From NCBI RefSeq assembly GCF_017349355.1, contig NZ_JAFMPM010000007.1, positions 62,001 through 126,000 of the forward strand: a DNA stretch of 64,000 bases. Direction: 5' to 3'. This document shows positions 1 to 64,000 of the stretch, piece by piece. The translations under genes were made by a program, and so were the position numbers. Source of the stretch: Thiothrix fructosivorans. GTDB taxonomy: Bacteria; Pseudomonadota; Gammaproteobacteria; Thiotrichales; Thiotrichaceae. How positions within the stretch are numbered: position 1 is the first letter of the stretch; each line of letters begins with the position of its first letter. The notes below the pieces were generated by a model. The model saw nothing but the letters and a program-made list of their open reading frames with translations, searched no databases and had not been told where the DNA came from.

Positions 1-185
1 ACGTTATCAATGCGGAAGGCAAACCGGCATTACGCCAAATCCGTTTGGGCAAGAAGCTGGATGATAAGACGATTAGCGTACTTGCGGGGGTGGATGCAGG
101 TGAAACGATTGCGGTCGATCCGGTGCAAGCGGCTATTTTCTTGAAGCAGCACAGTATGGAAAGCACGGAGGCAAAACATGAGTGA
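1..185 (+). CDS. RND efflux periplasmic adaptor, C-terminal end (partial)
   Basis: Only the last 60 codons are in the window; the reading frame is open from base 3 to a TGA at 183-185. The tail (GKPALRQIRLGKKLDDKTIS, then a stretch about a level at which the factor is set, ending VDPVQAAIF) has the typical C-terminal membrane-proximal pattern of membrane fusion proteins, which link an inner-membrane RND pump to the outer-membrane channel. It overlaps the permease gene by 8 bases (ATGAGTGA), so the two are translationally coupled. The family call rests on this coupling and on the short tail; the substrate cannot be inferred. Confidence 0.75.
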   Translation, partial: VINAEGKPALRQIRLGKKLDDKTISVLAGVDAGETIAVDPVQAAIFLKQHSMESTEAKHE

Positions 186-3100
186 GCCAACGTTAGGCGT
201 TTCTGGCGGGATTGCAAAAAAATTCCTGATCACGGAAATCACGCCATTGCTGGCAATGGTTGGTTTGCTGCTGGGCTTGTTTGCGGTAATGGTGACACCC
301 CGTGAAGAAGACCCTCAGATCAACGTGACCTTTGCCAATGTGTTTATCCCGTTTCCGGGGGCGAGTGCAGAACAAGTGGAAAGTTTGGTGAGTACGCCTG
401 CGGAACAGGTACTTTCCGAAATTGAAGGATTAGAACACATTTATTCCACCTCCTTGCCCGGTATGTCGGTTGTTACCGTGCAATACAAGGTTGGCGAAGA
501 CAATACGGCGGCATTGGTGCGTTTGTACAATAAGGTTGCGTCGAATCAAGATTGGTTGCCGCGTAATCTGGGTGTCGGGACACCGCTGATTAAGCCGAAA
601 GGTATTGATGATGTGCCGATTGTGGCGCTGACTTTGTGGACAGAGGATGAGACGCGTGGTGCGTATGAGCTGAATCAAGTGGCTCATGCGATTGAATCGG
701 AATTGAAACGCGTCTCCGGTTCGCGTGATATTTACACCATTGGCGGGCCACAACAGGTTGTACATGTTTTGTTGGATGCGGAAAAACTCGCAGGTCACAG
801 CATTTCCTTAGCCGATTTACGTAATGCCTTGCAGGCCAGCAATTCAGCACGGGATGCGGTATCGCTCGTCAATAACAACGAAGAGATCCAAGTGCAGGCA
901 GGGACATTCCTGATGGATGCCTCTGAAGTGGGCGAGTTGATGGTCGGCGTATTCGACGGTAAACCGGTGTTCCTTAACGATGTGGCGGAAGTCAAGCGGA
1001 CTTCGGATTCACCACAAGCCTATGTCAGCTTTGGTACAGGTGTGGCAGCGTCGCACAAGGGGCTAACGACTGGCATTCATTCGCCTGCGGTGACGATTGC
1101 GGTGGCAAAACAACCGGGTACGAATGCGGTGGATATTGCCAATAACGTAATTGACCGTTTCGAGAAATTGCGCGGTACGTTTGTGCCAGAAGGCGTGAAT
1201 GTCACGGTAACGCGTAACTACGGCGAAACGGCACAGGCGAAATCCGAGAAGTTAATCCACAAATTGATCATTGAAACTATTGCGGTGGCGTTATTGATTT
1301 GGTTTGCGCTGGGTTGGCGGGAGGCGTTGATTGTGGGTGCGGCGGTGGTGATTACCTTAGCGGTAACGCTGTTTGCGTCGTGGGCGTATGGGTTTACCTT
1401 GAATCGCGTCTCGTTGTTTGCACTGATTTTCTCTATCGGGATTCTGGTCGATGACGCGATTGTGGTAGTGGAAAACATTCACCGTCACATGCAGAAGGGT
1501 GGCAAGAAATTGCTGGAGGTGATTCCGTTGGCGGTGGATGAAGTCGGTGGCCCTACGATTTTGGCAACCTTTACGGTGATTGCGGCGCTGTTGCCGATGG
1601 CGTTTGTGTCGGGTTTGATGGGGCCGTATATGTCGCCTATCCCGATCAATGCAAGCATGGGGATGTTGGTTTCCTTGGCGGTTGCTTACGTGGTGACACC
1701 GTGGATGACAGGGAAAATGTTGGCAAATGTGGATTTCAGCCATCACCATGAGGGTGAAAACAAGCTGTATGGCTTTTTCAGCCGTATTATGTCGCCGTTT
1801 TTGGATGAGAAGAAAGGCGGGAAACGGCGCGTGGGTTTGTTTGCGGTGATTACCTTGCTGATTGTATTGTCGGCATCGTTAGCCGTGGTCAAATTGGTGG
1901 TGTTGAAGATGCTGCCGTTTGATAACAAATCGGAGTTTCAGGTGATTTTGGATATGCCGGAAGGAACGTCGTTAGAGCAAACCTCGCGAGTGCTCAATGA
2001 AATGTCGGCGTATCTGGGTAAGGTGGATGAAGTCACCGATTACCAGATTTACGCGGGAACGGCTGCCCCGATCAACTTTAACGGGTTGGTGCGGCAGTAT
2101 TACCTGCGTGAAGGCGCGAATGTTGGTGATATTCAAGTAAACCTTACCGATGCGCACGGACGTGAACGCCAAAGCCATGCCATTGCGTTAGCGGTGCGCC
2201 CACCGTTGCAAGAGATTGCGAAAAAGTACAATGCCAATGTGAAAGTCGTTGAAGTACCACCAGGGCCACCGGTGATGTCACCGATTGTGGCGGAAGTATA
2301 TGGCTTGGATTATGCGGGGCAGATTGCGGTTGCTAAACAAATTCGGGGCGAATTTGAGAAAACGTCGGATATTGTCGATATTGACGATAGCGTGGAATAC
2401 CCGCAAAAGCGTTTGGTGGTGCAAGTGGATCGCCGCAAGGCTGCGTTGTTGGGGGTGTCGCAAGATGCTATTGCCTCAAGCATTGATACGGTATTGCGCG
2501 GGGAAGATGTGGTGTTCCTGCATGGTAAGGGCATCAAGTACGCTGTGCCGATTCGGGTGGAATTCCCTGTGGCACTCAAAGACAAGATGGACTCGGTGTT
2601 AGCGTTGCGAGTGCGTAGCCAAGCGGGTGAATTAGTGCCAATGTCGGAATTAGTCACGGTGCAAGAAGCGAAGCGTGAAAATTCCATCTACCACAAAGAC
2701 TTGTTGCCGGTAGTTTATGTGACAGGCGATATGGCGGGGGCGACCGATAGCCCATTATACGGCATGTTTGATATTTTTTCCGGTATTCAACAACTGTCCG
2801 TCTACGATAATCCGATTAACCAGTTCTTCGTGGCGCAGCCCGATGATCCGTATTTGTATGGGATGAAGTGGGACGGGGAATGGCAAGTGACGTATGAAAC
2901 CTTTCGTGATATGGGCATTGCCTATGGGGTGGGGATGATTCTGATCTTCTTATTGATCGTGGCGCAATTCCGCTCGTACATGGTGCCATTGGTGATTATG
3001 TCGCCGATTCCACTAACCATTATTGGCGTTATGCCGGGTCATGCCTTGTTAGGAATGCAGTTCACCGCTACGTCGATGATTGGGATGATTGCGTTGGCGG

Positions 3101-3396
3101 GGATTATTGTGCGAAATTCCATCCTACTGGTTGATTTTATCAATGAGCAAGTGCGCGGTGGGATGGCGTTGACAGACGCGGTGATTAATTCCAGTGCAGT
3201 ACGTGCCAAACCGATTGCGCTCACGGCATTGGCAGCAATGGTGGGGGCGTTCTTTATCATTGATGACCCCATTTTCGGTGGATTAGCGGTTTCGCTGATC
3301 TTCGGGATTTTGGTGTCAACCGTGCTGACGCTGGTGCTGATTCCGATCATGTACTACATGTATGCGCGGAATCGCTTGGCAACGATTGTGAAATAA
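178..3396 (+). CDS. RND-family efflux permease (AcrB/MexB-like superfamily)
   Basis: 1072 aa, the usual RND pump length. An N-terminal transmembrane helix (about residues 20-40) is followed by a large periplasmic part beginning with PREEDPQI and PGASAEQVE, then a block of helices from about residue 360. The fourth helix has the proton-relay Asp pair in ILVDDAIVVVENIHRHM, and the second half repeats the plan, ending in a helix block from about residue 920. These are inner-membrane proton-driven exporters working as trimers with an adaptor and an outer-membrane channel. The adaptor gene lies directly upstream and overlaps; no channel gene follows. The sequence looks closer to multidrug (HAE) than to metal (HME) pumps, but the substrate is unknown. 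The family is certain. Confidence 0.93.
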   Translation: MSEPTLGVSGGIAKKFLITEITPLLAMVGLLLGLFAVMVTPREEDPQINVTFANVFIPFPGASAEQVESLVSTPAEQVLSEIEGLEHIYSTSLPGMSVVTVQYKVGEDNTAALVRLYNKVASNQDWLPRNLGVGTPLIKPKGIDDVPIVALTLWTEDETRGAYELNQVAHAIESELKRVSGSRDIYTIGGPQQVVHVLLDAEKLAGHSISLADLRNALQASNSARDAVSLVNNNEEIQVQAGTFLMDASEVGELMVGVFDGKPVFLNDVAEVKRTSDSPQAYVSFGTGVAASHKGLTTGIHSPAVTIAVAKQPGTNAVDIANNVIDRFEKLRGTFVPEGVNVTVTRNYGETAQAKSEKLIHKLIIETIAVALLIWFALGWREALIVGAAVVITLAVTLFASWAYGFTLNRVSLFALIFSIGILVDDAIVVVENIHRHMQKGGKKLLEVIPLAVDEVGGPTILATFTVIAALLPMAFVSGLMGPYMSPIPINASMGMLVSLAVAYVVTPWMTGKMLANVDFSHHHEGENKLYGFFSRIMSPFLDEKKGGKRRVGLFAVITLLIVLSASLAVVKLVVLKMLPFDNKSEFQVILDMPEGTSLEQTSRVLNEMSAYLGKVDEVTDYQIYAGTAAPINFNGLVRQYYLREGANVGDIQVNLTDAHGRERQSHAIALAVRPPLQEIAKKYNANVKVVEVPPGPPVMSPIVAEVYGLDYAGQIAVAKQIRGEFEKTSDIVDIDDSVEYPQKRLVVQVDRRKAALLGVSQDAIASSIDTVLRGEDVVFLHGKGIKYAVPIRVEFPVALKDKMDSVLALRVRSQAGELVPMSELVTVQEAKRENSIYHKDLLPVVYVTGDMAGATDSPLYGMFDIFSGIQQLSVYDNPINQFFVAQPDDPYLYGMKWDGEWQVTYETFRDMGIAYGVGMILIFLLIVAQFRSYMVPLVIMSPIPLTIIGVMPGHALLGMQFTATSMIGMIALAGIIVRNSILLVDFINEQVRGGMALTDAVINSSAVRAKPIALTALAAMVGAFFIIDDPIFGGLAVSLIFGILVSTVLTLVLIPIMYYMYARNRLATIVK

Positions 3397-3443
3397 ACAG
3401 GTAGTGGGGGCGAATAATGCTTCGCCCCTACGCTGTTTACCCA

Positions 3444-4004
3444 TTATAAATGCTCGATGGTTTCTGCCGTCCGGCTCAAATACAGTGTCAAACCGAGATC
3501 ATTTTCAGCCACATGGCGCATAAAGTGTTGCATCGCAGTGAAACGATTTAAACACGCATCCAATACATTCACTTGGCTATCCCAAATTTGCGGGTAGATG
3601 TCGTCGTCTAACATTTGGTTAATATCGAAGTTTTTGGCTAAATCCGCCGGATTTTTGCGTACCAATGTTTGGGTAATGCGTTTGACTTCGCAGGAATCGA
3701 AGGCGCGTGCGGGGCCATAGCCCACATCAACATCACCCACGTAACTGCCGCCATCAATCAGGAACGCATCAGGAAGCTCGCCACTCCAGACTTGACCGCA
3801 CATGAGGTAATGGATGCCATGCCAGTATTCGCCTAAATTTTCGCGCAGTTGCACGGTTTCAGGCTCTAGCGCTCGGCGTGACGGCGGAAAACGTCCCACA
3901 TCCAATTGATCCGCGAATACGACTGTCCAAATCAACTTTGGATTTGCCATTAAACGACTGATGTTTAGATCAGACGTTGCTGCAAGATGTAAATGTACAC
4001 CCAT
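3444..4004 (-). CDS. DUF1877 family protein (YfbM-like)
   Basis: 186 aa from the chosen ATG at 4004, which has AAGGGG about 9 bases upstream; an in-frame ATG at 4040 lacks a comparable ribosome site. The central segment around LGEYWHGIHYLMCG matches the signature of DUF1877, a family of small soluble proteins of unknown function that includes E. coli YfbM. It stands alone, convergent with the RND permease and divergent from tex. Family call fairly secure, function unknown. Confidence 0.75.
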   Translation of the reverse strand: MGVHLHLAATSDLNISRLMANPKLIWTVVFADQLDVGRFPPSRRALEPETVQLRENLGEYWHGIHYLMCGQVWSGELPDAFLIDGGSYVGDVDVGYGPARAFDSCEVKRITQTLVRKNPADLAKNFDINQMLDDDIYPQIWDSQVNVLDACLNRFTAMQHFMRHVAENDLGLTLYLSRTAETIEHL

Positions 4005-4145
4005 GATAAATAGACCCCTTTTGAAATTTGGCAGAGCCAAAAATAGAGAAACTTAGTTGTTTGATTACTTAATGAGCGGATTATCCCCGCGATACCGTAC
4101 TTGTGCTGTGATAGTCATCACCTTGGTGCATAAATTCGCATTGTT

Positions 4146-4173
4146 TTGAGGCTTTGCGTGACTTTGCTATGAT
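4146..4173 (+). promoter_or_regulatory. candidate sigma-70 promoter of tex
   Basis: TTGAGG (4146-4151) and TATGAT (4168-4173) are separated by 16 bases. The expected transcript start near 4180 lies downstream of the longest possible tex start (4154), which supports the internal ATG at 4205 as the true start. This is a visual consensus match only. Confidence 0.5.
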
Positions 4174-4204
4174 GTGCGGCATTGATCACAACAACGAGTA
4201 TTGT

Positions 4205-6607
4205 ATGCAAAGTATTCTTTCACGCATCGCCACCGAATTGGCGGTTCAAGAACAGCAAGTGGCTACTGCTGTTGCCTTGCTAGACGAAGGTTCTACCGTG
4301 CCATTTATCTCCCGTTACCGCAAAGAAAAAACCGGCGGTTTAGACGATACTCAACTGCGTTACTTAGAAACCCGTTTGGGCAGTTTGCGTGAATTGGAAA
4401 AGCGCCGCGAAACTGTCCTCAACTCAATTCGTGAGCAAGGCAAGCTCAGCGCTGATCTCGAACAACAAGTCTTGCAAGCGCAAACCCGCACCGAACTCGA
4501 AGACATTTACCTGCCGTATAAGCCTAAGCGGCGCACCAAGGCAATGATTGCGCGTGAAGCAGGCATTCAACCCTTAGCCGATACTTTGCTAGCCAATCCG
4601 CAACTTGATCCAGAGGTGGAAGCGGTGAAATACCTCAACCCTGCCTTGGAGTTTACGGACACCAAAGCGGTGTTGGATGGCGCTCGCCAAATTCTGATGG
4701 AGTATTTTGCAGAAAACCCTGAATTGAGCGGCAACTTGCGTGAATATTTGTGGGAGCAGGGTGGTTTTACCTCCCATGTGATCGAAGGTAAGGAAGTCGA
4801 AGGACAGAAGTTTGCTGATTACTTCTCGTATAGCGAAGCCTTGAACAAGATACCGTCGCACCGTGCATTGGCACTGTTTCGGGGGCGCAATGAAGGTATT
4901 CTTGATCTGAAACTAGATGTGACGGTGGAGGAAGGTGTCAGTCATCCGTGTGAAGAAAAGATTGCGGCGGCATTCCATATCAGGGATCAGGGCAGGGCAG
5001 CCGACCGTTGGTTGCTGGATACGGTGCGTTGGACGTGGAAAGTGAAAATGCACAGCCGTTTGAGTACTGATTTGAATTTGCGTTTGCGTGAACAAGCGGA
5101 AGCGGAAGCGATTCGCGTGTTTGCGGCGAATCTGAAAGATTTGTTGCTAGCAGCACCAGCGGGAGCACGGACGACGCTAGGGCTTGATCCCGGTTTGCGC
5201 ACGGGGGTGAAAGTCGCAGTAGTGGATGCGACGGGCAAGTTGTTGGACTTTGCGACGATTTACCCACACGTACCCAAAAAGCAGTGGGATCAATCCATTG
5301 CTACCTTAGCGGATATGTGTGCGCAACATAAAGTTGAATTAATCAGCATTGGTAATGGCACCGCGTCGCGGGAAACCGATCAATTGGCGGGTGATCTGAT
5401 TAGCCGTCACCCTGAGTTGAAATTGTCCAAAGTCGTGGTATCTGAAGCGGGCGCATCCGTGTATTCCGCGTCTGAATTGGCAGCGAAAGAATTCCCGACG
5501 TTGGATGTGTCTATCCGTGGTGCGGTGTCGATTGCACGGCGTTTGCAAGATCCGTTGGCAGAATTGGTGAAAATCGACCCTAAATCCATCGGCGTGGGTC
5601 AATATCAGCACGATTTGAATCAACCTGAATTGGCGCGTTCGCTCGATGCAGTGGTCGAAGATTGCGTAAACGCGGTCGGCGTGGATGTGAATATGGCTTC
5701 GGCAGCATTATTAGCACGCGTCTCTGGTCTGAACAGTGGCATTGCCGAAAACATCGTCGAATTCCGTAATGATAACGGCGCATTCCGCAACCGCAATCAG
5801 TTGAAGAAAGTCTCGCGCCTTGGTGCAAAAACATTTGAACAAGCGGCGGGTTTCTTGCGTATTCGTGATGGCGAATACCCGTTGGATGCGTCTGCGGTGC
5901 ATCCAGAAGCCTATACCTTGGTGGAACAAATTGCTGCCGTGAACCGGCAGCCGTTGCAAGAGTTGGTTGGCAATAGCGAATTTGTGCATACGTTAAAGCC
6001 GAGCGATTACGTTACAGTACAATTCGGTTTACCCACTATCCGCGATATTTTAACGGAATTGGAAAAGCCCGGTCGTGACCCGCGTCCTGAATTCGTGACC
6101 GCTACTTTCCGCGAAGGTGTCAATGAACTCAAAGACTTGCAAGTGGGGATGATTCTTGAAGGTGTCGTCACTAACGTGGCAAACTTTGGGGCGTTCGTGG
6201 ATATTGGTGTGCATCAGGATGGCTTGGTACACATTTCACAATTGACCAACAAATTCATTAAAGACCCGCGTGAAGTGGTTCGCACCGGCGATGTGGTCAA
6301 AGTGCGTGTGGAAGAAGTAGACGTGCAGCGCAAGCGCATCGCCTTAACCATGCGCTTAGAGCCGACAGAAGCCAAAGAGCCTGCGCCACGCCCTGATCGC
6401 CCTGAACAAAGTGCGGTGCAAAAACACCAGCAAAAGTTTGGACAGCGTGAAGAACGTCGCCCGCAATCGTCCACCAGACAAGAACACGACCGTAGGTCTG
6501 ATACGCATAAACCGAATGTGAAAAAACCTGTCAAAGAAGCGTTGCCTGCGGCAAACTCAGCGATGGGTGACGCATTGGCGGCGGCGCTGGCAAAGATGCG
6601 GAAATAA
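4205..6607 (+). CDS. tex: Tex, S1-domain RNA-binding transcription accessory protein
   Basis: 800 aa from ATG 4205. This start aligns with the usual Tex N-terminus ([17 protein letters not shown]), while in-frame ATGs at 4154 and nearby add residues not typical of the family. Recognisable parts are the N-terminal helical core with [19 protein letters not shown], the YqgF-like fold starting at [16 protein letters not shown] (about residue 330), helix-hairpin-helix motifs (about 500-560), and an S1 RNA-binding domain from about residue 640 ([18 protein letters not shown]). A basic, low-complexity tail of about 75 residues follows. Tex is a cytoplasmic nucleic-acid-binding protein related to eukaryotic Spt6; its exact role in bacteria is debated. 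Monocistronic or cotranscribed with the following lipoprotein, 19 bases downstream. Confidence 0.95.
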
Positions 6608-6626
6608 TCAAACGGGAGTAGTGGCA

Positions 6627-7232
6627 ATGAACAAAGTGTGGCTGTTTTTCTTAGGGTGCTGGTTATTGATGGGCTGTGCGCCGCAATACGAAACCCGCTA
6701 CGCTTTTTCGCCACCTGCCAGTACCAGCGGTTTGAGTTGCCTCAACCGCTGTGATACTCAAACCCGCGCTTGTAATTTGCAATGTAACCAGCAATTTGGT
6801 CAATGTAGCGCCAAAGCCGCCCAGCAAGCACAAATAGAACTTCCCGCCAAAATGGCAGAATACGAGACACGTTTAGCTGCATGGCAACGCGAAATGGAAC
6901 GTTACGAGACGGATCAGCGATTCTACGCGATGGAACTACGCCAACGGGAATTGCAGCACGATTTGCAACGCTTAACTTGTGATCGCGATGGCAAAGAATC
7001 GGCTAGTTGCCTACAGCACCAAGGTTTATTGCACGGAATGCCATTGCTTCATGAGCCTAATCGCCCTGATTCAGCCCCAGATAAGCCTGATCTTGCCAGT
7101 GAAACGGCGAGAATTCGCCAGTTAACGTGTAGCAATGAATGCAAGTGTGATGATGACTATCGGCAGTGCTACACCAGTTGTGGCGGTGCGGTGAAGCCAT
7201 ATCAGTTTTGCACGCAGAATTGCCCCAAATAA
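6627..7232 (+). CDS. cysteine-rich lipoprotein with repeated CX3C motifs, unknown function
   Basis: 201 aa from ATG 6627, preceded by GGGAG. A hydrophobic signal ends in the lipobox LLMGC, so Cys17 should be lipidated. After it come C38/C42 and C49/C53 (two CX3C pairs six residues apart) plus C60. A charged, probably coiled-coil segment follows (about 62-125, rich in E, R, Q). A C-terminal cluster has C168/C172, C181/C185 and C195/C199, again three CX3C pairs. The arrangement predicts helical hairpins held by disulfides in the periplasm. I do not recognise a named family. It follows tex closely, which may mean cotranscription but says little about role. Confidence 0.8.
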   Translation: MNKVWLFFLGCWLLMGCAPQYETRYAFSPPASTSGLSCLNRCDTQTRACNLQCNQQFGQCSAKAAQQAQIELPAKMAEYETRLAAWQREMERYETDQRFYAMELRQRELQHDLQRLTCDRDGKESASCLQHQGLLHGMPLLHEPNRPDSAPDKPDLASETARIRQLTCSNECKCDDDYRQCYTSCGGAVKPYQFCTQNCPK

Positions 7233-7237
7233 TCGGC

Positions 7238-9935
<2,698 letters not shown>

Positions 9936-9936
<1 letters not shown>

Positions 9937-10430
9937 TGAAAACACTGCTGTTGACACTCGGCATCTCTTTTCTGCTATCAGGTTGTAGTAACGAGCCGTT
10001 TCATTTGCGCGGCAACAAACCCTTGCCGGAATTGATGCGCCAAGGCATTTACGTGCAGGGTGTTGATCCGCGTAGTGATTTCGGTTTGGTTTTGCGGGAT
10101 GGTTTGGAAGATGCCGGTGCTAATGTCAAACAACGTGAGCAGGATGCCGCAGCAACCTTAAACATTACCAATTTACGTGAAAATCGTTCCGTATCGGGTT
10201 ATTCCTCCACACGCCAAGTGCGTGAGTTTAACCACAGCGTTACGGTCGATTTTCGGGTGAAAACGCGCACGATGCTGGAAGCGGTGGAACGTTCTGTCAA
10301 TGCAGAACGTTCCCAAGTTTATGACGGCCAGTACGTCTTAGGGACGGCTGAAGAAGAAAATGTCATCAAGGAAGAATTGCACCGCGAAGCCGTGCGCCTA
10401 ATCCTGTTGCGATTGCAAGCCATTAACTAG
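9936..10430 (+). CDS. lptE: LPS-assembly lipoprotein LptE
   Basis: 164 aa. The signal peptide ends in the lipobox LLSGC and is followed by FHLRGN, the typical start of LptE/RlpB. LptE is the outer-membrane lipoprotein that plugs the LptD barrel and helps place lipopolysaccharide in the outer leaflet. The start overlaps the leuS stop (TAATG), the normal leuS-lptE linkage. The usual next gene, holA (DNA polymerase III delta), is absent; instead a gene on the other strand converges and overlaps the 3' end by 8 bases. Confidence 0.88.
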
Positions 10431-11310
10431 CGTGCGCATTATGTTGCACAATAATTGCTAAAGCGGACGAATCCAGTTCGCCTTTTCCCGTATCCACTAA
10501 CGCCTGCATATAATCAGCAGCGCGTTGCGTTGCCGGTAAATTCAATCCAAACGCTGTGACTGTATCGGTTACGATGTGCATGTCTTTGTTATGCAAGTGC
10601 GCTTTAAAACCCGGTTGGAAGTTTTCCGTTAAAATCCGCTGCCCGTGCAATTCCAATACTTTGGAGTAAGCAAACCCGCCTAATAAGGCTGCGCGGATTT
10701 TAGCGGGATCAACCCCCGCCGCTTTCGCCAGTTCAAATGCTTCCGTTACCGCAATGACGGTTTGGGCGGCGATCAATTGGTTACAGGCTTTAGCAAGTTG
10801 CCCCGCGCCGTGATCACCGATGTGCGTAATGGTTTTTCCCATCACTGCGAGGACAGGGCGCACGTAGTCTAAATCCTCTACCTTACCTCCCACCATTATG
10901 GTTAAGGTGGCGGCGATTGCACCAACATCACCGCCGGAAACGGGTGCATCCAACATGCGGATGCCTTTTTCTGCCAATTTTTCTGCGATTTCACAGGTAG
11001 CAACGGGTGAAATAGTACTCATGTCAACGACTAATAAACCCGCGTTGCCGCCTTCGATCACGCCGTCTTTGCCAAGTAACACCGCCTCGACATCCGGCGT
11101 GTCGGAAACCATGACGATTACCATATCGACTTGTGCCGCGAGGGTTGCGGGCGTTGACGCAAAAGTTGCGCCTAAATCCACTAAGGCTTGCGCTGATTCA
11201 GATCGTCGCGCATAGATCACCAGCGGAAAACCTGCGTTCAGTAAATGTGTGCACATGGGAAGTCCCATAATGCCGGGGCCGATCCAGCCGATAGTGGGTT
11301 GCTGAGTCAT
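10423..11310 (-). CDS. 3-hydroxyisobutyrate dehydrogenase family oxidoreductase (tartronate-semialdehyde-reductase-like)
   Basis: 295 aa. The N-terminal Rossmann motif is IGWIGPGIMGLPM. The substrate-binding signature DAPVSGGDVGA is at about residue 121, and the catalytic Lys lies in GAGQLAKACNQLIAA at about residue 170. These are soluble NAD(P)H-dependent beta-hydroxyacid dehydrogenases. The pattern is nearest to 2-hydroxy-3-oxopropionate reductases (GarR/GlxR), but substrate choice in this family cannot be read from motifs alone. No glyoxylate or glycerate genes are next to it. Single gene, convergent with lptE. Confidence 0.85.
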   Translation of the reverse strand: MTQQPTIGWIGPGIMGLPMCTHLLNAGFPLVIYARRSESAQALVDLGATFASTPATLAAQVDMVIVMVSDTPDVEAVLLGKDGVIEGGNAGLLVVDMSTISPVATCEIAEKLAEKGIRMLDAPVSGGDVGAIAATLTIMVGGKVEDLDYVRPVLAVMGKTITHIGDHGAGQLAKACNQLIAAQTVIAVTEAFELAKAAGVDPAKIRAALLGGFAYSKVLELHGQRILTENFQPGFKAHLHNKDMHIVTDTVTAFGLNLPATQRAADYMQALVDTGKGELDSSALAIIVQHNAHAS

Positions 11311-11411
11311 TGCTAGCGTTATCCTTTATTAGGTGAGTGTTTGAAGATGTTAGCACATGCCCGAAAGGTGGTAGAATCCCGCTTTGCTTTCAAACCCCTT
11401 GGTCTTTATAT

Positions 11412-13550
11412 ATGCAGTCAGATAACGCAATGTCTTTGCAGTGGTTTTTCGCTTGCCCGCAATTTATTGAGCCATTGTTGGCGAATGAACTCAGCCGTTA
11501 CGGCGCTGAATCCGTCAAAATTGGTCATGCAGGCGTGCAAGCATGGGGCGATTTACGCTTTGGCTACCGTGCCATGTTGTGGAGTCGGCTGGCTTCGCGT
11601 GCCACGTTGCAATTGGCGCAAGGATTTGGCAAAGATCAAGCGGAACTACAAACCTTGCTGGATTCTATTGATTGGCAACAACATTTACGTCCAGATGGTA
11701 CGCTGAAAGTGCGCTTTTTCGGTATGAATGACGATATTCGCAATACGCAATTCGGAGCGCAATGGGTTAAAGACCAAATTGGCGACCAATTTCGTAGCCA
11801 GCACGGCATCCGTCCGAGTGTTAGCAATACTCCCGACCTCGTGGTGGTGGTGAATTTGCACAAAGGCAATGCCAGTATTGGTATTGAACTCAATCAACAC
11901 AGTTTGCACCAGCGCGGTTATCGCGATTTGGATACGCACGCGCCGATGCGGGAAAATCTTGCCGCTGCCGTATTGATTCGCTCAGGTTGGTTGGAATTAA
12001 TCGCGAGTGATGCAGAATCGGTAGCACTGATTGATCCGCAATGTGCAGCGGGAACGTTCCTCATCGAAGGCGCATTAATAGCGCTGGATATTGCACCGGG
12101 TTTATTGCGCGAACACACGGTTGCGGAACGTTGGTTAGGGCATGATGCTGAATTGTGGAGCGAGCTATATACGGAAGCACAACAACGCCGTGCGACTGGG
12201 TTTGCCAATGCGGAACGCTTTGAGTTTTGGGGTAATGATAGCGATGCCGCAGTGATGGCAGCACGCGCAGATTGGCGCTCTATCGACTTGCCAGCCGCCC
12301 GTTGGACGCAATGTCCATTGACCGCTATGCCTGCGCCAACAATAGCAACGACTGCTTTAGCTATCAGTAGTTTACCGTTTGAAGCGAGTGCTAATGTGGT
12401 CACATTGAAGCCGCACTATGATGCCTTGGGTATGTGGATGGCGAGTTTGCCGCCGAGCTACCGTGGTGCATTATTTGCAGAGGCGGATGCACCGTTAGCA
12501 CTCACCAATTTGTTCTACAGCAAAGAGTACCGTTTTCTAAACAGTGAAACCGAGTGCAAACTCTATACCTTCGACAAGTTGATGCAGAAAGAACGCCCAA
12601 CGGTATGGATTTCTGATGACCTCGCCAATCGCATTAGCAAGAACTTGCGCAAGCTGAAAGGCTTTATCAAACAAGGGCATACTGACGCTTACCGTGTTTA
12701 CGATATGGATATTCCTGAATACGCAATTGCGGTAGACCGTTATGCGGATTGGTTGCACGTTCAAGAATATGCGCCACCGAAAACCATTGACGACAAAGTG
12801 GCTGAACAACGTTTGCAGCAAGCCTTACTCACGTTACCGACTGTGTTGGGCGTTGATCCGAAAAAAATCGTGTTAAAACAACGTCGCCAGCAAAAAGGTA
12901 AAAACCAGTACGAGAAACAGGGTAGGGCAGAACAAGCCCTGACCGTTACGGAACATGGTGTTCATTTCAAAGTGAATTTGACTGATTATCTGGATACAGG
13001 CTTGTTCCTTGATCACCGCCCGATGCGCTATTGGTTACAACAGCATTCTAAAGGCAAAAAAGTGCTGAATTTATTCTGTTACACCGGCACAGCGAGTGTT
13101 CATGCAGCAATAGGGGCAGCCAATCGAGTGGATAGTGTGGATATGTCGGCCACGTATTTGGAGTGGGCGAAGGACAATTTTGCGTTGAACGGTTTACAGC
13201 ACGACCCATACCGCCGTTACCGTTTTATTCAAGCGAACGTGTTGGAGTGGTTATACGATTGTGATGAATATTACGATCTGATCTTTCTTGATCCGCCGAC
13301 TTTCAGTAATTCCAAGCGGATGCAGGATACGTTTGATGTACAACGTGATCATGTAGCGCTGATTGATGATGCTATGCGAGTGTTATCGCCGGACGGCACG
13401 CTGATTTTTTCTAATAACTTCCGTAAGTTCAAGCTGGATGCTGAAGTGGAAAATAAATACAACGTGCAAGATTTTCGTAAACAATCCTTACCGCTGGATT
13501 TTGAGCGTGACCCGAAAATTCATGGTTGTTGGTTAATTAATCATCAATAA
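11412..13550 (+). CDS. rlmL: 23S rRNA methyltransferase RlmKL (fused), RlmL active site eroded
   Basis: 712 aa from ATG 11412 (ATG 11430 is also possible; a GTG at 11337 would add residues not typical of the family). Order: THUMP-type N-terminus; an RlmL-type Rossmann domain (about 165-380), which in the family makes m2G2445; and an RlmK-type domain (about 400-712), which makes m7G2069. The RlmK half is intact: VNLTDYLDTGLFLDHR, LNLFCYTGTASVHA and DPPTFSNSK are all present. In the RlmL half the cofactor motif DPxCGSG reads DPQCAAG (D208-G214), and the catalytic NPPY reads KPHY (residues 333-336). The m2G activity is therefore doubtful. No obvious ribosome site precedes either ATG. Confidence 0.9.
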   Translation: MQSDNAMSLQWFFACPQFIEPLLANELSRYGAESVKIGHAGVQAWGDLRFGYRAMLWSRLASRATLQLAQGFGKDQAELQTLLDSIDWQQHLRPDGTLKVRFFGMNDDIRNTQFGAQWVKDQIGDQFRSQHGIRPSVSNTPDLVVVVNLHKGNASIGIELNQHSLHQRGYRDLDTHAPMRENLAAAVLIRSGWLELIASDAESVALIDPQCAAGTFLIEGALIALDIAPGLLREHTVAERWLGHDAELWSELYTEAQQRRATGFANAERFEFWGNDSDAAVMAARADWRSIDLPAARWTQCPLTAMPAPTIATTALAISSLPFEASANVVTLKPHYDALGMWMASLPPSYRGALFAEADAPLALTNLFYSKEYRFLNSETECKLYTFDKLMQKERPTVWISDDLANRISKNLRKLKGFIKQGHTDAYRVYDMDIPEYAIAVDRYADWLHVQEYAPPKTIDDKVAEQRLQQALLTLPTVLGVDPKKIVLKQRRQQKGKNQYEKQGRAEQALTVTEHGVHFKVNLTDYLDTGLFLDHRPMRYWLQQHSKGKKVLNLFCYTGTASVHAAIGAANRVDSVDMSATYLEWAKDNFALNGLQHDPYRRYRFIQANVLEWLYDCDEYYDLIFLDPPTFSNSKRMQDTFDVQRDHVALIDDAMRVLSPDGTLIFSNNFRKFKLDAEVENKYNVQDFRKQSLPLDFERDPKIHGCWLINHQ

Positions 13551-13667
13551 TAATACTTATATCGAATAAATTTCACCCTTGTTCTTATAAAATTATGGTC
13601 TGGATTAAAATTCGTTTTATAATCCGTCAAAAATCTTCCTAAACAAATTCAAGGATTTAATTTATTT

Positions 13668-14537
13668 ATGGACTTAGGGTATAAGCAATTTGCCAAGGGA
13701 ATAAAAGAGGGGTTAATCCTCTCTTCTTTGGCTTTATTAAGTGCTTGTGGCGGTGGGAACAACGACACGGTTGCCACCGTCACAACAACAACTACGCCTA
13801 CCGTGGCAACAACTGCCACTACTACAACGCCGATCATTACGCCAACACCTGTGGTAGTTACACCGTCGCTGCCACCACCCGCACCTTCGCGTTATCTAAA
13901 ATTGGACAGTGGTGGTAATGAATTACCAGCTAATGCCAGCGATTGGAGCTGTGTGAAAGACAAGGAAACAGGTTTTGTGTGGGAAGCAAAAACCAATGAC
14001 GGCGGTTTGCGTGATAAAGGTTGGCGCTATCGTCATTTCCATAACTTCGCGGGTTATGCTTCTAACGTTGATTATAACGGCAAGGTTTTGTGCCAGAACT
14101 TGGGTTCTTCTTCGTGTGATGCTTATAGCTACGTCAACGGACTGCAAGGTTCAGGTCTTTGCGGCAGAAGCGACTGGCGTTTACCCTTGCAGGGAGAGTT
14201 ATTGAATTTGGTTACATACCATGATGATGGCAGTCCACCTAATATTGACCGTACTTACTTTTCAGATACGGTTAAAGGGGCGTATTGTGCTGAAAATACG
14301 ATTACTAACCCTGATGACTGTGGATACGCCCCAGGCTCTAACGTCAGTTACAACGCTGACGGACGTATCGAATGTAATTACCAAGGTGTCGATTTCAGTG
14401 CAGTAGTCCGTGCCGATAATCCTCGCGGTGATAGCATGGTTGCGTTGAGATTTTCAGGGGAAGTGCAGGATGGCAAAACCGCTTACCCTAATGCTAACTG
14501 GATTTGTTATACCCGTTTAGTCAGTGGGCAACGTTGA
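13668..14537 (+). CDS. DUF1566 (Lcl C-terminal domain) lipoprotein
   Basis: 289 aa. An N-terminal signal ends in LLSACGGG, giving a lipidated Cys, followed by a Thr/Pro-rich linker (about residues 35-75). The C-terminal domain shows the DUF1566 pattern: WSCVKDKETGFVWEAKT, then GLRDKGWRY, then CGRSDWRLPLQGELLNLVTY. Such domains are found in surface and exported proteins of many aquatic bacteria, often as adhesin-like modules; function here is unknown. A TTTATAAT box about 55 bases upstream could be the -10. Stands alone between rlmKL and the DUF3987/recombinase pair. Confidence 0.8.
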   Translation: MDLGYKQFAKGIKEGLILSSLALLSACGGGNNDTVATVTTTTTPTVATTATTTTPIITPTPVVVTPSLPPPAPSRYLKLDSGGNELPANASDWSCVKDKETGFVWEAKTNDGGLRDKGWRYRHFHNFAGYASNVDYNGKVLCQNLGSSSCDAYSYVNGLQGSGLCGRSDWRLPLQGELLNLVTYHDDGSPPNIDRTYFSDTVKGAYCAENTITNPDDCGYAPGSNVSYNADGRIECNYQGVDFSAVVRADNPRGDSMVALRFSGEVQDGKTAYPNANWICYTRLVSGQR

Positions 14538-14726
14538 TCCTTAGTTTTTGCGTTGAATGAATAGAGAGAGGCAGTTTCTACCGCTCTCTATTCCAAATAT
14601 ACAAATTTTATAAAAACGTATTTACGTAAAAATAATAAATCTACTATTTTTCATTAACTTAAATCTTAAAGTTAGCTAATTATTAGCGTATAATTAAACG
14701 TATTTAGTTAGTAGTAGAGCACCACC

Positions 14727-16022
14727 ATGAGCAACGTCGTCAAGCTACCTGACACAGGTTCGTACAATACGATTGAGATTGAAGATGCACCGTCGGAATT
14801 TCCTATTCCGCACGAAGGGTGTTTCTACGGCGTTGCGGGGCGTTTTGCGTTTGATGCGTGCTTGCAATCAGAAGCTGATCCGATTGGTGTATTGATCCAT
14901 TTATTGACATGGGCAGGGGCTTATTTCGGTAATAAAGCAGTGCTGCGTTTGGGCGATGTTGAAGCGCCCCCGCGCTTATTCAGCGTAACGGCAAGTTCGG
15001 CGGGCGGCGGTAAAGGCACGGCTGCTGCGCCAGTACGGAAACTGATGCAAGATTACGTTGGAGTGCAATTGCGCAAAATGGGTTTGCCACTGGCATTATA
15101 CCGTGATGGCCCAATGTCGAGCGGGGAGGGGTTGGCATGGGCAGTGCGTGACGCATCGGATACCGATGATGATGATGGCAATCCTACCGACAAAGGTGTC
15201 GCCGATAAACGCTTGATGATTCTCGAAGAAGAATTCGCTGCCGTGTTACAAGCAGCGCGACGTGAGGGCAATACTGTGTCGGCGGCGATTCGGCGTTTTT
15301 GGGATACCGGCAACTTTTCGCCATTGACCAAAAATAACCGCGTGACAGTGACGGATGCACATGTGTGTTTTGTCGGTCACATCACTTACGAAGAATTGGT
15401 GAAACGATTGGAGCAAAGTGAGTACGCCACGGCACTAGCCAGTCGTATTCTGTGGATATGTGTGCGTCGCCCCAAAATTGTCGCTATTCCAGAAAGCATC
15501 CCCGTCGTCAAAATGTTGCATTATGGTGATGAAGTCGCGAAAGCCATTCAGTTTTCCAGCGACGTGAACGAGTTGTCATTATCCGCAGCATCGTTAGAAC
15601 TGTGGGGAACGTTGGCATTGTCTTTGGCAAAAGTGAATTCGCCGATGTCAGAACGTTCACGCGTCCAAGTGTTACGACTCGCCTGCATTTTTGCGTTGCT
15701 GGATTGCACTGATGAAGTTGCGCCGCAACACCTCCGTGCGGCGACCCATCTTTGGGATTATTGCCTTGGTAGCGTTGCTTACATTTTTGAAGGCGAGCAA
15801 AACGAAGATGAGGGGAAAATCATTGCTGCATTGCGCAAACACGGCGGCTTAACCACAACGCAGATCCGCGTCAACGTTTTCCAGCAAAACATCAAGTCTG
15901 CCGCAATGAATACTTTACTGAAATCGTTGGAAACGCAAGGCAGGATCAAACGCACCGTTAAACAGCGTTCGGATGGTCGCAGTGGCAAGCCAGCCACGAT
16001 TTTTGAACTCATTAGATACTAA
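14727..16022 (+). CDS. DUF3987-type P-loop protein (plasmid/phage helicase-like)
   Basis: 431 aa. The region around SSAGGGKGTAAAP (about residue 92) resembles the variant P-loop seen in DUF3987 proteins. RRFWDTGNFSPLTKN, FVGHITYEELVKRL and ASRILWICVRRP are in the order typical of that family. The last 80 residues look like a winged helix (GGLTTTQIRVNVF onward). DUF3987 proteins are usually carried by plasmids, phages and integrative elements and are thought to act in element replication. Here the gene sits in AT-rich flanks with a tyrosine recombinase directly downstream, suggesting a small mobile island. Start ATG 14727 has a weak GAG ribosome site. A TATAAT at 14689-14694 is a candidate -10. 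Confidence 0.7.
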   Translation: MSNVVKLPDTGSYNTIEIEDAPSEFPIPHEGCFYGVAGRFAFDACLQSEADPIGVLIHLLTWAGAYFGNKAVLRLGDVEAPPRLFSVTASSAGGGKGTAAAPVRKLMQDYVGVQLRKMGLPLALYRDGPMSSGEGLAWAVRDASDTDDDDGNPTDKGVADKRLMILEEEFAAVLQAARREGNTVSAAIRRFWDTGNFSPLTKNNRVTVTDAHVCFVGHITYEELVKRLEQSEYATALASRILWICVRRPKIVAIPESIPVVKMLHYGDEVAKAIQFSSDVNELSLSAASLELWGTLALSLAKVNSPMSERSRVQVLRLACIFALLDCTDEVAPQHLRAATHLWDYCLGSVAYIFEGEQNEDEGKIIAALRKHGGLTTTQIRVNVFQQNIKSAAMNTLLKSLETQGRIKRTVKQRSDGRSGKPATIFELIRY

Positions 16023-16188
16023 CAATGTAAATTACGTTTAAATAAATGCTAAATTTAATCCGTTAAATTACTGTATTTACTTAGTTTAACTAAAAATTAC
16101 GTTAATACGTAAACCTTTATTAAATATTTCTTAAAAGCTTTAACTTCTGATAACTGTTATTCTCAGAAGTTAAGAAAAAAGGCAGGAA

Positions 16189-17133
16189 ATGGGTAATTTT
16201 CAGACAATAGGTTCAAAAGCAGATGGACTTAGCGAAAACGTTCAGCGATTTGTGGTTGAAGCGACCAGTGCTGCAACGCGGCGTGCCTACCGTATTGATG
16301 TGAAAATATTTGCAGCATGGTGCGAAGAAAGGGGAGTGTTGGCGATTCCTGCTACAGCGATGACGATTGCAGATTTTTTAGCAAGTCAAGCGCAAGCGGG
16401 TATTTCCCCCTCGACATTAAACAGACGCATTGCTGCGATTCGTTATGCGCATGAAGTAGCAGGGTATGAAACACCGACGACTAACAAATTGGTTAGCATT
16501 ACCTTAAAAGGGATTCGACGCTCGAACAGAATACGTACCCGCAAAAAAGCGGCAGCCACAGTGGATAAGATTTATCAGATGATAGCGCATTGCAATACTC
16601 AAACGTTGCAGGGCAAGCGCGACAAGCTAGTACTGATTTTAGGGTTTGCGGGTGCGTTTCGGCGTTCCGAGTTAGTAGCCCTAACGGTTGCTGATATTCA
16701 GGAAGTCCCTGACGGACTAAAAGTCTTGATACAGAAATCGAAAACAGACCAAGAGGGTACAGGGCATACGATTGCCATTTTGAATGGGCGTTTAAATGTA
16801 GTCGGTGTTCTGCAAGATTATTTGAAAACAGCGAACCTTACTGAAGGTGCTATTTTCAGACCGATCACTAAATACGGAAAAATTCGCAAACAAACCTTAA
16901 GTGACCGTTCTATTGCGGACATTGTAAAACGTTATGCAACGGCAGCAGGCCTGAATGCAGAAGACTTTAGCGCACACAGTTTACGTTCAGGCTTCATTAC
17001 CACTGCTGCGGAAGCAGGTGCTAATTTATTTAAAATAATGGATATATCGCGTCATAAATCTGTACAGACTGTACAAGGCTATGTGCGGAATGCAGAACTC
17101 TTCAAAAACCATGCAGGCAATAGTTTTCTCTGA
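16189..17133 (+). CDS. tyrosine recombinase / phage-type integrase
   Basis: 314 aa. The N-terminal SAM-like DNA-binding domain (about 20-110, including [17 protein letters not shown]) is followed by the catalytic domain. The catalytic set can be placed: Arg in [11 protein letters not shown] (about 158), Lys185 in QKSKTD, H263 and R266 in HSLRSGF, H289 in SRHKS, and the nucleophile Y298 in GYVRNAELF. All are present, so the enzyme should be active. It follows the DUF3987 gene after 166 AT-rich bases and ends at a strong hairpin. It is not the host XerC/XerD by its context, and may serve the island it lies in. No clear attachment repeats were found around it. Confidence 0.88.
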
Positions 17134-17136
17134 AGA

Positions 17137-17171
17137 AACTGCTTCTTTCTCATAAGAAGAAAGAAGCAGTT
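17137..17171. terminator. hairpin terminator between recombinase gene and aspS
   Basis: A perfect 14-base stem (AACTGCTTCTTTCT 17137-17150, AGAAAGAAGCAGTT 17158-17171) with a 7-base loop lies immediately after the recombinase stop and before the aspS stop on the other strand. It can serve both converging transcripts. Confidence 0.75.
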
Positions 17172-17200
17172 AAATAGTTTACAACTCAGTTGTACAACTA

Positions 17201-18970
17201 TTATTTTTGTGGCAATTGCACGCGAATATTCAATTCACGTAATTGCTTTGCATTGACTTCAGCAGGCGCATTCGTCAGCGGGCAAGCAGCCGTTTGTGTT
17301 TTTGGGAATGCCATGACATCACGGATAGACTGACTACCCGTCATTAGCATGATCAAACGATCCAAACCAAACGCTAAACCACCGTGTGGGGGGCAACCGT
17401 ATTTCAGCGCGTTTAGTAAGAAACCAAACTTCTCTTGCGCCTCTTCATCAGAAATACCCAGCAGTTTAAAGACGGATTTCTGCATGTCCATATTGTGGAT
17501 ACGCACAGAACCGCCCCCGACTTCCGTACCGTTTAGTACCATGTCGTAAGCAATCGAGAGGGCTTGACCAGGGTTTGCCAGCAATTCTTCGGGTGTGCCT
17601 TTAGGCGCAGTGAATGGGTGATGCAGTGCAACCCAACGGTTATCTTTATCATCCCATTCAAACATGGGGAAATCAACGACCCACAGCGCAGCCCATTCAC
17701 CTTGCACTAGACCACGATCATGACCGAGTTTCACGCGCAACGCACCAAGTGCATCATTGACCACGCGGGATTTATCAGCACCAAAGAAGATCAAATCGCC
17801 AGTTTGTGCGCCTGTACGTTCCATAATGCTGGTAACGGTTTCATCCGGCAGGAACTTCATGATTGGCGATTGTAAGCCTTCGCGCCCAGCCGCTAGATCA
17901 TTGACTTTAATGTAAGCCAAACCTTTTGCACCGTAACGCCCAACAAACGTGGTGTAATCGTCGATTTCCTTACGGGACAGTTCACCACCTTTAGGTAAAC
18001 GCATCGCGACTACGCGGCTGTCAGGGTCTTTTGCCGGTGCAGAAAAGACTTTGAACTCAACGCTTTCCATCAAGTCACTGACTTCGATGAACTCAAGCGG
18101 AATCCGCATATCGGGCTTGTCAGAACCAAAGCGGTGCATCGCTTCGGAATAGGGCATCCGTGGCAGCGGGTTAGGCAATTCAACACCCAATGTGTCTTTG
18201 AAGGTTGCCCGCATCATCTCTTCCATCAAGCCCATAATGGCATTGTCATCCATAAAGGATGTTTCAATGTCCAACTGGGTGAATTCAGGCTGACGGTCAG
18301 CACGCAAGTCTTCATCACGGAAGCAACGCGCAAACTGGTAGTAACGATCCATACCCGACATCATCAGCAATTGCTTAAACAACTGCGGAGACTGGGGCAG
18401 GGCAAAGAATGAACCTGGATGAGTACGGCTAGGCACGAGATAATCGCGAGCACCTTCTGGGGTTGCCTTCGTCAACATTGGGGTTTCAATGTCGAGGAAA
18501 CCATTGTCTTCAAGGAAACGACGCAAGAAGCCGGTGACTTTCGCACGCATTTGCATCCGCTTCTGCATTTCTGGGCGGCGTAAGTCAATGTAGCGGTAGG
18601 TTAAACGGGTTTCTTCACCAACGTTATCTTCATCCAACTGGAACGGTGGCGTTTCAGCGGTATTTAATACGTTCAGTTCAACGCCAAGGATCTCGATTTG
18701 ACCACTGCGCAAGTTAGCGTTTTCAGTACCCGCAGGGCGACGACGCACTTTGCCGACGACTTGCAATACGTATTCATTCCGCGCCTTTTCAGCATTATTA
18801 AAGACATCAACACGGTCAGGGTCGAAAACGACCTGTACGATGCCTTCACGGTCACGCAAATCAATAAAAATAACGCCACCGTGGTCACGGCGACGGTTTA
18901 CCCATCCACACAAAGTAACTTGCTGATCCAGCAGGGCTTCATCCACCTGCCCGCAATAATGGCTACGCAT
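17201..18970 (-). CDS. aspS: aspartyl-tRNA synthetase
   Basis: 589 aa. The anticodon-binding OB domain comes first ([20 protein letters not shown]). The class II core follows, with a motif 2 region ([18 protein letters not shown]), a bacterial GAD insert (about 280-410) and motif 3 ([12 protein letters not shown]). The tail [16 protein letters not shown] is typical of bacterial AspRS. Charges tRNA-Asp (in species without AsnRS also tRNA-Asn). In many gammaproteobacteria fmdB precedes aspS directly; here two barrel-protein genes lie between them. Confidence 0.96.
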
Positions 18971-19102
18971 TGCTTATTCCTGTTTGTTTCCATTCGCGCC
19001 CGAAAAATATACTGATTAGGTAACGGGAACGTTGCTTGTAAAGGCGGGAATGTTAAGCCCTGACAGCCTTAGAAGCAAGCTAGATACAGGAAAGCAGCAC
19101 AG

Positions 19103-19666
19103 TTACAGCGTGGAAAGCGTTGTACCTACCGAGTAAACATTTGCTTCCAAATCACCACCGACGTGTTCGTATTCACCACGTACTTGCCACTGGTCATTAA
19201 GCTTATAGCCACCACCAACACCGAGCAAAATGTCAGTACCGCTCATGCCTTTAACTAAAACACCGTCGGTATTGCCTTTAGTATCCCAAGCCATAAAACC
19301 GACTCTGCCGGAGAGTGAGCTTTTGCCGTCAGCAGAATACGTACCAATCGTGGATAACGCTAAACCCGATGCATTAACAGCGGATTTTTTTAACGTCGTT
19401 GGACTCATGCCGTCATTACTGAACAGGTCGTAGTAACCGCCTTCTACCGCAAAATTTTCATTGAATTTATAGCCAGTTCCCAACTTATAACCAGTGCTGT
19501 CACACGCAACACCTTCATACGTGCATTCTGCTTCCGATTTCAGCAAGCTGAAACCCGCATAGAATTGACCCAGTTCTTCGGTTTGTTGCGCAAATAGATC
19601 GTTTGCAAAGACGGTTGGCGATGCGACACACGCCGCCAAGCAGCAGAGGAATAACGTTTGTTTCAT
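19103..19666 (-). CDS. outer-membrane beta-barrel protein (OmpA-like fold), paralogue 1
   Basis: 187 aa from ATG 19666, which has AGGAAA upstream; the TTG/ATG-like extension to 19702 lies inside a hairpin and is unlikely. A signal peptide (cleavage near VFANDLFA) precedes alternating-strand segments such as FYAGFSLLKSEAEC, KLGTGYKFNENFAVEGGYYDL and GVGGGYKLNDQWQVRGEYEHV. The last strand runs to a C-terminal hydrophobic residue, as expected for a small barrel. It has two Cys in the first extracellular-type loop. Paralogous to the next upstream gene: both share the order of strands and the closing pattern QVRGEYEHV / GVRGEVEHF. Role unknown; barrels of this size are often structural or adhesive. 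Confidence 0.8.
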   Translation of the reverse strand: MKQTLFLCCLAACVASPTVFANDLFAQQTEELGQFYAGFSLLKSEAECTYEGVACDSTGYKLGTGYKFNENFAVEGGYYDLFSNDGMSPTTLKKSAVNASGLALSTIGTYSADGKSSLSGRVGFMAWDTKGNTDGVLVKGMSGTDILLGVGGGYKLNDQWQVRGEYEHVGGDLEANVYSVGTTLSTL

Positions 19667-19685
19667 GGGGGTTTCCTGATAGACA

Positions 19686-19710
19686 CCCCATTCTTGTAGC
19701 AAGAATGGGG
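19686..19710 (-). terminator. hairpin between the two barrel genes
   Basis: A perfect 11-base stem (CCCCATTCTTG / CAAGAATGGGG) with a 3-base TAG loop lies just downstream of the stop of the upstream barrel gene (19735) and only 20 bases before the start of the next one. There is no T-run on the minus strand, so it may attenuate or protect the 3' end rather than end transcription fully. Confidence 0.6.
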
Positions 19711-19734
19711 CAGGGGGTTTACGTATAAGGAAAA

Positions 19735-20409
19735 TTAGAACGTTGAGAACGTTGCGCCAGCTGAATAGAGATTCGCGTTTAAGCCATTAAAATGCTCGAC
19801 TTCACCACGAACACCCCAGTTATCGTTGATTTTGTATTCAGCACCCGCACCTAGAGACAAGTCAACACCATCAGTCGAAGATACAGTTGTTACATCTTTT
19901 TTTGTCGTCCCAACAGTAACATTTTTAACAGTAAGATCACCTTCTTTTTCCCAAGCGGTGAAACCTGCTTTGCCAAATACATTGATCTGCTCTGTTACTG
20001 GAGCGCTGGCAACACCAGACACACCAAAACCTGTGGCGGTAGACTTAATAGATGCTGGATTAGCTACCGCATTGCCGACAATGCCTCCAGGAATGGTGAA
20101 GTTAGACTCTGCTTCACCGAAATCAACATAAGAACCTTCTACTGCCAAATTTTGTGCTACTTTATAACCGCCAAATACTTTCCAGCCACTGGGAGTAGGG
20201 CAGTCAATATTGCCTAATAACGCACCAGCTTGATCAGCAACAGAATTACAAGTGCTGTCACTAGCTTGACCAATACTTGCACCACCATACATAGCGCCAG
20301 CACCGGATACCGTATCGCTTTCAGAACCGCCAAACAGTGAACCGCCCGCGAATGTAGAAGAAGCAGAGAAAGCAGCCGTCAGGGCTACCAATAGAATAGA
20401 TTTTTTCAT
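19735..20409 (-). CDS. outer-membrane beta-barrel protein (OmpA-like fold), paralogue 2
   Basis: 224 aa. A clear signal peptide (MKKSILLVALTAAFSASSTFA, cleaved before GGSLFGG) is followed by barrel strands such as KVFGGYKVAQNLAVEGSYVDF, VFGKAGFTAWEKEGDL, LGAGAEYKINDNWGVRGEVEHF and a C-terminal strand ending in Phe. The terminal Phe is the usual BAM recognition residue. Two Cys (CNSVADQAGALLGNIDC) replace the Cys pair of paralogue 1. The pair of genes probably arose by tandem duplication and sits between fmdB and aspS. Function unknown. Confidence 0.8.
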   Translation of the reverse strand: MKKSILLVALTAAFSASSTFAGGSLFGGSESDTVSGAGAMYGGASIGQASDSTCNSVADQAGALLGNIDCPTPSGWKVFGGYKVAQNLAVEGSYVDFGEAESNFTIPGGIVGNAVANPASIKSTATGFGVSGVASAPVTEQINVFGKAGFTAWEKEGDLTVKNVTVGTTKKDVTTVSSTDGVDLSLGAGAEYKINDNWGVRGEVEHFNGLNANLYSAGATFSTF

Positions 20410-20509
20410 AATGCCATAAACCTTTTATTGTTGTATTTAAGCAAACGCGCTCATTTTATTCTGGCTGTAGCATTAGGCTATATTTTTTCCGATAAATGGC
20501 GAAACGCAC

Positions 20510-20532
20510 TGGCGGCAAAGCTTATGCCGCCA
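20510..20532 (-). terminator. hairpin after the FmdB-type gene
   Basis: TGGCGGCA (20510-20517) and TGCCGCCA (20525-20532) form an 8-base GC-rich stem 18 bases past the stop of the zinc-ribbon gene on the minus strand. The following minus-strand bases are only moderately T-rich, so termination strength is uncertain. Confidence 0.5.
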
Positions 20533-20549
20533 AGCAAGCGTCACAAACG

Positions 20550-20807
20550 CTATTTTGCAGCGGGGCAAGCACTCGTACCACAAGCGGAAGAGGGTGCATC
20601 ACTATTGGCAAGATTTTTCTTGTTACCACTTTTGAAGTCTGTTTCGTACCAACCACCACCACCTAGACGAAATGCAGCTGCCGTCACTTTTTTGGTCAGA
20701 GTTAAGGCGCTGCAAGCAGGGCATTCGGTGAGGGCTGCATCCGACATTTTTTGCAACGCTTCTAGTTCGTGACCACAAGCGCTACATTGATAAGCATAAA
20801 TAGGCAT
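20550..20807 (-). CDS. FmdB-family zinc-ribbon regulatory-type protein
   Basis: 85 aa starting MPIYAYQCSACGHELEALQK, the signature start of the FmdB family, with CSAC (Cys8, Cys11) and CPAC forming a zinc ribbon. Then comes the RLGGGGWYETDF segment and a low-complexity tail that adds two more Cys (ACGTSACP). In many gammaproteobacteria this gene lies directly before aspS; here two outer-membrane protein genes intervene. Molecular role not established; the family was named from a putative regulator of formamidase genes. Confidence 0.85.
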   Translation of the reverse strand: MPIYAYQCSACGHELEALQKMSDAALTECPACSALTLTKKVTAAAFRLGGGGWYETDFKSGNKKNLANSDAPSSACGTSACPAAK

Positions 20808-20919
20808 TTTTCACTCCAGTCCGTGTATATTAGCAGCCCGTGATAATAGAGGCGGGATTGCCTGAATTCAATGAATCACGCTACATTCTACCTATTGATA
20901 TGCAGAGGATTAATGAAAC

Positions 20920-21756
20920 ATGCGTAATGTGTTGATTACCGGCTGTTCTAGCGGTATTGGTTATTGTGTAGCAAAAGGCTTGAAAGCACGCGGTTATCAG
21001 GTTTATGCCTCGGCTCGCAAGTCCGAAGATGTGGAACGCTTGGAAGCAGAAGGCTTTAGAACATTGTTATTGGATCTAGCTGACCCTGAAAGTGTGCAGG
21101 ATGCGGTCTACGAGCTGATGTTACGTACTAACAGCGAATTGTATGCTGTGTTCCATAACGGCGCTTACGGACAAGCAGGGGCGTTAGAAGACCTCTCGCG
21201 TGAAGCCTTGGAACAGCAATTTGCAACGAATGTGTTTGGTTGGCATCAACTCACCACGATGCTGTTACCGATACTACGCCAACGTAACGAAGGCAGGATT
21301 ATTTACAACAGCTCTTTACTAGGTTACGTGGCATTGCCATTTAGAGGCGCATACAATGCCAGTAAATACGCGATAGAAGGCATGGCAGACACGTTACGCC
21401 TAGAACTGGCAGATACGGACATCAAAGTCTGTTTGATCGAACCTGGCCCAATTGAGAGCCGTTTTAGGGCTAATGCGTTGCAATCACTCAAGCAGCACGT
21501 CAACATTGATCAAAGCGTACACCGTCTGAAGTATCAAGGTGCAATTAAACGCCTAGAGAAGGAAGGGGCGGCTTCGTTTACCTTACCTCCTGAAGCGGTG
21601 CTGGCAAAGGTGATTGATGCATTGGAAAGCCATTACCCTAAAGCACGTTATCCTGTTACTATACCAGCGTATCTTTTTTGGATATTACGCCGTCTTTTAC
21701 CCACTCGTTGGTTGGATAAGATCCTGTTACGCATTGCAAGCAAAGAAAATCAATAG
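20920..21756 (+). CDS. short-chain dehydrogenase/reductase (SDR)
   Basis: 278 aa. The nucleotide-binding motif GCSSGIG is at residues 8-14. The NNAG-equivalent reads HNGAYG, and the catalytic Ser/Tyr/Lys set lies in YNSSLLGY and YNASKYA (YxxxK). The C-terminal part has a basic, hydrophobic tail (YLFWILRRLLPTRWLDKILL) that may attach to the membrane, as in E. coli YbbO-like SDRs. The likely reaction is NADP(H)-linked carbonyl reduction; substrate unknown. The next gene starts 12 bases downstream and is probably cotranscribed. Confidence 0.85.
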   Translation: MRNVLITGCSSGIGYCVAKGLKARGYQVYASARKSEDVERLEAEGFRTLLLDLADPESVQDAVYELMLRTNSELYAVFHNGAYGQAGALEDLSREALEQQFATNVFGWHQLTTMLLPILRQRNEGRIIYNSSLLGYVALPFRGAYNASKYAIEGMADTLRLELADTDIKVCLIEPGPIESRFRANALQSLKQHVNIDQSVHRLKYQGAIKRLEKEGAASFTLPPEAVLAKVIDALESHYPKARYPVTIPAYLFWILRRLLPTRWLDKILLRIASKENQ

Positions 21757-21768
21757 GTTATAATTAAG

Positions 21769-22191
21769 ATGAACGAAGTACTGGAATACCTGTTTTTTAC
21801 CCAAAGCACCGCTGATAAGTTTATTGCGGCGTTGCAAGCGCATGATTTGCACTTTGAACGTGAAATCGAGTCAGTGCAAGGCGCGATTGTATTGAAAATA
21901 GCCGAAGGTGTGGATGATGATCTATGGGACACGTTAGATGAGCTATACGACGAACTCAGCGAAGCAGATCAAGCGTTGGTAGAAGCGGGGCTTGAAGATG
22001 ATGAAGAATCAAAGAGCACTGCTGGTATCTACCTCCAATTAGCAGGTGGTCATCAAACTATTGCGCAAGTAGATCCAGATGTTATGAGTCGAATGCTAAA
22101 GGTCATTACTACCGATGAGCTGAATAGCTTTGTAGACACGATTGTACGTAGTGTCGAAACACCGGATGATTCACCCATCTGCAAGCGTTAA
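21769..22191 (+). CDS. small acidic protein of unknown function
   Basis: 140 aa, acidic, with a segment of D/E-rich residues around VDDDLWDTLDELYDELSEA (about 47-66) and no Cys pairs, membrane segment or signal. The good reading frame, the close position after the SDR gene (12 bases) and gene-like codon use support it as real. I do not recognise a domain. It is the last chromosomal gene before the dif-like site at 22238. Confidence 0.65.
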   Translation: MNEVLEYLFFTQSTADKFIAALQAHDLHFEREIESVQGAIVLKIAEGVDDDLWDTLDELYDELSEADQALVEAGLEDDEESKSTAGIYLQLAGGHQTIAQVDPDVMSRMLKVITTDELNSFVDTIVRSVETPDDSPICKR

Positions 22192-22203
22192 TCAACAAGA
22201 GTG

Positions 22204-22226
22204 AAGTGAAATACTACATTTCACTT
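22204..22226. terminator. hairpin after the acidic-protein gene
   Basis: AAGTGAAAT (22204-22212) and ATTTCACTT (22218-22226) form a perfect 9-base stem with a 5-base loop, 12 bases after the stop at 22191. No T-run follows. It directly abuts the palindrome containing the dif-like arm. Confidence 0.45.
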
Positions 22227-22237
22227 ATATTATGTCA

Positions 22238-22265
22238 AATTGACATAATATGTATTATGCGAAAT
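22238..22265. other. left attachment site, dif-like
   Basis: XerD-side arm AATTGACATAA (22238-22248), centre TATGTA (22249-22254), XerC-side arm TTATGCGAAAT (22255-22265). Read on the minus strand, 21 of 28 positions match E. coli dif as I remember it. The XerC arm fits the gammaproteobacterial consensus RNTKCGCATAA exactly. This could be the host dif half-joined to the element. The first gene of the element starts inside the XerC arm (ATG at 22257). Confidence 0.75.
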
Positions 22266-22529
22266 AGAGAATTACCAACATCTTGGAAAGATTGGACTTT
22301 TTGGGAAGGCTATTTGCTTGACCCAGAGGGAAATCGTTACAGCCCCGACATGGTGCGAACCTCCCTGTTCACGCAAGAACTAGCCCACGAGCTAACCGGA
22401 AGCCCCTTGCAGGTGTACAGCATGAAAGCGCAACTTCAGAAGCGCCTGAAGCTACTGGCAGCCGAGCCGGAAGTCGTTATCCGCTGGAATGGGCAGGAGA
22501 TCACCGTGAAGCTACCCAAAGCAGGCTAA
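22257..22529 (+). CDS. small element-borne protein (DUF3653-like resemblance), unknown function
   Basis: 90 aa from ATG 22257, which lies within the XerC arm of the left site; a longer frame reaches back to 22206 across the site but has no conserved look. The start SWKDWTFWEGYLLDPEGNRYSP recalls the short phage proteins grouped as DUF3653, seen in filamentous phages of Xanthomonas. This is a resemblance, not a firm call. The rest is helical and charged (KAQLQKRLKLL). No ribosome site is obvious. In the circular form the upstream DNA would be the right end of the element, so its promoter depends on whether the element is integrated. It is convergent with the other two element genes and might be a regulator. 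Confidence 0.55.
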   Translation: MRNRELPTSWKDWTFWEGYLLDPEGNRYSPDMVRTSLFTQELAHELTGSPLQVYSMKAQLQKRLKLLAAEPEVVIRWNGQEITVKLPKAG

Positions 22530-22530
22530 A

Positions 22531-22546
22531 TTACACAGATGTGTAA
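22531..22546. repeat. copy 1 of the ACAGRYGT hairpin family
   Basis: TTACAC-AGAT-GTGTAA, a 6-base perfect stem with the same ACAG(A/G)(C/T)GT core as four hairpins near the right end of the element. It begins directly after the stop of the 90-aa gene. Confidence 0.7.
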
Positions 22547-22550
22547 CGAT

Positions 22551-22572
22551 GGAAGTTAACCTTTTAACTTCC
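22551..22572. terminator. bidirectional hairpin between converging element genes
   Basis: GGAAGTTAA (22551-22559) and TTAACTTCC (22564-22572) form a perfect 9-base stem with a CCTT loop. The right arm includes the stop codon of the minus-strand gene at 22564. It is well placed to end both converging transcripts. Confidence 0.65.
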
Positions 22573-22905
22573 AAACCGTAGCAGCTTGTATGCCCTCTTT
22601 TCATCTTCCAGATCAACGACCAATACGCCGCCCTCTGCGATCTTCAGCGCCGATAACCACGCCTTCTTAGTTCCCAAGCCGTAACGCGGGAACGTTGGAG
22701 CGTTCACCCAAAGCAATTGGCTATGATCGGAGGACACCGGAACGGCAAAACGCCTAGCGTGCTGGTAGTCCACCAACTGATAGAACGATTCACGCGGGTA
22801 CTGAAACAAACGCGCTACCATCCGTTCATTGTGCTGGAGAGCATGAACGCCATAGGAGAACGGGATAGACTGGCAGTCATCCCACAGGGCAATACTTTTT
22901 GACAT
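22564..22905 (-). CDS. small element-borne protein of unknown function
   Basis: 113 aa from ATG 22905, 17 bases after the stop of the initiator gene; a GGGG stretch precedes it. A longer frame to 22938 would overlap the initiator. The protein is soluble, with aromatic-rich segments (FPRYGLGTKKAWLSAL, then a run ending VVDLEDEKRAYKLLRFG). By position, directly downstream of a rolling-circle initiator, and by size it could take the place of a single-stranded DNA-binding protein. No motif proves this and I do not recognise the family. Confidence 0.6.
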   Translation of the reverse strand: MSKSIALWDDCQSIPFSYGVHALQHNERMVARLFQYPRESFYQLVDYQHARRFAVPVSSDHSQLLWVNAPTFPRYGLGTKKAWLSALKIAEGGVLVVDLEDEKRAYKLLRFGS

Positions 22906-22922
22906 ACTCAGAACCCCAAGGC

Positions 22923-23978
22923 TTAGAACGGTGTCCACTTCACAAAAGCCATGATGTCGGAAAGCTCAACCGCTCCGCCCCACATCACCGTAGACACGAA
23001 AGTTTTTTGCAGCCAGTAAGCCTGTTTAGCCCGATCGTCAAAGGAACACCGAAAGTTATTCACCAAATCCTTAGTGACCTTGCCGCAATGCGAGCCATGA
23101 CCGACCACAAAGCGCCACACGGGACGAATAGCGCCGAACATACCCCAGAACCGCCCCACGTTAGCATAGTCGGCAGGAACGTCTTTCTGTTCCTGTTTAG
23201 CTGCGTACTTGGTAGCGTAGTAGCTGGCAACGTGAGGTTTACGGACGTATTCCAAACAGGAACGCCCCGACAATTGCCCCAAGTGCCAAGCCAAATGTTT
23301 TGGATCACGAGAACCAACAATCCGAAACCATGCCTTAGCGACGGCTTGAACGCCGCCTAGTGGGTAGCTGGACAGAAACAAGTGATAGTGAGGTGCACCA
23401 CGTTTCTGGAACTCTAAGAACCAGAATGCGCCGATACCCCGCCGTTTTAACCACTTGCGGAATACTGACAAATCGCGCTTAACCTTCAGCCCGTCAGTAG
23501 GGAAATCATCGGGATAGGTAAGCGTGACAAACGCCTGAAAAGCCCCTTCAGGAACGTTACGGGAAGCTAGCTTCATACGCTTGATGGAAGCCTTGGAAAG
23601 CCGGGTGATCTTCCCCCTCTTCCCACCGCCCGCATGATTTGGAATCGCCCCGCCGCTAATCTTGTGTTTCACAACCACATCCTGAGAACCGATTTGTAAC
23701 GTGACCGTTTCACCACAGAAAGCAACAGGTTCATGACCGGCAATGAAGCCAACAGGCTTAGGAAGTTGTAACTCACGAGGTCTAGATAACCGAGAAACGA
23801 CCCATTCGTCGATCTCAGCTTCACACTGACTAACAGCATTTGAACCAAAAACAGCGTTACGAAACCAACGCCGCCCTGACTCAAAGTCGAAGAACACATT
23901 GCCATCAGCAGCGGCAAGCAGTGCGGTAAAGCCATCAAACGCATTGCCAGCGGCAACGCTAGGGGGTATATTTTCCAT
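22923..23978 (-). CDS. rolling-circle replication initiator (HUH endonuclease)
   Basis: 351 aa. Motif 1 FVTLTYP is at residues 150-156. Motif 2, the metal-binding HUH, is APHYHLFL (H197 and H199). Motif 3 YYATKYAAK (Y253/Y254, K257) supplies the nicking tyrosine and lysine. The spacing is that of initiators of filamentous phages and small rolling-circle plasmids. The enzyme should nick the plus origin of the element and start strand-displacement synthesis with host enzymes. N-terminal 140 residues show no recognised domain. Upstream is a long leader with two overlapping hairpins. It is first in a two-gene minus-strand unit. ATG 23978 has AGAGA about 8 bases upstream. Confidence 0.88.
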   Translation of the reverse strand: MENIPPSVAAGNAFDGFTALLAAADGNVFFDFESGRRWFRNAVFGSNAVSQCEAEIDEWVVSRLSRPRELQLPKPVGFIAGHEPVAFCGETVTLQIGSQDVVVKHKISGGAIPNHAGGGKRGKITRLSKASIKRMKLASRNVPEGAFQAFVTLTYPDDFPTDGLKVKRDLSVFRKWLKRRGIGAFWFLEFQKRGAPHYHLFLSSYPLGGVQAVAKAWFRIVGSRDPKHLAWHLGQLSGRSCLEYVRKPHVASYYATKYAAKQEQKDVPADYANVGRFWGMFGAIRPVWRFVVGHGSHCGKVTKDLVNNFRCSFDDRAKQAYWLQKTFVSTVMWGGAVELSDIMAFVKWTPF

Positions 23979-24002
23979 CGTTAAGTCTCTTGTTCAAGAA
24001 GA

Positions 24003-24046
24003 GCCTTGGCGTCCCAAGGCGGTGTAATTTGTAGTTACATCGCCTT
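24003..24046 (-). promoter_or_regulatory. initiator leader: two mutually exclusive hairpins
   Basis: Directly upstream of the initiator ATG (23978), stem A pairs GCCTTGG (24003-24009) with CCAAGGC (24014-24020). Stem B pairs AAGGCGGTGTAA (24016-24027) with TTACATCGCCTT (24035-24046), with one G-T style mismatch. They share bases 24016-24020, so only one can form at a time, as in attenuators of copy-number control. On the plus strand stem B is followed by ACTTTTTTC, so it could also end a short antisense RNA. This is structure seen by eye only. Confidence 0.5.
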
Positions 24047-24320
24047 ACTTTTTTCTGGTCAGGTTGGCTTACCTGAAATACTGCACAGCCAAGAGTGCAA
24101 TACCCAGAATATCCATTCAGATATTCCGCCTAGAATGTTAACGCACCGATTTTCAATTGATTATAAAGTAATCACCTGAATTGACTGTTTTCTAATTCGC
24201 TGGGAGTCACCCGAAAAGCGGATTTATTGCGTTAATAAACCTTAGTTCAGCCTTTATTCACGCGCAACACGCAAACCGACAAACGGTTAAAGAATGTTCA
24301 ATTTTAGGTCACAAAGTTCC

Positions 24321-24412
24321 TAGATAGCTTGTATTTTACCCTTCGGTCTCATTTGTGCCTTATGACTAGATAGCTTGTATTTTACCCTTCGGTCTCATTT
24401 GTGCCTTATGAC
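24321..24412. repeat. perfect 46-base tandem repeat, two copies
   Basis: The unit starts TAGATAGCTTGTATTTTACC and ends TTTGTGCCTTATGAC; copies are at 24321-24366 and 24367-24412 without a difference. It lies about 340 bases upstream of the initiator gene and may be iterons bound by the initiator or a recent duplication. Confidence 0.9.
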
Positions 24413-24424
24413 AAGAAGAGGGGG

Positions 24425-24491
24425 AAGTCAGCCACCCTACCCCCTTCCTCCTCCGTTGGCACGTCGTCGTCTGGTGTAGGGCTGCTGACTT
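24425..24491. repeat. long imperfect inverted repeat
   Basis: AAGTCAGCCACCCTAC (24425-24440) and GTAGGGCTGCTGACTT (24476-24491) pair at 14 of 16 positions across a 35-base pyrimidine-rich loop, followed by TTTT on the plus strand. It could be a packaging-signal or origin hairpin, or a terminator. Confidence 0.6.
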
Positions 24492-24863
24492 TTTGCTCTT
24501 TTCGTATCTCATAACGAAACAATCCGACGAACGGTAAAGCGCTAAATCATGCCTTTTAACCTCACGCGCCCTTCGGCTTGTGCAAGAGGCTTTCAGGGGG
24601 AGGTGAGGTTTTGCAGCTATCGCTAACGACCACTAACCGCCCGATGCCTGACATCTCTTCGATTAGCCATCACAGCCCCCGCCGTGGGTGTCAGGGGATT
24701 ACGCAGCGGCTTTCGCCGGATTCCGCGAGGCAGGGCTTACTGGTACTACAACGTTTTGCGTGTCGCTTGCGTGGCTACGCCACCAAGAGGCGCACCCCTT
24801 ACGCATTGTGGGCAGGGTTGAAGGGATAAGCGGATTTTGAATTCTGTTACAACAATCAAAAAG

Positions 24864-25030
24864 GTCTACAGGTGTAGACTGGCAACGATCAGGCAGCAAG
24901 CGCGGTCGGCTGTTCCGCAAGCTCCACCCGCCGCCGCGCTTGCTACCTCTCACTTGGAGAAAATACGACATTCTACAGACGTAGAATCATGGTAAAACTC
25001 ACAGGCGTGAGCAGTTCACAGACGTGAACT
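24864..25030. repeat. four hairpins of the ACAGRYGT family
   Basis: Copies: GTCTAC-AGGT-GTAGAC (24864-24879), ATTCTAC-AGAC-GTAGAAT (24970-24987), CTCAC-AGGC-GTGAG (24998-25011), AGTTCAC-AGAC-GTGAACT (25013-25030). All have the core ACAG(A/G)(C/T)GT, with the next stem bases different but complementary in each copy. A fifth copy is at 22531. In the circular form all five lie within about 300 bases of the attachment site. Confidence 0.75.
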
Positions 25031-25056
25031 AAAACCCCATGAACAACCCGCAAGTG

Positions 25057-25084
25057 ATTGACTCCACTATGTATTATGCGTAGT
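25057..25084. other. right attachment site, dif-like with a degenerate XerD arm
   Basis: XerD-side arm ATTGACTCCAC (25057-25067), centre TATGTA (25068-25073), XerC-side arm TTATGCGTAGT (25074-25084). The centre and first seven bases of the XerC arm are identical to the left site; the XerD arm is poor. A degenerate arm on the element side is known for phages that integrate through Xer. If the arms were exchanged at the centre, the empty host site would have arms AATTGACATAA and TTATGCGTAGT. Confidence 0.7.
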
Positions 25085-25140
25085 TAGAGATAAAGGAAGA
25101 GGGGATGTACTACACAACGATCTTCTTACTTTTACTCTTT

Positions 25141-25503
25141 TCAGTACGCCGGATTGGCGGCAGGTTGTTTGCTAAGATCACCTAGCATCTCTTCAATGAA
25201 TTGTTTGACGCGAAAGCGGTGTTCACCCATGAATTGCAAACCGACACCGGGGCTAGTACCACGTTGACCGACACCGGGGGAAATCCACACCACTCGTCCC
25301 GGAATCAACAGCTTCTTCCCGTCTTCGACCAAGCGCAAATGCAATACCACTTCGTCATGTAAGCTAAATTTGTCCGTGGTGGGTACAAACAAACCCCCAT
25401 CTTTAATAAAGGGCATGTAACACGCTTGCAACGCAGATTTTTCGACAATAGCCATCGATAAGCTGACAGGTGTACTCTTCGGTTGCTGCGGGGTATCGTC
25501 CAT
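25141..25503 (-). CDS. pilZ: PilZ-domain protein of the type IV pilus type
   Basis: 120 aa from ATG 25503, which has AGAG 7 bases upstream; ATG 25509 would be too close to it. The body matches the short PilZ proteins (LHDEVVLHLRLVEDGKKLLIPGR, VVWISPGVG, GVGLQF) found after holB in many gammaproteobacteria, which are needed for type IV pilus assembly. As in those, the N-terminal RxxxR c-di-GMP-binding motif of true PilZ receptors is not seen. It ends the fab-pab-mltG-tmk-holB cluster and its 3' end is about 55 bases from the dif-integrated element. Confidence 0.85.
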   Translation of the reverse strand: MDDTPQQPKSTPVSLSMAIVEKSALQACYMPFIKDGGLFVPTTDKFSLHDEVVLHLRLVEDGKKLLIPGRVVWISPGVGQRGTSPGVGLQFMGEHRFRVKQFIEEMLGDLSKQPAANPAY

Positions 25504-25516
25504 TATCATTCTCTAA

Positions 25517-28129
<2,613 letters not shown>

Positions 28130-28133
<4 letters not shown>

Positions 28134-28939
28134 GATAATGTGTGTAGTGCCGCCTGTAACTCCCTCAGTAAGGGCGGAATGTTATACGATTTGCCGGAAA
28201 ATTCGCGTACAGGCCACAGACCAATTAGGGAGTTGGTCATGAAAATTGCGTGGGCTTGCTCGACATTCTGCAACGTTAACGTGTGAATGTGGCATTCAAC
28301 GCCCATTTTCTCAAGTGTTTGCGCAATATATCGCCGCATGATGCCCGCAATACCGCATTGGCTGAGTTCTGGCGTGCTAACCGTGCCGTCAGCATTCACG
28401 ATGAAGACATTGCTCATCGTGCCTTCGATCACATTGCCGTGGTAATCGCGCACCAACCCTTCTTGGTAGTCACTACCAAACTCGCTGCGTGCTAATACCT
28501 GTTCCAAGCGATTCAGATGCTTAAAACCCGCGAGACGCGGTTGATGGGCTAAGCGTGTTTCACATAAAGCTAAGCGAATGCCTGTAAAAGCATAATCAGC
28601 GGGGTATTCAGACCAAGGCGATACTTGCAAAATACGTGTTGGTTCAGCAGCCGTGTGTGGATTGTAACCGCGTTGTCCGCTACCACGGGTTACTATCCAT
28701 TTGAGGACAGCACGTCCCTGCCCTGCACAGGCTGTTGCGATTTCTTGGCGCAACAATGCATCGTGTGGTGAGGCTATCCCTAGCGTTTGCAAGCCCCATT
28801 GGAGGCGCTCTATGTGCCATTCAAGCCATTGCGGTGTGCCCCGTCTGATACCGATGGTTTCCCACACGCCGTCGCCGTATAGCAAGCCACGGTCAGTCAT
28901 AGGCAAATTATCTGTGATAACACCGTTAACCCAAATCAT
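28130..28939 (-). CDS. pabC: aminodeoxychorismate lyase (branched-chain aminotransferase fold)
   Basis: 269 aa. The fold-type IV PLP pattern is present: DRGLLYGDGVWETI at residues 16-29, VTRGSGQRGY, the PLP Lys in AGFKHLNRLEQVLAR (about 155), and EGTMSNVFIV. Converts aminodeoxychorismate to p-aminobenzoate plus pyruvate for folate synthesis. It directly follows pabB with a 14-base overlap. Confidence 0.9.
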
Positions 28940-30248
28940 GACCGATGGCTCGTAACAATCCGCGTGCTTTGTGGCGCGTTTCTTTGAGTTCGTTAGGCGC
29001 GACGGAATCCATCACAATACCAGCTCCCGTGCGAAATTGCAGGTGTTGCCCTTGCAAGGTCATGGTGCGAATCAGGATATTCAAATCCATATCGCCATTA
29101 TGATTCAAATAACCGACCGAACCGGTGTAAGCCCCCCTGCCCGTCTGCTCCAATTCCGCAATGATTTCCATGCAACGTACTTTCGGGCAGCCAGTAATTG
29201 TACCGCCGGGAAAAACAGCGCGAATAATTTGCCCCGGTGTAATGCCTGCCCGTAATTTCCCCTGAATATTGGAAACAATATGGTGAACGTGTTGGTAGCT
29301 TTCCACCACCATTAGCTCATCAACCTTGACCGTACCATACTCACAAAGGCGCCCTAAATCGTTACGTTCCAAATCAATTAACATGATGTGTTCGGCGCGT
29401 TCTTTGGGGTGGGCAATGAGTTCTTCTAACAGGGCTTGATCACGTGCGGCGTTATCGCCGCGTGGGCGAGTGCCAGCAATGGGACGCGTATCCACTGTGC
29501 TGTTTTGTACGCGGACTAAACGTTCGGGAGAAGAGCTGATAACGGCGAAATCATCAAATTGTGCTAAACAGGCGAACGGTGCGGGGTTGGTATTGCGTAG
29601 GCTTCGATATAAATCCAACGCGGTTTGGTCAGACTGCAATTCACCTTGCCATGCGCGTGAGAGATTCACCTGAAACACGTCGCCGGTGCCGATGTACTCG
29701 CGAATGCGTTCAACGCCTGCCGTAAATTGTTCTGGAAGGTCTTCGGATAAAGAAACCGCGCCTAGCCTCCCAGCCGTTTCATCGCCGCGCTCTGTACTAA
29801 TATCTTCCTGCATGGTAGCAAAGGCGTGCTCGAAGCTATGTTCAGCCACCACAATCGTTTCATGCTGATGATGATCGACAATAATGGCAGCAGGTATGCG
29901 CACCGCCAATGCGATGGGCAACGGTTGTGAAGTCGCAGGTAAGTGCAACGTCGGCTCTAACTGTCCAACCAGCTCATACCCCAAATAAAGAAACCATCCT
30001 CCCCGAAACGGCATCTCACTTTGTCTTTCTGCTTTTTCTTCATTTCTCCACGCCGCATCCAACCGCTCACAAAAACTAGCTTCATCCACCTGATCCAGAC
30101 GAATCTGTGTCTGTGGAAACGCAAACAATAAACTGTAGCGATTGAGCAGTGAGGTAGCGACACTTTCCAACAGGAAAGGATAACGGGCGGGATTTTGTTG
30201 ATGCAGGGCGAGTAAATCATACTCGCCCTTGAAGGTTTGCGTCTGCAA
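28926..30248 (-). CDS. pabB: aminodeoxychorismate synthase component I
   Basis: 440 aa from a TTG at 30248, the first start codon after the fabF stop; AAGAAAA upstream could serve as the ribosome site. The chorismate-binding domain shows SSSPERLV, TRPIAGTRPRGDN, MLIDLERNDLGRLCEYG and TGCPKVRCMEIIAELE. Makes aminodeoxychorismate from chorismate with PabA-supplied ammonia. The residue where E. coli PabB has the covalent Lys (PIKGT) is Ala here (PIAGT), as in anthranilate synthases and in several PabB lineages. Linkage to pabC supports the PabB role. Its frame is the same as fabF, with only the stop between. Confidence 0.88.
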   Translation of the reverse strand: MQTQTFKGEYDLLALHQQNPARYPFLLESVATSLLNRYSLLFAFPQTQIRLDQVDEASFCERLDAAWRNEEKAERQSEMPFRGGWFLYLGYELVGQLEPTLHLPATSQPLPIALAVRIPAAIIVDHHQHETIVVAEHSFEHAFATMQEDISTERGDETAGRLGAVSLSEDLPEQFTAGVERIREYIGTGDVFQVNLSRAWQGELQSDQTALDLYRSLRNTNPAPFACLAQFDDFAVISSSPERLVRVQNSTVDTRPIAGTRPRGDNAARDQALLEELIAHPKERAEHIMLIDLERNDLGRLCEYGTVKVDELMVVESYQHVHHIVSNIQGKLRAGITPGQIIRAVFPGGTITGCPKVRCMEIIAELEQTGRGAYTGSVGYLNHNGDMDLNILIRTMTLQGQHLQFRTGAGIVMDSVAPNELKETRHKARGLLRAIGHDLG

Positions 30249-31493
30249 TCAGATTTTCTTGAAGATCAATGTTCCGTTCGTGCCACCAAAGCCAAACGAG
30301 TTGCTCATCGCAATATTGACGGTGGTTTCACGCGCAATGTTGGGCACGTAGTCCAAATCGCATTCAGGGTCTTGATTGTCCATATTGATGGTCGGCGGCA
30401 AGATCTGGTCACGAATCGCCAGCACACTGAAGACCGCTTCAATACCACCGGCTGCACCTAACAGATGCCCTGTCATGGATTTTGTGGAGCTGACCGCCAC
30501 TTTGTACGCGTGATCACCCAAGGCACGTTTGAGTGCCATTGTTTCGGCTTTATCACCCGCTGGGGTCGATGTGCCGTGCGCATTCACGTAATCGACATCG
30601 ACCACATTCAAGCCAGCATCTTTCATGGCGTTAACCATGCAACGTGCCGCACCTTCGCCACCTTCGGATGGAGTAGTCATGTGGTAAGCATCACTACTCA
30701 TGCCGTAACCGACCAGTTCGCAGTAAATCCGGGCGCCGCGTTTTTTCGCAAATTCGTACTCTTCCAGTACTAATACGCCTGCGCCATCACCGAGCACGAA
30801 ACCGTCACGATCCTTATCCCACGGGCGGCTTGCCGCTTCAGGGTCATCATTGCGGGTAGATAGTGCGCGTGCCGCCGCAAAGCCACCGATGCCCAATGGG
30901 GTTGAACCCATTTCTGCACCACCCGCCACCATGACATCTGCATCACCGTAAGAAATCATGCGGGCTGCATCGCCGATACTGTGTGTCGCGGTTGCACATG
31001 CCGACACGATTGACATATTCGGTCCTTTCAGACCAAACATGATGGATAGGTTGCCAGCCACCATGTTAATAATACTTGCAGGCACAAAGAAGGGGGAAAT
31101 CTTACGTGGCCCGCCATTCATAAACGTCGCATAGTTGCGTTCAATGGTATCCAAACCACCGATACCCGACCCCATCAGTACACCGATGCGTTCTGCATTT
31201 TCTTCGGTGACTTCCAGACCCGCATCACGAATCGCTTCAACGCCTGCGCCGATCCCGTAATGGATAAACTTATCCATTTTTTTCTGGTCTTTCGGCTTGA
31301 TGTAATCATCGGCGTTAAAACCTTTGACGTTACCAGCAATCTGCACACTAAAGGCACTGGCATCGAACAGGTCAGGACTAATACGGTTAATCCCGCTGCG
31401 GCCAGCTTTGATATTGTCCCACGCTGTTTCCAGCTTAGAACCAACAGGTGAAACAATGCCGAGACCTGTTACTACTACACGTCGCTTAGACAA
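30249..31493 (-). CDS. fabF: beta-ketoacyl-ACP synthase II
   Basis: 414 aa. N-terminal [18 protein letters not shown], active-site Cys in [12 protein letters not shown] (about residue 164), and the two catalytic His in [11 protein letters not shown] and [13 protein letters not shown]. Condenses malonyl-ACP with acyl-ACP in fatty acid elongation and, in E. coli, is important for temperature control of cis-vaccenate. Follows acpP with a strong hairpin between them. Confidence 0.96.
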
Positions 31494-31523
31494 ACTTATG
31501 CCCCTATCTTTAGCTTTTGAAGG

Positions 31524-31556
31524 ATAAGCCGTAGCCTGTAACAGACTACGGCTTAT
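31524..31556 (-). terminator. hairpin between acpP and fabF
   Basis: ATAAGCCGTAG (31524-31534) and CTACGGCTTAT (31546-31556) form a perfect 11-base stem whose loop has a further CTGT/ACAG pairing. It lies just after the acpP stop. Partial termination or a 3'-end stabiliser here would let acpP mRNA exceed that of fabF, as is common for acpP. No T-run follows, so full termination is unlikely. Confidence 0.6.
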
Positions 31557-31565
31557 GTGCAGGAA

Positions 31566-31802
31566 TTAACCCTGTGCTGCTGTGATGTAATCAATCGCCG
31601 CTTGGACGGTAGTGATTTTCTCGGCAGCTTCATCAGGGATTTCAGCACCAAATTCCTCTTCTAGCGCCATAACCAGTTCAACGGTATCCAGAGAATCCGC
31701 GCCGAGGTCGTCAATGAAAGAAGAGGAATTTTTCACTTCAGCCTCATCAACGCCCAGTTGTTCAACAACGATTTTCTTAACGCGTTTTTCTATATCGCTC
31801 AT
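31566..31802 (-). CDS. acpP: acyl carrier protein
   Basis: 78 aa, highly acidic. The phosphopantetheine site is Ser in [20 protein letters not shown]. It carries acyl chains during fatty acid synthesis. N-terminal [18 protein letters not shown] is standard. Confidence 0.98.
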
Positions 31803-31883
31803 GGTCTTGTATTCCTCGTAAATAAAAAGTGTTTGTTCGCGGTAGACTATTGTATTTAAAACCCGTGCATCATACCAGCAGGT

Positions 31884-32639
31884 TTATGCCATATACATAC
31901 CGCCATTGACATGAATTGTCTCACCGGTGACGTATGCACCCAATGATGATGCTAAAAACAGGACAGCACCCGCGATTTCGCTGGGTTGCCCCAAGCGGCT
32001 AAGCGGTATGTTTTGCAGCAAATGGTTACGCTGTTCTTCAGACAATTCACGCGTCATATCGGTATCAATGAACCCCGGTGCAACCACATTCACGGTAATA
32101 CTACGTGAACCGATTTCGCGAGCTAACGATTTGGAAAAGCCCACCAGACCGGCTTTCGCAGCGGCATAGTTGGTTTGCCCCGGATTTCCCGATGCACCAA
32201 CGACGGATGAAATCGAAATAATACGACCTTTTTTTGCTTTGGTCATGCCACGCAGACAGGCTTTACTCATGCGGTAGACAGAAGTCAAGTTGGTGGTAAT
32301 GATGTCATCCCACTCCTCATCCTTCATGCGCATTAATAAGTTATCGCGGGTAATACCTGCATTATTGACCAATACGCTGACTGTACCAAACTCGCCCGTG
32401 ACGGCTTTGACGACGCTTTCAATCGACTCTTTATCAGCAACATTCAGCACCATACCTTTGCCAGCAATACCTGCTTCAGACAAATAGGCAGTAATCGCAT
32501 CTGCACCTTTGTCACTGGTTGCCGTGCCGATAACGGTTGCACCTGCTTTGCCGAGCATCTCTGCGATGCTACGTCCGATCCCACGGCTTGCGCCAGTCAC
32601 CAGAGCAATTTCGCCCTGCAAATTGATGAGTGAATTCAT
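31884..32639 (-). CDS. fabG: 3-oxoacyl-ACP reductase
   Basis: 251 aa. SDR motifs TGASRGIG (about 16-23), NNAGITRDNLLM, the catalytic Ser in ISISSVVG and YAAAKAG (YxxxK), and the C-terminal GETIHVNGGMYMA typical of FabG. NADPH-dependent reduction of the beta-keto group on ACP. Its start overlaps the fabD stop by one base (TAATG). Confidence 0.96.
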   Translation of the reverse strand: MNSLINLQGEIALVTGASRGIGRSIAEMLGKAGATVIGTATSDKGADAITAYLSEAGIAGKGMVLNVADKESIESVVKAVTGEFGTVSVLVNNAGITRDNLLMRMKDEEWDDIITTNLTSVYRMSKACLRGMTKAKKGRIISISSVVGASGNPGQTNYAAAKAGLVGFSKSLAREIGSRSITVNVVAPGFIDTDMTRELSEEQRNHLLQNIPLSRLGQPSEIAGAVLFLASSLGAYVTGETIHVNGGMYMA

Positions 32640-33586
32640 TATGCTGCCGTCTCCTCACAAAGTTTTAAGGCTTCTTCCAATGTTTTGCTGTCCAAAATGC
32701 AGACTGCGCCGAGCTTGCGATCAATACGCTTATTCAGACCCGTCAACACTTTGCCGGGACCAAACTCAATGGCAGCCGTCACACCGTATGCGTTTTGCAA
32801 ACCTTGGATGGTATCAACCCAACGCACGGGGCGATAGAGTTGTTGCTCCAAAGCGGTGCGTGTCGCATCCACATCAGTACGGGCTGCGGCATCAACGTTA
32901 TGTAGAACCGGCAGTTGCGCGGGGTTAAACGCCGTTGCTGCCAAGCGAATTGCTAGTTTTTCAGCGGCTGGTTTCATCAGCGCACAATGTGACGGCACGC
33001 TAACCGATAACTTGATAGCTTTCTTTGCACCCATTTCGGTTAATACTTGAATGGCGCGATCAATCGCCACAGCACTTCCCGCAATCACGACTTGACCGGG
33101 CGAGTTGAAATTTACCGCTTCCACCACATCGTTTTGCGCTGCTTGCTCGCAACCCGCCACGATTTGTGCATCATCCAGCCCTAAAATAGCCGCCATTGCA
33201 CCCTCACCATCAGCCACAGCGGATTGCATTAAACGGGCGCGTTCGGCAACCAAACTAACCGCATCAGCAAAATCCAGTGCACCGGCTGCCACCAGTGCGG
33301 AATATTCTCCAAGGCTATGCCCTGCGAGTGCTACCGGTTGGCAACCGCCTTGCGCCAACCACACACGCCACACGGCAACACCGGCTGCTAACATGAGTGG
33401 CTGTGTATTTTCAGTGCTATTCAGTGCGACTTCTGTACCTTCTTGCGCCAATTGCCACAAATCACGCCCTAGTACCTCGGAGGCTTCTTGAAACGTATTA
33501 CGCACGTCCGCAAAGTCTGTGCCCAATGCCGACAGCATACCGAGCGACTGTGAACCCTGCCCCGGAAAAATACCCGCGATTGTCAT
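32639..33586 (-). CDS. fabD: malonyl-CoA:ACP transacylase
   Basis: 315 aa. FPGQGSQSLGML at the N-terminus, catalytic Ser in GHSLGEYSALVAAG (about residue 92), and His in VPSHCALM (about 200). Loads malonyl groups on ACP. First gene of the minus-strand run; plsX and fabH, which often precede fabD, are not in this window on this side. Its promoter should lie in 33587-33730, shared with divergent infA. Confidence 0.95.
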   Translation of the reverse strand: MTIAGIFPGQGSQSLGMLSALGTDFADVRNTFQEASEVLGRDLWQLAQEGTEVALNSTENTQPLMLAAGVAVWRVWLAQGGCQPVALAGHSLGEYSALVAAGALDFADAVSLVAERARLMQSAVADGEGAMAAILGLDDAQIVAGCEQAAQNDVVEAVNFNSPGQVVIAGSAVAIDRAIQVLTEMGAKKAIKLSVSVPSHCALMKPAAEKLAIRLAATAFNPAQLPVLHNVDAAARTDVDATRTALEQQLYRPVRWVDTIQGLQNAYGVTAAIEFGPGKVLTGLNKRIDRKLGAVCILDSKTLEEALKLCEETAA

Positions 33587-33675
33587 ATTGTCTGCTACTC
33601 CAGCGAAAAATCGTTCTATCCTAATAAAAAAGGATTGTGATGAAAACCGTCAAATCGAGAAATCCAAAAAAGAAC

Positions 33676-33703
33676 TTGTCATCTGGCGTGTGGCAAGGAT
33701 AAT
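33676..33703 (+). promoter_or_regulatory. candidate infA promoter
   Basis: TTGTCA (33676-33681) and GATAAT (33698-33703), spacer 16 bases, 36 bases before the infA ATG. Visual consensus match only. Confidence 0.5.
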
Positions 33704-33739
33704 ACGCCGTTTAGTATTCCCAAAGTATTGACAGAACCT

Positions 33740-33958
33740 ATGGCAAAAGAAGATTACATTGAAATGGAAGGCATTGTGCAGGAAACCCTGCCTAATACCA
33801 CTTTCCGCGTTGAGTTGGACAATGGTCACGTCGTGAATGCCCACATTTCGGGGCGTATGCGCAAAAACTATATCCGCATCCTGACTGGCGACCGCGTAAC
33901 CGTGCAGCTTACCCCTTACGACTTGACAAAAGGTCGTATCAGCTACCGCAACAAATAA
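33740..33958 (+). CDS. infA: translation initiation factor IF-1
   Basis: 72 aa from ATG 33740 ([19 protein letters not shown]); a TTG four codons earlier is unlikely. Almost the whole chain is the S1-like OB fold of IF-1: [35 protein letters not shown]. Binds the ribosomal A site during initiation. In many gammaproteobacteria infA lies near clpA, as here; the two converge. Confidence 0.97.
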
Positions 33959-33982
33959 CAATGCGCCCTAGGGCGCATTGTT
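33957..33982. terminator. bidirectional terminator between infA and clpA
   Basis: A 26-base perfect inverted repeat centred on CCCTAGGG (AACAATGCGCCCT and its complement), starting within the infA stop codon. Plus-strand T-run (TTGTTTGTG) follows; the minus strand also has TTATTTGTTG after it. Confidence 0.75.
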
Positions 33983-34006
33983 TGTGTCAGTTTCCCCCGA
34001 TCATGC

Positions 34007-36301
34007 TTAGGCTGGTACAGCGGCTTCTAAACCGTGCATTTCGATCACCAGCCCTTCATCATCTGTCGATACTTCCACCCTGCCACCCTGGCTGAGTTCG
34101 CCGAACAAGATGGCGTCTGCCAGTGGTTTCTTGATGTGTTCCTGAATCACCCGTTCCATCGGACGAGCACCCATTAGACGATCGTAACCCTTCTCTGCCA
34201 GCCAGTGACGGGCAGCCTCGTTCACAAGCAACACCACTTTCTTCGGTTCAAGTTGCGCTTCTAACTTGATAATGAACTTATCCACCACGGAAGACACGAC
34301 TCCCGGTGTCAACGTATTGAACTGAATCACCGCATCCAAACGATTACGGAATTCCGGCGAGAACGTGCGATTGACCGCTTCGGTAGAATCCAGCGTGTGA
34401 TCTTGGACGGTAAAGCCTAACTGTTTACGGCTGATATTTTCCGCGCCCGCATTGCTGGTCATGATCAGAATCACGTTGCGGAAGTCGATCTTGCGTCCGT
34501 TAGCATCCGTCAATGTGCCGTGATCCATCACTTGCAGCAGGATATTGAAAATATCAGGATGCGCTTTTTCGATTTCATCCAGCAATAATACCGCGTGTGG
34601 ATGCTTATTCACCGCATCCGTCAGCAAACCGCCTTCATCATAGCCGACATAACCGGGCGGCGCACCGATCAATCGCGATACGGTGTGGCGTTCCATGTAT
34701 TCGGACATATCGAAACGAATCAATTCAATGCCCAAACGTTGCGCCAACTGCTTAGTAACTTCGGTTTTACCCACACCCGTAGGGCCTGAAAACATGAATG
34801 AACCAATCGGTTTGGTATCATCGCGCAAGCCAGAACGTGCCATTTTAATCGCCGCCGTCAATTGCTCGACCGCTTTATCTTGCCCGAAGATCACCATTTT
34901 CAGGTCACGCTCCAGATTACGCAGAGTTTGCATATCGGACGTAGATACGGATTTCGGTGGAATCCGCGCAATTTTGGCAACGATGTCTTCAATGTCGGTG
35001 ACATTGATGGTTTTCTTGCGGGAAGCCGCAGGCTGCATTTGGCGATTTGCGCCCGCTTCGTCAATCACGTCAATCGCTTTATCGGGCAAGTGACGGTCAT
35101 TGATGTATTTTGCCGCCAATTCCGCTGCCGCTTTCAATGCAGGTTGGGTGTAGCGCACGTTGTGGTGTGCTTCAAAGCGCGACTTCAAGCCTTTGAGGAT
35201 TTCAATGGTTTCTTCCACGGAAGGCTCATTCACGTCGATTTTCTGGAAGCGACGTGCCAAAGCGCGGTCTTTCTCGAAAATCGTGTGGTATTCCTGAAAC
35301 GTGGTTGAGCCAATGCACTTGAGGTCGCCATTCGAGAGCACAGGCTTGATCAGGTTAGACGCATCCATCGTGCCGCCCGACGTTGCCCCTGCCCCGATAA
35401 TGGTGTGGATCTCGTCAATGAACAGCACCGCATTGGGTTCACTTTTGATCTGCTTCAATACCGCTTTCAAGCGCTTCTCGAAATCACCACGGTATTTTGT
35501 ACCCGCTAGCAACGCCCCCATGTCGAGTGAATAAATCACTGCACCCGCAAGGATTTCAGGCACTTCACCATCGACAATGCGTTTTGCCAAGCCTTCTGCA
35601 ATCGCGGTTTTACCTACGCCTGCTTCCCCCACCAGTAGCGGATTATTTTTGCGGCGGCGGCACAGCACTTGAATGGTGCGCTCGATCTCCAAATCGCGCC
35701 CAATTAATGGGTCGATTTTGCCTTCCAGCGCCATCTCGTTTAAGTTGCTGGCGTATTTTTCCAACGGCTTGGCGTTTTCACCTGCATCTAATTCGGGATC
35801 AGCTTGATTAGGGGTCGGCTCAACATCGTCCGCCGGTTTATTGCCTTGTGACGATTCGGCTTGGTGGTCTTTGCGAATGCCGTGGGAAATAAAGTTGATG
35901 ATGTCTAAGCGACTAACCCGATGCCGTGACAGGAAATACACTGCGTGAGAATCCGGTTCACCGAAAATGGCAACCAAAATCGCATCCCCCGTGACTTCGC
36001 CTTTTCGCGATGTCTGGGCACTGTAAATGGCACGGTGAATCACCCGTTGAAACCCTAAGGTGGGTTGTACATCGCGTTCCTGATCATGCTCAGGCACTAA
36101 TGGCGTGTTTTCATCGACGAACATTTCCAGTTCACGGCGCAATTGTGGGATGTCCACCGCACACGCACGCAATGCTTCAGCAGCACTAGGGTTATCCAGC
36201 ATAACCAGTAACAAGTGCTCAACGGTAACGAACTCATAACGCCTGCCGCGAGCATCGTTGTACAGGGTATTGATCGAGTATTCTACTTCAGCGCTCAACA
36301 T
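34007..36301 (-). CDS. clpA: ClpA, ATPase subunit of ClpAP protease
   Basis: 764 aa from ATG 36301 ([11 protein letters not shown]), preceded by GGAAGAGG; the longer frame to 36328 overlaps clpS. N-domain (1-145), a D-rich linker, first AAA module with Walker [14 protein letters not shown] and Walker B VLFIDEIH, second AAA module with [10 protein letters not shown] and [10 protein letters not shown], and the C-terminal D2 region [18 protein letters not shown]. Unfolds substrates for ClpP. Gap to clpS of 5 bases indicates coexpression. Confidence 0.96.
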
Positions 36302-36306
36302 AAGAC

Positions 36307-36639
36307 TTATGCCTCTTCCATTGTACACAGCAAAGGATGTTGATGTTCCCGCGCAAACCGACTGACTTGCGCCACTTTGGTTTCCGCAATATCACGAGTA
36401 TAGACGCCACAAATACCTTTGCCACGGGTATGAACGTGCAACATGATACGGGTTGCGTTCTCGTGATCCATGTCGAAAAACGTTCGCAGCACTTCCACTA
36501 CAAAGTCCATCGGCGTGAAATCATCGTTTAACAGTATAACTTTAAAGCGCGGTGGCTCCTTCACCTCTGGGCGGGATTCCTGCACCGCTACACCGGAATC
36601 CTGACCACTGCCATGATCTTCTTTGTGCTTCTGCGCCAT
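36307..36639 (-). CDS. clpS: ClpS, ClpA adaptor for N-end-rule substrates
   Basis: 110 aa. The core [23 protein letters not shown] and the C-terminal [13 protein letters not shown] are characteristic. The N-terminal 30 residues form the flexible extension that enters ClpA. It brings N-degron proteins to ClpAP. Directly upstream of clpA. Confidence 0.96.
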
Positions 36640-36767
36640 TGCTTACTTTACCTTGCCCCAAACTGACGGGTGATGATGCTGATGTTATAAACGGTTTGAC
36701 CGTCTACTGTCACTATTCCTTGTATAAATTGGTACAACTTCGCCAAATACAATAGTCCCAATACAAA

Positions 36768-36793
36768 AACAGGCGACACATAGGTCGCCTGTT
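36768..36793 (-). terminator. Rho-independent terminator of icd
   Basis: AACAGGCGAC/GTCGCCTGTT, a 10-base perfect stem with a 6-base loop, followed on the minus strand by TTTTTG. It lies 24 bases past the icd stop. Confidence 0.85.
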
Positions 36794-36816
36794 GCATCAT
36801 TCGTGAAAAACAGCGC

Positions 36817-38070
36817 TTACATGTGGTCGATAACGTTATCGCCAAACTCAGAACACGCAATTTCTTCCGCGCCATCAATCATGCGTGCAAAGTCAAAGGT
36901 AACACGCTTGGAGGAAATCGCCCCCGCCGTGCCTTTGTTAATCAAATCCGCCGCTTCCAACCAGCCCATGTGACGCAACATCATTTCGGCTGACAGCACC
37001 AAAGAACTGGGGTTAACCTGATCCAAACCTGCAAACTTCGGCGCAGTACCGTGGGTTGCTTCAAACATCGCAATGGTATCGGACAGATTCGCACCCGGTG
37101 CAATCCCAATCCCGCCCACTTGTGCCGCTAACGCATCAGACACGAAGTCGCCGTTCAGGTTCAACGTTGCCACGACAGAATAGTCCTCTGGGCGCAGCAA
37201 AATTTGTTGCAGGAAGTTATCCGCGATCACGTCATTAACCAAAATGGTTTTGCCCGTGTTCGGGTTAGTCATTTTGCACCACGGCCCACCGTCGATTTCT
37301 ACTGCGCCGAATTCTTCTTTTGCCAGCTCGTAACCCCAGTTTTTGAACGCGCCTTCGGTAAATTTCATGATATTGCCCTTGTGTACCAAGGTCACGGAGG
37401 GGCAATCATTGTCGATGGCGTATTGCATGGCTTTGCGCACCAAACGCTTCGTACCGTCACGCGAGACTGGCTTAACACCGATACCTGAGCAATCTGGGAA
37501 GCGAATTTTCGTAACGCCCATTTCCTTCATCAGGAAGTCGATGACTTTTTTGGCTTCAGGCGATTCTGCCGCCCATTCGATGCCCGCGTAAATATCTTCG
37601 GAGTTTTCGCGAAAAATCACCATATTGGTTTTTTCAGGGTGCTTCACAGGGCTAGGCACACCGTCGTAATAACGAATCGGGCGCAAGCACAGGTACAAAT
37701 CCAAATCTTGACGCAATTTCACGTTCAAAGAGCGGATACCGCCTCCGACCGGCGTAGTCAACGGTCCTTTAATAGACACCACAAATTCTTTCACAGCATG
37801 AACGGTTTCATCCGGCAACCACACATCTTCCCCATAGACTTGCGTGGCTTTTTCGCCCGCAAAAATTTCCATCCAAGCGATTTTACGCGCACCACCGTAG
37901 GCTTTTTGCACGGCTGCGTCGACGACTTTGATCATAACGGGGCTAATATCAACACCGATGCCATCCCCTTCGATGTAAGGAATAATCGGGTTGTTCGGCA
38001 CATTCAAGGAATAGTCGGCGTTAGTCGTAATTTTCTCGCCTTGGGCGGGAACGTTGATATGCTGGTACAT
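36817..38070 (-). CDS. icd: NADP-dependent isocitrate dehydrogenase
   Basis: 417 aa from ATG 38070, which has GGAGAG 7 bases upstream; ATG 38085 is not preceded by one. [16 protein letters not shown] at the N-terminus; the substrate Ser lies in [14 protein letters not shown] (the phosphorylation site of E. coli Icd), and [20 protein letters not shown] is standard. Coenzyme-binding residues in [10 protein letters not shown]. Oxidises isocitrate to 2-oxoglutarate in the TCA cycle. Alone on its transcript with a terminator behind. Confidence 0.96.
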
Positions 38071-38198
38071 GGGTACTCTCTCCATTTTACTGTTTATCTC
38101 TCAGAGCGCGTTGAGTGGAGTATAAACAATTCCCTGAGGCTTGGCATACACTCCTTAATCATTGAACCCTGACGTCTGCAAGAAGGAGGCCAAAAATC

Positions 38199-40001
38199 AT
38201 GAAAATCGCCACATTCAACCTCTACCAGTTCGCCGCCCACGGGTATTACTGGCATGAACGCACCGACTACAACACCTTCAGCGTGTCTGAATGGGAGCAG
38301 AAGCAGCACTGGATCAGTACCCGCTTGCACCAAATGGATGCGGATGTCGTCGGTTTTCAAGAAGTTTTCAGCATTCCCGAACTGCAACAGCTTTGCCTAG
38401 CGGCTGGCTACCCGCATTTCGTGTGTGTGGACACCTCAGCGTGCCGCGCCACTGATGCAGCGGTGTATTACCAATCAGTGGTCGCTTTAGCATCGCGTTT
38501 CCCCATAGAACGTGTTCACCCCGTGGACATCGCCCCCGCTGTACGGGCTGATTTACCGATTCCCGACAACTTTCGGTTTAGCCGCGCCCCCATTTGTGCC
38601 GATATACGCGTTCCCGACCTTGGGCTGGTGACGGTGTATGTATTACACCTCAAATCCAAACGCCCTGCCACGTTGGATATACGCTATGGTGCAGATGTGG
38701 CATGGTCGCACCGCGTCGCCGATACCCTGCAACATCTGTCGCGTGGCACGATTGCCTCTCTCTTGCAGCGTGGTTTAGAAGCCACCTTGCTCTATCATCA
38801 CATTATCGCCCGTTTGGAACAGGATGCCGCACACCCTATCGTGGTGGTAGGCGATATGAATGACAGCGAAGACTCTATCCCCCTCGCCGCACTTACCATG
38901 CAGGAACGCATCTACAATATTGGCGGTTTAGAACCCGAATACTGGCCCGACGATACTAAAAAGTGGCTATTCGAGTATCGTTTAGCGGACACTTTCCGGC
39001 TTGCTCCCAATATGCGCCAACGCGTGCGCCCTTTTACCCAAATTCACCGAGGCACGGGCGGCATCTTGGATTACATCCTCGTATCTAATGCGCTTAACCC
39101 AAAAAATTGCGACGCAAAAGCCGAAATTTCCCATTACGAAGTCTGGAATCAACACCTCGAAAGCGATGGTGTCGACGACCGTTTGCAATCAGATCATGGG
39201 CAAGTTTGCGTGGAATTACGCCCGTGCGACGCGCAACCCAGTTATGCCAGTCAACTGAATCAACGCCCCGCACACAGCGTACACACAATCGCCGACATTC
39301 GTACTCGCCAAGATTTTGTGGAATATGCCGGGGGCGTGTTTCAGTCCCATTACCACTTTAAACAATGGGATAGCACCGACAAGTGGAAGCATTTCTGGTC
39401 ATTTTTCTTCGATAACGAATACGGTTGGGTAACGTCGATTTATGGCACGATCCCGATCAATGAATTGTATCAAAAACAACACCATAGCATTGAACATGTG
39501 ATTCCGCGTGACTTTCTGGATCGTTATTTAGCCCGTAAGGGTGCGCCCCGCCATGTCCGCAACGGTGCGACCGTCAACCCGTTCAATTTTGCCCCCTCGG
39601 AACGCGGTTTAAACGCCAAACGTTCCAACTTCGCGTTTGATATGGATGACGATCACATCGTGCGACCGTATAACCTTGAATTGCACCCCGACAATTTTGC
39701 TGCCGCCACGGGGTTTGATGCGGATCATGAATGGGTTATTCCCTCCAGTAACCGAGGCGATATTGCCCGTGCTATCCTGTACATGGTGTTGATCTATGAA
39801 ATCGACGAACTGTATGATCGTCACATTGCCACCTTAGTGCATTGGGCAAAGCTTGACAGCCCCAGTGCATGGGAGTTGGCGTATAACCAATGGGTGTATT
39901 CGCGCTTGGGCATCCGAAATCCCTTTATTGATACGCCCGAAAATGCGTTACAATTGCTGAATAATCGCGACCTGCTGGATTCAGTCGAATACCAACAGTA
40001 A
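38199..40001 (+). CDS. two-domain nuclease: EEP (endonuclease/exonuclease/phosphatase) fused to an endonuclease-I-like domain
   Basis: 600 aa with AAGGAGG 9 bases upstream. N-terminal EEP domain: IATFNLYQF at the start, E55 in VVGFQEVF, D219/N221 in VVGDMNDS and SDHGQV near 334. These are the metal and catalytic residues of the DNase I/AP-endonuclease superfamily. C-terminal part: EHVIPRDF (H433) and, further on, NPFNFAPS, NAKRSNFAF and RGDIARAILYMVLIYE follow the order of the endonuclease I (EndA/NucM) His-Me finger family. Both halves look catalytically complete. No signal peptide is seen, although EndA-type enzymes are usually exported. It may act on nucleic acids in scavenging, competition or defence, but nothing nearby settles this. 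Neighbours are icd (divergent) and an RND adaptor. Confidence 0.8.
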   Translation: MKIATFNLYQFAAHGYYWHERTDYNTFSVSEWEQKQHWISTRLHQMDADVVGFQEVFSIPELQQLCLAAGYPHFVCVDTSACRATDAAVYYQSVVALASRFPIERVHPVDIAPAVRADLPIPDNFRFSRAPICADIRVPDLGLVTVYVLHLKSKRPATLDIRYGADVAWSHRVADTLQHLSRGTIASLLQRGLEATLLYHHIIARLEQDAAHPIVVVGDMNDSEDSIPLAALTMQERIYNIGGLEPEYWPDDTKKWLFEYRLADTFRLAPNMRQRVRPFTQIHRGTGGILDYILVSNALNPKNCDAKAEISHYEVWNQHLESDGVDDRLQSDHGQVCVELRPCDAQPSYASQLNQRPAHSVHTIADIRTRQDFVEYAGGVFQSHYHFKQWDSTDKWKHFWSFFFDNEYGWVTSIYGTIPINELYQKQHHSIEHVIPRDFLDRYLARKGAPRHVRNGATVNPFNFAPSERGLNAKRSNFAFDMDDDHIVRPYNLELHPDNFAAATGFDADHEWVIPSSNRGDIARAILYMVLIYEIDELYDRHIATLVHWAKLDSPSAWELAYNQWVYSRLGIRNPFIDTPENALQLLNNRDLLDSVEYQQ

Positions 40002-40054
40002 TATAAGGCTATGCTGCCCTTTGTTGAATTACCCGCTTTGAGGAAAACAATTAC

Positions 40055-41251
40055 ATGACTACACGCCAACACGCGTCTGGATTTTTAGTGCTTAGCCTGT
40101 TCGCCAGCCTATGCTCCGTACAAGCTGCTGAAATAATTCCCGTAGAAACCGCAGGTGCTCGTTCCCAATCCGTACTAGGCAGTACGGTTATTCCTTACAA
40201 AGAAGTCACCTTAAGCGCCCAAATCCCCGGCGTCGTCAAGTACGTAGCGGGGCCGGTTGGCACAGCGCTCACTCAGGACGGCATTGTCTTTAAGGTCGAT
40301 GAATCGCAGTTAATGGCGAAACGCAATGCCGTCGTTGCCCAGATCTCCATTGCCCAATCCGCCGTCCAAAACGCGCAAGCCCAGTATTACCGCGAATTAA
40401 ACTCCCCCCGCAGCAAAGACATCGGTGCGATGCCCGGTTTTGGAATGCCCTCCATGTTTGACCGCATGGCAGTGCGCCCGTTTGCGGATTCCTTCATGGG
40501 CGGGTATGACTCCGACACAGTACGCCAAGGCGATCTCAGCAACGTCATGGCAAGTGTTTCCCAAGCGCAAGGTCAACTCCAGCAAGCCATGTCACAGTTG
40601 CAGGAAATTGATTCTGCGCTGCGTGATGCCAGTGCGCTTGCCCCGTTTGAAGGCATTATCTTGGAGAAAATGGTCGAAGTCGGTGATACCGTGCAACCCG
40701 GTCAACCGCTCATCAAATACGGTTACGTCAAATACAAACGTTTGCAAGCGGATGTGCCATCCGGTTTAGTGGGTAACTTAAACAAAGATATGCTGCTACC
40801 TGCGCGAATTGACGGCAGCACCGATACCTCTGTGCGCGTTTCTGAAATTGCGCCGGTCGCTGACCCTAACCGTCATACCGTTACCGTAAAATTCGACATC
40901 CCGATGGAAATCACCACCGCACCGGGCATGTATGCCGAAATCTACGTGCCAGAAAACAAAAAAGGCAGCACGAATGTCACGGTTATTCCCCGTTCCGCCT
41001 TGATGAAAGGCAGCAGCTTGCCGGGTGTCTTGGTCGTGAAAGACAACAATACCTCCGAACTGCGCATGATTCGCTTAGGGGCAGAGCAAAACGGTGGCAG
41101 CAAAGTCGCGGTTATTTCCGGTCTGAATCCGGGTGACAAGATTATCGACAATCCACCCGCAGGTGTTACTGCGGGCTGGATGCCGACAACACCTACCACC
41201 ACCGCAGCACCCGTTTCAGCAACACCTGCAATAGCACCCGCTGCACACTAA
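40055..41251 (+). CDS. RND-type periplasmic adaptor (membrane fusion protein), orphan
   Basis: 398 aa. Signal peptide ends near SVQAAEI. Then come the biotinyl-lipoyl-like half (STVIPYKEVTLSAQIPG), a helical hairpin of about 130 residues with a Met/Gly/Pro-rich insert (AMPGFGMPSMFDRMA), the second half (ALAPFEGIILEKMVEVGDTV), the beta-barrel (ADVPSGLVGN) and the membrane-proximal domain ending in a Thr/Ala-rich tail. Adaptors work with a permease and an outer-membrane channel; neither is encoded next to it. It might serve a pump elsewhere, possibly the one at 178. The methionine-rich insert is unusual. Confidence 0.8.
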   Translation: MTTRQHASGFLVLSLFASLCSVQAAEIIPVETAGARSQSVLGSTVIPYKEVTLSAQIPGVVKYVAGPVGTALTQDGIVFKVDESQLMAKRNAVVAQISIAQSAVQNAQAQYYRELNSPRSKDIGAMPGFGMPSMFDRMAVRPFADSFMGGYDSDTVRQGDLSNVMASVSQAQGQLQQAMSQLQEIDSALRDASALAPFEGIILEKMVEVGDTVQPGQPLIKYGYVKYKRLQADVPSGLVGNLNKDMLLPARIDGSTDTSVRVSEIAPVADPNRHTVTVKFDIPMEITTAPGMYAEIYVPENKKGSTNVTVIPRSALMKGSSLPGVLVVKDNNTSELRMIRLGAEQNGGSKVAVISGLNPGDKIIDNPPAGVTAGWMPTTPTTTAAPVSATPAIAPAAH

Positions 41252-41328
41252 CACCCACAACGTTCCTGATACCCCCTCCTATTGCCCATGCACAGGAGGG
41301 GGATGAAAACAATAAAGCAACCGCAAAC

Positions 41329-42012
41329 ATGAGACTGGACACGACTTACACCGTTAACACGCCGGAAGGTATCGCCTTGCAACTCTCCCCCGCAGGCCCT
41401 GTACCACGTTTGTTAGCGTGGGTGGTGGACTTGTTGCTACGCACCGTGGTGAATGTTGTGTTATTTGCGCTACTCGCCACCCTCGGTAAAACGGGTATAG
41501 GCATTGCCTTGATCCTCGCGTTTCTGCTCGAATGGTTTTACCCCGTGTATTTTGAATTACGGCATCACGGGCAAACCCCCGGCAAGAAAATGCTCGCTAT
41601 TTACGTCGCGCAAGCCGATGCCAGTCCCGTGACCCCATCCGCATCTTTATTGCGCAACCTACTCAGAGTCGTTGATTTCTTGCCGCTGCTGTACGGGTTT
41701 GGCTTTGTTAGCATGATGCTCAACGGACGTTTTCAACGCTTAGGCGATCTCGCCGCCGATACCGTGGTACTGCACAAAGTGCGTCATGCCACTTACCACC
41801 CCATCCTTGCTGCCGCCCCCATCCGTCCAGATATCGCCTTAACCCTCCTCGAACAGCAAGCCATTATCTTATTCGCGCAACGCAGCCAAACCTTAACCCC
41901 CGCCCGTTTGGATGAACTCGCCCAGATGACCACTCCGCTTGTTGCGCAACAAGCCAATCCGACACAGCATTTACAAGGCATTGCCCGCTGGCTAATGGGA
42001 GGCAAAGCATGA
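41329..42012 (+). CDS. RDD-family membrane protein
   Basis: 227 aa. The RDD signature is at residues 26-36 (PRLLAWVVDLLLR), with two or three membrane helices (about 33-62, 98-125) and QTPGKKMLAIYV plus RFQRLGDLAADTVVL typical of the family. Function unknown; RDD genes often head operons with SpoIIM, MoxR and DUF58. Its stop overlaps the next start by 4 bases. Confidence 0.85.
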   Translation: MRLDTTYTVNTPEGIALQLSPAGPVPRLLAWVVDLLLRTVVNVVLFALLATLGKTGIGIALILAFLLEWFYPVYFELRHHGQTPGKKMLAIYVAQADASPVTPSASLLRNLLRVVDFLPLLYGFGFVSMMLNGRFQRLGDLAADTVVLHKVRHATYHPILAAAPIRPDIALTLLEQQAIILFAQRSQTLTPARLDELAQMTTPLVAQQANPTQHLQGIARWLMGGKA

Positions 42013-43001
42013 AGCAAGAACAATTTGTGCAGCAATACCAAGCACACTGGAAAACCGTGACCGCATGGTTGGATTACCAACAACTTCCTAAAAAACAACG
42101 GGCGAATGCCACTGAACCGGCGTTGGATTTTCCGCGTGCCTATCGCCAACTCTGCCATCAACTCGCCTTGGCGCAATCACGCTTGTATAGCCCCTTACTG
42201 ATTGCACAACTGAACGATTTAGTGACGCGGGGGCATCATCAGCTCTACACCTCACGGCTGCATTTCGCCCAGCATTTTATCCAATTTTACCTGCGGGACT
42301 TGCCACGACTGGTACGGCGTGAATGGCAAGCCCTGTTGCTGGCGGGAGCGCTGTTTTTTGGCAGTTTGTTTGCCATGCTGATTGCCATTCAGATTGAACC
42401 GGAACTGGTGTATTCGGTCATTGATAGCGCACAAGTGGCAGGCATGGAAGAGATGTACACCCCCGCCCGCACGGAACGCTTTGGGCGCGAAAATGAAGCG
42501 GATAGCGACGTGTACATGTTTGGTTTTTACATCAAAAACAATACCAGCATCGGTTTTCAAGTGTTTGCAGGTGGTTTACCCTTCGGGCTGGGGAGTCTGT
42601 TTTTCTTGCTCTACAACGGCTTAGTGATTGGTGCGGTTGCAGGGCATTTAACCCAGCTCGGCTATATTGATACCTTCTGGGGCTTTGTGGCGGGGCATAG
42701 TGCTTTTGAACTCACTGCCATCGTGTTATCAGGTGCGGCAGGTTTCAAATTAGCTGCCGCATTGATCATGCCGGGGCGCAAGTCGCGCTTACTGGCGTTA
42801 CGGGACAACGCGCAAGATGCCATCCGGCTGGTCTACGGGGCGGCGACCCTGTTTATTATGGCGGCGTTTGTGGAAGCCTTTTGGTCGTCGCAAACATGGA
42901 TTCCGTTGCTGGTGAAATACAGCGTCGGCATAGCACTCTGGCTGTTGGTGATTGGCTATTTCACGCAATTGGGACGCGATGAGGTGGCTGATGAAACTTG
43001 A
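42009..43001 (+). CDS. SpoIIM-like (stage II sporulation protein M family) membrane protein
   Basis: 330 aa. The N-terminal 100 residues are soluble and basic. A membrane helix at about 112-130 is followed by several more after 180; GLGSLFFLLYNGLVIGAVAGHL and GHSAFELTAIVLSGAAG are the family patterns. The organism is not a sporeformer; in proteobacteria these proteins accompany MoxR/DUF58 genes and probably act in membrane or envelope function. Role not established. Overlaps the next gene by 11 bases. Confidence 0.8.
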   Translation: MKQEQFVQQYQAHWKTVTAWLDYQQLPKKQRANATEPALDFPRAYRQLCHQLALAQSRLYSPLLIAQLNDLVTRGHHQLYTSRLHFAQHFIQFYLRDLPRLVRREWQALLLAGALFFGSLFAMLIAIQIEPELVYSVIDSAQVAGMEEMYTPARTERFGRENEADSDVYMFGFYIKNNTSIGFQVFAGGLPFGLGSLFFLLYNGLVIGAVAGHLTQLGYIDTFWGFVAGHSAFELTAIVLSGAAGFKLAAALIMPGRKSRLLALRDNAQDAIRLVYGAATLFIMAAFVEAFWSSQTWIPLLVKYSVGIALWLLVIGYFTQLGRDEVADET

Positions 43002-44466
43002 TGACATCACCACCACGATTCGCTTGCGTTCACCGTGGGAAGCGGTCGATCTGGGCTTTGCGATGGTGCGTTATCAGGCTCGCGGGCTGTTTCCAGTATG
43101 GATATTGTTGCTGACAGCGTTTGCGCTGATGTGGTGGGTAATCATGCCGAGCGCTTATCAACAGTACGTGCCGCTGGCGGTGTGGTGGTGTAAGCCGTTG
43201 TATGACCGTATTTTGCTGCATAGCCTCAGCCATCAGATGTTTAATGAACGCTTGAGTATGGCGGCAATGGTCAGTGCGCTGCCACGTTTGCTGTGGCATT
43301 CGGGACTATTGGCAGCGTTAACCATTCGACGGTTTTCGCTATCACGCGGTTTCAATTTACCGATTTGGCAATTGGAGCAATTGCGCGGTAAACCGCGTGC
43401 CGCACGGCAAACGTTATTGCACCTGCAAACCCATTCACACGCGGTGTGGTTAACCATTGCGTGCCAGCATCTGGAGTACGTGGTGCTGTTTAGTCTGTAT
43501 CTGCTCATGATCATGCTCGACCCAACGGATGGCGCATGGAATTATCTGTTCAGCGTGTTCCAAGCAGGTGTTGACGCAGACACGCAATACTGGGGCAATG
43601 TGCTGTATACGGTGTTGTATGTCTTCACTATTGGCATTATTGAGCCGCTCTATATTGCCGCCAGTTTCAGCCTGTATATCAACCGCCGTACCCAACTCGA
43701 AGCGTGGGATATTGAATTAGCTTTCCGCCATCTCGGCGCACGCTTAAGCCAACTTGCCCGCACCCCGTTAGCTATCGTGCTGATCGGCACTGTTTGTTTC
43801 GGCTTACCCAGTGTGTCGCCGACACCCGCGTGGGCAAGCGAACGTTTACCGCCAGAAGCAGCGGCGGAGCAAATTCACGCTGTCATGCAGCGCGAAGAAT
43901 TCGCCGAAATGCGGACTCAAATGCAGTGGGTATTACGTCACCCTGACCCCGCCAAAGCCGCTACCAATCCAGACCTGACGGGCTGGCAAAAATCCCTGTC
44001 CTTGCTGTTCGCTAACGTCACCAAGACAGCCTTGTGGTTGGCGCTCATTGTGCTGATCGTCATGGTAATCGTGTACCGCCAGCGCATTCTTACCCTTCTG
44101 AAACCCATCCGCCGCCAAGCGCCCCAGCCACCCCCACCGGATATTCTGTTCGGCATGGATATTCGCCCCGAATCGCTGCCTGCTGACATTGCCGCTGCCA
44201 GCCGTCAACTCTGGGAAGCACAGCAGCACCGCGAAGCGCTCAGCTTGCTGTATCGGGCGGCATTGATGCGCTTAACCCGTCATGATCATCTCGCCATACA
44301 CGCCAGCCATACCGAAGGCGACATTCTCCAGCTTGCCCAAACACAGCTCAGCCCAACCCGCCTAGCGTGGCTGACCGCAACCACACAGGCTTGGCAAGCC
44401 ATTGCTTACGCCCATCGGATACCACCCGATTCACAGGTTCTGCCATTGTTTGAGGAGTGGGCATGA
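42991..44466 (+). CDS. membrane protein with a C-terminal DUF4129 domain
   Basis: 491 aa from ATG 42991, overlapping the SpoIIM-type stop; a frame start at 42952 is inside the upstream gene. About six helices are in the first half (from residue 30). A soluble stretch (about 280-340) and another helix (about 345-370, ALWLALIVLIVMVIVYR) come next, then a Pro-rich linker and the cytoplasmic DUF4129 domain (AASRQLWEAQQHREALSLLYRAAL onward). Such genes lie in transglutaminase or MoxR operons. Function unknown. Confidence 0.75.
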   Translation: MKLDDITTTIRLRSPWEAVDLGFAMVRYQARGLFPVWILLLTAFALMWWVIMPSAYQQYVPLAVWWCKPLYDRILLHSLSHQMFNERLSMAAMVSALPRLLWHSGLLAALTIRRFSLSRGFNLPIWQLEQLRGKPRAARQTLLHLQTHSHAVWLTIACQHLEYVVLFSLYLLMIMLDPTDGAWNYLFSVFQAGVDADTQYWGNVLYTVLYVFTIGIIEPLYIAASFSLYINRRTQLEAWDIELAFRHLGARLSQLARTPLAIVLIGTVCFGLPSVSPTPAWASERLPPEAAAEQIHAVMQREEFAEMRTQMQWVLRHPDPAKAATNPDLTGWQKSLSLLFANVTKTALWLALIVLIVMVIVYRQRILTLLKPIRRQAPQPPPPDILFGMDIRPESLPADIAAASRQLWEAQQHREALSLLYRAALMRLTRHDHLAIHASHTEGDILQLAQTQLSPTRLAWLTATTQAWQAIAYAHRIPPDSQVLPLFEEWA

Positions 44467-45293
44467 AACTCCAACCCATCCTCATCGTTTTATTGATTGC
44501 TCTAGTGCTGACAACAGGCACGTTTTGGTTTCTCAAGACTTACGAATACAAAGCCGTCGATGAATACGTCGGTTTGCGCGGTGAAGCCAACAGTAATCCG
44601 TTGTTTGCCGCACGTTTGTTTCTACAACGCATGGGCATTCCCGCTGAACGCAAAGATAACCTGCAAACCTTGCCGCCGCTGGACACGGTGTTGCTGCTGG
44701 ATATGCCCGATAACAGCTTGTCACGGCAAAAAATGGATAACATTCTCGCGTGGGTCGAGCGCGGTGGACACCTCATTACCCACCCTGCAACCATCCAACA
44801 AGATGCAGACCTTATCCCCAATAATGAAGAGTTACGCACAATCAAACGCGGGAAAGGCTTAATGACGTTAGTTGCTAACCTCGACCGTATTGAAAATACT
44901 GCCATTGGCGATGAAGCACGCGCCAATGCCAAATTCTTGTGGCAGCTCGTGCATAAGCACCACGCCGTTCCCGCTGGCGTATGGTTAATCCACCAAGATG
45001 CGATGCCACCGCTTTGGCAACTGATCTGGAAACACGCTTGGGCGCTGGTGTTAACCTTGGCATTGCTCCTACCGCTGACGCTGCTTGCTCTCAGCCCACG
45101 TTTCGGCCCACTGATACCTCAACCCGCGCCGGGTCGCCGCCGGATTTTAGAACACATCCACGCCAGCGGCTTATTCATGTGGCAACGCCACCGTAAGCAT
45201 GGCGACACGCAATACCACGACTTTATCGCGGCAGCCGAACAACTGACAAAAAGCACAAGGACACAACATGACAACACCCACCCTGACGCTTGA
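44463..45293 (+). CDS. DUF4350-type membrane protein
   Basis: 276 aa from ATG 44463 (ATGA overlap with the previous stop). N-terminal membrane helix (about 5-25), then a soluble domain (DTVLLLDMPDNSLS, WVERGGHLITHPA) that resembles the glutamine-amidotransferase-like fold seen in DUF4350, and a second helix pair at about 180-205 (ALVLTLALLLPLTLLALSPR). The tail carries HRKHGDTQYHDFIAAAEQL. Function unknown, always seen in MoxR-type operons. It overlaps the MoxR start by 26 bases. Confidence 0.75.
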   Translation: MKLQPILIVLLIALVLTTGTFWFLKTYEYKAVDEYVGLRGEANSNPLFAARLFLQRMGIPAERKDNLQTLPPLDTVLLLDMPDNSLSRQKMDNILAWVERGGHLITHPATIQQDADLIPNNEELRTIKRGKGLMTLVANLDRIENTAIGDEARANAKFLWQLVHKHHAVPAGVWLIHQDAMPPLWQLIWKHAWALVLTLALLLPLTLLALSPRFGPLIPQPAPGRRRILEHIHASGLFMWQRHRKHGDTQYHDFIAAAEQLTKSTRTQHDNTHPDA

Positions 45294-46242
45294 ACAAGCC
45301 AGCCACCTAGCGAACACTATCCGCCACGAAATCGGCAAAGCCTTGATTGGGCAAAAGCAAGTCGTGCGCGAAACCCTGATTGCCTTGCTCGCAGGTGGGC
45401 ATGTGCTGATCGAAGGTGTCCCCGGTCTGGGCAAAACTTTGCTGGTACGCGCCCTTGCCCGCACCATTTCTGGTCAGTTTGCCCGTATCCAATTCACCCC
45501 CGACTTAATGCCTGCCGACATCAGTGGACACGTCTTATTTGATATGCACAACCAAAGTTTCAACGTGCGCAAAGGTCCTGTTTTTACCAACCTCTTGCTT
45601 GCCGATGAAATCAACCGCGCCCCCGCCAAAACGCAATCGGCTTTGCTGGAAGTGATGCAGGAACAACAAGTGACGATTGAGGGCAAAGCCCTCCCCGTCC
45701 CCCTGCCCTTCATGACGCTAGCCACGCAAAACCCGCTGGAACAGGAAGGCACATACCCTTTGCCCGAAGCGCAACTGGATCGTTTCTTGCTAAAAGTGTT
45801 TATCGACTACCCCGCGTTGGAAGAAGAGGTGGAAATGGTCATGGTGGTGACAGATAAACAAATTGGAGACCGTTTCAGCTTCAATAATCTGCAAACCGTT
45901 GCCACGCCCGAACAAGTCATAGCCATGCAAACCATCGCAGCAAGCATTGCGGTAGATGTCAGTGTTTTGGATTACGCGGTACGCATTACCCGCGCCACGC
46001 GGCACTGGCAAGGCTTACGTTTTGGTGCAGGACCACGCGGCAGTATTGCGTTGATTCGAGCGGCACGCGCTCATGCCTTGTTGGAAGGACGTAATTTTGT
46101 TCATCCCGACGACATTAAGCACGTCTGTCTGCCCGTCTTGCGGCATCGTGTTTCCCTTACACCAGAAATGGAATTGGAAGGGTATAATGCCGACCATTTA
46201 CTCACCGCCATCCTCGCCAAAACCGCAGCGCCACGCCAATGA
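45268..46242 (+). CDS. MoxR-family AAA+ ATPase
   Basis: 324 aa. Walker A GVPGLGKTLLVRAL (about 50-63), Walker B LLLADEINRAPAKTQSALLEVM, and the sensor region TQNPLEQEGTYPLPEAQLDRFL are all MoxR hallmarks. These act as chaperone-like ATPases that mature or remodel partner proteins, usually a von Willebrand/DUF58 protein encoded next to them, as here. Soluble. Confidence 0.92.
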   Translation: MTTPTLTLEQASHLANTIRHEIGKALIGQKQVVRETLIALLAGGHVLIEGVPGLGKTLLVRALARTISGQFARIQFTPDLMPADISGHVLFDMHNQSFNVRKGPVFTNLLLADEINRAPAKTQSALLEVMQEQQVTIEGKALPVPLPFMTLATQNPLEQEGTYPLPEAQLDRFLLKVFIDYPALEEEVEMVMVVTDKQIGDRFSFNNLQTVATPEQVIAMQTIAASIAVDVSVLDYAVRITRATRHWQGLRFGAGPRGSIALIRAARAHALLEGRNFVHPDDIKHVCLPVLRHRVSLTPEMELEGYNADHLLTAILAKTAAPRQ

Positions 46243-47546
46243 TGCTGCCTGCTCGCCGTACCTTTCAGTTGTTGGGCGTGAATGCAGCGGTAGCGTTGCT
46301 TGTCAGTATTGTCCCTGAGCTGATCATGCTCTGGTATGTCAGCGCGGGAGCGAGCCTACTCGCTGCTTTCATCGATTTGTTGTTAGTCGTCACCGAACCT
46401 GCACCACGCGGCGAACGTACCGTGCCGCATTCCCTGCCATTAGGTGTGAAACGCACGGTGCAGTTGAAACTGCATAACACCAGTAAACGTCCCCTCACCC
46501 TAGACATCTTTGATCATTTCCCGCAGGAACTGCATGTAACGGGCTTTCCCTTGCGTTTAGGTTTGGCAGTAAGTAGTTATGCCGAAGCGTTGTATGAAGT
46601 GACCGCGCAAGCACGCGGCAAACTGCATTTTCCGTGCCTACAAGTACGCGTGCTATCGCCGTGGCGCTTGTGGTGGCACGACATGAAACTACCCGTCACC
46701 TCCGAAGTTAAGGTTTACCCAAATTTTGCAGCGGTGGCGCAATACGCCTTGCTGGCAACCGATAACCACCTCAGTCATCTGGGTATTATGAAAAAACGGC
46801 GGCGTGGTGAGGGGCAAGATTTCCACCAATTGCGCGAATACCGAGCGGGTGACAGCTTGCGTCAGATTGACTGGAAAGCGACCTCGCGGATGCGCAAAGC
46901 CATTTCTCGCGAGTATCAAGATGAACGCGATCAAGAAATCATTTTCTTGCTGGATTGCGGGCATCGCATGATGGCGCAAGATGATGATCTTTCGCACTTC
47001 GATCACACCTTAAATGCTATTTTATTGCTAACTTACGTCGCCTTGCGGCAAGGTGATGCAGTGGGATTAGGCAGTTTTGCAGGACAACAGCGCTGGTTGC
47101 CTGCACACAAGGGGCAATACACTGTGCAGCAGATGCTGAATGCGTTGTATGACTTGCAGCCGACCACTTTCGCCCCTGATTACGCGCAAGCGGCGACCGA
47201 ATTATTGGTACGCCAGAAAAAACGCGCCCTAGTAATCTTGCTGACCAATCTGCGTGATGAAGACTTAGATGATTTGCTCCCTGCCCTACACCTGCTACGC
47301 AAACGTCATGTGGTGCTCTTAGCCAGTATGCGCGAACAAGCGATTGATCAAGCTTTGGATGCCCGCGTAGATAATCACGAAGAAGCTTTGCACAAAGCGG
47401 CGGTGCAACATTATGTGCAGGCGCGTGCCGCCACCTTAGCGCGGGTGCAAGCGGCGGGTATCCGTTGTTTAGATGTGCCACCTGCTACACTTTCCGTGAA
47501 CTTGATCAACCATTACCTCGATATTAAGCAAAGTGGCGTTCTTTAA
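46239..47546 (+). CDS. DUF58 protein (MoxR partner)
   Basis: 435 aa. Two N-terminal membrane helices (residues 10-50), a beta-rich segment, and the DUF58 motif GEGQDFHQLREYRAGDSLRQ with IDWKATSRMRK. A vWA-like domain follows (ERDQEIIFLLDCGHRMM, LLTNLRDEDLDDLL). The usual partner of MoxR, proposed to act at the membrane. Last gene of the six-gene operon starting at 41329; the start overlaps moxR by 4 bases. Confidence 0.88.
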   Translation: MMLPARRTFQLLGVNAAVALLVSIVPELIMLWYVSAGASLLAAFIDLLLVVTEPAPRGERTVPHSLPLGVKRTVQLKLHNTSKRPLTLDIFDHFPQELHVTGFPLRLGLAVSSYAEALYEVTAQARGKLHFPCLQVRVLSPWRLWWHDMKLPVTSEVKVYPNFAAVAQYALLATDNHLSHLGIMKKRRRGEGQDFHQLREYRAGDSLRQIDWKATSRMRKAISREYQDERDQEIIFLLDCGHRMMAQDDDLSHFDHTLNAILLLTYVALRQGDAVGLGSFAGQQRWLPAHKGQYTVQQMLNALYDLQPTTFAPDYAQAATELLVRQKKRALVILLTNLRDEDLDDLLPALHLLRKRHVVLLASMREQAIDQALDARVDNHEEALHKAAVQHYVQARAATLARVQAAGIRCLDVPPATLSVNLINHYLDIKQSGVL

Positions 47547-47726
47547 ATACGTAAAAGTACGCTATTAATAACTGAAAATAAACCATTGTAAAAAAAGTAA
47601 AAAATAGATTTTACGTAAGTACGTTTACCAAAATCAATTTATGATCTATTTCTTTAATCAAAGAGGGTAGACACGCGTGTCTACCCCTACGATGATAGGG
47701 TTTCATCTGTTTCGAGGGAAAACTCT

Positions 47727-49166
47727 ATGTCCATTACCACCCCTAATCTTAGCCGTCGCCGTTTCTTGCTCGGTTCTCTCGCTGTTTCTATCAGCATTCC
47801 TGCGTTTTATCACCCCACCGTCGCGGACGCGGACGGTAACGCCCCTGTTTCTAATAACAATGTGCGATTTTTACAGCGCAGTGATACCGATTACGCCAAA
47901 CATCGCCAGATTTTCAATAAGCGCATTATCGCCATGCCTAAATTCATCGCCGTGTGTGCCAATGAAAAAGGGGTGCAGGAAGCGGTTGCCTACGCGGAGC
48001 AAGCCAAGTTACCGATTGCCGTGAAAAGCGGTGGACACAGCTTTGAAGGCTTCTCCACTAACGACGGTGGCTTGATGCTGGATTTATCCGCCATGAACAA
48101 GCCCAAATACGATAAAACCAGCAAACATCTCACCATCCAACCCGGTGCAAAACTGGGTGGCGTATACGAATATCTCAACCAATACGGACGCATGATTCCG
48201 GCGGGTTCGTGTGCAGGCGTGGGGGTAGCAGGCTTAACCCTCGGTGGCGGCTACGGCTTTTTTGCACGGCAATTAGGGCTAACCTGTGACAGCTTGCAAC
48301 GTGTGCGTATGGTCGACGGCAAGGGAAAAGTGCATGACTCCAGCACCAACCCTGAATTGCTGTGGGCGTGCAAAGGCGGCGGCAATGGCAATTTCGGCAT
48401 TATTACCGAACTAGAATTCAAGACTCATCCTGCCCCGCAAACGTTTAGCAGTTACCGCTACAAATACCGCAATTTAACCCCAAGCGCCGCGACTCAACTC
48501 GCTGAACGCTGGTTTGAGATGATGAACACCTTGCCCAACAGTGCCTATTCGTCTTGGGTACTCAACGGCAAGCATGTCACGGTAATTGTTACCGATACCA
48601 GCAATACTGCCGCGCCTGCATTGAAAGCAATCCTCAGCAAATTAAAGACGGGAGCAACTGAGGTCATGACACCGCGCAAAGACGCGTTTTTACGCGGTAT
48701 CCAACGCTACAAAGGCGGCACTGAACCGATGTATTTCAAGAATGTCTCGGCAGGTTACTACCGTGGTTTCAGTGACTTGAAAACGCTGCTGCCAGAAATT
48801 TGCAAGCAAATTGCCAGCGCAAAAATGACCACGTTACTGCAAATCAATACCTTGTGTGGCGCGATTAACACCTCTGCACTTGAAGATACCGCTGCATATC
48901 CGCACCGCACGTATGGCTACTTGGGCGAATTGCAAACCTATTACGACAAAGCCACGCAAACCAAGACTGCCGAGCAGATTGTGCGTGACATCCAAGGAAT
49001 ACTCACCAGAGGCGGGATTACCGCGCATTACCGCAATTACCCTGACGTGGAATTACCAAACTGGGAAACGGCGTATTACGGCAAATCCTACCCGCGTCTA
49101 CAGGCTCTCAAGCGCCAACTTGACCCCGATAACCTGATTCGCCACCCGCAAAGCGTTAAACTCTGA
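47727..49166 (+). CDS. exported FAD-linked oxidoreductase with berberine-bridge-enzyme C-terminus
   Basis: 479 aa. The twin-arginine signal NLSRRRFLLGSLAVS is at residues 7-21, so it folds with its cofactor before export. The FAD domain has the covalent-His motif KSGGHSFEGFSTNDGG (His about 108). The second covalent Cys in GLTCDSLQ suggests bicovalent FAD, and GGGNGNFGI is also present. The BBE-type C-terminus ends WETAYYGKSYPRLQALKRQL. Family members oxidise sugars or other alcohols with oxygen. The substrate is unknown. It follows 180 AT-rich bases with TACGTA motifs; alone in its unit. Confidence 0.85.
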   Translation: MSITTPNLSRRRFLLGSLAVSISIPAFYHPTVADADGNAPVSNNNVRFLQRSDTDYAKHRQIFNKRIIAMPKFIAVCANEKGVQEAVAYAEQAKLPIAVKSGGHSFEGFSTNDGGLMLDLSAMNKPKYDKTSKHLTIQPGAKLGGVYEYLNQYGRMIPAGSCAGVGVAGLTLGGGYGFFARQLGLTCDSLQRVRMVDGKGKVHDSSTNPELLWACKGGGNGNFGIITELEFKTHPAPQTFSSYRYKYRNLTPSAATQLAERWFEMMNTLPNSAYSSWVLNGKHVTVIVTDTSNTAAPALKAILSKLKTGATEVMTPRKDAFLRGIQRYKGGTEPMYFKNVSAGYYRGFSDLKTLLPEICKQIASAKMTTLLQINTLCGAINTSALEDTAAYPHRTYGYLGELQTYYDKATQTKTAEQIVRDIQGILTRGGITAHYRNYPDVELPNWETAYYGKSYPRLQALKRQLDPDNLIRHPQSVKL

Positions 49167-49773
49167 GAATGTCCGCCAATTGCCAGATGCAGGCATCGGC
49201 ATTGCGCTGCTGAATTTCGAGGCGCAAACCCGTTTCCTGTGCTGCCAACAAGGTTTCCAGCAAGCGGATGTAACGCACGCGCAGCTTCAGCAAATCGACG
49301 CTTTGCATCATCGGCGACAGCAATTCTTCGGCTTCGTTGATATTGTCGTAGACATGGCGGCGCACTTGTTCGGCAATCGCAATAATGCTACCACAATCGT
49401 CGTATTGTGCTGCCACTTTGCTGGTGTGTAAGCCGTGGCTATCGGTTTCATCTTCCAAATGGGCATCACGCTTGCTGACCGCTGACAGTTCGCGAATTTG
49501 CTGGCGAATTTGTGCCAACTCATGTCGTGTAGTGTGAATCAACTGTTTGTTGGCATCGAGCTGCTGCAACAGATGGCGGTAAAAATCTAAGGAAGACGAT
49601 AACACGGTATCATTGCTAGGCGGCACTGGCGGGGCTGCATCTTCCGCTACTGCTTCGTGGTGAGCAGTCTCTTCAGGTTCAGGGGTAATAGATACTGGCT
49701 CGGATTCGGCAATGGCATCCAGTGTCTCGATGGGGCTTGTATGGATTTCTTCGTTTTCGTTGTAGTCGGACAT
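49156..49773 (-). CDS. acidic coiled-coil protein, unknown function
   Basis: 205 aa from ATG 49773 with GAGGAA upstream; its 3' end overlaps the oxidoreductase gene by 11 bases. The first 70 residues are Glu/Pro-rich and likely disordered. The next 110 residues (about 65-180) form probable coiled coil, including LLQQLDANKQLIHTTRHELA and RYIRLLETLLAAQETGLRL. No signal peptide or membrane helix. I do not recognise the family. Confidence 0.7.
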   Translation of the reverse strand: MSDYNENEEIHTSPIETLDAIAESEPVSITPEPEETAHHEAVAEDAAPPVPPSNDTVLSSSLDFYRHLLQQLDANKQLIHTTRHELAQIRQQIRELSAVSKRDAHLEDETDSHGLHTSKVAAQYDDCGSIIAIAEQVRRHVYDNINEAEELLSPMMQSVDLLKLRVRYIRLLETLLAAQETGLRLEIQQRNADACIWQLADILRV

Positions 49774-49881
49774 GAACAATTCCTCGTTATAAAGTGCTAA
49801 CAGGAATCATGCAAATATTGACGTAGCTTGTCTTCTATCCTCTTCCCGAACCCCGCAATCTTCTGACAATCGGCATGGCAC

Positions 49882-49920
49882 AAAAAAATCCCCCGCCATG
49901 CTGGTTGTCATGGACGAGGG
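49882..49920 (-). terminator. Rho-independent terminator of the DegQ-like gene
   Basis: On the minus strand a stem formed by CCCTCGTCCATG and CATGGCGGGGG (49920 down to 49890, one bulge, 8-base loop) is followed by ATTTTTTTG (49889-49881), a clear T-run, 45 bases past the protease stop. Confidence 0.8.
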
Positions 49921-49964
49921 AAAGTGCTTGGGAGGGAGTGCTCGGAAAATGTTATCGGTGTTGT

Positions 49965-51449
49965 TTACGGTTTAGTAATCGCAATAAAGCGAGTGTTTTC
50001 ACCCTGCATGATCAACATGGCAATGGGTTTACCAGCGGGTGCAGCTTGCACAGCCGTTTTGAGATCAGCGGGCGTACTGACCGACTGATTATTCACCGAT
50101 ACGATAACATCGCCGGTTTCTAAACCTGCTTTTTCAGCGGCACTGTCGGCAAGTACTTGCTCGATCAGCACGCCATTGCTTAGCTTGCGACTGGTCAAGT
50201 CATCGCCACTCAAACTGGATACCCCTAACCCCAATATGCTGTTGTCATTTTCAGCTTTAATCAGGGATGTTTCAGCTTCCGTCGAGTCGAGTTTGGCGAT
50301 GGTGACATCCAGAGTTTTTTCTGTGCCAGCACGCAGCACTTTGACCGGCACTTGTGTACCAATCGGCGCATTCCCCACCAGTAACGGCAAATCGGAGGAG
50401 GATTTCACCTTACCTGTGCCGAACCCTACAATGAGGTCGCCTACTTGCAAACCCGCTTTAGCAGCAGGGCTACCCGCTTGTACGCTAGAAACCAATGCGC
50501 CATCCAATTGGTTTAGCTTGAAAGAACTCGCCAAATCTTGGCTCATGTCTTGGATGCCGACACCTAACCAACCGCGTTCAACTTTGCCCTTGCTTTTGAG
50601 CTGCTCAACCACGGTTTTAGCGACGTTCACCGGAATCGCGAACGAAATCCCCATATAGCCACCGCTACGGCTGTAAATTTGTGAATTCACACCCACCACG
50701 CGTCCGCCCAGATCAAACAGAGGGCCGCCGGAATTACCGGGGTTAACGGCCACGTCGGTTTGAATAAACGGTACATACGTGCCATCCGGTAAACTACGGG
50801 ATAGCGCACTGACGATACCTTGGGTCGCACTGTGGTCAAGCCCAAACGGCGCACCGATAGCCACTACCCACTGCCCTACTTCCAATGCACTGGAATCACC
50901 CAATTGCACGGTAGGTAAGTTATCAGCTTTCACCTTGAGCACCGCAATATCGCTGAGAGTATCCACGCCGACGATTTCAGCCGACAATTCGCGCCGATCA
51001 CCTAAACCCACCGTGACGGACTTGGCGTCTTCCACCACATGCGCGTTGGTAACGATATAGCCGTCGGCGGAAATAATGAAACCTGAACCGGTCGCTTGCG
51101 TGCGCCGTGATTCTGGCTCTTCCATGTCGGGTAAACCACGGAAAAAGCGTTCTAATTCCGGCGGCAAGCCTTCCGGCAGACCGCCTGCACGTCCACTGGA
51201 TTTACCCTCGACGCTGATGCTGACCACGGCAGCACCGTTTTGCTTAATCAGCGTGGTCAATTCCGGCAACGAACCCACGGCGGGTGCGGGTGCAGGCGCA
51301 ACGGCAGCACCAACTAAGGGTGCAGCCGCTGGCGCTTGGGGCAGCGGGAATGTTTGCGCGGTTTCTGCTGATGCCGACAGAGTGCCCAGCACCAGTACCG
51401 AACTCATCAGCAACCCGACGGCAATGACCCGCTTGTTACGTATAAACAT
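49965..51449 (-). CDS. periplasmic serine protease, Do/DegQ family
   Basis: 494 aa from ATG 51449, with AGGAG about 10 bases upstream; the longer frame to 51512 lacks the signal-peptide layout. Signal peptide ends at LSASA. Trypsin-like core has TNAHVV (His), TLSDIAVLKV (Asp) and VNPGNSGGPL (Ser). Two PDZ domains follow (about 285-375 and 395-490: GWLGVGIQDMSQ, GLQVGDLIVGF, and GLETGDVIVSVNN). A Pro/Ala-rich linker precedes the protease. It degrades or chaperones misfolded envelope proteins. Divergent from a two-component pair, which may regulate it. Confidence 0.93.
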   Translation of the reverse strand: MFIRNKRVIAVGLLMSSVLVLGTLSASAETAQTFPLPQAPAAAPLVGAAVAPAPAPAVGSLPELTTLIKQNGAAVVSISVEGKSSGRAGGLPEGLPPELERFFRGLPDMEEPESRRTQATGSGFIISADGYIVTNAHVVEDAKSVTVGLGDRRELSAEIVGVDTLSDIAVLKVKADNLPTVQLGDSSALEVGQWVVAIGAPFGLDHSATQGIVSALSRSLPDGTYVPFIQTDVAVNPGNSGGPLFDLGGRVVGVNSQIYSRSGGYMGISFAIPVNVAKTVVEQLKSKGKVERGWLGVGIQDMSQDLASSFKLNQLDGALVSSVQAGSPAAKAGLQVGDLIVGFGTGKVKSSSDLPLLVGNAPIGTQVPVKVLRAGTEKTLDVTIAKLDSTEAETSLIKAENDNSILGLGVSSLSGDDLTSRKLSNGVLIEQVLADSAAEKAGLETGDVIVSVNNQSVSTPADLKTAVQAAPAGKPIAMLIMQGENTRFIAITKP

Positions 51450-51752
51450 GAATGGCGAACTCCTGTAAAAAATCTTACATCTGTATGGCAAGCAGTGTGA
51501 CAGGCAGAACATTACAGCAGGTTTGCGGGAAGGTTACGGAATGTTCATGTTGTAAGTATACTGGCGACACTTTCAGCTTGGGCAACGCCTTCCATGAATT
51601 GCGCAATAAACGCCGCCAACAGCAAGCTGCCACAGCGACGGAAATGCCTGCATGATGGATTTTGATAAGGAACTGCAAGCAGTGCATCCTTGAAAAATAA
51701 CATTACAAGATGTTCACCACACCAACCCTCACAGTGTTTTATCCTTACTCTC
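51450..51752. promoter_or_regulatory. divergent control region between degQ-like gene and response-regulator gene
   Basis: About 300 bases without a gene. Contains TGTAA-N6-TTACA at 51464-51479, and AACATTACA twice (51508-51516 and 51699-51707), each carrying a TTACA half. These repeated halves are possible operators for the adjacent response regulator, an inference. The short frames here have no support. Confidence 0.35.
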
Positions 51753-52436
51753 ATGAATATCCTAATCGTTGAAGATGACCGCCAAACCGCCAGTTTCATC
51801 CAGAAAGGCTTGATGGAAAGTGGCTATGTGGTTGACCATGCCGCCGATGGCGAGGATGGTTTGCACCTTGCCCTGCAAGGCAGTTACGACGCGCTAATTG
51901 TTGACCGCATGTTACCTAAGCGTGATGGCTTATCGTTAATCCAAATCCTACGCGCCCAAGGGATGCAAACGCCCGTGCTAATTCTTAGCGCACTTGGCGA
52001 TGTCGATCACCGCGTCGATGGGCTACGTGCGGGTGGCGACGATTATTTGGTGAAACCTTACGCTTTCAGTGAATTACTAGCACGCTTGCAAGCCTTATTA
52101 CGCCGTACCCAACCCGCGCAGGAATACACCACTCTCAAAGTGCGTGATCTGGAAATGGATTTGCTGAAACGCCGTGTGATTCGCAATGGCACGGTGATTC
52201 CATTGCAACCGCGTGAATTCAACTTGCTGGAGTACCTGATGCGCCACGCGGGGCAAGTGGTGACACGCACCATGCTGCTCGAAAAGGTTTGGGATTACCA
52301 TTTCGATCCGCAAACCAATGTGATTGACGTACACATTAGCCGCTTACGTGGCAAAATCGACAAGGATTTTGATACGCCGCTGTTACACACCATCCGTGGC
52401 GCGGGGTATTTGCTGCATGACCCGCAAGCTGCTTAA
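51753..52436 (+). CDS. OmpR/PhoB-family response regulator
   Basis: 227 aa from ATG 51753; the longer frame to 51690 is unlikely. Receiver domain with EDD at 8-9, phosphoacceptor D51 in LIVDRMLPKRDG, and K102 in DYLVKPYAF. The winged-helix DNA-binding domain follows (PREFNLLEYLMRHAGQVVTRTM, NVIDVHISRLRGKID). It lies with a cognate kinase whose start overlaps the stop by 20 bases. Divergent to the DegQ-like protease gene, a likely target. Confidence 0.93.
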   Translation: MNILIVEDDRQTASFIQKGLMESGYVVDHAADGEDGLHLALQGSYDALIVDRMLPKRDGLSLIQILRAQGMQTPVLILSALGDVDHRVDGLRAGGDDYLVKPYAFSELLARLQALLRRTQPAQEYTTLKVRDLEMDLLKRRVIRNGTVIPLQPREFNLLEYLMRHAGQVVTRTMLLEKVWDYHFDPQTNVIDVHISRLRGKIDKDFDTPLLHTIRGAGYLLHDPQAA

Positions 52437-53793
52437 TACCTCCGTTTTTCGGCTCTCGCTAATCTACGCATTGCTGTTCAGCACCGTCGCCGCAGGCGCA
52501 CTGGGCTTTATTTATTGGATGGCGAAAGGGCAAATGGAACAGCAAACCGATGCCCGTTTACAACTCGAAACCGATGCTTTGCTCAATATGTACAGCGAAT
52601 TGCCCGTGGATCGTTTCACGACGATTATCAGTATGCGCAACAGTGAAAACGGCTCGCGTTACTTGTTTGCACGCCTGATTCACCGTAGCCAACACGACTT
52701 TGCCCACGATATTCCATTTAAACCGGTCAATAACAATCTTGGGCAAGGTGTTGCCACCCTGCCCTTGAATGAGATTCTGAAGGGTAAAAACAAACACGCT
52801 GAACCTGCACGCTTAATGCTGACCATCCTCAGCGGCGATTATCAGTTGCTGGTGATTACCGATTTGAAAGAACAACATATCCTGATGGATCGTTTGTTGC
52901 AGACCGTACTGGTGGCGATTGGCGTGATTTTTACACTCGCTTTAATCGGCGGAGTTATTATGAATCGGCACGTACAACGCCGTATCAATGCGGTCGGACA
53001 TACCGCAAACGACATTATCAGCGGTGATTTATCGCGACGAATGCCCGTCACTGGGCGTGATGACGAATTTGACAGCCTCAGCCACGTTCTCAATACCATG
53101 CTGACACGCATCGAACAATTGATGCAAAGTATGCGCGATGTCACCGACAACCTTGCGCATGATCTACGCAATCCATTGAATCGCTTGCGTAATCGGTTAG
53201 AAGCCAGCCAATACCATCCCAGTGCAACGACCGATTACCCCGCATTGATCCAAGACACGATTCAGGAAGTGGATGAACTGATCAAAACCTTCAACGCACT
53301 CTTGAGTATTGCGCAAGTCGAATCCAGTGCGCAGCGCCAAGATTGGGCGGAAGTCGATTTAAGTGCGTTAACCGAAGAACTTGCCGAACTGTATACCGTG
53401 GTAGCAGAAGAAGACAACCTCAGCCTAACTCACTATGCCGAGGCGAATTTACACCTGCACGGCAATCGCCAATTACTGGCGCAAGCGATTACCAATTTGC
53501 TGGATAATGCGGTGAAATATACCCCTGCTGGCGGTGAGATTCGGCTGGAGGCACGACGCCAAAACGGCGTAATCACGATTACGGTCAGTGATAACGGTCT
53601 AGGTATTCCCGCCGAACAGCGCGAACAGGTCTTTAAGCGTTTCAAGCGGCTGGATAATGCTCGTAGCACACCGGGCAATGGCTTGGGGTTAAGTTTGGTG
53701 AAAGCGGTGGCAGAATTACACGGGGCAACCGTCCAATTACAGGACAATCACCCCGGTTTGCGTGCCAGCTTAGTAATTGCTACTTCCCGTTGA
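52417..53793 (+). CDS. sensor histidine kinase
   Basis: 458 aa from ATG 52417; a longer frame to 52324 overlaps most of the response regulator and is unlikely. Two membrane helices (about 12-34 and 163-182) enclose a periplasmic sensor domain of about 125 residues. HAMP follows (residues 184-236), then the H-box with H248 in NLAHDLRNPLNRLR, the N-box LLDNAVKYTP, G1 VSDNGLGIP and G2 GNGLGLSLVKA. It phosphorylates the neighbouring regulator. The signal is unknown; position beside an envelope protease suggests envelope stress. Confidence 0.93.
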   Translation: MTRKLLNTSVFRLSLIYALLFSTVAAGALGFIYWMAKGQMEQQTDARLQLETDALLNMYSELPVDRFTTIISMRNSENGSRYLFARLIHRSQHDFAHDIPFKPVNNNLGQGVATLPLNEILKGKNKHAEPARLMLTILSGDYQLLVITDLKEQHILMDRLLQTVLVAIGVIFTLALIGGVIMNRHVQRRINAVGHTANDIISGDLSRRMPVTGRDDEFDSLSHVLNTMLTRIEQLMQSMRDVTDNLAHDLRNPLNRLRNRLEASQYHPSATTDYPALIQDTIQEVDELIKTFNALLSIAQVESSAQRQDWAEVDLSALTEELAELYTVVAEEDNLSLTHYAEANLHLHGNRQLLAQAITNLLDNAVKYTPAGGEIRLEARRQNGVITITVSDNGLGIPAEQREQVFKRFKRLDNARSTPGNGLGLSLVKAVAELHGATVQLQDNHPGLRASLVIATSR

Positions 53794-54204
53794 AGGTTGC
53801 AGCGCTTCCTGACCAATGGCTTTGGCAGTATCCGCCGTAGCACGATTGACCGCTTGTATCAAATCACTGCTGGGAATTGGCATCCCGTTGATCATCATGG
53901 ACGTGGGGGTATTCGCGTATTCGCCCATCGCATTGCGGTAATCCATATCAGGGCTGCTTAATCCGTAAATACACACGGCTTGGGAGGTTTCATTGGCGGT
54001 TTGACCATCCAAGGTAAACTCCAGCGTGACTTGTAACTGCACGCCCTTCTGTTCGCTTTGCTGTTCAGCGTGCCACACCACGCCTTTGCCACCGGCTAAA
54101 GCGTTTGTCACCGCTTTACAGGTTTTGAGGGGAGAATCCAAATTATGCCCGCCCGAACAGCCGACTAAGACGCTAACCACAGCGATACTCAACACTTTGC
54201 GCAT
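53770..54204 (-). CDS. lipoprotein of unknown function
   Basis: 144 aa. The signal ends in VLVGCSGG, giving lipidated Cys16. The rest is a small globular domain with two Cys (CKAV, VCIYG). Its 3' end overlaps the kinase gene by 24 bases. I do not recognise a domain. Confidence 0.7.
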   Translation of the reverse strand: MRKVLSIAVVSVLVGCSGGHNLDSPLKTCKAVTNALAGGKGVVWHAEQQSEQKGVQLQVTLEFTLDGQTANETSQAVCIYGLSSPDMDYRNAMGEYANTPTSMMINGMPIPSSDLIQAVNRATADTAKAIGQEALQPSTGSSNY

Positions 54205-54292
54205 TTATCACCTCTTCCATTGCACTACATCATGCCGGAAACCCGACAATACGTTATCATCATTCCTTTAGTGTCCAATGAGAACAGAAAAC

Positions 54293-54604
54293 ATGTACGA
54301 AGAAAAGCATAAGCATCTAAAAGAACTGGAAAAAGTGCTAGTGACGCGGGTTGAAAATGTCAGCCATGAACTTAATTACGAACACAGCACCGATTATGCT
54401 GAACAAATAACCGAGCGTGAAAACGAAGACGTGTTGCGTAACTTAAAGGAAGAAACGCAATTAGAACTCAAACAAGTGCGTAGCGCCATCAAGCGTCTGG
54501 ATAGCGGCGAATACGGTAGCTGCATCCAGTGTGGCGAAGCTATTAGCCCCGCACGGTTAGATGCACTGCCTTATGCCACCCGTTGCATCCGCTGCGCTAG
54601 TTAA
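54293..54604 (+). CDS. DksA/TraR-family zinc-finger protein
   Basis: 103 aa (ATG 54278 is also possible). A long N-terminal helix pair is followed by the DksA-type C4 zinc finger CIQCGEAISPARLDALPY with the second CxxC pair in ATRCIRCAS. Small DksA/TraR relatives bind RNA polymerase in the secondary channel and alter initiation, though many lack the acidic tip residues needed. In this one the coiled-coil tip region reads NYEHSTDYAEQITERENED. Function not proven. Next gene starts 11 bases downstream. Confidence 0.88.
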   Translation: MYEEKHKHLKELEKVLVTRVENVSHELNYEHSTDYAEQITERENEDVLRNLKEETQLELKQVRSAIKRLDSGEYGSCIQCGEAISPARLDALPYATRCIRCAS

Positions 54605-54615
54605 CCGAGGTAATT

Positions 54616-54903
54616 ATGACGTTGAAAATAGGTTTCGTTCTGAGCATCATCGTATTATTGAATGCCTGTGCCAGTACGCCCCCTCAACCATTAGCCATTG
54701 ATGCCCACACCGCACGATCAGCTAATCCTGCTTCACTCAATTGCCTGCAAAATCACGGCAAATTAGAAATTCAGCAAACCCCTGAGGGGGAGAAAGCCGA
54801 TTGTTTATTACCCAGCGGCAAACGCTGTGATGAGTGGGAAATGTTCCGGGGTAATTGCCCAACGCGGACAGTAAACGCCAATATGAGCTTTATCGGTCTT
54901 TAA
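54616..54903 (+). CDS. DUF333 lipoprotein (YoaF-like)
   Basis: 95 aa with GAGG 7 bases upstream. Signal ends in LLNACAS (lipobox NAC). The mature part has ANPASLNCLQNHGKLEIQQT, ADCLLPSGKRCDEWEMFRG, matching the DUF333 pattern (NPAS-Cx2-GG, CxLPDG, CEEWAL). Function unknown; sometimes labelled as putative hemolysin without proof. Overlaps the next minus-strand gene by 4 bases at the 3' end. Confidence 0.85.
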   Translation: MTLKIGFVLSIIVLLNACASTPPQPLAIDAHTARSANPASLNCLQNHGKLEIQQTPEGEKADCLLPSGKRCDEWEMFRGNCPTRTVNANMSFIGL

Positions 54904-55802
54904 ACCAGCCCAACCTCTTTTAGCAATTGCGTGATAAGGGTTTCCCGATTAGCTTGCAAGGCTGTAGTTTCACGGGCATCGTATTCCGCCAACCGTTCCT
55001 GCATATTCGTCAGGGCGGTTGCCACTTTTTCAGCACCTAAGCGGGTAATATCTTGCGCGGTCATGACATTATGTTCGACTAAAGCCGTCACCGCATCGTA
55101 GGCAATTTCACTTTTAATGCTGAGTAAAGCTTTGTCATCCGCCGTTGCACCATTGATTAACGCCCCCATTACCTGTACTAAATTAACCGTGCCCTTTTCG
55201 ATTTCACCCGTCCAATAGGTTTTACCACTGTCATCCGCTATGCGCCCGAAAATATTCTCGTACATGTTATCAATCAAACGCCCAAACAAATCATGTTGCG
55301 TTGGGGCATCAAGGGTGCGGATATAACTCTCAATGGCTAAACCTGTGGTGAGGGTAGCAATCGCTGGTTGATCAGCGAGGACGCTTTTCAACATACCGAC
55401 GTATTCCGGCGCGGCATTAATCGTTGAGCTTAACAACGCGGTAGGGTCATTGGTGACGTGATTCACCATATTTAATGTCCAAAAAGCCAAACCTTCGGGA
55501 TCGCCCAAACACCCGAATGCCCCCATGTAAAGCGTTTGCAAGGCTTCGACTTTCTCAGGGAACAGTTCAATAATCGCGGCGACAAACCCATCTCGATCCA
55601 ACTCTGGCATAAACGCCCAACCACTATTGAGTAACCAAGCGCTATTCTCTGGGTGGACACCAAAATCGTAAACCGCACTTAAATAAGGATCAGCGACCGG
55701 ATTACGTTGTGCAACCGCTGGCTCTTCCCAAGTATTGGCATAAGCCTCCAGCATTGGATCAGCCACAACCTCTGGTGGTAGAGGAAAAAACAAATCGTCC
55801 AT
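54900..55802 (-). CDS. DUF4214-domain protein
   Basis: 300 aa. A DUF4214-type repeat pattern lies at about 175-215 (NMYENIFGRIADDSGKTYW, then TVNLVQVMGALINGA). A degenerate first copy is likely at 60-140 (LYMGAFGCLGDPEGLAFW). Such modules occur in S-layer-like and secreted proteins, often with T1SS targeting tails; no RTX repeats or obvious tail are seen here, and no signal peptide. Function unknown. Confidence 0.75.
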   Translation of the reverse strand: MDDLFFPLPPEVVADPMLEAYANTWEEPAVAQRNPVADPYLSAVYDFGVHPENSAWLLNSGWAFMPELDRDGFVAAIIELFPEKVEALQTLYMGAFGCLGDPEGLAFWTLNMVNHVTNDPTALLSSTINAAPEYVGMLKSVLADQPAIATLTTGLAIESYIRTLDAPTQHDLFGRLIDNMYENIFGRIADDSGKTYWTGEIEKGTVNLVQVMGALINGATADDKALLSIKSEIAYDAVTALVEHNVMTAQDITRLGAEKVATALTNMQERLAEYDARETTALQANRETLITQLLKEVGLV

Positions 55803-56031
55803 CGCATTAGCCCCTCAATAAGCATTAGGTCATTTATCAAACAGAAGTCTACCAAGAAAAACCTAATAACAGAACAAATATTTATGGCATAGCAGAAAAA
55901 ACTATCTACTTTTATGCCCATAAAATATACTATTACTATAGATAAAATTTATAATAGTTATTGTCAGGAATTTTCATTCATAATTCTCGGTCTAACTACC
56001 ATCTGATAGAAAATCAACAGAAGGCTATCTC

Positions 56032-58356
56032 ATGCAAACAAATACTCAACGGGCTTTTAGCATCGCCCTCACACTATTGCTGGCTGGCTGCGGCAGTGGT
56101 AGTGATGGCACGACTTCTTCAAACGGAGGCAATACGCCATCAGGCAACACACCCAGTAGCGCGGGGCGGTTAGTCTTACTGGATCCCACCCGCAGCAATG
56201 CCGTTACCCCGATTAGCAACCTGCAATACTGGAATGCCGGTAACGTGACCGATGCCAATGGCAACTTTGCCCTGCCCAGCGGCACAACCCTGCAACTTTA
56301 CGTAGGCAGCCAAGCACCGCTGGCTGTACCCGCGACCACTAGTGTGACGCAGCAGAACATGGCTAGTGCAATTTGCAGCCAAAACGCCGATCCCACCGCT
56401 TGTGCTTACAACGCGGCAAAAAATCTAGAACACTTTTTCCTAAGCCTCGACAGCGACCACAACAGTGTTAATGGTATTCAGCTCTCCCCTATTGCGGCGA
56501 ATCTCAGCATGGCATGGGCGGTATCCCCCGATCAGTTTGCCAGCTCTTTAGCACAACAATTATCGGCTTACGGGCAAACGCCCAGCCCCACCTTTCAACC
56601 GTCGATTGGGATTAATACCGAGGCGGCGCAATCCGAGCAAAATGACATCGTGTTCCCGATGGCATTCGCGGATATTTTCCGTACGGCGCGTCCGTTTGCG
56701 GAATACTCTTGCAAGGATGTGACTTACGACGAACATGGCTGGCCTAACGCCCTGCCTGCGACGTGTACGGGCAAAAACCCCGCTGTGATTCGCACCTTTT
56801 TGCTGGATAACACCTTGCAAGGCATGATTCCGAGTGGGCAATACACCGTGCTGTATGAGGGTACGGGTACAATCAACTATTCCGGTTACGCCAAATTGAT
56901 TAGCCGCAGTGCCGGGCGTGATGTCATCGACATCACCCTGCCCGCCAAATTGAATACCGCCACAGGCGCAGTTAACCGCATGGTCTTACAAGTCGCCTCC
57001 GGCACGGTCAAAAATATTCGCGTCATTATGCCCGGTGGTATCTGCGAAGGTAGCCCAACGGTACGCGTGGAAAATGCCAGTGGTTGCGCTGCCGGACAAT
57101 ACCGCAGCTTTGAAGACACCTTACGTACCAACCGCAATGCGATTGTTTTCAACCCCGACTATCTGAACTTCCTCAAAGATTTTCGGGTAGTACGGATGAT
57201 GAACTTGATGGAAGCCAGCCCTAGCGGCATGACGTGCGTGCAAACGGCGGCCGATAATCCCAACAGTTTCATCCGTGATAGCGCGGGCAAGTACGTCTAC
57301 GACCAAGCCTGCCTCAACGAAGATTTTACGTGGGATAAACGCAGCAAACTGGACGATGCCGTGTGGGGTGCTTCCGCCAATACTGCCCGGATTAAACGTT
57401 ACGGACGCGGTGTGCCGCTCGAAGTGCAAGTCGAACTGGCTAACCAGTTGAATGCCCATCCGTGGTTTAACATTATTCACAATGCTACTGACACTTACGC
57501 TCGTGAATTTGCCAACTACGTGAGTGCTAACCTCAAACCCGGTTTGAAAGCGCACGTCGAATACAGCAATGAAATTTGGAACGCTACCAATTTCTGGGCA
57601 GCCGCCTACATGCGTGAAAAAGGCAAAGGTTTGTATACCGCCGCCGATAACGCGTATTGGGATGGACAGTATTATTATGCGAAACGCGCCAGCAAAATTT
57701 TCCAAATCTGGGAAGAAGTCTTTGAAGGCACCAACCGTATCGTGCGGATTTTAGGCACACAGCAAGGCAGCCCCGACACCACGCGCACCATGTTGAATTA
57801 CAGCGATGTCAGACAATACGTGGATGCGATTGCTACCGGCGGCTACTTCTATGCGTGTTGGGATCGCACCAATACCAAGTGTACCGACACCACGTTGATT
57901 CCTAAGCCCTTGGCAGAAGCGACCTCCGTGGATGATATTTTCGCGGCGATTGACAACCCCAACGACCCTTACGGCATGGAAGGCTTGAAAAACCAATTCA
58001 TTCGGCAAGGCGTTGTTGCCAAGAGCTTTGGCAAGGCGTTGTATGCGTATGAAGGTGGACAACACCTCACCATTGCGGGCACGATTGCGGATGACCGTCG
58101 CCAAAGCATGATCGACTTGTTCCACGCTGCCAACCGTGACCCACGCATGGGCGAACGTTACCAACGCCTGTTGGAATCATGGAAAGCGGCGGAAGGGCAA
58201 ACCTTCCTGTTGTTTAGCGTGCCGCATACCTTTAGCCGCTTTGGCAGCTTTGGGGTCAAGGAAAGCCTAAATCAGCCACGCACCAGCGCCCCCAAATACG
58301 ATGGCGCGATGAAGTTTCAGGAAAGTCAGGGCAAATGTTGGTGGAGCGGCTGTTAA
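56032..58356 (+). CDS. large lipoprotein with a glycoside-hydrolase-like / cellulose-binding-type domain
   Basis: 774 aa. Signal peptide ends in LLLAGCGSG, lipidated Cys near residue 20, then a Gly/Ser/Thr/Asn linker. Residues from about 200 onward resemble bacterial proteins annotated as cellulose-binding or GH5-like: WFNIIHNATDTYAREFANYV, LKAHVEYSNEIWNATNFW, and later YEGGQHL. Several Cys occur in pairs. The EYSNEIWN segment is the strongest recall. Enzyme activity is not proved. ATG 56032 lacks a strong ribosome site. It is probably an outer-surface lipoprotein. Confidence 0.7.
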   Translation: MQTNTQRAFSIALTLLLAGCGSGSDGTTSSNGGNTPSGNTPSSAGRLVLLDPTRSNAVTPISNLQYWNAGNVTDANGNFALPSGTTLQLYVGSQAPLAVPATTSVTQQNMASAICSQNADPTACAYNAAKNLEHFFLSLDSDHNSVNGIQLSPIAANLSMAWAVSPDQFASSLAQQLSAYGQTPSPTFQPSIGINTEAAQSEQNDIVFPMAFADIFRTARPFAEYSCKDVTYDEHGWPNALPATCTGKNPAVIRTFLLDNTLQGMIPSGQYTVLYEGTGTINYSGYAKLISRSAGRDVIDITLPAKLNTATGAVNRMVLQVASGTVKNIRVIMPGGICEGSPTVRVENASGCAAGQYRSFEDTLRTNRNAIVFNPDYLNFLKDFRVVRMMNLMEASPSGMTCVQTAADNPNSFIRDSAGKYVYDQACLNEDFTWDKRSKLDDAVWGASANTARIKRYGRGVPLEVQVELANQLNAHPWFNIIHNATDTYAREFANYVSANLKPGLKAHVEYSNEIWNATNFWAAAYMREKGKGLYTAADNAYWDGQYYYAKRASKIFQIWEEVFEGTNRIVRILGTQQGSPDTTRTMLNYSDVRQYVDAIATGGYFYACWDRTNTKCTDTTLIPKPLAEATSVDDIFAAIDNPNDPYGMEGLKNQFIRQGVVAKSFGKALYAYEGGQHLTIAGTIADDRRQSMIDLFHAANRDPRMGERYQRLLESWKAAEGQTFLLFSVPHTFSRFGSFGVKESLNQPRTSAPKYDGAMKFQESQGKCWWSGC

Positions 58357-58366
58357 GCCCTCACCC

Positions 58367-58537
58367 TCAATAGGCTTGGCGTGCAAACAGCTTTTCTAGA
58401 CGCTGCTGCCAACGCGGCAGACGTTCATCGCGCTGGACTTGCATGACACCGCTTGCCCCACGGCGCAAACGTACCCCCTGCCGTAATAGCAGGGGGAATT
58501 TGTGATCATTTTTGCTGGTTTCGGTTAAAAGGCTCAT
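58367..58537 (-). CDS. small basic protein, unknown function
   Basis: 56 aa from ATG 58537 with AGGAG about 11 bases upstream; the frame opened at 58549 by a GTG is less likely. Basic and Arg-rich (RQGVRLRRGASG, LPRWQQRLEKLFARQ). It lies between the large lipoprotein gene (convergent) and nusB. Kept because of its ribosome site and its isolated place; no family recognised. Confidence 0.4.
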   Translation of the reverse strand: MSLLTETSKNDHKFPLLLRQGVRLRRGASGVMQVQRDERLPRWQQRLEKLFARQAY

Positions 58538-58644
58538 AGTACGCCACACTCCTGTTTATCGTTTTATTGCAATGCCACGATAAGCATAACGCGCCGATGT
58601 GCAGAAAATGTGTAGAGCCGATGGAAGGTTTTTGCAGCAGCTGC

Positions 58645-59124
58645 TTATTTGCGGTTAGCCGCCGCTTCTAAGGGGCGAATGTCAGTTGCTACTTTGTCGA
58701 GTACGCCGTTGATGAACTTGTGCGCTTGCTCCGCACCGTACTTTTTCGCCAGATTGACGTACTCGTTCACCACTACTTTGTAAGGCGTTTCGGGGTTGTT
58801 CAACAACTCGCACGTCGCCACCCGCAATACCGCGTGTTCAATCGGGTCAACTTGCGCCAGACTACGATCAAGGTGCGGGGCAATTCGGTTGCCCAGCTCA
58901 TCGCCGTTTTCAATCGCACTGCGCAGTAATTTATGAAAGAATGCCGTGTCGCACTTGCGAAAATCAGCCGCCAACTCCAGTTCTTCCTGAAAATACAGAT
59001 AGATGTCCTGAAAGCTATTACCGGTAATCAACCACTGGTACGCGCCTTGCATTGCTAGCCGCCGCGCTACACGACGACGAGCAATCAACTGCTGGGACTC
59101 AGAGAGAGGTTTATGTCCTGCCAT
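58645..59124 (-). CDS. nusB: transcription antitermination factor NusB
   Basis: 159 aa. SRRVARRLAMQGAYQWLITG at about residue 12, RSAIENGDELGNRIAPHLDR, and EHAVLRVATCELLNNPETPYKV are characteristic. NusB with NusE (S10) binds boxA in rRNA leaders. It follows ribH with a 2-base gap, the standard arrangement. Confidence 0.95.
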   Translation of the reverse strand: MAGHKPLSESQQLIARRRVARRLAMQGAYQWLITGNSFQDIYLYFQEELELAADFRKCDTAFFHKLLRSAIENGDELGNRIAPHLDRSLAQVDPIEHAVLRVATCELLNNPETPYKVVVNEYVNLAKKYGAEQAHKFINGVLDKVATDIRPLEAAANRK

Positions 59125-59126
59125 GA

Positions 59127-59609
59127 TTATGCTGTTTTCCTAATCTTACGCAGCAACGACACCATTTCCAGTGCTGACAACGCCGCTTCTGCGCCTTTAT
59201 TGCCTGCTTTAGTGCCTGCCCGTTCGATGGATTGTTCGATGGTATCGGTGGTTAATACGCCGAAAATAACCGGTAGTTCGTGCGTCAAACCGACTTGTGC
59301 CAGCCCTTTGGAGGCTTCGCCCGCGACATAATCGAAATGCGGGGTGCTGCCACGGATAACCGCGCCCAACGCGATAATCGCATCGTAATCACCGTTTGCC
59401 GCCATTGCTTGGGCAACTAAGGGCAGTTCATAAGCACCCGGTACACGTACCACGTCGATGTCTGCCTCTTTCACACCACCGTGACGCTTGAGCGCATCTA
59501 CCGCGCCTGCTAATAGGCTTTCGACGATAAAACTGTTAAAACGCGCAACCACGATGCCGTATTTGGCTTCTTGCGGGGCAAAATCACCTTCGATGACATT
59601 GAAACTCAT
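59127..59609 (-). CDS. ribH: 6,7-dimethyl-8-ribityllumazine synthase
   Basis: 160 aa. [36 protein letters not shown] (substrate loop) and [18 protein letters not shown] are typical. Makes lumazine from the ribBA and ribD products, before riboflavin synthase. It begins 57 bases after ribBA. Confidence 0.96.
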
Positions 59610-59666
59610 TGAACTATCCTAAACTCACTTAAAGAACAATTACGTAAACCTTGGGGGAGGCGTTAC

Positions 59667-60773
59667 TTAATCCTGAACATAATCCACAATTTCCAGACCG
59701 AAACCAGCAATACCGTGTAAACGACGCGGTGCACTCATAACGCGCATCCGATGCACACCTAAATCCGAGAGGATTTGCGCACCAATACCGTAGGTTTTTA
59801 ATTCAGCCGGAGATGAACGGGTATTGTCCTGCACAACTGGCTGAGATTCAAACCCTTTCAAACGATTTAACACATCTTGTGTTTGGATAGGCTCACGCAA
59901 GATGACAATAACGCCCTTGCCTTCCTTCTGAATACGCTGCATAACCCCACGCAATGGCCAACCGCAACCCGGCTCGGTCAGCGCTAACAAATCACACAAT
60001 TCGTTTTCCAGATGGACGCGCACCATGACGGTATCATCAGCGGCAATGTCGCCTTTGACCAACGCCAGATGGATGTCGTGTTTGGCTAATTCTTTGTAAG
60101 CCACCAGATGGAACGCGCCGTATTCGGTTTGCACGTCTTTTTCAAACACGCGTTCGATGCTTTTTTCATGCTGCACACGGTAACGGATCAGGTCTTCGAT
60201 GCTACCCATTTTCAAGCCGTGCTTCTCGGCGAAAATTTCCAGATCAGGGCGACGCGCCATCGTGCCATCGTCGTTGAGGATTTCCACAATGGTTGCCGCC
60301 GGTTCAAAACCAGCTAAACGCGCGTAGTCACAACCCGCTTCGGTATGCCCTGCACGCGTCAACACACCACCGGGTTGAGCCATCAGCGGGAAAATATGCC
60401 CCGGCTGTTCAATATCGCTGGGCAACGCATTCGGTGCTACGGCGGTACGGATGGTGTGTGCTCGGTCATACGCGGAAATACCCGTGGTCACGCCTTCCGC
60501 CGCTTCGATGGAGATGGTGAAGTTGGTGGTGTGCGCCTCATCCGTGCCGGAAATCATCAGCGGCAAGTTTAACTGCTTGCAGCGCTCTCGGGTTAGCGTC
60601 AGACACACCAGACCACGCCCTTCTTTCGCCATGAAATTGATGTCTTCGGGGCGTGTTAACGAGGCAACCATTAACAGGTCGCCTTCGTTTTCGCGGTCTT
60701 CGTCGTCCACGATGACGACCATTTTACCTTCAGCGAGGTCTTTAAGGATTTCTTCTGTGGTGTTGAATTGCAT
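59667..60773 (-). CDS. ribBA: 3,4-dihydroxy-2-butanone 4-phosphate synthase fused to a degenerate GTP cyclohydrolase II domain
   Basis: 368 aa. The first 200 residues are RibB: IVDDEDRENEGDLLMVA, RAGHTEAGCDYARL and HTIR are in place, so the ribulose-5-phosphate reaction should work. The last 160 residues follow the cyclohydrolase II fold (YGIGAQILSDLGVHRM, GIAGFGLEIVDY). The zinc-site stretch, normally like SECLTGDxxxSxRCDCG, reads VHLENELCDLLALTEPGCGW here, with the Cys set lost. Pseudomonads have similar proteins with an inactive second domain and a separate RibA. Riboflavin synthesis here therefore probably needs ribA elsewhere. Confidence 0.9.
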   Translation of the reverse strand: MQFNTTEEILKDLAEGKMVVIVDDEDRENEGDLLMVASLTRPEDINFMAKEGRGLVCLTLTRERCKQLNLPLMISGTDEAHTTNFTISIEAAEGVTTGISAYDRAHTIRTAVAPNALPSDIEQPGHIFPLMAQPGGVLTRAGHTEAGCDYARLAGFEPAATIVEILNDDGTMARRPDLEIFAEKHGLKMGSIEDLIRYRVQHEKSIERVFEKDVQTEYGAFHLVAYKELAKHDIHLALVKGDIAADDTVMVRVHLENELCDLLALTEPGCGWPLRGVMQRIQKEGKGVIVILREPIQTQDVLNRLKGFESQPVVQDNTRSSPAELKTYGIGAQILSDLGVHRMRVMSAPRRLHGIAGFGLEIVDYVQD

Positions 60774-60779
60774 GGTTTC

Positions 60780-61445
60780 TCACTTCATAAAGCCGTGTTC
60801 GGCGAGGAATGCTTCGGTAATGTTGCTGCCGCTGGTGCTGGAATGGGCGGCTTTATCGCCTAGTAACAGGCGTTCGAGGTAACGAGCGATCACATCGACT
60901 TCCAGATTCACCTGTGTACCGCTGCGGTAATCGGCAATGATGGTTTCTTCCAGCGTATGCGGGACGATATTGAGTTCAAAGGTGCTGCCATCCACCTTAT
61001 TGACGGTGAGACTTGTACCATCGACGGTGATTGAACCTTTCGCTGAGATGTATTTGGCAAGGTGGTCTGGGGCGCGGATGCTGAAACGCACTGACCGCGC
61101 ATCGTCGTGACGGCTAATGATTTCACCCAAACCATCGACGTGACCGCTGACCAAATGTCCGCCCAAACGGGTTTGCAGGGTCAAGGCTTTTTCGAGATTC
61201 ACTTTCGAGCCGCGTGACAGATTACCAAGACTGGTCAGGGATAAGGTTTCGCGGGAAACGTCCGCGCTGAAACTGCTGCCGTCGAACGCAATCGCGGTTA
61301 AACACACACCATTTACTGCAATGCTGTCGCCCAGTGCCACATCACGCATGTCTAGCTTGCCGGTAGCAAGAGTTAAGCGCATGTCGCCGCCTTGGGGCTG
61401 CATATCGCGGATCGTGCCAATGGATTCGATAATGCCGGTAAACAT
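60780..61445 (-). CDS. ribE: riboflavin synthase, alpha subunit
   Basis: 221 aa. Duplicated lumazine-binding repeats: MFTGIIESIGTI and GDSIAVNGVCLTAI in the first, GGHLVSGHVDGLGEII, GSITVDGTSLTVNKV and IVPHTLEETIIADY in the second. Dismutates two lumazine molecules to riboflavin. Six bases after ribD and six before ribBA, so one operon. Confidence 0.95.
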   Translation of the reverse strand: MFTGIIESIGTIRDMQPQGGDMRLTLATGKLDMRDVALGDSIAVNGVCLTAIAFDGSSFSADVSRETLSLTSLGNLSRGSKVNLEKALTLQTRLGGHLVSGHVDGLGEIISRHDDARSVRFSIRAPDHLAKYISAKGSITVDGTSLTVNKVDGSTFELNIVPHTLEETIIADYRSGTQVNLEVDVIARYLERLLLGDKAAHSSTSGSNITEAFLAEHGFMK

Positions 61446-61451
61446 CCGTTT

Positions 61452-62567
61452 TTAACCTCTGATTTGCGGGCTAATAATCATACGCCAATCTTGCCCTACT
61501 GCGCGAATATCCCGAATGGTTAGGTTAAGGCGTTCCTCCATCTGGTTGATGTGCGGCAAGTTGAACAAAGCACGTGCACTTGACCCCATCAAATGGGGTG
61601 CAAGGTAGATCACCAGTTCATCAGCAAAGCCCTGTTCCACCAATGCACCGCTGAGGGTTGCGCCTGCTTCGACGTGGACTTCAGTAATGCCATCATCAAC
61701 CAAGGCAGTCATCACGTCGGCGAGTACGAGTTTTTCACCTGTAAAACGACGCACATTGATACCCGCTTGTTCCAATTGTGTGATTTTTGCGAAGTTGTCG
61801 CTACAGGTGTAAACACGGATGTCGCCCGACAGTTTGAGCATTGCTGCGGTTAGTGGGAATTGCAAGCTAGAATCCAATACTATCCGCGTAGGCTGACGCA
61901 CTTCACCCTGAATGCCCAGCTCTGCCGCCGTTAAGCGCACATTGAGCGACGGATCGTCTGCCAATACCGTGCCAATACCCGTGAGCATTGCCCCTGCTTG
62001 CGCCCGTAGGAATTGCACATCACGCCGCGCTGCTTCGCCGGTAATCCACACGCTTTCGCCGGATGCCATCGCAGTACGCCCGTCCAAACTCATCGCCATT
62101 TTCACGCGGATGTAGGGGCGATTATGCTCCATACGCGAAATGAAACCGGGGTTGAGCGCACGCGCAGCGCTTTCGAGCAGACCGGATGCGGTGGCAATAC
62201 CGGCTTGTTGCAAGATCTGCAAACCATTGCCAGCGACTAATGGATTGGGGTCAACCATTGCGGCAATGACACGCGCCACACCGGCTTGCACCAAGGCATT
62301 CGCACACGGCGGCGTGCGTCCGTAATGGGAACAGGGTTCGAGGGTAACATAGACATCTGCGCCACAGGCAGCTTCGCCCGCCATGCGTAACGCATTCACT
62401 TCGGCATGAGGTTCGCCTGCACGTTCGTGCCAACCTTCACCGACAATGTGTCCATCACGCACAATAACGCAGCCGACACGCGGATTAGGTTGGGTAGTGT
62501 AAAGCCCACGTCGCGCCAGTTGTAGCGCACGCACCATGTAGCGGTGATCGTCTGGGGTAAAATTCAT
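61452..62567 (-). CDS. ribD: bifunctional pyrimidine deaminase/reductase
   Basis: 371 aa. The deaminase domain has the zinc site [11 protein letters not shown] and [16 protein letters not shown]. The C-terminal reductase domain has [29 protein letters not shown] and [17 protein letters not shown]. Performs the second and third steps of riboflavin synthesis. Overlaps the nrdR stop by 4 bases. Confidence 0.96.
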
Positions 62568-63073
62568 GTTTTTGGGGGAAACGGTAGCAAATTGGGCTGG
62601 CGCTGACGGTGTTCGGGGGAAGCATCGCTTTCCAAATGCTCAATCATGCTGCGGAATTCTTCAATGTCATCAAAACGGCGGTAGACTGAGGCAAAGCGAA
62701 TGTAGGCGACTTCATCCAATTGGCGCAATTCATCCATGACCAGCTCGCCGATCATGGATGAGGGGACTTCACGTTCGCCGCTGATGAGAATTTTTTTGCG
62801 AATGTGGCTGAGCGCCGCCTCGATACTTTCAATCGACACTGGACGCTTTTCCAAGGCACGCATAATGCCGCCGCGCAATTTGTCGTCGTTAAACGGTTCA
62901 CGGGCGGCATTGGATTTGATCACACGCGGCAGTGTCAGCTCCGCCACTTCATAAGTGGTAAAACGTTCATCACACGCCACGCAACGACGCCGACGACGCA
63001 CTTGATCGCCTTCGTTCGCCAAGCGGGAATCGACTACCCGCGTGTCATCTGCGCCGCAAAAAGGGCATCGCAT
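62564..63073 (-). CDS. nrdR: NrdR, regulator of ribonucleotide reductase genes
   Basis: 169 aa. N-terminal zinc ribbon [23 protein letters not shown], followed by the ATP-cone ([22 protein letters not shown]). Represses nrd genes according to dATP/ATP bound. It lies 6 bases downstream of the glyA stop and upstream of ribD, the common arrangement. Confidence 0.96.
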
Positions 63074-63079
63074 CCCGTA

Positions 63080-64000
63080 TTACGCCGGATAATCGCCAAA
63101 GGATGTCGATTTGTACACGGGGAAACGTGCACAAATTTCCAAAACTTGACCTTTTACGCGTTCAATCGTGGCGGTATCTTCCACGTTATCCAGCACGTCA
63201 GCCATCCAATTCGCCAATTGCGCAGACTCCGCTTCTTTGAAACCACGCGTGGTAATCGCAGGCGTACCCACGCGGATACCGCTGGTTACAAAAGGCGATT
63301 GCGGATCATTTGGAACGGAGTTTTTGTTCACCGTAATGTTTGCCGCACCTAACGCTGCGTCCGCCGCTTTGCCGGTAATGCCTTTGGCAATTAGATCAAC
63401 CAACATCAGGTGGTTATCCGTGCCGCCGGACACGATTTTGTAACCACGGGAAATCAGCGTTTCTGCCATGACTTTAGCGTTTTTAGCGACTTGCTGCTGG
63501 TAGACGGTGAATTCAGGTTCAAGTGCTTCCTTGAAAGCTACCGCTTTTGCCGCGATAACGTGCATCAACGGACCACCTTGAATGCCGGGGAAGACCAGTG
63601 AGTTGAATTTCTTTTCCAGATCGGGGTTGGATTTGGCAAGAATGATCCCGCCACGCGGTCCACGCAAGGTTTTATGCGTAGTGGAGGTAGTCACATCAGC
63701 GATTTGCACAGGGCTTGGATAGACACCCGCTGCAACCAAACCAGCAACATGTGCCATATCGACCATGAGATATGCGCCAACTTTGTCGGCAATTTCACGG
63801 AATTTGCCCCAATCAATCACGCGGGAATAAGCCGAAAAGCCTGCCACGATCATTTTTGGCTTGTGCTCAACCGCTAAACGCTCGACTTCGGCGTAATCAA
63901 TGTAGCCGTCATCGGTAATCCCGTATTGCACCGCATTGTAGATTTTGCCGGAGAAGTTAACTTTCGCGCCGTGGGTCAAGTGACCACCGTGCGCCAAGCT
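63080..64000 (-). CDS. glyA: serine hydroxymethyltransferase (partial; N-terminus beyond the window)
   Basis: The visible part is about 307 residues from the chain interior to the C-terminus; the gene enters from the right edge. The PLP Lys is in [15 protein letters not shown], and the region [18 protein letters not shown] is standard near residue 120 of the full protein. Converts serine and tetrahydrofolate to glycine and methylene-tetrahydrofolate. Normal length is about 415 residues, so roughly 110 are missing. Confidence 0.95.

Follow-up and report, generated by a model that had tools for sequence, protein, structure and literature searches.

Structure of the element and its genes

The window, a stretch of 64,000 nucleotides of the Thiothrix fructosivorans genome, contains an insert between two chromosomal flanks, with the conserved hypothetical gene hyp140 (21769..22191, + strand) on the left and a PilZ-domain gene (25141..25509, - strand) on the right. 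The PilZ-domain gene is followed by genes which we take, from their translations, to be holB, tmk, mltG and pabC. The left junction is an intact dif (22238..22265, + strand) with the letters AATTGACATAA TATGTA TTATGCGAAAT, which comprises an XerD-like arm (22238-22248), the centre (22249-22254) and an XerC-like arm (22255-22265). The right junction (25057..25084, + strand) has the letters ATTGACTCCAC TATGTA TTATGCGTAGT and comprises a degenerate arm in the XerD position (25057-25067), the centre (25068-25073) and an XerC-like arm (25074-25084). The integrated element spans 22255-25073 and would form a circle of about 2819 bases when excised.

The gene content comprises an HUH Rep, a DUF3653 protein and one ORF without assigned function. 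The rolling-circle initiator Rep (22923..23978, - strand, 351 aa) carries HUH and Tyr motifs, and the initiator named in the initial annotation was borne out by matches to Pfam REP_ORF2-G2P (3.2e-12) and to the PHROG rolling-circle initiation family (1.2e-8). The two small genes listed there are both present, and one of them matches DUF3653. This candidate XafT-like Xer activation factor (22257..22529, + strand, 90 aa) begins at the left dif with its ATG inside the XerC arm; since the frame is open upstream from 22170, the start codon is a predicted one. The other small ORF (22564..22905, - strand; 113 aa from an ATG, or to 22938 from a GTG) lies near or overlaps the end of rep and matched no family in Pfam, PHROGs or NCBIfam. 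No recombinase was found among the element ORFs scanned, as had been stated before, and a comparison of the ORFs with Pfam and PHROGs recognised no coat or assembly genes. As far as these two collections recognise, the element represents a replication module without morphogenesis genes, with one ORF remaining without a family.

A TGTRCCTTATGACAAG block, located in the window at 24400..24424 (+ strand), recurs in the non-coding DNA of each of the four small elements found in the genus (see below) and is a candidate double-strand origin. A tandem duplication of 46 bases (24320..24411, + strand) runs into this block. Neither the probable origin nor the Xer-activation-factor-like gene had been noticed in the initial annotation. 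The palindrome TTACACAGATGTGTAA at 22531..22546 has similar counterparts at 24864-24879, 24971-24986 and 25014-25029 with the core ACAGRYGT. A role of these palindromes as general iterons was rejected, as the element of the window contains four and the elements of three relatives only one; due to this scarcity they are left as possible operators. In the non-coding part, a further two ORFs showed no Pfam match at E 1; the one of them also compared with PHROGs gave a weak match (0.037) to a family without assigned function.

Identity of the dif site and its junctions

The left site agrees with the dif of E. coli at 21 of 28 positions in a count by hand, the same value as previously reported. The 22-base dif core, of which 20 bases are specified, has a single exact match in the 4.36-Mb genome, namely at the left site. 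A better dif elsewhere was sought genome-wide and not found, the only other match within three mismatches having three. The GC skew turns 4-5 kb from the left site, with the peak of the cumulative skew at about 16-18 kb of the window. Furthermore, the KOPS-like GGGNAGGG lies on the + strand in 6 of 6 cases left of the element and on the - strand in 12 of 12 cases right of it, thus converging on the left site. Judged by its sequence and surroundings, the left site is the dif of the host.

At the right junction, the arm in the XerD position comes from the element and the XerC-like arm from the chromosome, with the same letters as the corresponding arm of the empty site in G015. The right XerD arm had been called poor, and this description holds: it agrees with the left arm at 3 of 11 positions, as do 54% of the 11-mers in the window. 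All inserts of the genus for which both ends were found (6/6) showed a degenerate far (right-type) XerD arm with 3-6 of 11 matches and a conserved XerC arm and centre. The far arm in G004 matches at 6 of 11 positions, a value reached by 3.5% of the window 11-mers against that arm, and on this count the far arm is not pure noise. The far arm contains a shared TTGAC half-site, displaced by one base.

Empty and filled loci in the genus

For 16 genomes of the genus, we compared the locus next to hyp140. A homologous small element of 2.6-3.0 kb was found in four of them (the source genome, G003, G004 and G013), and a filamentous prophage in dif in two (G001 and G002, with 8715 and 8976 bases). Seven genomes showed an empty spot with one dif, which has diverged in G005 (4 mismatches away). 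The remaining three comprise a locus near a contig end (G014), one without recognisable dif or element (G011) and one for which the right flank was not found (G008). The homologous elements in three relatives and the full-length inoviruses at dif in two others had been overlooked by the initial annotation. An empty relative with the attB arms that it predicted does exist, since the empty locus of G015 has exactly AATTGACATAA and TTATGCGTAGT. Relatives with both sites but no insert were also sought, and none was found among those examined.

A comparison of the empty G009 with the filled G001 (8.7 kb) showed that the outer flanks, some 100 and 120 bases long, are near-identical up to the core. 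On its right side, the G003 element is flanked by DNA closely like the empty site of G010, and the right flank in G013 consists of chromosomal DNA other than in the remaining genomes. The DUF3653 protein is 72% identical to those of G003 and G004 alike, with values of 63% and 90% for PilZ; as far as these identities indicate, the relatedness of the element genes does not follow the divergence of the hosts.

The repeat TATGTATTATGCG, previously reported at a distance of 2819 bases, occurs exactly twice in the window (22249-22261 and 25068-25080). With up to two mismatches allowed, there are still only two places, and shuffled sequences average 1.83, so the 13-mer by itself is no proof. Since two such 13-mers per window are insignificant at two mismatches, a chance repeat of unrelated 13-mers around ordinary chromosomal genes had to be considered. 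This explanation was rejected, and its probability is practically negligible, because the empty and filled alleles of the genus share the same edges. The proof of the element edges is comparative, lying in the one-site empty and two-site filled loci.

Conservation and distribution of the element genes

Rep of the three further copies is 58-65% identical to that of the window, and His197, His199, Tyr254 and Tyr258 are invariant in all four elements. Both Rep (pN/pS 0.33-0.41) and the DUF3653 gene (0.25-0.36) are under purifying selection. The ORF at 22564..22905, with homologues of 28-34% identity in the elements of the three relatives, evolves fast (0.55-0.72); all these values are rough, since pS is near saturation. 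While the fast-evolving ORF would fit a dead remnant that became fixed at dif and lost its mobility, we regard this as improbable, since all three ORFs are open, Rep and DUF3653 are under purifying selection, both junctions and the candidate origin are intact and the occurrence is patchy.

A search of 57 relatives detected Rep in this genus only (4/57), and among 369 genomes sampled from the class the Rep profile matched this genome only (1/369). The search of genome contigs gave a single distant locus, which is followed by an ORF resembling a serine recombinase (read by eye), and that of viral contigs gave no match. Rep also matches two actinobacterial plasmids with 34-35% over 38% of its length. 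Together with the unrecognised coat and assembly genes and the missing Zot-family match in the four small-element genomes, this would be consistent with a plasmid-like rolling-circle element which uses Xer and perhaps DUF3653, is no phage satellite and is transferred by natural transformation or rare mobilisation. We consider this a serious, albeit not the favoured, explanation. It is opposed by two inoviruses of the same genus with the same att site and a DUF3653 gene, and by the only match of Rep in the phage collection being a circular record of 3063 bases labelled Inoviridae (MW202783.1). Of the six proteins of this record, five were scanned, and none of these matched a family in PHROGs or Pfam at E 0.01.

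Host recombinases and the candidate activator

Both recombinases sought in the genome were found, XerC with 367.8 bits (cut-off 335.15) and XerD with 392.9 bits (cut-off 329.6), and FtsK-gamma is encoded with a score above the cut-off. In the control genomes, the XerD model gave a signal in 14 of 14, with four above the cut-off, and the FtsK-gamma model in 8 of 14. From the precise junctions we infer an Xer-mediated integration. A tyrosine recombinase gene (16189-17133), about 5 kb left of the element, could be suspected of integrating it instead of XerC/XerD on account of its closeness and its weak likeness to XerD (84.9 bits, cut-off 329.6). This candidate was disfavoured and is very improbable, since the gene lies outside the element beside aspS and, among 12 dif regions, occurs in three that are all empty (G006, G009 and G015), while it is missing from the element-bearing regions of G003, G004 and G013. 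The gene is also missing from other empty dif regions.

The DUF3653 protein perhaps helps the entry via Xer as a small activator, DUF3653 being the family with which XafT, the Xer activation factor of TLCphi, is associated. Its Pfam match is marginal (23.3 bits, cut-off 22.4) and better in the relatives (6 of 6 aligned members of the genus, best 1.2e-6). The NCBIfam model for the VC1465 Xer activation factor (XafT subfamily) scored weakly with 17 against a cut-off of 70; therefore, the protein may act otherwise, or not on Xer. In whole-genome searches of the controls, the DUF3653 model gave a signal in 2 of 14 genomes, in one of them above the cut-off. Two of the 369 genomes sampled from the class matched the DUF3653 profile, this one included, and the locus in the other lies about 120 bases from a dif-like site (distance and strand by eye). 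The structure model of the protein was poor (pLDDT 51) and was set aside.

Proposed mode of integration and spread

Altogether, the element in 22255-25073 is likely an integrated circle of about 2819 bases and a TLCphi-like integrative mobile element exploiting Xer (IMEX). It is inserted precisely in the host dif, with dif rebuilt at one end, and has no integrase of its own, while the host encodes XerC and XerD. The initial view of a rolling-circle element that entered dif via Xer was supported, and none of the three contrary observations named with it appeared. Rep would nick the conserved TTATGACAAG block and copy the circle by rolling circle. The attP of the circle would present a good XerC arm and centre beside a degenerate XerD arm, and the host XerC and XerD would recombine it with dif. 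Since attP has no proper XerD arm, the DUF3653 protein would serve as an activator encoded by the element itself, like XafT in TLCphi. With a complete dif rebuilt on the left side by the recombination, the host would retain its dimer resolution, and the site would stay open to further elements.

The dif-resident filamentous phages of the genus contain a related DUF3653 gene adjoining the same att site, and the element is possibly a satellite of these inoviruses. That it spreads in their particles we hold to be about equally probable and improbable. In the four small-element genomes no Zot-family assembly gene, and hence no recognised helper, was found; by this search, possible helper phages are confined to two further species of the genus. 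The Zot family gave a signal in 5 of 14 control genomes.

A more far-reaching and rather unlikely idea is that minimal dif satellites of this kind form a lineage of their own, with the gene for the Xer activator fused to the attachment site of the element. This gene probably starts within dif, so that it would be preceded by the element end in the circle and by chromosomal DNA after integration. Such an exchange of the upstream sequence with each integration or excision could switch the activator on or off and make integration self-limiting. The displaced TTGAC half-site would then be an activator-dependent XerD site, arranged against excision by FtsK. The scan for a circle-dependent promoter of this gene gave 4 promoter-like sites compared to 3.1 (sd 1.7) in shuffles; the right end of the element contains none of them, and one, just upstream of the gene in the chromosome, ends in dif. 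In consequence, the idea of an activator switch is so far without support.

Comparison with known systems

The element is a well-supported fresh case of a strategy already known, for which the phages and satellites of the cholera bacterium provide the best-described examples. A survey of literature titles revealed none on such an element, which is not to claim its absence from print. TLCphi of Vibrio cholerae is described as integrating at dif with a dif-like XerC arm and centre and a degenerate XerD arm, and as a replication module without structural or morphogenesis genes (PMC4246890); it encodes the XerD-activating factor XafT (PMC9765430). The element resembles TLCphi, which was compared by its description, in the dif insertion, the dif-like XerC arm and centre, the degenerate XerD arm and the replication module. 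It differs in its DUF3653 protein, which scores far below the XafT subfamily cut-off, in the size of the elements (2.6-3.0 kb) and in a Rep of the REP_ORF2-G2P family. The prophages of G001 and G002 share the att site, a DUF3653 gene adjoining dif on the XerC side and the degenerate far XerD arm; unlike the element, both have a Zot/pI-family assembly ATPase, and G001 also has a Phage_CRI replication protein.

The Xanthomonas phages phiLf and Cf1c are placed in the TLCphi class of Xer users (PMC4246890), and Cf2 gave a weak match to the DUF3653 protein (E = 0.2 over 47 residues); in contrast to the element, these three are full filamentous phages. The UPphi phages of Enterobacteriales also reside at dif, where the far repeat typically comprises only about the first fifteen dif bases, but they are complete phages, about 7.5 kb long and arranged in tandem, and the available sections of their description mention an activation factor only by reference to the TLCphi paper (PMC7307601). 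Inoviridae sp. ctULK797 (MW202783.1) is likewise small and circular (3063 bases) and encodes a Rep related to that of the element (34% across 47% of the protein), but it showed no DUF3653 match at E 1, and the loose dif pattern was found at 2 mismatches only. LME-1 of Legionella and the gonococcal genomic island are larger islands. After either of them has entered dif, one copy of the site is intact and the other modified; LME-1 uses the single recombinase XerL (PMC9765430).

The best descriptions of satellites that use Xer and encode an Xer activator come from V. cholerae, and the element appears to be a second, divergent family of such satellites in another genus. With three further copies, good empty-site controls, two possible helpers and three recognised genes, it offers a compact test system for how recombination proceeds at a dif-like site that has no proper XerD arm and why FtsK leaves the insert in place.

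Insertion at the host dif site

The two dif-like sites that the initial annotation had placed at 22238-22265 and 25057-25084 were borne out by the window sequence, in which they have 13 bases in common at a spacing of 2819 bases. Between them lie a DUF3653 ORF (22257-22529, + strand), an ORF of unknown function (22564-22905, - strand) and the gene of an HUH replication initiator, Rep (22923-23978, - strand); in the remaining ~1.1 kb of the element no ORF was clearly recognised by any scan.

The available tests agree that the left site is the dif of the host. A query with the 22-base dif core, of which 20 bases are specified, gave one exact match in the 4.36-Mb, 8-contig genome, at the left site, and the sole other match within three mismatches has all three, so that no better dif exists elsewhere. 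The cumulative GC skew reaches its maximum at about 16-18 kb, i.e. 4-5 kb left of this site. The motif GGGNAGGG, the KOPS consensus of E. coli, points towards the element from both sides: its six copies to the left are all on the + strand and its 12 copies to the right all on the - strand, while the element itself has one copy on each strand. XerC and XerD, to which the insertion had tentatively been attributed, are both present in the host genome above the curated cut-offs, as is FtsK-gamma.

Occupancy of the locus in the genus

The locus beside hyp140, a conserved hypothetical gene of the left flank, was examined in 16 genomes of the genus, 13 of which showed a dif match with at most three mismatches. 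Six of these 13 (G006, G007, G009, G010, G012, G015) have one dif and no insert at the locus. Four carry a homologous element there (2819 bases in the window's own genome G000, 2613 in G003, 3037 in G004 and 2616 in G013), and two, G001 and G002, a filamentous prophage of 8715 and 8976 bases, respectively. In G014 a contig end lies no more than about 1 kb from the locus. The empty site of G015 comprises exactly the attB arms predicted in the initial annotation. The insertion edges are clearest in the pair G001/G009, whose outer flanks hardly differ until the core is reached. The right flank of G013 is different chromosomal DNA, without the PilZ gene in the fetched stretch.

Of the three other genomes, G005 has an empty locus with a dif-like site four mismatches away, and for G008 the right flank was not found in the fetched stretch. 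G011 shows a ~70-base gap without recognisable dif between PilZ and hyp140 (L060 7127-7197); here dif may have moved or been lost from the draft assembly.

Some further observations concern single loci. In G014, a DUF3653-like gene with an internal stop adjoins dif on the opposite strand near the contig end (L033 8521-8820). In G001 and G009 (L038, L039), dif is inverted relative to hyp140 and PilZ compared to most other genomes of the genus; the inverted dif of G001 nonetheless hosts a prophage. An ORF of 431 aa and a tyrosine recombinase gene lie beside aspS in the window (14727-17133); the recombinase has homologues at the corresponding position in three relatives, all of them with an empty dif.

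A stretch of some 45 bases to the right of the far site of G004, also present at the empty site of G012, matches the 5' end of the G004 DUF3653 gene identically or with one difference (L031, L035). The most likely reading is that an earlier element was deleted and left this stretch behind as a scar. A further DUF3653 fragment lies beyond the far site of G013. Based on the scars and this fragment, dif therefore looks like a repeatedly used insertion spot. The divergence of DUF3653 and Rep from the window's copies is the same in closer and in more distant hosts.

Far site, candidate activator and replication

The far site keeps the centre and the XerC arm in all six inserts for which both ends were found, while its arm at the XerD position shares only 3, 3, 5, 6, 4 and 5 of 11 bases with the host's own arm. 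In three of the four small elements this arm contains TTGAC, shifted outward by one base relative to dif, and in the fourth it contains TTTAC; given the small numbers, the displaced motif is a lead only.

The DUF3653 ORF of the window scored 23.3 bits, just above the Pfam cut-off of 22.4. The model matched all six aligned genus members (best 1.2e-6), but also two of 14 control genomes, one of them above the cut-off. The NCBIfam model for the Xer recombination activation factor matched the six weakly; its cut-off is 70 bits, and the window's protein reached 17. By analogy with TLCphi, a satellite phage of Vibrio cholerae, we infer that the DUF3653 protein would act as an Xer activator. A DUF3653 gene also adjoins dif in both inoviruses (G001, G002), and in G290, from another family of the class, a homologue (L055 about 1501-1915) and a dif-like site are roughly 120 bases apart. 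For three of the four small elements, the likely ATG of the DUF3653 ORF falls within the XerC arm; in G003 an in-frame ATG lies in the dif centre. Since the reading frame continues upstream of these codons without a stop, in the window as in the relatives, and a ribosome-binding site could not be recognised for this ORF, the start codon can be given only as a likely one.

In Rep, His197 and His199 of the HUH motif, Tyr254 and Tyr258 are invariant across the four elements. The block around TTATGACAAG was the sole stretch seen to recur in the non-coding DNA of each of the four, and is proposed as a candidate nick site.

Comparison with known systems

The element's proposed way of working resembles that of TLCphi as set out in a review (PMC4246890); XafT, the activation factor of TLCphi, is described in PMC9765430. 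Because no assembly gene was found in the window's genome and the score for the XafT subfamily is low, the element is filed, as a sequence-based assignment, as an integrative mobile element exploiting Xer (IMEX), namely a TLCphi-like variant, rather than as an established satellite phage.
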